Shown: positions 1 through 36,067 of the stretch, piece by piece
Layout of the letters: every line of letters begins with the position of its first letter
How positions within the stretch are numbered: position 1 is the stretch's first letter
Origin: a bacterium
GTDB taxonomy: Bacteria; Patescibacteriota; Patescibacteriia; JACPHY01
Assembly (NCBI GenBank): GCA_030646955.1
Contig: JAUSKM010000018.1
Coordinates: 1-36,067 of the forward strand
Reading direction: 5' to 3'
Length of the DNA: 36,067 nt
Notes under the pieces: generated by a model
Database searches by the model: none
Seen by the model: the letters and a program-made list of their open reading frames with translations, nothing else
Told to the model about the DNA's origin: nothing
Made by a program: the position numbers and the translations under genes

Positions 1-14
1 TGCATAAATGGTAA

Positions 15-41
15 GGCCCCGCCGCATGACGCGACGGGGCC
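15..41. terminator. GC-rich inverted repeat, possible terminator
   Basis: ggccccgccgc-atgac-gcgacggggcc, 11-bp stem with one mismatch (G-U wobble if read on minus); poor T-tract. Confidence 0.4.
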
Positions 42-150
42 CGCTTCGGGACGGTGTTGCCACAAACGAGTCGGCTCACCACCAGCTTTCGGCCCGTTTC
101 CGGCGCCACTCTGGGGCACATGCCAAAACACGCAGCGTGAACAACCCGTC

Positions 151-1116
151 ATGTCCATACTCGCATATATCGCTGCTATGTCAATGAGTAATTCGACATG
201 CCTCTTTCTCGGCACATCGGCGTTCTCCATTCCGAGCGCTGAGGCGCTGCTCGCAAGCGGGGTGTGCACGCTCCTGGGTGTGGTGACACAGCCAGACAAG
301 CCAGCAGGACGCGGACAGCAGCTGGCAACATCACCCATGGCTGCATGGGCGCGCGAGCGTAGGATACCGCTCTGGCAGCCCGCGACCAAACAGGAGCTTA
401 CAGCGCTCGTGCGCGAGTGCGCACCAGATGTTGCGGTGGTTGTAGCGTACGGCCGCATCATTGCCGCAGACGCACTGGCAATCCCCCCTCACGGATTCGT
501 GAACCTCCACCCGTCACTCCTCCCACGCTGGCGCGGCCCATCGCCAATCGCTGCTGCAATTGCTGCGGGAGATCAGGAAACAGGCGTGACCGTCATGCGG
601 ATTGACGATCAGATGGATCACGGACCCATTCTCGCACAGGAACGCACTCCCCTTCTCCCGCATGTGACGCGCACGCAGCTGGAGCAGGATCTTGCCAAAC
701 AAGGCGCCACGCTCCTCGCGCGGACGCTGTCGGCGCACCTTGCGGGCGACATCATTCCAAAACCACAGGACGATGCGCAAACGACGGTCTGTCCCCTGCT
801 CTCCAAGGAGGACGGCCGCATTCTGTGGAACGAATCCGCTCTCGTGATCGAGCGCAAAATTCGCGCGTACGAAGGATGGCCGGGAACGTGGATGGAGCTC
901 CCCAATGGCAAACGCCTGAAGATCCTTACCGTGGAAATTGAAGGCACGACTGATGCCAACCCTGGAACCATCGCGCGAGATGCGCATGGTCGCATGGTTG
1001 TGGCATGTGGAGAGAAAAAAACATTTGTGCTCTTGCAGGTTCAACCGGAGGGGAAACAACCCATGGATGGGGCATCATTCCTCCGTGGCTACAACGGCCC
1101 AATGCAGTGCAATTGA
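151..1116 (+). CDS. fmt: Methionyl-tRNA formyltransferase (start may be 178 or 184)
   Basis: FLGTSAFSIPSAEALL, VVTQPDKPAGRGQ, NLHPSLLPRWRGPSPIAAAI, TGVTVMRIDDQMDHGPIL are typical Fmt motifs. Confidence 0.95.
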   Translation: MSILAYIAAMSMSNSTCLFLGTSAFSIPSAEALLASGVCTLLGVVTQPDKPAGRGQQLATSPMAAWARERRIPLWQPATKQELTALVRECAPDVAVVVAYGRIIAADALAIPPHGFVNLHPSLLPRWRGPSPIAAAIAAGDQETGVTVMRIDDQMDHGPILAQERTPLLPHVTRTQLEQDLAKQGATLLARTLSAHLAGDIIPKPQDDAQTTVCPLLSKEDGRILWNESALVIERKIRAYEGWPGTWMELPNGKRLKILTVEIEGTTDANPGTIARDAHGRMVVACGEKKTFVLLQVQPEGKQPMDGASFLRGYNGPMQCN

Positions 1117-1140
1117 CCGCCCGCTACAAGTCGATATACT
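1113..1140 (+). promoter_or_regulatory. Putative sigma70-type promoter TTGACC-N16-TATACT
   Basis: -35 TTGACC (1113-1118) overlaps the fmt TGA stop; -10 TATACT (1135-1140); upstream of the ORF at 1182. Confidence 0.6.
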
Positions 1141-1181
1141 CGTTACAGAATAGTAGACCAACGCTCTTTTGGGGGTGCGCC

Positions 1182-1436
1182 ATGAATCACCGCGTCTTGT
1201 ACGGCATTGCCGCCATCATCGCAGCACTCTGGGGCGGCGCGGCGCTCTTTCTGCTCGTGGCATCGCGGGTTCTTCCGCCAGGAAGCAAACTCATGGAGAT
1301 GACGATGGTTGGTTCGCTGCTCATCGCCGGTGCGCCAGTACTCGTGACAACGGGAGCACTCTTAGTTGGCGTAGACATCACCGCCACCAAGACGAAGCGG
1401 GGTGCGACGCAGTCCCAACCGCAGCGTCCCGAATAG
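1182..1436 (+). CDS. Small membrane protein, two predicted TM segments, unknown function
   Basis: MNHRVLYGIAAIIAALWGGAALFLLVASRVLPPGSK...; hydrophobic; own promoter and terminator. Confidence 0.7.
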   Translation: MNHRVLYGIAAIIAALWGGAALFLLVASRVLPPGSKLMEMTMVGSLLIAGAPVLVTTGALLVGVDITATKTKRGATQSQPQRPE

Positions 1437-1449
1437 CACCATCACAGCA

Positions 1450-1479
1450 AGACCCCCGACAAATGATGCCGGGGGTCTC
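1450..1479 (+). terminator. Rho-independent-like hairpin
   Basis: agacccccg...cgggggtct type inverted repeat between convergent genes. Confidence 0.7.
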
Positions 1480-1500
1480 ACTATTTTGCAGCTGGCGGTT

Positions 1501-1743
1501 CTACGCAATCCCCAGTGCCGTGTTGATGCGTGTCTTGTCGAATCCGATGACGATGGTGCCGTCGATGTCAATGACGGGTACGCCCATCTGGCCGGATTTC
1601 TGTACCATCTCGTCTGCACGCGCTGGATCCGCCGCAACATTCACCTCTTCGTACTGCACGCCGTGTTCCTTGAAGTACTCCTTCGCCATGGTGCAGTACG
1701 GACACGTTGGCGTCGAATAGACGGTCACTTTCTTGTCGGCCAT
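1501..1743 (-). CDS. Glutaredoxin/NrdH-like thiol-disulfide protein
   Basis: VTVYSTPTCPYCTMAKEYF (CPYC), GVPVIDIDGTIVIGFD. Confidence 0.9.
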   Translation of the reverse strand: MADKKVTVYSTPTCPYCTMAKEYFKEHGVQYEEVNVAADPARADEMVQKSGQMGVPVIDIDGTIVIGFDKTRINTALGIA

Positions 1744-1806
1744 ACACTCAAAAGGTTATGTCCACAGACATCCAGTGTACCCGATCTCCCGTCGCACGCA
1801 ACCCAC

Positions 1807-2007
1807 TCACTCGACAACCTCGTCGTCCGGGAACTGCACATACTTCTCCGGATCTTCCTCAAATTCCGCAATGCACGCATCGGAACAAAAGGCGTAGAGC
1901 TCACCGGTGAACTCCTTGGTAATCGCCGATTTTCCTGCGGTGAACGGTGCCTTACACACACGGCAATGCTTGGGATCGGCTGCGATGTATCGCTCGTATG
2001 CATTCAT
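1807..2007 (-). CDS. YHS/TRASH-like metal-binding small protein
   Basis: CRVC...FCSDACIAEFEEDPEKYV. Confidence 0.65.
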   Translation of the reverse strand: MNAYERYIAADPKHCRVCKAPFTAGKSAITKEFTGELYAFCSDACIAEFEEDPEKYVQFPDDEVVE

Positions 2008-2062
2008 ATATACACAGCGTACACATGCAACATGAACGGAGCTTCATTCGCGCCACGGCCTC

Positions 2063-2638
2063 CTACGCTTTCCCCAGTGTCTCCTGGCCCGGTTCCCACT
2101 CCACCGGACACAGATTACCCGACTGGAGTGCTTTGAGCACCCGAAGTGTCTCCGCTACGGAGCGTCCTACGGACCCCGCACTCACCACCATATACTTAAG
2201 TATGCCCTCCGGATCAATGATGAACAGCCCGCGCTCCGCAAGTCCCTCTTCCTCGTTGTAGATACCGTACGCCTCTGCAACCGCATGCGTTGTATCGGCG
2301 AGGACGGGGTACTTCACCATCGAGAGATCCCGCTCAAACCATGTTTTGTGGCTCCATTCGGAATCCGTGGATGCCGAAAGAATTTTTGCGCCGAGCGCTG
2401 CAAACTCCTCTTCCTTCTGCCCAAATCCCTTCAGCTCCGTGGGACAGATGAACGTGAAGTCGCGCGGATAGAAGAAGAGGACGAGCCACGACCCTTCGTA
2501 GTCAGACAACGATACTTTCGAGAAGCCGTCTTTCCCCTGCTGGTACGCAACCACACCGGAAAAATCCGGAGCCGGTTGTCCAATCTTAGGACACCCACAC
2601 GCGAACCCACCGCGCGCACCATCTTGGCAACATTGCAT
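2063..2638 (-). CDS. AhpC/Prx-type 2-Cys peroxiredoxin
   Basis: APDFSG...FFYPRDFTFICPTEL, GNLCPVEWEPG; start taken at MQCCQDG (cat 2636-2638). Confidence 0.93.
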   Translation of the reverse strand: MQCCQDGARGGFACGCPKIGQPAPDFSGVVAYQQGKDGFSKVSLSDYEGSWLVLFFYPRDFTFICPTELKGFGQKEEEFAALGAKILSASTDSEWSHKTWFERDLSMVKYPVLADTTHAVAEAYGIYNEEEGLAERGLFIIDPEGILKYMVVSAGSVGRSVAETLRVLKALQSGNLCPVEWEPGQETLGKA

Positions 2639-2648
2639 AGATTTTGAG

Positions 2649-3281
2649 TTACGCTGCTGTGATTCCCACGTTCCGCACCCGCTCGAATGCCGCAGTTGCG
2701 GCTGCCCAGTTGAGGTTTTTCCAGTAGTCATTGATGTATGCCTTGCGATCTGATCCGTAGTCCATGAAGTACGCATGTTCGTACACGTCGAGAACCAGTA
2801 CAGGGATCGCGCCCCACACGCCTCCCTGGTTATGCGCATCGGCACCGTAGATCTTCAGGCGACCGAGATGCGTGTCCCACGCAAGCACCACCCACCCGCG
2901 TACCGCCATGCCGGTCGCAGAGAACGCCTGGACGAAGCGCTCTAGCGATCCCCACTTCTCCGCGATGGCATCCACCAGCGTCCCCGTGGGTGTTCCGTCT
3001 CCGCCAAGGACGTTGAAGTAGTGCTCATGGAGGTACACGCCGTTGGCCGCAAACGTCTCGCCGTCGCGCAACGCGCGTAACTCCGAATACGTCTGATTCG
3101 CGCCCTCCAGTGCCTCCGGGCGGTCAACCAGCGCCTTCAGTTTCTCGCCGATCTCCTGCATCTTCTTCACGTACCCCACGTAGAGCTTGTCGTGATGAAT
3201 CTCCATCGCCTTTGCGGAGATGCCGATGAGCTCCTGCCGGAATGGAAGCGGCTTTGGCTCGTATGCTTTCGTGCTTGGCAT
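2649..3281 (-). CDS. Fe/Mn superoxide dismutase family protein
   Basis: MEIHHDKLYVGYV, NGVYLHEHYFN, VLDVYEHAYFMDYGSDRKAYINDYWKNLNW. Confidence 0.92.
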   Translation of the reverse strand: MPSTKAYEPKPLPFRQELIGISAKAMEIHHDKLYVGYVKKMQEIGEKLKALVDRPEALEGANQTYSELRALRDGETFAANGVYLHEHYFNVLGGDGTPTGTLVDAIAEKWGSLERFVQAFSATGMAVRGWVVLAWDTHLGRLKIYGADAHNQGGVWGAIPVLVLDVYEHAYFMDYGSDRKAYINDYWKNLNWAAATAAFERVRNVGITAA

Positions 3282-3294
3282 ATCATGGTGGTTA

Positions 3295-3528
3295 CTACTC
3301 GGGATAAAGCTGATTCCCCTCCTCGTCGTAGAGAAAAATTGCCTTTGTCGGACACGACTGCGCGGCCATGAGCACGGTTTCGTAATCCGCCCACGCTGAA
3401 TCTGATTTCGGAAGGAGCACTGCCTTATTCTCGTCATCCAAAAAAAACACATCTGGCGCGATGGTCACGCATGACGCTGCCCCAATGCAGAGGTCTCGGT
3501 CTACTACTATTTTTGCGATACGCGGCAT
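3295..3528 (-). CDS. Small ferredoxin
   Basis: VDRDLCIGAASCVTIAPDVFFLDDENKA...AAQSCPTKAIFLYDEEG. Confidence 0.88.
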   Translation of the reverse strand: MPRIAKIVVDRDLCIGAASCVTIAPDVFFLDDENKAVLLPKSDSAWADYETVLMAAQSCPTKAIFLYDEEGNQLYPE

Positions 3529-3591
3529 ACACGGGCATCATCGATATTTCACATTGCACGAACGTTCCATGTTTCCATACTACCAACCAAA

Positions 3592-3613
3592 ACGCCGCCT
3601 TCAAGGGCGACGT
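3592..3613 (-). terminator. Hairpin after nfu (minus strand)
   Basis: Minus-strand ACGTCGCC-CTTGAA-GGCGGCGT followed by TTT; 8-bp stem with one GU. Confidence 0.55.
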
Positions 3614-3621
3614 CTCGGTTC

Positions 3622-3882
3622 CTAGGTATAGAAGACATTTTGGACCTCCGGGCAACGCTCCCGAATCATCTTCTCAACACCGAGTCCGAATGTCATGACG
3701 CTCATGGGACATCCCTTGCAGGACCCCACGAGTTCGAGTGTGACGTTCCCCTCGCCGTCCACCTCCACGAGCCGCGCGTCGCCCTCGTGCGCCGCGAGTG
3801 ACGGGCGCACCTCATCAAGGATCGCCGTGACTGCGCTACGGATGGCATCGCCATTGATCGTCGTGGCTGGTGGCTTATCCAT
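3622..3882 (-). CDS. NifU C-terminal (Nfu) domain protein
   Basis: LVEVDGEGNVTLELVGSCKGCPMSVMTFGLGVEKMIRERCPEV (CxxC). Confidence 0.93.
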   Translation of the reverse strand: MDKPPATTINGDAIRSAVTAILDEVRPSLAAHEGDARLVEVDGEGNVTLELVGSCKGCPMSVMTFGLGVEKMIRERCPEVQNVFYT

Positions 3883-4555
3883 AGTATTTTTCGTGATAGA
3901 ACCGGATGAGCTGCTCAATTTCCGGAATGGCATCGGGATTGCCCACGCCCACTTTCAATTTCCGTTGGACGTCTTCCAGCGTCTGCGCGCCTTCGAGGAC
4001 CGCCTCCTCGATATCTTTGTCGGTGATGTTGAGGCGATCATCCACAACACGCGCGTGTTCCACGATGACACGCTGATGCTGCCCCGACGCGCGGAAGTAC
4101 TCGTTCGCCGCCTTCCGGAAGGCCTTGTCCGCTAGCACCGAGCAATGGATCTTACGATTCGGAAGCCCCGCAAGCCGCTCCATAACGTGCTGCGGCTTGA
4201 TTTGCAACGCGTTCGTCAGTTGTATGCCGCCATCCTCCGTGCACATGACGGAGAACATGGACGTGGATGCAATTGCAGAACCGCAACCAAACGTTTGCCA
4301 CTTGAGATCAGCGATACGATCGGTTGTGGGGTCCACCTTGATCCAAATCTTCATCACGTCGCCGCACGCTGGCGAGCCAACGATACCAACCGCATCGAAC
4401 TGGCCTTCCTGGGGATCTTCCAGGAGGAGGTTGCGCGGATGGAAGAAGTGATCCTTCACAATCTCCGAGTACACCCACTTCTCGCCGGTGCGCTCGTTCA
4501 CGATTTCGGCATCCTGCATCTGTGTGCTGGTGAGTTTCTTGTCAGTTGGATGCAT
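3875..4555 (-). CDS. iscU: IscU/NifU-N Fe-S scaffold with C-terminal BFD-like domain lacking cysteines
   Basis: GSPACGDVMKI, WQTFGCGSAIASTSM, KIHCSVLADKAF; tail LNITDKDIEEAVLEGAQTLEDVQRKLKVGVGNPDAIPEIEQLI. Overlaps nfu by 8 nt (ATGGATAA). Confidence 0.9.
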   Translation of the reverse strand: MHPTDKKLTSTQMQDAEIVNERTGEKWVYSEIVKDHFFHPRNLLLEDPQEGQFDAVGIVGSPACGDVMKIWIKVDPTTDRIADLKWQTFGCGSAIASTSMFSVMCTEDGGIQLTNALQIKPQHVMERLAGLPNRKIHCSVLADKAFRKAANEYFRASGQHQRVIVEHARVVDDRLNITDKDIEEAVLEGAQTLEDVQRKLKVGVGNPDAIPEIEQLIRFYHEKYYG

Positions 4556-4558
4556 ACG

Positions 4559-5851
4559 TTACTGCTTAGTTTCCCAGTGCGGGCGCTGACCAAGGAGCGC
4601 TTTTGCGGTTTCGGACGATGCACCGCTGCCAATGGTCTTCTTCGCATGCATCTCCAGACGCACCGGACTGATAGCGCGAAGCCGCTCGGTAATTGGCGGG
4701 AGCTGATCCAGGACATACGCGAGATCTTCCCGCGTCGTCTGCCGGCCCATCGTGAAACGAATGGATGCGTGCGCGTACTCGTACGGACGGCCGATGGCCA
4801 GAATGACATGCGATGGATCCAATGTCTGCGAGTCGCACGCGGAACCGGTTGCGGCGGCGATGCCATGCGCATCGAGATACAGCAGCATCGCCTCGCCCTC
4901 GATGTCTAGAACGGAGACGTTGATGTTGTTTGGCAATCGCTCCGTCGGATGCCCGTTGAGGACGATCTTTGGAACACGCGCCTGTATCTCATTGATGAAC
5001 CAATCCCGTAGCTCCGTGAGCCGTGTGCATTCTGCCTCGCGCTCCTCCGCCGCAATGGCCAGCGCGGCAGCAAAGCCCACCGCGCCCGCCACGTTTTCCG
5101 TGCCGGACCGCAGTCGCTGTTCTTGGCCGCCACCAAAGACCAATGGCTCCAGCTTCACGCCGCGCCGCTTGAAGAGCACGCCGATGCCCTTGGGGCCGTA
5201 GCACTTGGATCCGTTAATCGTAAGCAGGTCTACACCAAGCCGCTGGACATCGAGATCCAGGAATCCTGTTGCCTGGCATGCGTCCGTGTGCAGAAATGGA
5301 GCATCCGCCCGCTTTCGACCGTGCGCCTCTTTCCACTGGTGGATTGCGCGCGCAATGGCCGCGATGGGCTGGATGGTCCCGATCTCGTTGTTCGCGTACA
5401 TAACGGACACCAGAACGGTGTCCTCACGCAGCGATGCGACCACCTGCTCCGGGGTGACGCGGCCATCCTCATCAACCGGCAACACGGTCGCAGAAAACCC
5501 CTCGTGCTTCGCAAGGTGCTCCACGGGATTGAGCACCGCATGATGTTCGATCGCGGTGGTCACCAAATGCTTGCCGCGCCCTGCGTACGCACGCGCAACG
5601 CCGAGCACCGCCATGTTGTCAGATTCCGTCCCGCTCGCGGTAAAAAGAAGCTCCTCCGGCGCACACACGAGCACGCGCGCAATACCCGCACGCGCTTCAT
5701 CCAGCGCACGCTTCGCGCGGCGGCCTGCCGCGTAGAGAGACGACGGATTACCATACTCCTCGGTGAAGTACGGTGCCATCGCCACCACAACACGCGGGTC
5801 CGTGGGCGTCGTGGCCGCGTGATCCAGATAGACAGTGCGTGATGTATCCAT
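4559..5851 (-). CDS. nifS: Cysteine desulfurase
   Basis: VYLDHAATTPTDPRV, TASGTESDNMAV, HTDACQATGFLDLDV, INGSKCYGPKGIGVL, ATGSACDSQ. Confidence 0.96.
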   Translation of the reverse strand: MDTSRTVYLDHAATTPTDPRVVVAMAPYFTEEYGNPSSLYAAGRRAKRALDEARAGIARVLVCAPEELLFTASGTESDNMAVLGVARAYAGRGKHLVTTAIEHHAVLNPVEHLAKHEGFSATVLPVDEDGRVTPEQVVASLREDTVLVSVMYANNEIGTIQPIAAIARAIHQWKEAHGRKRADAPFLHTDACQATGFLDLDVQRLGVDLLTINGSKCYGPKGIGVLFKRRGVKLEPLVFGGGQEQRLRSGTENVAGAVGFAAALAIAAEEREAECTRLTELRDWFINEIQARVPKIVLNGHPTERLPNNINVSVLDIEGEAMLLYLDAHGIAAATGSACDSQTLDPSHVILAIGRPYEYAHASIRFTMGRQTTREDLAYVLDQLPPITERLRAISPVRLEMHAKKTIGSGASSETAKALLGQRPHWETKQ

Positions 5852-5855
5852 AGCA

Positions 5856-6302
5856 TTACGGAGATGCGGTCTTCGCGTGCGCGGTCGCAATGTCCGCGAG
5901 CGTCATGTGGTCCAACTCCTGCTCAATCGTCTGCTGCAAGCGCTGGAAGAACGACCGCGATACGCACGACTGCTCGTGCGGGCAGGCATCGTCCGTCTGC
6001 GCGTCCAGGCAATGCGCCAGGACAATAGGGCCTTCCAACGCGCGAACCACTTCGCCCATCGTGATCTCGCGCGGCTGACGGGCAAGGCGATATCCGCCTG
6101 TGCGCCCGCGTGAGCTCACCACAAGTCCGGCGGCACGGAGCGCGCGCACCAGCTCCTCCAAATATTTTTCCGGCAGCTCCAATCGCCCCGCAATCTCGCG
6201 GATACTCACCGGCGCGCCATCGCATACACGCCCCAATTCCGCGATAAACACCACGCCATGGTGCGACCGGCTGGAGATCTTGAAGTTTCGATGCATTTCC
6301 AC
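5856..6302 (-). CDS. Rrf2-family transcriptional regulator (IscR-like); GTG 6302 or ATG 6296
   Basis: VSIREIAGRLELPEKYLEELVRALRAAGLVVSSRGRTGGYRLAR; CLDAQTDDACPHEQSC cysteine triad. Confidence 0.93.
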   Translation of the reverse strand: MEMHRNFKISSRSHHGVVFIAELGRVCDGAPVSIREIAGRLELPEKYLEELVRALRAAGLVVSSRGRTGGYRLARQPREITMGEVVRALEGPIVLAHCLDAQTDDACPHEQSCVSRSFFQRLQQTIEQELDHMTLADIATAHAKTASP

Positions 6303-6319
6303 AGTGATCCTGCAATAAG

Positions 6320-6325
6320 ATTATA
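6320..6325 (-). promoter_or_regulatory. Consensus -10 TATAAT of the Rrf2 operon (proximal promoter)
   Basis: attata on plus strand, 18 nt upstream of the GTG start. Confidence 0.55.
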
Positions 6326-6329
6326 CAGA

Positions 6330-6355
6330 AAAACCCTAGAGTTTACTAGGATTTT
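6330..6355. promoter_or_regulatory. Candidate Rrf2/IscR-type operator inverted repeat
   Basis: AAAACCCTAG-agttta-CTAGGATTTT: 10-bp arms, one mismatch, immediately upstream of the TATAAT box. Confidence 0.55.
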
Positions 6356-6358
6356 TCT

Positions 6359-6387
6359 ACTGTACCCGAAATCCCTAGTCCTGTCAA
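6359..6387 (-). promoter_or_regulatory. Distal promoter TTGACA-N17-TACAGT of the Rrf2 operon
   Basis: tgtcaa 6382-6387 and actgta 6359-6364 on plus strand. Confidence 0.55.
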
Positions 6388-6482
6388 GGAATTCCATTTT
6401 TCTCTCGTTCCATCGCCTTCAATATGCACCGTTGGGGGTTGGTGGAATGCGATTCCGCCGTCTGCTCACGCAGTCAACAATA

Positions 6483-6513
6483 CAAACACTCCATCCGATG
6501 GATGGAGTGTTTG
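6483..6513 (-). terminator. Strong hairpin terminator
   Basis: caaacactccatc-cgatg-gatggagtgtttg, perfect 13-bp stem, downstream of the ORF ending at 6522. Confidence 0.7.
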
Positions 6514-6521
6514 GAGCGTAT

Positions 6522-7379
6522 TTACCGTTGGGGATCATCAAAACGGAGGTCTTCTTCAATCTCGGCGAGGGTCTCTTGGATTTCGGAGAAAATCTGGCGG
6601 CCTTCGTCCAGGAGATCGTGCACTTCGTCGCGGCTGCCGGTCCCCCTCCCAAAGCAGTTGGCCAACGAATCGAGGACGCGCATGCAGAAGATGCTTGCTT
6701 GACGATAACCCATCGCCGCAACCTCCAGCTCCACTGCGTGCTCGCCGAACGAGCTGCGATAGCCGAACGCGATCTTCGCGGGGATGAGGAGCGCGTTGAT
6801 GCTCACGCGGTGGCAGTCACGGTCACGATTCGACTGTTGCTGATGGAGAAGCTGGCGCGACCATCGCTCGCACGCACACGCCCATTTGAATGCCGTATTA
6901 TACAGCGCGTCGTCGGAGAGCTCTGGCATGTCCTGCTCAAACTCCGCAAGCGCCGACGCCTCCTGTCGCTGCTCCCACGCACGTGCACGCGTTTGCCCAC
7001 TGTCCCACTCCTTGTTGTGAGGAGCGGACGCATCGCCATCGCACGCATCGCAGGACTCTCGGCGATCGCGGAGCTGTGCTGCTAGTTTTTCCTCCATGCG
7101 CGCGGGGTCATCCATCGCCACGCAGAACGCATCAAAGTCGTTCTCGAAGAGCTTGCGCATTCCGGGATCGTACGCAAAAAGCGTCGCGTACTGCTCGCGC
7201 CGAACGGCATCATCATCCGCTGGCGGACGTGACTTTGCATCACGTTCTGGAGCTCGCGGGTGTAGGAGCTCGCGGAACGCTTCCTCCATCACGTCGGAGA
7301 CATCGCGACGGAAAAAGTACGGCCGCATGTCGCCACGCCGCGGACCCTGCTCAAAGAGGCGATGCTGTGTCTGATGCAT
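6522..7379 (-). CDS. Hypothetical protein, helical/charged
   Basis: Long ORF in operon with upstream genes; start at MHQTQHRLF; no family recognised. Confidence 0.65.
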   Translation of the reverse strand: MHQTQHRLFEQGPRRGDMRPYFFRRDVSDVMEEAFRELLHPRAPERDAKSRPPADDDAVRREQYATLFAYDPGMRKLFENDFDAFCVAMDDPARMEEKLAAQLRDRRESCDACDGDASAPHNKEWDSGQTRARAWEQRQEASALAEFEQDMPELSDDALYNTAFKWACACERWSRQLLHQQQSNRDRDCHRVSINALLIPAKIAFGYRSSFGEHAVELEVAAMGYRQASIFCMRVLDSLANCFGRGTGSRDEVHDLLDEGRQIFSEIQETLAEIEEDLRFDDPQR

Positions 7380-7392
7380 ACGTATTCGCACG

Positions 7393-7584
7393 TTACGATG
7401 CTTTCCCTGGCAGGATACCATGATTCGCCACCATGCGATATTGCTGCAGGAATGTGTCAATACGCTCACGCGCCGCCATGTCCGTGCTGGCGGTTTTTCG
7501 GATGCGTGACTTCTCTCTCCGGATGTACTTCCGGATGCTTCGCGGGAGTGATGCGTGTGGCATGAATGTGGCGATCGTTAACAT
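7393..7584 (-). CDS. Small basic protein, unknown
   Basis: LPRSIRKYIRREKSRIRKTAS...RIDTFLQQYR; start overlaps the stop of the upstream nuclease gene. Confidence 0.65.
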   Translation of the reverse strand: MLTIATFMPHASLPRSIRKYIRREKSRIRKTASTDMAARERIDTFLQQYRMVANHGILPGKAS

Positions 7585-8429
7585 GGGAGTGTTGCTGCAA
7601 CTTCACGCTGAACCCGATCAATCGCCTGTTGGGACAATCCCGTGCGTGTCATGAGCTCTCGCGTTGGCATCCCGGCAATGTCATGGCACACAATAAGCCC
7701 AGCGTTCGCAAATGCAGTGCGCATGACTGTGCTGACGGATCGTAACACGGTAACTGGATAGAGGTGCTTTTCGATGACGAGCTGCTGAAGCCCCGCGCCC
7801 TTGGGATACTCCCATCCGATGATGCGCATACCCTTATACTCGCCAAACGCAATACCGTCCCCCGTCACTTTGGTATTACACACGACCCAGCACGCCGTGA
7901 GCTTCGTTGTATGTTTGCCATGTCGGTACGCCTCGCGGAGATCTTCGTACCGCGCCCACGTCGCCATGATGTCCTTCAGGCGCACATAGATACCCGGTGC
8001 ATTGCGGTACTTTGCTTCCACCATGGCCGTCATGCTGCCCTTACGCGCGATGACATCTACCTCGTGCTCCACCGCCATGCCGGGCATGAGCGGAGGGAGG
8101 TACGCGTCGTATCCGTGCGCACGGAGCACCGCGGCAACGTAGTGCTCGAAATCGTATCCGGCGGGGCCGAGGCGACGCATGGCCTCCTTCAAGGAATACC
8201 GTACTTCCGTGCTCCGCTCGCGTCGCTGTCGAAGTGCACGCAGAACAAGCGCATGAATCTGTCGCGTCGTCATCCCGTCGCGGACATCCCGCGCAACATC
8301 CTGCGCGACGCCCCGTGCGAGCGATTTCGATGCTCCAACATGTCGCACGCTACGCTCGAGCTTGCGAATATCAAGCGGCGCGTAATCCCCGCTTGCCTTC
8401 ACGATCATGGTGCTGGTCTGTTGCGCCAT
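7578..8429 (-). CDS. ATP-cone domain fused to Mrr-like (PD-(D/E)XK) endonuclease-like domain
   Basis: N-term IVKASGDYAPLDIRKLERSVRHVGAS...ARDVRDGMTTRQIHALVLRAL (ATP-cone); then FEHYVAAVLRAHGYDA...VEHEVDVIARKGSMTAMVEAKYRN. Confidence 0.82.
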   Translation of the reverse strand: MAQQTSTMIVKASGDYAPLDIRKLERSVRHVGASKSLARGVAQDVARDVRDGMTTRQIHALVLRALRQRRERSTEVRYSLKEAMRRLGPAGYDFEHYVAAVLRAHGYDAYLPPLMPGMAVEHEVDVIARKGSMTAMVEAKYRNAPGIYVRLKDIMATWARYEDLREAYRHGKHTTKLTACWVVCNTKVTGDGIAFGEYKGMRIIGWEYPKGAGLQQLVIEKHLYPVTVLRSVSTVMRTAFANAGLIVCHDIAGMPTRELMTRTGLSQQAIDRVQREVAATLPC

Positions 8430-8445
8430 AGCAATAGCGTAGCAG

Positions 8446-9453
8446 TTACTTGTCCGCCTGCAAGGAAGAAAACCCGATGCACTGTACCTCGATTTCGATG
8501 GGAAGGCCGAGTATATGCTGCGCGCGCTCCTGCACGGTGCGTGCAACTGCCATGACATCCGCCGCAGTAGCACCACCGAGATTCATTGTGAAATTTCCAT
8601 GAACGTCGGAGATACGCGCGGCACCGCATTGAAACCCTTTGAGCCCCAACCGGTCCACCACCCAGCCCACCGCAAGCCGCCCATCGCGGACTGCGGTACG
8701 CCACGAATCCGATGACAGGGCATCCAATCGCGCTTCTTGCTCCGGCGTAAGCGTCCGTACGTCAATATTCTTGAAGAGACACCCGGCAGATGGCTTATCG
8801 TGCGGCTGCGTGGTGCGCCGCTGCTGGAGTACCGTGTCCATCGCATCACGACAACGCGCGGGATTGTCCGACGTCAGCCGCAACAAGACCGAGAGCACGA
8901 TGGATGTTGGGTGGTCTTTGAAATACGAATGTCGATATGTGAATGCGCAGTCCTGCTTCCCAAGCGTGTGCACGAGGCCCGTGGTCCCTTCCAGTACTTC
9001 CACGGTCTCCACCGCGTCACCCGTCTCACCACCAAAACACCCCGCATTGCCTCGCACGGCGCCACCGATGGTGCCAGGGAGCGAGATTGCCCACACAAAC
9101 CCCATCAGCCCCGCATCGCCTGCCGCGCGTGCAACGGCGGCGGACATCGCACCGGCGCCAGCCCGCACGCGCGTGCCGTCAACGCGAATGTCGCGCATCG
9201 CCATCTGAACCACGACGCCATCAAATCCCGCATCCGCAAAAAGGGTGTTGGATCCCCCGCCCAGCACGCACCATGGAACACCATGTGCCTGCACCGCAGC
9301 AATAGCCGCTTGCACCTCTTCGGCAGTTCGCGCATCAACAAACCAACGCGCGGGTCCGCCAATGCGGAAGTTCGTACGCTTCGCCATCGGCTCATGCTCC
9401 CGCATGCGAGTGCCGAAGATTTCACGGAGTGCGGTAGTTACTTGCTCGTGCAT
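8446..9453 (-). CDS. murB: UDP-N-acetylmuramate dehydrogenase (UDP-N-acetylenolpyruvoylglucosamine reductase)
   Basis: KRTNFRIGGPARWFVDA, VLGGGSNTLFADAGF, SLPGTIGGAVRGNAGCFGGE, PSAGCLFKN, GNFTMNLGGAT. Confidence 0.95.
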   Translation of the reverse strand: MHEQVTTALREIFGTRMREHEPMAKRTNFRIGGPARWFVDARTAEEVQAAIAAVQAHGVPWCVLGGGSNTLFADAGFDGVVVQMAMRDIRVDGTRVRAGAGAMSAAVARAAGDAGLMGFVWAISLPGTIGGAVRGNAGCFGGETGDAVETVEVLEGTTGLVHTLGKQDCAFTYRHSYFKDHPTSIVLSVLLRLTSDNPARCRDAMDTVLQQRRTTQPHDKPSAGCLFKNIDVRTLTPEQEARLDALSSDSWRTAVRDGRLAVGWVVDRLGLKGFQCGAARISDVHGNFTMNLGGATAADVMAVARTVQERAQHILGLPIEIEVQCIGFSSLQADK

Positions 9454-9463
9454 ACCCACGCCG

Positions 9464-10759
9464 TTACGAAACACCAGACACGAGCGCGCGAGCAACCGCA
9501 TCGTTACGTCCAGCACCGAGACAGAGTACGACGTCCCCCGGCAGCATCGCGCTCCGCGCTCCTGCAATGGTTGCATCCACGTCGCCACTCGCAGTCGCGT
9601 TTCTACCAATCGCAGTAGCAAACTCTGCGCTCGAAATGCCGCCCTGCGTCTCGCGAGCCGATCCAAAAATATCCATGACGAGTACCTGGTCCGCACCGTC
9701 GAACGCGCGTGCAAAATCATCGCGCAGCGCGATCGTGCGCGTGAACGTATGCGGCTGGAACACCACCACGATACGACGATCAGGGAACCGTTCACGCGCC
9801 GCGGCGATGGTCGCACGCACCTCCGTAGGGTGGTGGGCGTAGTCATCCACGATCACCGCACCGTGCGCCTCACCGACGATCTCAAACCGACGCTTCGATC
9901 CCCGGAATGTCGCGAGCGCGGCGAACGCCGTTGCACGGGAGACGCCCAATATTTCCGCCGCGGCAGTCGCGGCCAGCGCGTTCCGGCGGTTATGCGCGCC
10001 GGGAAGGAGCAACACGAGCGCTCCAGGATCGTCCTCCACCGCGGGAACGCGGATGATACGACAACGCGCAGCGCTCGCTGCTGCTTCCGCTTCCGCATCA
10101 CGCTCATGGATGACGAGGAATCCGTCCGTCGGGATGCGCGCGATAAACCGATGGAATGCCGCAGCGTACGCCGAAGGCGTGGCAAAGAAATCTGGATGAT
10201 CGTACTCAATATTCGTCAGAATGACGCCGTACGGCGCGTAGTGCTGGAGCTTATCCTGATACTCGTCTGCCTCCAGGACCACGAGGTCTGATGCGCCCGC
10301 GCGCGCTGCGCCACCCAGCTGTGGCACTGCACCGCCGACGATCACTGAGGGGTCGCGCCCCGCAGATACCAGAATCCAGCCGAGCATGGCCGTCGTGGTG
10401 GTTTTTCCATGCGTGCCGCAAATTGCAATTCCGCGTCCCGCATTAAAAAGCATCGCGACGGCCTCCGCGTAGGTCACCACATGCAGACCGCGGCGGAGCG
10501 CCTCGGCAACCTCCACGTGTGTATCATCATACGCGCTGGATCGCACGACGAGATCCACCGTGGTGGGTACGTGGTCCGCATGAAATTCCTCGACGTACGG
10601 AATACCGTTCGCCGCAAGCGTTTCCTGGGTGAAGTAATGCTCTGCAGTGTCGGAGCCGGAGACGAGCACGCCGCGCGCGTGAAGTAACTGCGCGAGTGCG
10701 CTCATACCAGCACCCTTGATTCCGATGCAGTACACGCTCCGAACAGCGGTCATATCCAT
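9464..10759 (-). CDS. murC: UDP-N-acetylmuramate--L-alanine ligase
   Basis: YCIGIKGAGMSALAQLL, ICGTHGKTTTTAMLGWIL, EADEYQDKL, VDDYAHHPTEVRATI. Confidence 0.96.
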   Translation of the reverse strand: MDMTAVRSVYCIGIKGAGMSALAQLLHARGVLVSGSDTAEHYFTQETLAANGIPYVEEFHADHVPTTVDLVVRSSAYDDTHVEVAEALRRGLHVVTYAEAVAMLFNAGRGIAICGTHGKTTTTAMLGWILVSAGRDPSVIVGGAVPQLGGAARAGASDLVVLEADEYQDKLQHYAPYGVILTNIEYDHPDFFATPSAYAAAFHRFIARIPTDGFLVIHERDAEAEAAASAARCRIIRVPAVEDDPGALVLLLPGAHNRRNALAATAAAEILGVSRATAFAALATFRGSKRRFEIVGEAHGAVIVDDYAHHPTEVRATIAAARERFPDRRIVVVFQPHTFTRTIALRDDFARAFDGADQVLVMDIFGSARETQGGISSAEFATAIGRNATASGDVDATIAGARSAMLPGDVVLCLGAGRNDAVARALVSGVS

Positions 10760-10847
10760 ACACTTGCAGGGTGATCAAAAAACCGCCACGCTGAAAGAAA
10801 CAGGGGCTTTGCTCCTAGCATAGCCGGTTCCGTTGAGCCATGCACGT

Positions 10848-11012
10848 ATGCGCTACGTCCCGTACTACATTCTCGTCGCGCTCCTCATGTTCCCCGTCGC
10901 AATCGTTGACGGCCTCATTGCGCACATCACGTCCAGTGGCTGGGAGTTCGTCGTGCGCTTCCTTTTCCTCCTCATCGCAATCCAAATCGCGCGACTCATT
11001 CCGGCTCCCTAA
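10848..11012 (+). CDS. Small membrane protein (54 aa), absent from the supplied ORF track
   Basis: Reading from 10848: MRYVPYYILVALLMFPVAIVDGLIAHITSSGWEFVVRFLFLLIAIQIARLIPAP*. Confidence 0.5.
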   Translation: MRYVPYYILVALLMFPVAIVDGLIAHITSSGWEFVVRFLFLLIAIQIARLIPAP

Positions 11013-11042
11013 CGGACACCGGTGGGTGTTGCACCCAATACT

Positions 11043-12332
11043 ATGGACGCACTCCAGCAGCGCGATCCCGAAGTTGCCGCACATGTCACCGCAGAGCTCC
11101 AACGGCAGCGCGAGCAACTCGTAATGATTCCGTCTGAAAACTACGTGTCGCCCGCGGTGTTGGCAGCAACAGGATCAGTGCTCACGAATAAGTATTCGGA
11201 GGGCTATCCCGGCAAGCGATACTACACGGGCAATGAGCACGTGGATGCCATTGAGCAGCTTGCGCGTGTCCGAGCACAAAAGTTGTTCGGTTACTCGCAC
11301 GCGAATGTCCAGCCATACTCCGGGTCTCCGGCAAACCACGCCATCTGTTTTGCACTCCTCAACCCAGGCGAGACGCTCATGGGCATGCATCTGCTCTACG
11401 GCGGGCACCTCACGCACGGATGGGGGGTCAATTTTTCCGGAACGTACTACCACGCCGTACAGTACACGACGAACGCGGACGGCTGGCTGGACTACGATGC
11501 GATTGCGGAGCTTGCGCGTGCCGAGCGTCCCAAGCTCATCTTCTGCGGCGGCACGGCATACCCGCGCACCATTGACTTCGCGCGGCTTGGCGAGATCGCG
11601 CGATCCGTTGATGCGTTTCTTGTGGCGGATGTCTCGCACATCGCGGGGCTTATTGCCGCAGGCGTGCACCCCTCCCCTGCTGGCCACGCAGACGTCATGA
11701 TGACAACGACGCACAAGACGCTCCGCGGACCGCGTGGCGCCGTGATTCTCTGCAGCGGTGAACCATCAAACCCGCTCAAATCGGCCCCCCGCACGCGCGA
11801 GAACCTACCCACGCTCATTGATCGCGCAGTGTTCCCCGGCCTCCAAGGCGGACCGCACGATCACCAGACGGCGGCCATCGCGGTGGCGCTTGGCGAGGCG
11901 TCCACCCCTGCCTTTACGACATACGGACGACAAATCGTCGCAAACGCCCGCGCGCTCGCGGAGACACTGCTCGCAGAAGGGTGCACGCTCATCACCGGCG
12001 GCACGGACAATCACCTCCTCCTCCTGGATGTCACTCCGCACGGCACCACCGGACGGCTTGCCGCCGAGGCGCTCTCCCGCGCCGGTATCTCTGTCAACGC
12101 CAACAGCATCCCGCACGACCCGCGCAAACCGTTTGACCCCAGTGGCATCCGCATCGGCACCCCCGCGCTCACCACGCGCGGCTTCAACGAGAATGATATG
12201 CGCACGGTGGGGAATGCGATTGCTGCGGTGCTCAAGACGCCCACTGACAACGTAACTATCGAGCGCACGCGGCAAACCGTCCGGGAGCTTTGCGCCGCAC
12301 ATCCTCTCTACGCGGAACTCGCCGGAGTTTGA
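11043..12332 (+). CDS. glyA: Serine hydroxymethyltransferase
   Basis: MIPSENYVSPAVLAATGS, NKYSEGYPGKRYYTGNE, NVQPYSGSPANHA, TTTHKTLRGPRGA, FPGLQGGPHDH. Confidence 0.97.
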   Translation: MDALQQRDPEVAAHVTAELQRQREQLVMIPSENYVSPAVLAATGSVLTNKYSEGYPGKRYYTGNEHVDAIEQLARVRAQKLFGYSHANVQPYSGSPANHAICFALLNPGETLMGMHLLYGGHLTHGWGVNFSGTYYHAVQYTTNADGWLDYDAIAELARAERPKLIFCGGTAYPRTIDFARLGEIARSVDAFLVADVSHIAGLIAAGVHPSPAGHADVMMTTTHKTLRGPRGAVILCSGEPSNPLKSAPRTRENLPTLIDRAVFPGLQGGPHDHQTAAIAVALGEASTPAFTTYGRQIVANARALAETLLAEGCTLITGGTDNHLLLLDVTPHGTTGRLAAEALSRAGISVNANSIPHDPRKPFDPSGIRIGTPALTTRGFNENDMRTVGNAIAAVLKTPTDNVTIERTRQTVRELCAAHPLYAELAGV

Positions 12333-12357
12333 CATTATTCATCATTTCCTGTACAGT
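12329..12357 (+). promoter_or_regulatory. Promoter TTGACA-N17-TACAGT
   Basis: TTGACA 12329-12334 overlaps the glyA TGA stop; TACAGT 12352-12357; AAGGAGG precedes the ATG at 12396. Confidence 0.65.
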
Positions 12358-12395
12358 GGGGGCAGCACACTCGTCGTGCAACAAGGAGGAAGCGA

Positions 12396-12794
12396 ATGCA
12401 ACGTCAGCGTCAGCTCCAGGTTCCCCGGAAACGTCCCAGGCCTCCGGCGCATACGGTCATCCTGCGGCGCCTCAAGGCGATCGACCGTGATCTCAAGACG
12501 ACCGACCGCCGCGTGAAGAAGCGCAGCTTGCCTCGAAGCTCGTCACTTGCAGAGATCTTCCGCGCCATGCCTCCCGAAGAAATGGTGCAGATGCACGACA
12601 GCAAGAAGGAAAGCATCGTGCTCCTGTACGTCCTCGTCGGGATGCACCTGCCGGAACGGGAGCTGCCCGCGATCCTCGACGAGCTGCGCCGATGCTCGCA
12701 CGAGACCATCAGCTCGCTGCCCTTCTACAAGCGCCTCATCAAGCGGCTCGCCCAGGAGGTCGCGCAGGCCAAGCAGACCACGCAAGCGGCCTGA
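12396..12794 (+). CDS. Hypothetical basic protein
   Basis: SD aaggaggaagcgaATG; MQRQRQLQVPRKRPRPPAHTVILRRLKAIDRDLKTTDRRVKKRS... Confidence 0.75.
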   Translation: MQRQRQLQVPRKRPRPPAHTVILRRLKAIDRDLKTTDRRVKKRSLPRSSSLAEIFRAMPPEEMVQMHDSKKESIVLLYVLVGMHLPERELPAILDELRRCSHETISSLPFYKRLIKRLAQEVAQAKQTTQAA

Positions 12795-12809
12795 CACTTG
12801 CAACACGAA

Positions 12810-12838
12810 ACACCCACCCCCTTGACCGGGGTGGGTGT
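12810..12838. terminator. Bidirectional hairpin terminator
   Basis: acacccacccc-ccttgac-ggggtgggtgt type 11-bp stem between convergent genes. Confidence 0.7.
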
Positions 12839-12859
12839 CCTCTTGACATCGTGCGCCAG

Positions 12860-13375
12860 CTACTGCACACGAACGATACGATATTGTAACTGCTTGCCGC
12901 CCACCACGACCTGCACTTCATCGCCCTCACGTCGACCCAACAACGCAGTGCCGACGGGCGAGTGGTGCGAGATGCAACCGCGACTGGGATTTGCTTCCTG
13001 TGCGCCTACAATAACAAAGGTACGCTCGCGGCCATCTGCCGTGGCAACCGTCACCGTGGCGCCGATGCGCACGGTTCCACCAATCCCGCTCCCCCGCTCA
13101 ATGATGACCGCGCGCGACAGACGGTCCTCGAGCGAGAGTATTCTTCCGTTGATCCGATTGAGATGCGCCTTCGCGGCGGTGTACGCAGCATTATCTGAGC
13201 GATCCCCCATTTCCGCGCACCGGTGCGCCTCATCGGCGGCCGCCCGGTGCTCGTGCTTGAGCGTCTCCAGCGTCCGTCGCAGCCGCGCAACTGCCTCCGC
13301 CGTCAGCAGGTAATCCACCTGCCGCCGCGCCCGTCGCTCCTCTTCCGCCCGCCGTTTTGGTACCTGCATACGCAC
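12860..13375 (-). CDS. GreA/GreB-type transcription elongation factor
   Basis: YLLTAEAVARLRRTLETLKHEHRAAADEAHRCAEMGDRSDNAAYTAAKAHLNRINGRILSLEDRL; ISHHSPVGTALLGRREGDEVQV. Confidence 0.88.
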   Translation of the reverse strand: MRMQVPKRRAEEERRARRQVDYLLTAEAVARLRRTLETLKHEHRAAADEAHRCAEMGDRSDNAAYTAAKAHLNRINGRILSLEDRLSRAVIIERGSGIGGTVRIGATVTVATADGRERTFVIVGAQEANPSRGCISHHSPVGTALLGRREGDEVQVVVGGKQLQYRIVRVQ

Positions 13376-13414
13376 ATCGCCGTCATTGCGAGTATTCGAA
13401 GCAATCTCATCGAG

Positions 13415-14023
13415 CTACTTGCCCAATGCAAAAGATGATAGAAGTCGCACACATGTTCCATGCGCGCCCGTTCCATACAATCCCAATGTCGTCACACGGA
13501 AAGAATACGCGCGTGCTTGCTCGTCGGCGAAACTCGAGCGTACATCCTGCTCTTCTTGCAATCGGGTGAAGGTGAGGTGCGGCCGATACTGCGCGCCCAC
13601 GGAACGGTACCCGTACTGCTCGATGTTTCTGCGTACTGCTGGCGATGCGGTGGCAAGTCGCTCCGCATCGCGCTCACGCATATGCGTACCTCGGAGTGGA
13701 TTCACCGATGCAATCACGTCGCGTTGGAGCGCAAGCAACGCCTGCGAACGACGATACTCCACATCAACCCAAGTATTCTGTGATGTGAATCGTGTCGCCG
13801 TCATCGCGAATGGAGCTGTTCGCCGAGCAATTGTCGCGAGTTGTGTGCGGACGTCGCGTACAACACCCCGAGGAAGCACCGTATAGTAGAGGGTGACGTG
13901 CGGACGCTCACTCGTGCTCTTGAGCACAAAAAGACCACCGTACGACTGAAGCGCCCGACTGACATGCAGAGCGCGCGCGGTCACGTCTGGTGGCGGAACA
14001 CATGCAATGATGTACTCACGCAT
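13415..14023 (-). CDS. 2'-5' RNA ligase-like 2H phosphoesterase
   Basis: Two HxT motifs: RPHVTLYY and RPHLTFTR. Confidence 0.8.
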   Translation of the reverse strand: MREYIIACVPPPDVTARALHVSRALQSYGGLFVLKSTSERPHVTLYYTVLPRGVVRDVRTQLATIARRTAPFAMTATRFTSQNTWVDVEYRRSQALLALQRDVIASVNPLRGTHMRERDAERLATASPAVRRNIEQYGYRSVGAQYRPHLTFTRLQEEQDVRSSFADEQARAYSFRVTTLGLYGTGAHGTCVRLLSSFALGK

Positions 14024-14029
14024 ACACAA

Positions 14030-15103
14030 TTACCGCTTCGCTTCCGTGGTCGCCAGCTGCCCGCATGCGGCGGCAATGTCGTCGCCCATGGTCTTGCGCT
14101 GTGTGACGGTGCACCCCGCATTGAGCAAGATGCGCTTAAACGCATCAATGCGCTCCTGTTGCGCACGGACAAATGGTTTTCCGGCAACAGGATTCCATGG
14201 AATGACATTGATTTTACTAGAGCCAGTCTTGCCAATGTACGTCGCAAGCTCTCGCGCGTGTTCGGGTGTATCGTTGACGCCCTCAAGGAGCGTGTACTCG
14301 TACGTGACGTGATGGCGCCGATTTCCGAGTGTGCGCTCATATCGCCGCGCCCAGTCCGCAAGCCGCTCCAGGAACCTGGGCGCTGTTGTCGGCACGATCG
14401 CACGCCGCTGCTCCTCGTTGACGCTGTGGAGCGAGATAGCAATGCGCACATGGGGCCATGTTGGGTCCGTCAACAGCCGCTCCAATTGCGGCAACACGCC
14501 AACCGTTGAGATCGTGATACGCGTTGCACCAATATCCGTTTCGCGCAGCCACGTTGCGATGGCCTCTTTGACGTTTGCGTAGTTTGCCAGCGGCTCTCCC
14601 ATGCCCATGAAGACGACGTTGCTGATGCGCCCACCTTCCATTGCCGGTTGGTCCGCAAGCCAGTACATCCAAAAACGGTACTGATCCGCAATCTCGTCCG
14701 CGGTGAGGCTGCGCGTGAGCCCCATGGCACCTGTCGCGCAGAACGTACATCCCATGGCGCACCCCACTTGCGAAGAAACGCAGATCGTCCACTGTCCGCG
14801 CCGGTTGGCCATGAGTACACTCTCAAAGAGCAGTCCGTCCGCAGTGGACAGCGCCGCCTTGAACGTATCTCCTGCCCTGCTTCGCAACAACGCGGCCTCC
14901 GCGACAGACATCCACGGCACCGCGCCCAACGCTCCGCGCACGTCCAGCGGCAGCGTAGTCACATCGGCCCACGCGCGGATGTGCGAATCGTATAGCGCCG
15001 CCTCGATTTGTTTGAGCCGGTATGACGCAAGCTGCGGCGCAAGCGCGCGGATGTAATCCGCGCGCGATGTCGTGTCTGTATTGGCGGTACTTGCTGGAGC
15101 CAT
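14030..15103 (-). CDS. rlmN: 23S rRNA (adenine-2503-C2)-methyltransferase (radical SAM)
   Basis: SSQVGCAMGCTFCATGAMGLTRSLTADEI, VVFMGMGEPLANYANV, SLHSVNEEQRRAIVP. Confidence 0.95.
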   Translation of the reverse strand: MAPASTANTDTTSRADYIRALAPQLASYRLKQIEAALYDSHIRAWADVTTLPLDVRGALGAVPWMSVAEAALLRSRAGDTFKAALSTADGLLFESVLMANRRGQWTICVSSQVGCAMGCTFCATGAMGLTRSLTADEIADQYRFWMYWLADQPAMEGGRISNVVFMGMGEPLANYANVKEAIATWLRETDIGATRITISTVGVLPQLERLLTDPTWPHVRIAISLHSVNEEQRRAIVPTTAPRFLERLADWARRYERTLGNRRHHVTYEYTLLEGVNDTPEHARELATYIGKTGSSKINVIPWNPVAGKPFVRAQQERIDAFKRILLNAGCTVTQRKTMGDDIAAACGQLATTEAKR

Positions 15104-15144
15104 ACGACGTTCTTGCCTGGATGGTAGCACGCCGGATACCCGCG

Positions 15145-15633
15145 TCAAGTGTTCTCGCGGCGCGCTGCCAACTCCTGGACATCCGCAAGCACCTCCGCAG
15201 CATGCCCAGCCGGCTTCACGGTCTCGTACATTTTCGCAATCATTCCCTCCGGATCAATGAGGAACGACACGCGCTTCGTCCCCTCGTACTCACGTCCCAT
15301 GAATTTCTTCATACCCCACACGCCGTACTCGCGCACCACGACCTTCTCTGTATCGGCAAGGAGCGTAAACGGCAGTGCGTGCGTATCCACGAATTTCCGA
15401 TGCAACGCCACGCTGTCGGTGCTCACGCCATACACCACCACCCCCTGCTGCGCGAAATCGTTCCACACATCCCGAATCGCACACGCCTCCGTGGTGCAGC
15501 CAGGCGTCATGTCTTTTGGATAGAAATAGAGCAACACCCACTTCCCGCGCACATCGGTCAGGCGCCGCACGACTCCATCCTGATCTGGAAGCGCGAACTC
15601 TGGTGCCGCGTCGCCGAGACGAAGGTTCGTCAT
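15145..15633 (-). CDS. bcp: BCP-type peroxiredoxin
   Basis: APEFALPDQDGVVRRLTDVRGKWVLLYFYPKDMTPGCTTEACAIRD. Confidence 0.93.
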   Translation of the reverse strand: MTNLRLGDAAPEFALPDQDGVVRRLTDVRGKWVLLYFYPKDMTPGCTTEACAIRDVWNDFAQQGVVVYGVSTDSVALHRKFVDTHALPFTLLADTEKVVVREYGVWGMKKFMGREYEGTKRVSFLIDPEGMIAKMYETVKPAGHAAEVLADVQELAARRENT

Positions 15634-15636
15634 AGC

Positions 15637-17124
15637 TTATTGTTGCAGGATTGCTGCACACGAGCGCCGAGCAAAAAAGTGGTAGGTGCGCCACCCGCCC
15701 CACTTCCGCTCATTATCGCAGTGCTGCCGCATCTGCTCCATTGGTGTTGTCTTGATAGGACCCGGGAATCCGTTGAGCACATCATGGGGAGCTGCAAGAA
15801 GTGGCGTCCATGCATCCGGGCTGCGATGCAGGAGGTAGGTCACATCAAATTCGGGCCGATGCGCAAATCCGGAAAGCTCCCGCCGCACGTTCCACGCAGC
15901 CACCACGCGCTCCATGGGGAACGACATCGTGAGTGTAAACGCAACGATGCCGAGCATGACCAGCTGACGCAAGAGCTGCGCGAGCGTCCGTGAACGCCAC
16001 AGCGCAACGCCCAACAACACCAGCGCAATAATGATGGTGACCACGGCAACAGTTGCGTACATGCGCGAGAGCGTGAGGCCGTACACCGCCTCATACCGAA
16101 TGATGCGCTGCAGGGCGCTGATCGCTACAACAACGGTGCACGCAATGAACACCGATGCCGCGCTAAGCGTCACACGCCGCGCACGCAGATCCGCTTGCGC
16201 CATCACGAAATACCAGAGGAGCACGGTCAGGAGCGCAAAAATGCTGGCGAGCACCAGCTCACCAAAACTCTGCCGCGCCAGCCCGGCGTAGGTGAGGTTG
16301 TGCGCACGCATCCATGCATCGCTGGCAAACATTTCTGGCACCTGGAACGCGAGGAACACGAAAAACAGCACGTTGAGCAGCACAAAGAACGTTGTGGCAG
16401 TCACCGCGGGAACGCGAACATTGAACGTCCGATGTTGCTTTGCGGGAAACAATACCAATCCACCGACAAATCCCCCAAGGAGTACCGCCAGCGCCGCACG
16501 CATAATCCAGCCCGATACATCATCGATAGCATACACATGGGTCCATGCGAGCACCCCGTCAACAAGCCCGCTAAACGCCGCATTCGCCTCCATGAATACC
16601 GTGCTGAATACCGCAAGAAAGGGAATGGCGATGACCACGCCCGCGATGATGCCATACACAATCCTCGATCGCTCCCCTCGCCGATGTCCGATCGCTTCGA
16701 TCACCGCCGCATGAGTTCCGCGGAGCGCGAGCGGCGCAAACGCGAATGGCCCAAAGACGCCTACCCAGAACGCGCTGCGTAGGCGGATGTGATCAGAGAG
16801 GAGGTGGACGATGAACACTACGAGTAATCCGATCGCACCCAGCGTTCCCAACATCAACACAGCAGGATTTGCGTACAACGTCATGTCAACCGCCAGGATC
16901 ACAATAGGAATCGCAAGCAGCCAGGCCTCCCGATGCACCACGCGCTTGCTCGCGTATGCAAATGCACCAAATACCGCAAGCATGCCCAGGATGAACAAGG
17001 ACGTACCAAGTCCCGGTAACTCTTCACCGACACGCGTCCACTCGCGCAGCACAAAATAGGTTACCGCAACCACAGCGACACCCAAAACAATGCGACGTCG
17101 CACCGCGGGCGTGAGTTCGATCAT
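15637..17124 (-). CDS. Polytopic membrane protein, DUF4173/DUF4153-like
   Basis: Many TM segments; IRYEAVYGLTLSRMYA resembles the DUF4173 signature. Confidence 0.75.
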   Translation of the reverse strand: MIELTPAVRRRIVLGVAVVAVTYFVLREWTRVGEELPGLGTSLFILGMLAVFGAFAYASKRVVHREAWLLAIPIVILAVDMTLYANPAVLMLGTLGAIGLLVVFIVHLLSDHIRLRSAFWVGVFGPFAFAPLALRGTHAAVIEAIGHRRGERSRIVYGIIAGVVIAIPFLAVFSTVFMEANAAFSGLVDGVLAWTHVYAIDDVSGWIMRAALAVLLGGFVGGLVLFPAKQHRTFNVRVPAVTATTFFVLLNVLFFVFLAFQVPEMFASDAWMRAHNLTYAGLARQSFGELVLASIFALLTVLLWYFVMAQADLRARRVTLSAASVFIACTVVVAISALQRIIRYEAVYGLTLSRMYATVAVVTIIIALVLLGVALWRSRTLAQLLRQLVMLGIVAFTLTMSFPMERVVAAWNVRRELSGFAHRPEFDVTYLLHRSPDAWTPLLAAPHDVLNGFPGPIKTTPMEQMRQHCDNERKWGGWRTYHFFARRSCAAILQQ

Positions 17125-17187
17125 ACGGTATGGTTGCTGTTTGGCCTGTAGAAAAAATGAAAAACATCGCCCCGTATTCCGTATTCC

Positions 17188-17330
17188 GTCATTGCGAACC
17201 CGCGAAGTGGCGTTCCTGCGCCATCCCGAGCGAGGTCTGCAGAGCAAGAGACCCCACACCTCCCATGAACCGTACGGGATCCTTCGGTCGAGGACTCCCT
17301 CAAGACGACGTTGGAACGTCGTCTTACCAT
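17188..17330. repeat. Candidate dispersed intergenic repeat of the 'cattgcgag...gaagcaatc/atcccgagcgag...ggatc' type, with terminal palindrome
   Basis: gtcattgcgaacccgcgaag...catcccgagcgaggtctgcag...gggatccttcggtcgaggactccctc, followed by aagacgacgttggaacgtcgtctt. Confidence 0.45.
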
Positions 17331-17407
17331 GAACGATGCGCTGAACATGGTGCGTATAGCACAGCTAGTATCGCATGGCCGCAGAGACCACACAAATACG
17401 AGCAATA

Positions 17408-17436
17408 TTGACGAACTCCATGGTAATTCGTATGCT
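17408..17436 (+). promoter_or_regulatory. Promoter TTGACG-N17-TATGCT
   Basis: TTGACG 17408-17413, TATGCT 17431-17436; SD gaggagg before the GTG at 17486. Confidence 0.6.
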
Positions 17437-17485
17437 GGAAAATACGAGGAGCTGTTCCTTGCAACCGACAAGAGAGGAGGTGCTC

Positions 17486-18106
17486 GTGAAGCTGACGTCG
17501 ACGATGCTCGTTGCGGTCGCGCTCGTGGTGGCAGCGTTCTCCATGAACCAACGCCGCGATCCGATTCCAAGCTGTGACGAGGGCTGCACGTGCTCGGCAC
17601 CGGACGAAACCTCGCCTGCGGATCGCATCCAGATCTGTGGCACGTTCTCGCCGGCGCCGGCTGTCACCACCGCACCCCTCCGCTTGTCACTGCCGCCGGA
17701 GCGCACCGAGTGGCTGCTCGTGGAGCCGCTCACCACCCCAACGCTGGACTGCCGCATCGGTGGCGAGTACTGCGCGATCGCGATGGTGTACGGTGGGGGC
17801 CTCTGCTTCGTGAACCTGTTCTACGGTGGATTCGCCCCGGTGCTTGCCCTGCCGGACGCGGACCCGCGTGACTCCTACCTCTCGTACCAGCTCACGCCGA
17901 CCGCATGGAACCGATGGGCGGATGCGTCACATGCGCACCATCCGCCGTGGCCGTGTGCAACCGGCACGATGCTCGCCGTCCCCGCAGAGATCGCTCCCCT
18001 CATCTTTGCTCCGCTCACCACGGGACGCGACCTCCCGGATACCGCGTACCCGCGCTACGTCCAAGGCACCAATCCCGCGCCTCACCGCGCAAGCACCTGG
18101 CATTAG
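17486..18106 (+). CDS. Putative secreted/anchored Cys-containing protein, unknown function (GTG start)
   Basis: agaggaggtgctcGTG; VKLTSTMLVAVALVVAAFSMNQ signal/TM segment; CDEGCTC, CRIGGEYC. Confidence 0.7.
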   Translation: MKLTSTMLVAVALVVAAFSMNQRRDPIPSCDEGCTCSAPDETSPADRIQICGTFSPAPAVTTAPLRLSLPPERTEWLLVEPLTTPTLDCRIGGEYCAIAMVYGGGLCFVNLFYGGFAPVLALPDADPRDSYLSYQLTPTAWNRWADASHAHHPPWPCATGTMLAVPAEIAPLIFAPLTTGRDLPDTAYPRYVQGTNPAPHRASTWH

Positions 18107-18123
18107 CGCGCCACGCACACCAC

Positions 18124-18149
18124 GCCCCTCCAGCACACACTGGAGGGGC
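18124..18149 (+). terminator. Rho-independent terminator
   Basis: gcccctccag-cacaca-ctggaggggc followed by tcattcttgttttttg. Confidence 0.85.
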
Positions 18150-18182
18150 TCATTCTTGTTTTTTGTTCCCCTCTTGAGCGGA

Positions 18183-18746
18183 TTACGCGATCACAACAAC
18201 CCGTTCTCCAAACACGTAAACAATCTCCGTTCCCTGAAATTGCGTCACCAGTTCCGACGCTTTGGGGGAGGTATGCCCGTGGAGCAGATACCTTGGTCGC
18301 TCGCGTTCCAGGTAGTCACGTAGGCCGCGAAAACCCTCGTGTGCGAGTTCGCCTGGCTCGTCATTCATGCCGAACGGCGGGCAGTGCGTCACCATGACAT
18401 CAACGCGAGGGAAGACGCGAAGCATCTCGCTTGCCTCCTCCTGCGTGTACATCTTCGCAAACGGAGAATCCTTGTAACGAACGCTGCCCTCGAAGCCGCC
18501 AAACATGACTCCCTGTACGGTGACAGTAGCACGGTGCAAATTCTGAATCCCGAGCGCATCCATGTATGTGCCAGAACAATGATTTCCGTACACACCGAGT
18601 TTCGGAATCTCCGTGATGGACTCCAACTCACGAATTTGTTGCAGCTCGAGATCACCGAGCGTCACGATAGCATCCACCGGCGTCTCTCCTATCATCTGAC
18701 GGATGGATCGGGAAGGCGCACGATCAGCAAGCACGAGCAGGTTCAT
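18183..18746 (-). CDS. Metallophosphoesterase family protein
   Basis: LVLADRAPS...VTLGDLE...GVYGNHC...VMVTHCPPFG...LLHGHTSP. Confidence 0.85.
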   Translation of the reverse strand: MNLLVLADRAPSRSIRQMIGETPVDAIVTLGDLELQQIRELESITEIPKLGVYGNHCSGTYMDALGIQNLHRATVTVQGVMFGGFEGSVRYKDSPFAKMYTQEEASEMLRVFPRVDVMVTHCPPFGMNDEPGELAHEGFRGLRDYLERERPRYLLHGHTSPKASELVTQFQGTEIVYVFGERVVVIA

Positions 18747-18749
18747 ATC

Positions 18750-20213
18750 CTATGCGCGTAAATCGATCGTCTCATCAATGCGTACTTGCGCGATAAAATC
18801 GGGGATGTGGCTCACCAGAATCATCGCACCTTCGTACGCATCCAGCGCTTTCGCGATGATGGGGAGGTGACGGAAGTTGATATGGTTGGTCGGCTCATCC
18901 AGCAACAGGAGGCCCGGACGCATGAGCATGAGGCGCGCCATACCCAACAGACCCTTCTGTCCTTCGGAGAGCCGCGCGATCTCGTTGCCCAACGCGCGCC
19001 CGTCCAACAGAAATCCGGAAGCTGTTGAACGAATGATGTGCTCATCTGGTTGCGCCATGACCCCCGCAAGGCACTCGTACCCCGTCTGCGCGCCGTCGAG
19101 CATGGAGAAGTCCTGGCGGTAGTACCCCACCCGCACCCCATCCCCGATGGTCGCGCCCGGCTCCTTCCCGTGCGCAATGCGATCCAGGAGGGTAGTCTTC
19201 CCGATCCCGTTTGGACCCGCCAGCACGATATGCGTTCCCTTGCGCAAGATGCGATCGAGTTGCCGCGGTGCTGGATCGCCATCTTTCAGCACCGTGACCG
19301 TCCCCAGCTCCAGAATTCTGCCGTTCGTGTAGGTGTCAAACTCTTGCACGGGAATCGTGAACGGGCGGATGGTCTTATCCTCGCGCCGCACGTCCACCAT
19401 GCCCTCCTCCGCCTCCTCGGCCGCCTCACGCATGCGCTTCGCAACAGCACGCAGCTTCCCGCCCTTGTGCGCGAACACCTCGGACTGCGCACGCTTCTTG
19501 CGAATTTCCATCTCCGCCCGCGCGTTCTGCCGTCGCTCGCGCTCCAGGCGCTGTGTGATGTCCTCCATCACGTTGTAGTAGTTGCCAGCGTACTGCTCCA
19601 CGGTGTGCGTATGTACATCCAGGTAGAGCACGCCGTCCGTAAAAGTATTCAAGAACTCCGCGTCGTGCGAGATGACGATGACCGTCTTCTCGTACATCAT
19701 CAAAAAACCGGTGAGGTGATCAATACCCTCCTGGTCCAGGTTGTTCGTCGGCTCATCCAACAGCAGGATATCCGGATCCTCCAGCAGCGCGTGCGCCAGA
19801 AGGAGTCGCGCCTGCTGGCCGCCGGAAAACGCACGCACCTGCTTGTCGAGATCGCAGGAAAGCTGCACCACCGCAAGCACTCGCGCGATGCGTTGGTCCA
19901 AATTCCCCGGCACCTCGCGGAACGCCAACGCAAAATACTCGCGCACCGTGAGGTCGCGGTGCTCGGGAACCATCACCTGTCGCGCAATGCCCACGGTTGC
20001 ATCCGGCGGGGTGACCGAGATCGTTCCCTCCGCTGGCTGCTGTTGCCCCAGGATTAACGTGAAAAGCGAGGTCTTCCCCGCGCCGTTCTGCCCCATGAGC
20101 GCAATCCGCGAACCATTCCGAACAGAAAAACTGGCCGCATCTAGGATGGGCTTCTGCTCCCCGTACCCAAACGTCACTCCGCTGAACCGCAGTACAACAT
20201 GATCATTCGCCAT
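18750..20213 (-). CDS. ABC-F family ATPase
   Basis: Two Walker A (GQNGAGKTS, GPNGIGKTT), FSGGQQARLLLAHALLEDPDILLLDEPTNNLD, RLSEGQKGLLGMARLMLMRPGLLLLDEPTNH. Confidence 0.94.
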   Translation of the reverse strand: MANDHVVLRFSGVTFGYGEQKPILDAASFSVRNGSRIALMGQNGAGKTSLFTLILGQQQPAEGTISVTPPDATVGIARQVMVPEHRDLTVREYFALAFREVPGNLDQRIARVLAVVQLSCDLDKQVRAFSGGQQARLLLAHALLEDPDILLLDEPTNNLDQEGIDHLTGFLMMYEKTVIVISHDAEFLNTFTDGVLYLDVHTHTVEQYAGNYYNVMEDITQRLERERRQNARAEMEIRKKRAQSEVFAHKGGKLRAVAKRMREAAEEAEEGMVDVRREDKTIRPFTIPVQEFDTYTNGRILELGTVTVLKDGDPAPRQLDRILRKGTHIVLAGPNGIGKTTLLDRIAHGKEPGATIGDGVRVGYYRQDFSMLDGAQTGYECLAGVMAQPDEHIIRSTASGFLLDGRALGNEIARLSEGQKGLLGMARLMLMRPGLLLLDEPTNHINFRHLPIIAKALDAYEGAMILVSHIPDFIAQVRIDETIDLRA

Positions 20214-20235
20214 AGCGTATCCGGCAAAACAAAAA

Positions 20236-20258
20236 AGGATGTCTCCTCAAGACATCCT
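20236..20258 (-). terminator. Rho-independent terminator (minus), or leader attenuator of the ABC-F gene
   Basis: Minus strand AGGATGTCT-TGAGG-AGACATCCT-TTTTTGTTTT. Confidence 0.8.
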
Positions 20259-20308
20259 AACATAGCACTTTATTCGTATCAATACCAAACCAATTGTCGG
20301 CACGCCAA

Positions 20309-20340
20309 ACGCGAGCGCCCCATCAGAGGAGCGCTCGCGT
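20309..20340. terminator. Second inverted repeat in the same intergenic region
   Basis: acgcgagcgc-cccatcagagga-gcgctcgcgt, 10-bp stem. Confidence 0.5.
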
Positions 20341-20385
20341 GGCACGCGATTCAATCAATGGCCGATCTATGTCCCACCTCCATTC

Positions 20386-20901
20386 CTAGCGCTGCACCGA
20401 GATGCCTGCCGGCGTGTTCTCTGGGTCGCACGCGCCAACCGTGAGCGCGCCCGTCGCAGTTCGCATGATGTAGTAATCGGTATTCGCGTCCGTCCCCGTG
20501 CTCGGGTCGCTCGGGATTACAGGAATCTTCCCCGCTCCAACGAGCCCCGTGAGATCCGCGCACGCGGCCTGCGTCGTCTGCGCAGTACACGTCGTGTTCG
20601 CGCCGCTTGCGCACGTTCCGACAACGTAGTACGACCCGGCCGCGAGGTTCGCGATAGCGTCGAGGTACGCACCGTCGCGATCCACCTGATCCAACTTCGA
20701 CGCCTCGAGTACCGCCGTCACGTCCGACCACCGCTGCGAATCTCGCGCGTCCTGGAAACGCGTCAACGGATCGAGCGTCACAAATACCACTACCGCCAAG
20801 ATCGCAATAATCGCGATCACGATAAGCAGCTCCACCAGCGTAAAAGCGCTCCTGCGCATACGGAGAAGGGATAGTGAATACACGGTCTCTGTGTTCAGCA
20901 T
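20386..20901 (-). CDS. Type IV pilin/pseudopilin, probable major pilin (start 20901 or 20859)
   Basis: MRRSAFTLVELLIVIAIIAILAVVVFVTLDP prepilin signal with E5; central Cys residues. Confidence 0.9.
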   Translation of the reverse strand: MLNTETVYSLSLLRMRRSAFTLVELLIVIAIIAILAVVVFVTLDPLTRFQDARDSQRWSDVTAVLEASKLDQVDRDGAYLDAIANLAAGSYYVVGTCASGANTTCTAQTTQAACADLTGLVGAGKIPVIPSDPSTGTDANTDYYIMRTATGALTVGACDPENTPAGISVQR

Positions 20902-20939
20902 ACCGCCATTGCGGCGGAGATGGTTATCCACAGAGCAGA

Positions 20940-20975
20940 ACAGCACCGCGCGTCGCGCACGCCGCGCGGTGCTGT
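20940..20975. terminator. Strong hairpin between the PilX-like and pilin genes
   Basis: acagcaccgcgcg-tcgcgcacgc-cgcgcggtgctgt, 13-bp perfect stem. Confidence 0.6.
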
Positions 20976-20984
20976 CCGCCTCCT

Positions 20985-21374
20985 TCATTCACTCCACGAC
21001 GTCAATACAAACGGACTCATTGCAACGCCCACAGTGACCGCCCGCGATATGGAGCCAATCGTACCAGTGACGGCCACCGTCCTCCACCCGTCGCTCCCGC
21101 TCACGACGATGATGCATGCCGCGTCCCCGATCGTCGTGCTGCCGCCAGCATACGCTGCGTCCCGACGAAGTTGCAGCAGTGCTTCCTCAACGCAGCCATC
21201 AATGGCCGACGCCGCAACGCCGCCCTCGGCAGCGGTCACGCTGATATCGAGCTGCGTGAGCGTGCGAAAGGACGCGCCAACGGCCAGCACGACAAATGCT
21301 GTCGCAATAACAAGCACAACCAAGGTGAGCACAAAGCCGTGCGGATCATTGCGAGCGTCGCGTGCGTGGTCCAT
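20985..21374 (-). CDS. PilX/GspK-like minor pilin candidate lacking E5
   Basis: DPHGFVLTLVVLVIATAFVVLAVGASFRTLTQ. Confidence 0.7.
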   Translation of the reverse strand: MDHARDARNDPHGFVLTLVVLVIATAFVVLAVGASFRTLTQLDISVTAAEGGVAASAIDGCVEEALLQLRRDAAYAGGSTTIGDAACIIVVSGSDGWRTVAVTGTIGSISRAVTVGVAMSPFVLTSWSE

Positions 21375-21381
21375 AGGGATG

Positions 21382-21945
21382 TTATCGGCGAAACGTTGCG
21401 GCGGTTGTCCATGTACGCTGCGCGCCATACCTCGTGTCGTCACCGGGATTCACTGCCGCAAGGCCGAGTGTCACCTCGATGCTGGTCATGCCGGCGGTTG
21501 TCCGATTGCGAACGATAAACTGCGTCACGTCCACCGCGTCGCTCGTGAGATCAAGGGCGGGTCCGCTCCCCTCCTGAACGCGGAGCTTCCGAACCGTGAC
21601 GGTTTGCCCCCCAAAGGGGACGTCTCGCTGCGCAGTATCCAGCACGATGCGCATGCCGTCGCCACGAGTGAACGCGAGCGTCCCCGGGTGGACATCGTAC
21701 ACCGTCACCGTATCCAGCACCTGTGCGCTGCGTAGATGTCGCTGGAGCGCAGTGAGGGCAAACGCGCCAACTGCGTCCACTTCCGCAACGCGCTCCTGCG
21801 CGACCGCGTCATGGATGAAGACCCACGCGATTGTCGTTGCTGGCACCGTCACCAATACGACAATGCCGAGGTAGACGACAACCTCAAGGAGTGTGAATCC
21901 TGAGCGTCTCGTTCGGCGGCCGATGGACAGTGGGCGGATAGACAT
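21382..21945 (-). CDS. PilW/GspJ-like prepilin
   Basis: RRSGFTLLEVVVYLGIVVLVTVPATTIAWVF. Confidence 0.85.
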   Translation of the reverse strand: MSIRPLSIGRRTRRSGFTLLEVVVYLGIVVLVTVPATTIAWVFIHDAVAQERVAEVDAVGAFALTALQRHLRSAQVLDTVTVYDVHPGTLAFTRGDGMRIVLDTAQRDVPFGGQTVTVRKLRVQEGSGPALDLTSDAVDVTQFIVRNRTTAGMTSIEVTLGLAAVNPGDDTRYGAQRTWTTAATFRR

Positions 21946-21947
21946 AC

Positions 21948-22877
21948 TCAGTCGCAGTTCGTGAGGAACGTCGTCGACTCGGCATCCGTGGACGCATCAA
22001 GCATGCGTACTGCGAGCGTGAACGCGGCGGCGGCGAGTTTCCGATCGAATCGGAAACGATCCACCTCCGCTGCGCTGCCCGCGGCGATTGTCACGTTCGC
22101 GATGGCGAGTTCGGTACCGGACACTTGCGCGCCGTGCGGACTCCAATCGCCGGAAGATGTCGCGTGCCATACGTCCTGCCCCCCCACCTTCACACTCTGA
22201 ATGTTTCCCGGACTCGTCCCATCCCCCAGCACCCAGGATAGTGTGAGGCGGTCAACCGTAATGTCGCGTAATCCGATGTTGCGGAACACGACACCCTCCA
22301 ACTGCTTCTGCTCGCCGCCGATGCACGCCCCGCTCACATCAATGACCAGCGATCCCGCTTCTGTCGCGCTGCAGAGCATTCCTGCTCCACGCCAGTTGGC
22401 AACGTGCGTGGTGAACATCCGCGTTCGGGTGGCACCGCCGCTCGCCCATGCGATCGTTGCCGTTACACGCTTCGCATCGGGATCGTACGTTCCACTCTGC
22501 GCGAGCGCACACGCCGCGTCCCGGAAAACCGACACCACCGTGATCGTACGGGTGTACCGATTGTCAACGACGTCCGGCGACGGCACGAGCGACCATCCGC
22601 CGCTCCCGCGCGCGAGGCCATAGGTGCCGTCCGCAAGAGATTCCCATGATCCTGCTGCAAGCGCGCGGAGCGCCTCAATGCTCTCCTGGCCGACTGTCGC
22701 AGCCGTCAGCGTATCGCGCGACCGCTCCAGTACATCGAACGACCGCAATCCGACGGTCAATGACCCACCAACGACAACCGCAAGGAGCGCAAGGGCGAGG
22801 ATAGCCTCGATGAGCATCTGTCCTGCGCGCGGAGCGCGACAGTCGATGGCAAACGGACGAGAGGTACTAAAACGCAT
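21948..22877 (-). CDS. PilV-like prepilin with large C-terminal domain
   Basis: RAGQMLIEAILALALLAVVVGGSLTVG; start at MRFSTSRPF. Confidence 0.8.
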   Translation of the reverse strand: MRFSTSRPFAIDCRAPRAGQMLIEAILALALLAVVVGGSLTVGLRSFDVLERSRDTLTAATVGQESIEALRALAAGSWESLADGTYGLARGSGGWSLVPSPDVVDNRYTRTITVVSVFRDAACALAQSGTYDPDAKRVTATIAWASGGATRTRMFTTHVANWRGAGMLCSATEAGSLVIDVSGACIGGEQKQLEGVVFRNIGLRDITVDRLTLSWVLGDGTSPGNIQSVKVGGQDVWHATSSGDWSPHGAQVSGTELAIANVTIAAGSAAEVDRFRFDRKLAAAAFTLAVRMLDASTDAESTTFLTNCD

Positions 22878-23862
22878 AGTCCACTTCCAGCCGCGGCGCC
22901 GTCTCTCCCTCACGCGACGAGAAAAACCAGTAGGCCTGCGAGCTGTCTTCCGATGCATCCTTGAGGAGCCACCCGTTGTTTTCCGCCGTCCCGTCCACGA
23001 TCCGCTGAACGTCAGCCGTCACCGTGAAGGTGGCGAGCGGCAGTGACCCGCTCCACGTCAACGTCGCGCTGGCGGATGGCATCGCCGTGAAATCCCCGCC
23101 CGCAGCATCCCAGAACTGCGCACCGGTATGCTGCCACGTCACGGCCCCCTCATCCCACGGCTTCGTCACCCGGTGGAGTGCAATCGTTCGCGATGCGCCG
23201 TACGTCTGCGTTGCTTGCAGCGTGAGTCGCGCGCCGCTCACCGTGGCACCGCGCGGAACAGCGGAGAGCGAAAATCGCAACACACTCCGGCGGGTGTTCG
23301 ACGGTTGCCATGGATACGCCTCAAGTTGCGTTGTGGCTCCCGCATTCACGCTCGGGGCGCTCGCCGAGAGCGTTGCGTCCCCTTCTGCAGCCAATACCAC
23401 CGTTCCGCTCCGCACCTCCTCTATGAGTCCCGACGGACGGATCGCGAGGAACTCCGTGCGTCCGGTCGTATGACGCACCGCGATAGTTCCCGTATCGCTC
23501 GGCGCACCGGTGCCTGCTGCGAAGCGCAGGTCAAGCGGCCCACTCCCGCCCGCAAACTCGCGGAGCTCCATCGTCACGCCGCTGTCCAACGCAACCACCA
23601 CGTCTCGCGATGGGTCGCGCGTCGCGTACGCGTTTCCCACATAGATCGTGTAGCGACTCACCTCAAGATACATGCCGCGCGCGCCGTATCCCGTGGCCGC
23701 ACGGAGCGCCGCAAGCCGAAGATCGCCGAGGAGCGGCCCATGCACTGCTGCTACCGCGGAGAACGTCTGGAGCGACGTCATGATCGGGATACTCACTACA
23801 ACAAGCGCGCTCGCCAGTGCAATGACGAGCAGTACCTCAATCAATGTGAACGCGGAACGCAT
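22867..23862 (-). CDS. GspH-like pseudopilin fused to a C-terminal DNRLRE-type domain
   Basis: MRSAFTLIEVLLVIALASALVVVSIP; C-term RSVLRFSLSAVPRGATVSGARLTLQ...HRVTKPWDEGAVTWQHTG...WDAAGGDF...VTADVQRIVDGTAENNGWLLKDASE...PRLEVDY. Confidence 0.85.
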   Translation of the reverse strand: MRSAFTLIEVLLVIALASALVVVSIPIMTSLQTFSAVAAVHGPLLGDLRLAALRAATGYGARGMYLEVSRYTIYVGNAYATRDPSRDVVVALDSGVTMELREFAGGSGPLDLRFAAGTGAPSDTGTIAVRHTTGRTEFLAIRPSGLIEEVRSGTVVLAAEGDATLSASAPSVNAGATTQLEAYPWQPSNTRRSVLRFSLSAVPRGATVSGARLTLQATQTYGASRTIALHRVTKPWDEGAVTWQHTGAQFWDAAGGDFTAMPSASATLTWSGSLPLATFTVTADVQRIVDGTAENNGWLLKDASEDSSQAYWFFSSREGETAPRLEVDYAF

Positions 23863-23863
23863 G

Positions 23864-25006
23864 CTACCTCCGGAACTGCTGTGTAATGGAGTAAATCGGC
23901 GTGATAATCGAAAGTGCGAGGGTGGCGACCATACCGCCGAGGATCAGGAGAATGAAGGGCTCAAGGATCGTCGCGAGCGACTTCGTAATCGTCTGCACGT
24001 TTTCTTCGTGGTACTCCGCGCAGTAGTCCAATGAATCCATCAGCGTCCCGGAGTTTTCGCCAACCTGGAGGATCTGCACGTCCGTCGGCGCGAAGAGGCG
24101 CGGCTGCTGCCGAAGCGAGTCCGCGAGCGTGGAGCCCCCCTTCACCTGCTCGTACGTTGTCCGCAAAAACACAGCGTATCGCACGTTCGGCACCGTTGCC
24201 GCACAGGCGGCGAGCCCGTCGTCAATGGTCGTGCCGGTGCGAAGGAGGACGCTCAGGGTTCGGCAAAAGAGGGCGAGATTCACATGCCGCGATATGGCAC
24301 CCACAACCGGTAGACGGAGGATGAGCCGATGCGTGATCGGCCGTACTGCGGGACGCCGCAACGCCCAGACGCAAAACACGAGACCGCCGAAGAACGTGGG
24401 GATTGCCCATGATCCGTGTGCGGATGTGAACGTCGCAATGCCGAGGAGGATACGCGTGGAGAGCGGAAGCGCGACGTCAAAACTCTGGAAGAGCCGCGTG
24501 AGTTTCGGGAGGACGAAGATGACCACGGCTGCACCGAGGAGGAGCGTTCCGGACATCACGATGATCGGGTACGTCATCGCGCCAAGCACCTGGCGGCGGA
24601 TTGCGTCTTGCTTCGCTAACTGCATCGCGAGATATTTCAAATTCCCCTCCAATGTCCCAGAACGCTCCCCAATTTCCACGATGCTCACGTAGATGGAAGA
24701 AAACGCTTTCGGCTCGTGCCGGAGCGCATCGCCCAACGGGAACCCCCGCTCCACATGGTCGCGGATATCAGTCAGCACATCGCGCCAATGCCCTTTCGCT
24801 TGGTCGCGCAACACGGTAATGGACTCGAGCACCGTCGACCCCGCGTGGAGCAGGACGACGATGCTCTTGGTGAACAAGAGCACATCCTTCCGCGACACCG
24901 TCCCCCATGACCGTCGCCGCTTGGGTTGCGAAGCCTCGGTCGGAACGGCGGCGCGGGGCGCTGTCGCCGGTGACGGTGGTCGTGCAGTGGAACGAGTGGC
25001 GGGCAT
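23864..25006 (-). CDS. pilC: Type IV pilus/T2SS inner-membrane platform protein
   Basis: LLFTKSIVVLLHAGSTVLESI...GTLEGNLKYLA...FCRTLSVLLRTGTTIDDGLAACA...ILQVGENSGTLMDSLDYCAEYHEENV. Confidence 0.94.
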   Translation of the reverse strand: MPATRSTARPPSPATAPRAAVPTEASQPKRRRSWGTVSRKDVLLFTKSIVVLLHAGSTVLESITVLRDQAKGHWRDVLTDIRDHVERGFPLGDALRHEPKAFSSIYVSIVEIGERSGTLEGNLKYLAMQLAKQDAIRRQVLGAMTYPIIVMSGTLLLGAAVVIFVLPKLTRLFQSFDVALPLSTRILLGIATFTSAHGSWAIPTFFGGLVFCVWALRRPAVRPITHRLILRLPVVGAISRHVNLALFCRTLSVLLRTGTTIDDGLAACAATVPNVRYAVFLRTTYEQVKGGSTLADSLRQQPRLFAPTDVQILQVGENSGTLMDSLDYCAEYHEENVQTITKSLATILEPFILLILGGMVATLALSIITPIYSITQQFRR

Positions 25007-25026
25007 GGAATCGAGGTACTCCTTAA

Positions 25027-26376
25027 TTACTCCTGCGCAACGCGCAGCAGCTCCTCCAAGGTCGTGACGCCCGCCTGCACCTTGCGGAGCCCATCTTCCG
25101 CAATCGTCGTCATGCCAAGCTTGACGGCCTTCGCCGCAATGGCGGATGCGTTCTCGCGTGACATAATCATCGCGCGAATTGGGTCCGTCATCTCCATGAC
25201 CTCCGCAATCATGGTACGTCCGCGATATCCACTGTCCTGGCATTCCCCGCACCCCCTCCCGTACGTCGCGGTCGCGCTCGCCGCGCCAAACCCGTACGTT
25301 TTCAGCATGGCCGGGGAGAGCTGCTCCCGCGCGACGGCAAGCACCCCCGCGTCCACCGCACGCTGTTCCGTGCACTGCTCGCACACGCGCCGCACCAACC
25401 GCTGTGCGATGACCACGCTCACCGTGGATGCGATGAGAAACGGCGGTACTCCCATATCTGCGAGCCGCGGGAGCGTCGTTGCCGCGTCATTCGTATGCAG
25501 CGTCGAGAGGACGAGGTGGCCCGTCATCGCAGAGTTCACCGCAATCTTCGCCGTTTCTTCGTCGCGAATCTCGCCAACCATGATGATGTCCGGGTCCTGC
25601 CGGACAATGGAGCGAAGCCCCTTCGCGAAGGTGAGCTCTGTTCTCGGATTCACCTGAATCTGGTTCACGCGCTCCATCTCGTACTCAACCGGATCCTCAA
25701 TGGTCGAAATGTTCACATCCGTGCTGTTGAGCACCTTGAGCGCCGCGTAGAGCGTCGACGTCTTCCCGGAACCCGTGGGACCGGTTGCCAGGATCATCCC
25801 CCACGGTCGCTGGATGTTCCGCTGGATGATGGCAAGATCATGTGGCGCAAACCCGATGGTATCCAACGCGATGACACGCTCGCTCTCCGAGAGAATACGG
25901 AGGACTGTCTTCTCTCCATGGATGACCGGCACGATAGACACGCGAACGTCTACCTTATCTCCGTTCACGGGGAATCGCAGTTTCCCGTCCTGCGCCGCCG
26001 CATGCTCGTCCGTCCGGAGCCGCGAGAGGATCTTCACGCGCGTCGTCAAAAGATCATGAAGAGCACGCGGGACTTCCGCAACATCGTGCAGGATGCCATC
26101 AATACGGAACCGAATAAGCGTACGCTCCTCGTACGGCTCGATGTGGATATCCGAAGTACCGTGCCCATGCGCAAGCACGAGAAGGTCGTCCACAATCTTC
26201 ACAATTGGCCAATCCTCCGCGCTCTCCGTTGCTGCATGCTCTGCCATGAGCATGCGTACCTCATCGCCGAACGCCGTGAAGGAAGAAGGCACCTTCACCG
26301 CACCACCCTTCCCCGCTGCATGCGGCGTTTCCTGCTTCCCCTTCTTGACGCTGTCCTTCTTTTTTCCAAAACGCAT
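25027..26376 (-). CDS. pilB: Type IV pilus assembly/T2SS ATPase
   Basis: GTSDIHIEPYEERTLIRFRIDG, ATGPTGSGKTSTLYAAL, IRQDPDIIMVGEIRDEETAKIAV-like motif, TGHLVLSTLHTNDAATTLPRL, CxxC pairs. Confidence 0.96.
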   Translation of the reverse strand: MRFGKKKDSVKKGKQETPHAAGKGGAVKVPSSFTAFGDEVRMLMAEHAATESAEDWPIVKIVDDLLVLAHGHGTSDIHIEPYEERTLIRFRIDGILHDVAEVPRALHDLLTTRVKILSRLRTDEHAAAQDGKLRFPVNGDKVDVRVSIVPVIHGEKTVLRILSESERVIALDTIGFAPHDLAIIQRNIQRPWGMILATGPTGSGKTSTLYAALKVLNSTDVNISTIEDPVEYEMERVNQIQVNPRTELTFAKGLRSIVRQDPDIIMVGEIRDEETAKIAVNSAMTGHLVLSTLHTNDAATTLPRLADMGVPPFLIASTVSVVIAQRLVRRVCEQCTEQRAVDAGVLAVAREQLSPAMLKTYGFGAASATATYGRGCGECQDSGYRGRTMIAEVMEMTDPIRAMIMSRENASAIAAKAVKLGMTTIAEDGLRKVQAGVTTLEELLRVAQE

Positions 26377-26551
26377 AGTGGCGATAGTGCTCTCGGTTGC
26401 AAGCGAAATGCCGAAACACCTCGCGCATGACACCTCCATCGTACCACGCAGTGTGTACAAAAAAGAAGAGCCGTTGCAAAGGAACGCCCCTCAATGGAGC
26501 ATCGTTGCTCGTCAACCGCCTGCTGCTCGATGCCAAAATCCGTGCGCACTT

Positions 26552-27322
26552 CTATTGCTTGAGCCCAAAACCACGACGCAACAATGCGAGGGTGAGCACG
26601 ATGAGGACGCCCGCAACAACAACCAAGATCCCCGCGCTCCCCAGCACGGACGTTACTGCGGTGCCGGTGAATCCAAACCGGAATCCATCGATCATGTAGA
26701 CAATGGGATTTGCATGCGAGACCGCGCGCCAGAATGGTGGCAGCACATTGAGATCGTAGAACACCCCGCCCAGGTACGTGAGCGGCGTAAGGACGAAGGT
26801 AGGAATCAGTCCCACGTCGTCAAATTTCCTGGCGAGCAAACCGTTCAAGAATCCCAGGAGCGAGAAAATGAGACAGGTCACGAAGATGAAGAAGATGAGC
26901 GCGCCCATATGGGTAACGTGCGGCCGCACGAACGCCACCGAGACCAGGAATACCGCTGCGGCAACTGCGACGCCGCGCACGAGGCCGCCGGAAACGTACC
27001 CCGCCAGTACCGCCCACGGCTTCATGGGCGAGACGAGAATCTCCTCGATGGAGCGCTGGAACTTGGCACCAAAGAACGAACTCGCCACGTTGCTGAACGC
27101 ATTGGTGATCGCGGACATCATCACCAAGCCGGGCACCAGGAACGCGGTGTAGCTGGATCCGCCCATGTGCCCGATCCGCGCCCCGACGATACCACCGAAG
27201 ATCGCGAAGTACAACGTCTGCGAGATGACGGATGGGAGAATTGTCTGCGTCCAAATGCGAACGATGCGCACGGTTTCCTTCCGCACGATGGTTCCGTACC
27301 CCACGAAGGCAGCGCTGGTCAT
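26552..27322 (-). CDS. ABC-2 type transporter permease
   Basis: Polytopic; SSYTAFLVPGLVMMSAITNAFSNVASS...LTPLTYLGGVFYDLNVLPPFWRAVSHANPIVYMIDGFR. Confidence 0.92.
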   Translation of the reverse strand: MTSAAFVGYGTIVRKETVRIVRIWTQTILPSVISQTLYFAIFGGIVGARIGHMGGSSYTAFLVPGLVMMSAITNAFSNVASSFFGAKFQRSIEEILVSPMKPWAVLAGYVSGGLVRGVAVAAAVFLVSVAFVRPHVTHMGALIFFIFVTCLIFSLLGFLNGLLARKFDDVGLIPTFVLTPLTYLGGVFYDLNVLPPFWRAVSHANPIVYMIDGFRFGFTGTAVTSVLGSAGILVVVAGVLIVLTLALLRRGFGLKQ

Positions 27323-28038
27323 ACACGCAGGTAGAAATCCTCCAGGTTCTTTGCACCAGATGCCCGCACCAGCTCCGCGATCTCCCCTTCCTGCACCACG
27401 ACCCCCCGTTTCAAGATCACCACGCGCTTGCAGAGCCGCTCCGCCTCTTCCAGGTAGTGCGTGGTCAGAATGATGGTGGTTCCGTGCGCGTTGAGATCCA
27501 CCACGAACTCCCACATCCCGCGACGCAGCTCCACATCCACGCCTGCCGACGGCTCATCCAAAAGCAGGAGCTTGGGCTCATGCACCAACGCGCGCGCGAT
27601 AAGCAGGCGGCGCTTCATGCCGCCGGAGAGCGTCCGGCCAACCGCGTCGCGTTTGTCCCACAACCCCAACCGTTTCAAGATGGTCTCCGTGCGCGGCGCC
27701 GCAACCGATCGCGGGATGCCGTAGTAGCCGGCGGCGTCGATGACGATATCGCCCACGCGCTCAAAGATGTTGAAGTTGAACTCCTGCGGCACCACGCCGA
27801 TCATACTTCGGGTCTGTTCCGGATGCGCATCAATATCGACACCGAACACCTCGGCGCTGCCGCCGGTCTTGGTCACCAGCCCGCACAGGATGCCAATGAG
27901 CGTCGTCTTCCCTGCGCCGTTCGCGCCAAGCAACGCCAGCATCTCACCACCGCGCACACCAAAACTGACGCCCTTCAGCGCCTCAGTCCCGTTCTTGTAC
28001 GTCTTACGGACGTCAGTAATCGTGAGTGCATTCGTCAT
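27319..28038 (-). CDS. ABC-2 exporter ATP-binding protein
   Basis: ALLGANGAGKTTLIGILCGL, LSGGMKRRLLIARALVHEPKLLLLDEPSAGVD; overlaps the permease start. Confidence 0.95.
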   Translation of the reverse strand: MTNALTITDVRKTYKNGTEALKGVSFGVRGGEMLALLGANGAGKTTLIGILCGLVTKTGGSAEVFGVDIDAHPEQTRSMIGVVPQEFNFNIFERVGDIVIDAAGYYGIPRSVAAPRTETILKRLGLWDKRDAVGRTLSGGMKRRLLIARALVHEPKLLLLDEPSAGVDVELRRGMWEFVVDLNAHGTTIILTTHYLEEAERLCKRVVILKRGVVVQEGEIAELVRASGAKNLEDFYLRV

Positions 28039-28643
28039 GCAACAGGTCCCTTTGCAGCAACGTACGCTTGCCGCGCAGCGCACCGCGCCATCCATGCCGC
28101 AACATTCGGATAGGCCACACAATCTACACCCGCCATCTCGGCGTACTGTAGCGTCGGGCGCACGTTCACGTCCGCAATCCCAAACTCACCCAATAGATAT
28201 TCTTTCCCCGCAAGCTGCGCATCCAGAATCGGCAGCAGCCGCGCTAAGACGGCCATCTTCTCTTCTTTCACCTCCGGGGACAGCTCCTTCCCCGTCCATC
28301 GGACGGATGCCAAGGTGCTCAACGCAGGATTGAGGTTGATCATGCACCAGAGCGCCCACCGCAACGCCTGTGCCTGCGCCTCTGGTGTTGCGCCCAGCAT
28401 CGCCGGGGCAAACTTCAGGGCGAGGTACTGCGTGATCGCCACGGACTCGGGCAACACAAATCCATCCACATCAATGACCGGCACCTGCCCCATCGGATTC
28501 ATCGCCAAAAACGAAGGAGCCTTGTGCTCCCCTTTTGCAAACTGTACGGAAACAGTCTCGTACGTCAGCCCCATTTCGTGAAGCGCCCAATGGACGCGAA
28601 ACGACGTTCCCATTGGCATGCCGTACACGTTGATGTTGGCCAT
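28035..28643 (-). CDS. Glutathione S-transferase family protein
   Basis: INVYGMPMGTSFRVHWALHEMGLTYETVSV...FLAMNPMGQVPVIDVDGFVLPESVAITQYLA; ATGA overlap with the ABC gene. Confidence 0.9.
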   Translation of the reverse strand: MANINVYGMPMGTSFRVHWALHEMGLTYETVSVQFAKGEHKAPSFLAMNPMGQVPVIDVDGFVLPESVAITQYLALKFAPAMLGATPEAQAQALRWALWCMINLNPALSTLASVRWTGKELSPEVKEEKMAVLARLLPILDAQLAGKEYLLGEFGIADVNVRPTLQYAEMAGVDCVAYPNVAAWMARCAARQAYVAAKGPVA

Positions 28644-28754
28644 AGAGCATGTGTAAAAATACGTGAGAAAAGTATCGCGAGATTCTAATGTATCACACCC
28701 TACGTTTTCGTCCATGGCGCATGGGTGACGCGCCGAGCAAGGAGGAAAAGAACG

Positions 28755-28778
28755 CAGCGGCCACACATGTGGCCGCTG
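28755..28778 (-). terminator. Hairpin terminator (minus)
   Basis: cagcggccacacatgtggccgctg near-perfect palindrome; minus-side CGTTCTTTTCC. Confidence 0.65.
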
Positions 28779-28794
28779 TCTGGATGAGGACGAG

Positions 28795-29694
28795 CTACTG
28801 CCGTCCCAATGCCTCAATGATGGCACTCGCAACGGGCTCCGCGATGCGCCCAACCCGCTGTGCATCGATGGTCGGCGCCAGGAGATCGAACGATTCGTGT
28901 TCTGCTGGCGTCGCACCCAACACGTCTTTGGGTACATCGATAGCAACCCCTCGCCGTTGACGCAGGTAGTGCGTGGTCAACACATGCTCCGCAGTGGGGT
29001 ACGGCAGGTTCTCACGCCAGGGCACCTCGTGCTCGGAGAGATATCGCACCAGCGCCACACGAAGGAGCGGGTCCGCCAGGAGCGCATCCGTCCCGGAAAG
29101 ACGCGTCACCACGTCCACATGCCGACGCTCCCGCCACCGCGCGCGATTCGTCCACGTTTCGATGACGTGATGCAGCGCATCGGGGTGTTCTGCGATGGTC
29201 TCCGTGGGCGACTGCGGGTCAACCGCTGGAGTGTACGGCGCCATCGTGTGTACGTCCACGAAAATCCCCGTGGGTGACAGCAGTGCGAGGGACTCACGGA
29301 CGCTGGTGAGCACACTCGCGTGCGACGCGTGCAGGTACCGCACCAGGTCTGGGTACGCATCAGCAGGAAAGATGTTGCGCAACGCGCGTTCGGTCAGGCG
29401 ATTACCATCCACGATGCCGCGCGGGAGACACACCTCCACGACATCCACCCGCACAACGCCTCGCTCTACCAGCAGCGTGGCAATACGGTGCGCAAGTGCC
29501 GTAGCGCCCACGTCCCGCTCCAGCGCGCAGAATCGCGCCAGGGTTTCTGCGTCCGCGGGACACGCTGCGAGCAGTGCGGGGCACTCCCCCACAAACCATT
29601 CCATCGGACCATCGTGCGGTGAGAGGAGCACCACGCTTGGTCGCTGCCGCCGAGCCTGCGCATCGCCGTAGATGGTCCGCAGTGTCGTCTGCAT
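28795..29694 (-). CDS. N-formylglutamate amidohydrolase-like protein (tentative)
   Basis: SD aaggaggaagggATG; LLSPHDGPMEW, CLPRGIVDGNRLT, FVDVHTMAPY. Confidence 0.5.
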   Translation of the reverse strand: MQTTLRTIYGDAQARRQRPSVVLLSPHDGPMEWFVGECPALLAACPADAETLARFCALERDVGATALAHRIATLLVERGVVRVDVVEVCLPRGIVDGNRLTERALRNIFPADAYPDLVRYLHASHASVLTSVRESLALLSPTGIFVDVHTMAPYTPAVDPQSPTETIAEHPDALHHVIETWTNRARWRERRHVDVVTRLSGTDALLADPLLRVALVRYLSEHEVPWRENLPYPTAEHVLTTHYLRQRRGVAIDVPKDVLGATPAEHESFDLLAPTIDAQRVGRIAEPVASAIIEALGRQ

Positions 29695-29778
29695 CCCTTC
29701 CTCCTTTGCCAGAGTGTATGCGCTCCGCGCACCCATCGTGCACTATCGTGCAGTCCCCGTCAAGCTCGTACGAAACAC

Positions 29779-29807
29779 TTGACGAGCAGGGGTTCCGGAA
29801 GTATTGT
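29779..29807 (+). promoter_or_regulatory. Promoter TTGACG-N17-TATTGT
   Basis: TTGACG 29779-29784, TATTGT 29802-29807, SD aaggag before the GTG at 29846. Confidence 0.6.
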
Positions 29808-29845
29808 AAGTCGTGTGTTCTTTAACTTGAAGAAGGAGAAGGGTC

Positions 29846-30217
29846 GTGGTAAATACAGAAACGAATTTCATTGTTGAAATCGCGGGCAAGCGATACAAGC
29901 TCACGTTGCTGGGTTGGGTGGATGCCGAGACGCATGTGGGCGTACCAACTTCGCTTACTGGCGTCATCGAACAGGCCGCTGCAGACCAGGGACGATCCGA
30001 AAAACTCGATCGCGCTCGTCAGGTGCGCCCTTACGCTCCGCATCCACCACCCGACGCAGGAACCGTTGCACCAAATACACGCGGAAGCGATGGGGTACGG
30101 AGGACGCATTGTTACCAGTGCAAACGTACCCTCAACAGCGCCTGTGATGCGTCATGCGGGCAATGTGGGTGGCTCGTTTGCTCCTGTGGTGCCTGCGGCT
30201 GCGGCTTCGTCATGTAG
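29846..30217 (+). CDS. Hypothetical protein with Cys-rich zinc-ribbon-like C-terminus (GTG start)
   Basis: C-term CYQCKRTLNSACDASCGQCGWLVCSCGACGCGFVM. Confidence 0.75.
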   Translation: MVNTETNFIVEIAGKRYKLTLLGWVDAETHVGVPTSLTGVIEQAAADQGRSEKLDRARQVRPYAPHPPPDAGTVAPNTRGSDGVRRTHCYQCKRTLNSACDASCGQCGWLVCSCGACGCGFVM

Positions 30218-30237
30218 CGTTTCGGTACCATATATCC

Positions 30238-30267
30238 AAAGGCGCACCCTTATCCGGGTGCGCCTTT
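30238..30267. terminator. Hairpin terminator
   Basis: aaaggcgcaccc-ttatcc-gggtgcgccttt, 12-bp stem. Confidence 0.8.
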
Positions 30268-30273
30268 ACCGTC

Positions 30274-30474
30274 CTATGAGACTGGATGACGCGGGATGAT
30301 GAGCGCCGCAATGAGGTACGCAAGGAGGAGCGGCACCACACCGGTGACAAACATTACAACGATAAACAGAACCCGCAGCACCACCGGGTCCACGACAAAG
30401 TACTCCGCCAACCCACCCAAAACCCCAAACATCACCTTGTGCGTTTCGCTGCGATAGAGATATTTCATACGCAT
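30274..30474 (-). CDS. PspC domain protein
   Basis: LYRSETHKVMFGVLGGLAEYFVVDPVVLRVLFIVVMF...YLIAALIIP. Confidence 0.88.
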   Translation of the reverse strand: MRMKYLYRSETHKVMFGVLGGLAEYFVVDPVVLRVLFIVVMFVTGVVPLLLAYLIAALIIPRHPVS

Positions 30475-30507
30475 CTACAATAACACGGGAGAGCGGCAAC
30501 GCGCCGT

Positions 30508-30771
30508 TCACCGATGCGGACAGCCAGGCCAACAGCAGGGCCGGCGCTTCCCCGCAATTAACTCCTGGCGCGTCCGCTCGATCCGACGATTCCGCGTCTC
30601 CTCTTTCTTGGCATCCGCAATCCAGCAGAGCCACTCATTCCGTGCGAGCGGCGTGATATCCTCCCACGCCGCAAGCGCCGCTTGAGAAGTAACAAGAGCG
30701 CTCCGTACATCTGCCGATACACGGTGAACCACACCGGCAGCCATTGCTTTGCTGACCATTGCTTTTTTCAT
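30508..30771 (-). CDS. YdeI/OmpD-associated family-like protein
   Basis: AALAAWEDITPLARNEWLCWIADAKKEETRNRRIERTRQELIAGKRRPCCWPGCPHR. Confidence 0.75.
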   Translation of the reverse strand: MKKAMVSKAMAAGVVHRVSADVRSALVTSQAALAAWEDITPLARNEWLCWIADAKKEETRNRRIERTRQELIAGKRRPCCWPGCPHR

Positions 30772-30870
30772 GGTGCGGTTTTACTGGCGCGGCCGGTATG
30801 CAAACCCATGTTCGCAGCGCATCGTTACTCCGCGCATGCGTTTTCTGATCCGCTTCTTCCACCTCATTCG

Positions 30871-31542
30871 TCATGCGCTCCGTTTCTCCTGCATATCCAC
30901 ATTCCAAATCACCCGCTGCGTGCGATAGACGACGATCACTAAACAGAGCATCGCCACCCCGATCAGCCACGGAATAAATGGCGCGAGGAACGTGCGTCCA
31001 AACACAATGAGCAACGTGTTGATCGTTACGAATGCCAGCCGTGCTTCCGTTGGACCGATGCCAAGGAAAGAAATGCGGAAGGCATTCGTAGCTCCAAACG
31101 CCAAGAATGCGTTCACCATGAACGCACCATAGATAGCGAGAAGTGCGAGGTGGAGATACGCGTATTGCTCTTTAAAAAGAAACGCGTATCCGATGACGAT
31201 TGCACACAGAAACACGTAATCCAAAAAATGATCCATGAAGTATCCCCACTTCACAAGGCCGGTGTTCCGCGCGCGACCCACCGCGCCGTCGAGGAGATCG
31301 GTAACGTACTGTAGCACGATCGCGCCCGAGGAAAGCCAGAGCCACTGAATATTGTCGCCCGCCAACCACCCAGCAATCACCACAAGGCAACTCCACAAAA
31401 TTGTAAGGAGCGTGAGGTGGTACGTCTCACACCACTGCGGGACACGCGGCAAAAGCAAATTCCGAACGCAAATATCAATAACGTTCAGAAAACTCCTCCC
31501 CACCTTCCGATCGCCATGGAATTCCTTGGGTGTTCTGCTCAT
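30871..31542 (-). CDS. CDP-alcohol phosphatidyltransferase family protein
   Basis: DLLDGAVGRARNTGLVKWGYFMDHFLD motif, multiple TMs. Confidence 0.85.
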   Translation of the reverse strand: MSRTPKEFHGDRKVGRSFLNVIDICVRNLLLPRVPQWCETYHLTLLTILWSCLVVIAGWLAGDNIQWLWLSSGAIVLQYVTDLLDGAVGRARNTGLVKWGYFMDHFLDYVFLCAIVIGYAFLFKEQYAYLHLALLAIYGAFMVNAFLAFGATNAFRISFLGIGPTEARLAFVTINTLLIVFGRTFLAPFIPWLIGVAMLCLVIVVYRTQRVIWNVDMQEKRSA

Positions 31543-31608
31543 GCGTGTAACGGCTAGATCATACTCAAGTAACCACCTTCAAGCACCAGAGTTACATTCC
31601 AAACGCGT

Positions 31609-31980
31609 TTACACACCCACCACAACATTGAAGCCGCCGTATGATAAACGCTTCATATCAAAAGGCATGTTCGTCATGTTTTTGCCGTACTTCTTTTCAA
31701 AGTGCGCCATCACCTTTTTGTTCACCGCGTCGCGATGTCTCCGTGATTTGTAGACGATGAACGAGAACCACACGACCTCGCCTGGTTTTGCCTTTGCCAT
31801 TGCAGGGAAGGTAAACGCAACGTACGGTGGCTTGGGGTCGTCAATGATGCATTCCTTATAATCAAGTGCACCAAATCGCATCCATACCGCACGCGCTCCC
31901 CGTGCCATTTTTTTGTATGCGTCCGTATTCTTCTTCGGGATGGGGATGACAAACCCATCAACGTATTTTCCTTTGGCCAT
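31609..31980 (-). CDS. DUF1428-like protein
   Basis: YVDGFVIPIPKKNTDAYKKMARGARAVWMRFGALDYKECIIDD...VVWFSFIVYKSRRHRDAVNKKVM. Confidence 0.85.
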   Translation of the reverse strand: MAKGKYVDGFVIPIPKKNTDAYKKMARGARAVWMRFGALDYKECIIDDPKPPYVAFTFPAMAKAKPGEVVWFSFIVYKSRRHRDAVNKKVMAHFEKKYGKNMTNMPFDMKRLSYGGFNVVVGV

Positions 31981-32059
31981 AGATACTGTCGTTGATATGA
32001 GTACACGTTTACATGGTACTCAAGTTTTTTGAATGATGTGTGAAGCTACGAGCGTCATG

Positions 32060-32479
32060 CTACGCTTTCGCGCGCGCTTGAGCATGCGCCTGTGCTTCGC
32101 GTTCATCGACGACGATCATCAACGCCACCGCGATGAGTACCAGATTCTTGATCACAAACTCACCCGCAACGGAGAGCATCGGGAACCACGGTTCCCAGGC
32201 CATGCCATGCATGAGGACGGCGAGTGATGCAATGGCAAGGTGTATTACCACCAGCATCGCCGCAACAAGCGCTGTCCGGCGGAAAAGCAATCCAACACCC
32301 ATGAGCACCTCAACAATCCCAAGCACCAGGAAGCCGTACGGAATCGCTGTGAGAAACGGCGTCGCGTCAAAGACGATGTCCTTAACCGGGCTCATATCCA
32401 GCATCTTGAGGATCCCAAACCACACACAGACAAGCGCAAGCGACCACTTCGAAAAAAGAAAAGCGACGTGTGCGTTCAT
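32060..32479 (-). CDS. DoxX-like/DUF417-like membrane protein
   Basis: SLALVCVWFGILKMLDMSPV...LGIVEVLMGVGLLFRRTALVAAMLVVIH...EFVIKNLVLIA. Confidence 0.75.
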   Translation of the reverse strand: MNAHVAFLFSKWSLALVCVWFGILKMLDMSPVKDIVFDATPFLTAIPYGFLVLGIVEVLMGVGLLFRRTALVAAMLVVIHLAIASLAVLMHGMAWEPWFPMLSVAGEFVIKNLVLIAVALMIVVDEREAQAHAQARAKA

Positions 32480-32596
32480 ACTCCTATTTCTTCCGATGTG
32501 CACCCGCTCCGTGTCTGCATCAAAAGAGTAAAGGTGCTCAACAACACCATGAATGTACGTCGTGGGAACTGGGATGCCAGCATAGAACACAATGTC

Positions 32597-33043
32597 CTAC
32601 GATGCGCGCTCCGCATCGACACGAAGACGCTGCCGCCACGCCTTCCCCCTTGCACGACCGCCGGCGATGCTCTGGGCGGTGTTCGCAAGACCGCTGATGG
32701 ACTCGTCGCGCGTCAGCGTGTTCTGTGGTTGCAGGAAGGAGAGACGATACCGGGTACCGCCCACAACAAGATTGCATCCGGCGCCAAAGGAGTACCACGG
32801 GTACGCCGCGCGAACGCTCACGATAGGCGCGCGAAAAAGTTCCACACGTTCCCCTCGCTCAACACGATCAGAAAGATCAGGAACGTGCGCAACATTCTCA
32901 AGATCGCGAAGCTGTTCACGATGCAGCGCCCCTCCCTCAAGAAGCGTCAGCGTCAGTTCGCCATTCTCACACGCAAGCGTGCACGGCGCGCTCCCGGTCA
33001 ACCCCATCAGCAACCAAACGAGATCGCTCGCTGTTTTTTTCAT
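32597..33043 (-). CDS. Hypothetical protein
   Basis: MKKTASDLVWLLMGLTGSAPCTLACENGELTLTLLEGG...VSVRAAYPWYSFGAGCNLVVGGTRYRLSFL. Confidence 0.6.
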   Translation of the reverse strand: MKKTASDLVWLLMGLTGSAPCTLACENGELTLTLLEGGALHREQLRDLENVAHVPDLSDRVERGERVELFRAPIVSVRAAYPWYSFGAGCNLVVGGTRYRLSFLQPQNTLTRDESISGLANTAQSIAGGRARGKAWRQRLRVDAERAS

Positions 33044-33144
33044 ATTGCAGTAAGCAAGAGTCCATCCTAGAAACCTCGCAGTGTGTCTGCACCCATCCAC
33101 ATCGCTTATTATAAATGGTTTTAAAATATGTTGCCCAGCAATCA

Positions 33145-33173
33145 TTGACTTTTAAGCAAGAATGTGCAACGAT
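33145..33173 (+). promoter_or_regulatory. Weak candidate promoter TTGACT-N17-AACGAT
   Basis: Good -35 and spacing, poor -10; upstream of the GTG at 33231. Confidence 0.35.
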
Positions 33174-33230
33174 GGAGTGTCTGGCCTCAGTGGGGCCGAC
33201 ATTGTTTCAGGCGACAAAGGAGAGGAGACC

Positions 33231-33599
33231 GTGGCACACGTAACCGGATCTTTCGACACCACGACACTGCCGGGTTCCGTTCGCAGGGTGCCCGATGGCC
33301 AGGCATGCGACGATTGCTACAAGCCCGCCACGCACCGCGTCCAGGGCGAGACTGACTCGTTCGGGGCGGAGTGGGCGGACCTATGTGACGAGTGCGGCAC
33401 TCGAGAGCGCGAACGTCGCCGCAAGGACTGCGCGGGCAACTGCGATTGGTGCAAGGAGCACACCAACGCACTCACCTCCACACGGGACTACGACGAGGGA
33501 ACGCACGGCCCCGTCTACCACGTCTGCAAATGGTGCTGCGACAAGCAGCAGCGAGCGCTCGAAGAGGAGCTGCAGTACTACGAGTCAAACGGCTACTAA
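33231..33599 (+). CDS. Cys-rich hypothetical protein, possibly phage-like (GTG start)
   Basis: SD aaaggagaggagaccGTG; ACDDCYKPATHRVQGETDSFGAEWADLCDECG...CDWCKEH...VCKWCCDKQ. Confidence 0.75.
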   Translation: MAHVTGSFDTTTLPGSVRRVPDGQACDDCYKPATHRVQGETDSFGAEWADLCDECGTRERERRRKDCAGNCDWCKEHTNALTSTRDYDEGTHGPVYHVCKWCCDKQQRALEEELQYYESNGY

Positions 33600-33632
33600 G
33601 GGCGGCCGTAGAGCCCACCCCGACCGCTCAAT

Positions 33633-33672
33633 CCTCGTGCTGGAATGTCCTTCGGGACGAACCAGCACGAGG
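33633..33672. other. 40-nt structured hairpin with UUCG tetraloop
   Basis: CCTCGTGCTGG-AA-TGTCC-TTCG-GGACG-AA-CCAGCACGAGG: 11-bp stem, symmetric AA/AA loop, 5-bp stem, UUCG cap. Confidence 0.7.
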
Positions 33673-33690
33673 CTTCATATGACGAATAGA

Positions 33691-33718
33691 AACGACCACT
33701 CCCTCAAGAGTGGTCGTT
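33691..33718. terminator. Bidirectional hairpin terminator
   Basis: aacgaccactc-cctcaa-gagtggtcgtt, 11-bp stem between convergent genes. Confidence 0.75.
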
Positions 33719-33739
33719 CGCGATGTGGCACAAACACTG

Positions 33740-34405
33740 TTAGATCGTAGACCATTCGACGAGTTCGTCATCGACGTCAAGTGTCTCAATCCATTGCAGA
33801 TCGTTTCGATCTCGGATGCGGGCAGTGAAGCCGACGATGACAGCGCGTCGAACGTATTGTTCGGCAATTTCTCGCGTGAACACGTGCACCCATTCCAGAA
33901 ATCTTCCGGCAGGATGCTGAACATGGCCTTTCATGATGAAGCGCGCACTCCGCGTGAACTCCTTACCATCTGCAGACGATTGTAACCGCGCCGTGAGCTC
34001 AAAGCGACCACCCTTCAGTGATTTCCCCCTCCTCCTGTGACAATTCAGAATCCAGGCGCTCGTAGGTCGACGAAACGGAAAAGCGAGCAGACGTGCTCTG
34101 CCTCGCATGTCGGCACCGATGTTCCACCGCACAAACTCCAATGGCAGCACGGTGATAACGTGACCCGTCGTTACGTCCTGGATCGCAACGAAAAACGCGT
34201 CGTCCCTGGTGCTGTAAAAGAGCTTATGATGCGCGCGGTATTGGGTTGCATCAACCCCCACGAGTACCGTCCGTCCGTTATCCAGTACTTCAACAACGTC
34301 CTCCCATACCATACTCGACCGACCATGGATACGCGAAAGTGCATGTGCCGTGAGCCGCGCATGCACAGGAGATGCTGCCTCACAGTCCTGTTTGCTGGAT
34401 TTCAA
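33740..34405 (-). CDS. Hypothetical protein (TTG start inferred)
   Basis: Minus strand gaggaaaggtagtacaTTG: good SD; LTAHALSRIHGRSSMVWEDVVEVLDNG...VITVLP loosely DUF4258-like. Confidence 0.6.
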   Translation of the reverse strand: MKSSKQDCEAASPVHARLTAHALSRIHGRSSMVWEDVVEVLDNGRTVLVGVDATQYRAHHKLFYSTRDDAFFVAIQDVTTGHVITVLPLEFVRWNIGADMRGRARLLAFPFRRPTSAWILNCHRRRGKSLKGGRFELTARLQSSADGKEFTRSARFIMKGHVQHPAGRFLEWVHVFTREIAEQYVRRAVIVGFTARIRDRNDLQWIETLDVDDELVEWSTI

Positions 34406-34437
34406 TGTACTACCTTTCCTCGGATTGGTCCGAAAAC

Positions 34438-34466
34438 ACCGTACGCACAAAAAGCGGCCTTGTCAA
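34438..34466 (-). promoter_or_regulatory. Promoter TTGACA-N17-TACGGT (minus)
   Basis: tgtcaa 34461-34466 and accgta 34438-34443 on plus strand. Confidence 0.55.
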
Positions 34467-34490
34467 GCCCCAAAAATAACTGCTTCCGCT

Positions 34491-34694
34491 TTACGCCGAG
34501 AGGAATCCCGCGGCGCGGACGACGGCTTCTGCCTCCGTTGACGATTCCGTTTTCATGAGTGCAGCGCGAAGCTCTGCTGCGCCATGGAAGTTGGAGGCGT
34601 ACGCCTTGAAGTGCCGCCGCATGACGGCAAAGCGCTTGCGCGGAAGGAGTTGCTCAAAAAGCCGCGCGTGCTCCAACATGACGCGAAAGCGCTC
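34491..34694 (-). pseudogene. Truncated C-terminal remnant of tRNA-dihydrouridine synthase
   Basis: ERFRVMLEHARLFEQLLPRKRFAVMRRHFKAYASNFHGAAELRAALMKTESSTEAEAVV resembles the Dus C-terminus; in-frame TAG immediately upstream, no TIM-barrel part nearby. Confidence 0.7.
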
Positions 34695-34834
34695 CTAATG
34701 GAGGGAAGTGGACTCGACACGATTACACTTGGGGGACTTGGAGGTTCGGGGGGAGACGTGAGGGCATAGTACCCAAGGATAACAGAAAGAATGTGTTTTC
34801 TACAGAGCAGACTTGACCCCATCGTTTCTCTTCC

Positions 34835-35221
34835 TCACTCCGTTGTCTCTCCGTCGAAGTGCTCTTCGGTAACACTCGATTTCGTTGAATGCACCACGCC
34901 ATCACGATGCTCCGGTGGCGAATACAGCGTGTAGAGTTTCACCGAATCTGTTCCGACATTTATGACATTGTGGCGCGTCCCGGCAGGAATCACCACAGCA
35001 AAATCCGCCCGAAGCTCATGCTCAACCCCGTCGAGGATGACACGCGCGTCGCCCTTCTCAACGCGAATAAACTGATCGAGTGAGTGCACCTCTGTGCCAA
35101 TCTCTTCACCGGGTGCAATACTCATGAGCACCAACTGACAGTGCTTCGCCGTATACAGTACCCGCCGAAAATCAGAATTCTTAAGCGTTTCCTCCTCAAT
35201 ATTCAAGATGTATCCCTGCAT
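34835..35221 (-). CDS. Cupin domain protein
   Basis: SIAPGEEIGTEVHSLDQFIRVEKGDARVILDGVEHELRADFAVVIPAGTRHNVINVG. Confidence 0.9.
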   Translation of the reverse strand: MQGYILNIEEETLKNSDFRRVLYTAKHCQLVLMSIAPGEEIGTEVHSLDQFIRVEKGDARVILDGVEHELRADFAVVIPAGTRHNVINVGTDSVKLYTLYSPPEHRDGVVHSTKSSVTEEHFDGETTE

Positions 35222-35261
35222 ACATTTCTCCTTTACTTGAACAATAGTACTGCTCCCCCAC

Positions 35262-36067
35262 TCACCGTTTTCGAGAGATCCGGCCACCAACATGATGCAA
35301 TCTTTCAGATCGCATCGTTGCGTGCGTCACCGTCCCGACCACCACTCCCGTCACGAGGAGACCCCACAGGAGGATGCCTCCGATAGGAGCCGCTCCCGTT
35401 TTCGGGAGACCCGGGGCAGCAGCGACGACCACGGTGGCGATCGCAAGGTCTCTCGCGATGAGCCCATTGGCATCACCGGCAGCAATCACCGTGCTGGTCG
35501 TGGTTTCCATGAGGTTTGCCTGGCAGGTGTATGTCCACGCTTCCGTGGAGCCAAGCGTCGTGTCATTGTTCGTGTCGCCGGCAACATACTGCATTGGGCT
35601 GCAGACATTATCCGTGAGACGAACATTGCCAAGCGAGACGGTGCCCGGATTCGTAACCCGTACGGTATAGGTGGCCACTCCGCCTCCAACGCCAATCGTC
35701 AACGGATGAGGATTCTTTGTGACGTGGATGAGCGGCGGGATCACTGGGGCACCAACAACGACGATCGCACTCGCGATATCAACCGCGCTCACGCCGTTTG
35801 CCCATCCCGTCGCGACAATGGTGTTCGTGTGTGTCGTGGAGAGCGTTGTGGAACAGCGGTACGTCCACGTCTCGCTCGTCTCGAGCTTCGTGTTGACATT
35901 GTCGTCACCCGACACGAGCACGACGGGGCTGCACGTATCACCAACCATCGTGATGTCGGATACGGGAACCGTCCCGATGTTCCGTAGGGTATACGTGTAC
36001 GTGACTGGACCGGGACCCCCGGGCAAGGCGAGGGGGTTTGGTACCTTCACGACGTCAATGAGTGGCG
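35262..36067 (-). CDS. Partial repeat-containing surface protein (DUF11/DUF7507-like) with LPxTG-like sorting signal; open at right edge
   Basis: Repeats PLI[DH]V[VT]K[VN]P[NH]PL...YT..[VL][RT]N[PI]GTV; C-term LPKTGAAPIGGILLWGLLVTGVVVGTVTHATMRSERLHH. Confidence 0.85.
   Translation of the reverse strand, partial: PLIDVVKVPNPLALPGGPGPVTYTYTLRNIGTVPVSDITMVGDTCSPVVLVSGDDNVNTKLETSETWTYRCSTTLSTTHTNTIVATGWANGVSAVDIASAIVVVGAPVIPPLIHVTKNPHPLTIGVGGGVATYTVRVTNPGTVSLGNVRLTDNVCSPMQYVAGDTNNDTTLGSTEAWTYTCQANLMETTTSTVIAAGDANGLIARDLAIATVVVAAAPGLPKTGAAPIGGILLWGLLVTGVVVGTVTHATMRSERLHHVGGRISRKR

Follow-up and report, generated by a model that had tools for sequence, protein, structure and literature searches.

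Judged from its sequence and modeled fold, gene 1 (7578..8429, minus strand of the window, i.e., of the whole 36,067-nt stretch of DNA analyzed here) is a member of the existing AF1548/ATP-cone family, which is already annotated, and its architecture is not new. The original prediction had presented this gene, together with a small basic protein (gene 2) and an orphan protein (gene 3), as an undescribed module built of a nucleotide-gated nuclease and small partners. The trio is confined to one genus, and the finding has no importance as a three-gene module of a new kind. We moderately favor the explanation that gene 1 is a stand-alone, nucleotide-controlled DNA endonuclease of the Hjc/Mrr type that would act in repair or recombination; genes 2 and 3 would then be mere neighbors.

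Domain architecture and structural matches of gene 1

Gene 1 encodes 283 amino acids from an ATG at position 8429. An ATP-cone spans residues 8 to 74 (8208..8408; Pfam model PF03477 and alignment) and is followed by a Hjc/Mrr-like PD-(D/E)XK core at approximately residues 91 to 223 (7761..8159; 1y88 profile and conserved residues) and by an AF1548-like C-terminal domain (PF22357) at residues 224 to 279 (7593..7760; Pfam and structural model), all on the minus strand. By sequence, the cone is a marginal match (26.1 bits versus a cut-off of 25.8 for PF03477, and 28.8 bits in the genome search). The C-terminal domain scores 31.7 bits versus a cut-off of 23.9, which bears out the small helical domain that had been predicted there; it consists of four short helices and appears helix-hairpin-helix-like by eye. 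In Foldseek searches, the AlphaFold model of gene 1 (pLDDT 93.9, pTM 0.88) matched both the cones of NrdR and ribonucleotide reductase and structures of the PD-(D/E)XK type, as the original prediction would have it. The gene 1 family profile also aligns to the host genome’s own NrdR-like protein.

The closest solved structure is that of AF1548 from Archaeoglobus fulgidus (PDB 1y88), which is recovered both by sequence (phmmer, 9.7e−26; profile, 5.8e−56) and by fold (Foldseek, 6.2e−15; TM 0.88 on target). The homology covers nearly the whole AF1548 chain, spanning the nuclease core and the C-terminal domain. The 199 residues of the solved chain start with the nuclease core and include no ATP-cone, whereas gene 1 carries one. 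The Hjc and Mrr_cat families have the same order of Glu, Asp, and ExK residues as gene 1, but the gene 1 core falls below the cut-offs of both models (17.5 bits versus 21.1 for Hjc, PF01870; 19.3 bits versus 21 for Mrr_cat, PF04471), and the protein has an extra cone and an extra C-terminal domain. Comparison of two species within the genus shows purifying selection on gene 1 (73% amino acid identity, dN of ~0.19, and dS of ~1.9, which is near saturation).

Predicted catalytic and nucleotide-contact residues

The nuclease motif residues of gene 1 are E95, H122-E123-x-D125, and E138-x-K140, with the order typical of PD-(D/E)XK enzymes: a conserved Glu in helix A, an Asp in strand 2, and (E/D)xK in strand 3. 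Residues E95, D125, E138, and K140 are kept in 61 to 63 of the 63 homologues, and E123 is likewise essentially invariant. In AF1548, a predicted endonuclease that the GOS authors called a restriction endonuclease in 2007, the residues predicted to be catalytic are D38, E51, and K53 (PMC1821046). In the profile alignment, D125, E138, and K140 of gene 1 correspond to residues 51, 64, and 66 of the 1y88 chain, at a constant offset of 13 from those positions, and the two proteins thus share the same D, E, K triad. The near-invariant active site, together with the match to 1y88 by sequence and by fold, confirms the PD-(D/E)XK core.

The cone of gene 1 has the same fold as the cones of NrdR and ribonucleotide reductase but is fused to a nuclease rather than to a Zn ribbon or a reductase. 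In the cone of Escherichia coli NrdA, Lys9 and Lys21 contact phosphate (PMC12662201). Their equivalents by alignment, K11 and K23, are kept in 54 and 56 of 61 gene 1 homologues, respectively. T55, the equivalent of NrdA Thr55, is conserved in the gene 1 family, position 81 is occupied by Lys or Arg, and H59 aligns with NrdA His59 in an alignment to NrdA made by eye. The adenine-contacting residue of NrdA, Glu15, is replaced by Ala17 in gene 1, and this position is Glu in 41 of 61 homologues. Given a score above the PF03477 cut-off, a matching fold, and contact lysines that are mostly kept, the ATP-cone stands as predicted, and nucleotide binding by it is plausible on these residue comparisons.

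Genomic setting of the three genes

The host genome, very probably that of a member of the Patescibacteria (CPR), comprises 1.03 Mb in 45 contigs and is 94% complete. Immediately upstream of gene 1, with a 16-nt gap, lies murB (8446..9453), which is preceded by murC, a Mur ligase gene (9464..10759), both on the minus strand. A terminator-like hairpin follows gene 3 (6483..6513, minus strand); its stem of 14 pairs, 3-nt loop, and T-rich tail indicate that the terminator predicted at this place is real. Because murC and murB lie 16 nt upstream, the hairpin comes after gene 3, and an Rrf2-containing gene set is found beyond the hairpin, genes 1 to 3 probably share a murC-murB-1-2-3 transcript. 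The latter set, located downstream on the same strand (window positions 3875 to 6387), is of the Isc/Suf type, with an Rrf2 regulator, a cysteine-desulfurase-like class-V aminotransferase, and a NifU-like protein, and it has a sigma-70-like promoter match at positions 6387 to 6359.

Gene 2 (7393..7563, minus strand) encodes a very basic protein of 56 amino acids when read from the conserved ATG at 7563, as indicated by its relatives (the protein begins with MPHASLPR here, MANASLPR in the same-genus genome G001, and MSRSRLPK in the sister-genus genome G002). A longer open reading frame starts at 7584. The small basic protein that had been predicted is therefore present, but not at the 63 amino acids assigned to it. 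Translational coupling to gene 1 would rest on a start that is not conserved: the 7-nt overlap between the two genes requires the upstream ATG at 7584, which the relatives do not use, and the conserved ATG leaves a gap of 14 nt after the gene 1 stop (16 nt in G001). Gene 3 (6522..7379, minus strand, ATG at 7379) is present downstream of gene 2 as the predicted orphan of about 285 amino acids, in an open reading frame of 315 amino acids.

The gene order of the window, murC-murB-gene 1-gene 2-gene 3, is retained in G001, where murB was identified by eye. In G002, which belongs to a sister genus of the same family, the order is murB-methyltransferase-gene 2-gene 3, and no gene 1 was found in the genome. 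The complete trio occurs in one genus only (two genomes). In the 16 other genomes with gene 1 among 95 relatives, and likewise at the ~60 loci inspected, gene 1 has neither of the other two genes next to it, and relatives of genes 2 and 3 also occur alone. The co-occurrence in other genomes on which the original prediction hinged thus holds within the genus, in G001, and fails outside it. We therefore reject the three-gene module, given that synteny of the trio is limited to one genus and that the sister genus has genes 2 and 3 side by side but no gene 1 with them. On the best reading, genes 2 and 3 are bystanders and not obligate partners of gene 1.

Genes 2 and 3 in other genomes

The window copy of gene 2 matched no Pfam or NCBIfam model. 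Its family is defined by the motif L-P-[KR]-S-x-R-K-[YF]-[IL]-R-x-E-K-x-[RK]-I-R and is thinly spread across CPR (14 of 95 relatives and 15 of 380 phylum genomes). Elsewhere, gene 2 relatives (L063-L074) adjoin xseA/xseB-like genes (exonuclease VII), translin-family genes (L067 and L070), an RtcB/archease-like pair recognized by eye, or a gene for a YchF-type GTPase. Gene 1 is present in more gene 2 carriers than expected, both among the relatives (6 of 14; Fisher’s test, P = 0.02) and across the phylum (5 of 15; P = 0.009), in statistics that ignore shared ancestry; with one genome per genus, the P value is 0.055. In genomes outside the own genus that have both genes, the two are located on different contigs. 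We regard this co-occurrence as a weak lead.

Close relatives of gene 3 are found only in G001 (55%) and G002 (48%), and remote ones occur in a few CPR genomes, some beside a translin-family gene and others among varied genes. Translin-family (PF01997) genes directly adjoin such remote relatives at L075:4700-6122 and L077:2481-3727. Gene 3 has no Pfam match. Its C-terminal half (approximately residues 184 to 310 of the 315-aa open reading frame) is modeled as a four-helix bundle resembling S23, the 23S rRNA intervening-sequence proteins (IVP; 2rld and 2gsc), with a Foldseek probability of 0.99 to 1.0 and TM of 0.65 to 0.86 on target, but at an E value of just 0.08. Unlike these proteins, gene 3 has an additional N-terminal half; outside the C-terminal half, the N-terminal half included, the model is poor (mean pLDDT of 66.8).

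Distribution and neighbors of gene 1

Homologues of gene 1 are found in 18 of the 95 relatives, a count that leaves out a cone-only match in G093. Of 380 genomes sampled from the phylum, 36 gave near-full-length matches; weaker matches in this set of 380 are mostly the cones of ~150-aa open reading frames that resemble NrdR. A search with a narrower alignment gave 20 related loci, mostly from Uhrbacteria, Azambacteria, and other Patescibacteria or Parcubacteria. Gene 1 is patchily distributed across the phylum.

The immediate neighbors of gene 1 are varied (~50 loci, 94 neighbor proteins) and mostly housekeeping genes, with no constant partner. The most common neighbor is mnmA (8 of 94), followed by a dinB-type polymerase (4), deoxyhypusine synthase (2), and PIN (2). 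In CPR genomes other than that of the host, mnmA adjoins the cone nuclease at L158, L164, L167, L171, L173, L179, L183, and L184.

Outside Patescibacteria, occurrence was viewed through plasmid records. Plasmids of Pontibacter actiniarum (WP_237151220.1) and Criblamydia sequanensis (WP_176454803.1) encode homologues of the same size that align over 95% of the query, cone included, at 30 to 33% identity. Both are annotated as “ATP cone domain-containing protein,” in agreement with the earlier surmise that ATP-cone/nuclease fusions may be annotated elsewhere. A search of 50,697 phage records gave no homologue, and neither did three IMG/VR scans, which were made with short peptide patterns that reach close relatives only. 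Literature searches on ATP-cones combined with Mrr or restriction endonucleases returned nothing on the gene 1 family, and in the papers searched, no function beyond that of a predicted endonuclease (GOS) is assigned to the AF1548 family.

Proposed function of gene 1 and alternative explanations

From its domains, conserved residues, family, and unlinked neighbors, we infer the catalysis, nucleotide control, substrate, and pathway of gene 1 as follows. The protein would cut DNA as a metal-dependent PD-(D/E)XK endonuclease of the Hjc/Mrr type. Its N-terminal cone would bind ATP or dATP, and the nucleotide pool, acting through the cone, may switch nuclease activity or oligomeric state; the C-terminal helical domain may aid DNA binding or dimerization. 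The likeliest task would be to cleave branched or damaged DNA in repair or recombination, with dNTP status acting as a brake. Of the nucleotide-gated nuclease in the original prediction, then, the domain content holds and the gating is plausible, but the small partners fall away. The points that weigh against this explanation are the marginal score of the cone, Ala17 in place of Glu, the Mrr_cat and Hjc scores below cut-off, and the lack of a direct tie to a repair pathway. A variant in which the cone is a dATP/ATP gate that couples the turnover of DNA with the dNTP pool, with gene 2 acting in trans, seems to us rather unlikely.

We also considered gene 1 as a general substitute for RuvC and rejected this role, because 17 of the 18 gene 1 carriers have RuvC as well. 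The only carrier with no RuvC match is the host genome (94% complete), and 87 of the 95 relatives, the same-genus G001 included, have the gene; the missing match may be due to assembly incompleteness.

Could gene 1 serve nucleotide salvage, breaking down DNA, such as imported DNA, to supply nucleotide pools under the control of an ATP/dATP switch? Nucleotide synthesis is generally poor in CPR bacteria, which counts in favor of this role, as does the near-universal presence of ComEC (94 of 95 relatives). With almost every relative carrying ComEC, its presence says nothing for or against the DNA-uptake role that the original prediction also raised. The two plasmids, from Bacteroidota (Pontibacter) and Chlamydiota (Criblamydia), argue in the same direction, since the gene for the homologue there precedes genes for a beta-CASP MBL protein, for an AMP phosphorylase of the archaeal type (TIGR02645), and for a PRPP synthetase (L108:1972-6597 and L109:7995-12602, respectively), a run that suggests a nucleic-acid recycling cassette; gene 1 of the window, in contrast, follows murC-murB. 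However, the cone nuclease is encoded on just 2 of 116 plasmids that bear the AMP phosphorylase, and the Variovorax phosphorylase cassette lacks it. The phosphorylase is absent from the host genome and present in 2 of 18 gene 1 carriers versus 23 of 77 non-carriers, and no neighbors of the phosphorylase or PRPP synthetase type were seen among the CPR gene 1 loci inspected. A link between gene 1 and the AMP phosphorylase is not supported, given linkage in only two plasmids of other phyla and no co-occurrence in relatives. The scavenging role raised in the original prediction finds a fitting context on those plasmids but not here, and we consider it doubtful for gene 1. That the enzyme processes RNA, as its fold is common to tRNA-splicing endonucleases, is improbable. 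The prominence of mnmA, which acts in tRNA 2-thiolation, among the neighbors would fit such an activity, as would the RtcB/archease-like and translin-family genes next to gene 2 relatives, but the mnmA linkage may reflect shared ancestry, the E...D...ExK constellation is of the metal-dependent DNA nuclease type, and the sequence similarity of gene 1 favors Hjc/Mrr.

Two further possibilities were considered. The name that the GOS authors gave to AF1548 (PMC1821046) and the weak Foldseek likeness of the gene 1 model to the modification-dependent enzymes AspBHI and MspJI could indicate a type II or type IV restriction-like endonuclease. We find this quite improbable, as no methyltransferase or specificity gene lies beside gene 1 in the window, no constant neighbor accompanies it elsewhere, and its conservation within the genus is vertical. 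An anti-phage module, in which the small partners would assist the gated nuclease, is highly improbable, even though the nuclease is of the Mrr type, the trio lies on one strand with one terminator at its end, and the gene 1 and gene 2 families weakly co-occur. Beyond the restricted range of the trio and the separate contigs of genes 1 and 2 elsewhere, PADLOC gave no substantial match for any of the three genes, PHROG gave nothing beyond weak ribonucleotide reductase cones, homologues are absent from the phage and virus data searched, and the mostly housekeeping neighbors of gene 1 form no consistent defence-island pattern. On these grounds, we reject the defence role that had been proposed.

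Implications for the AF1548 family and nucleotide sensing

In the whole host genome (the contigs concerned are C28 and C42), an ATP-cone is detectable solely in an NrdR-like protein and in gene 1, and the ribonucleotide reductase found on C42 has no ATP-cone. Because these two proteins alone carry a cone and the reductase carries none, the question of whether the cone gates the nuclease is a clean one in this organism. To our knowledge, control of a nuclease by a dATP/ATP-gating cone has not been described. The AF1548 family has had a crystal structure since 2004 and, in the papers searched, no function beyond that of a predicted endonuclease, which makes it directly testable. Should the cone indeed gate the nuclease, the dATP/ATP sensing of ribonucleotide reductase and NrdR would be extended to DNA cleavage.
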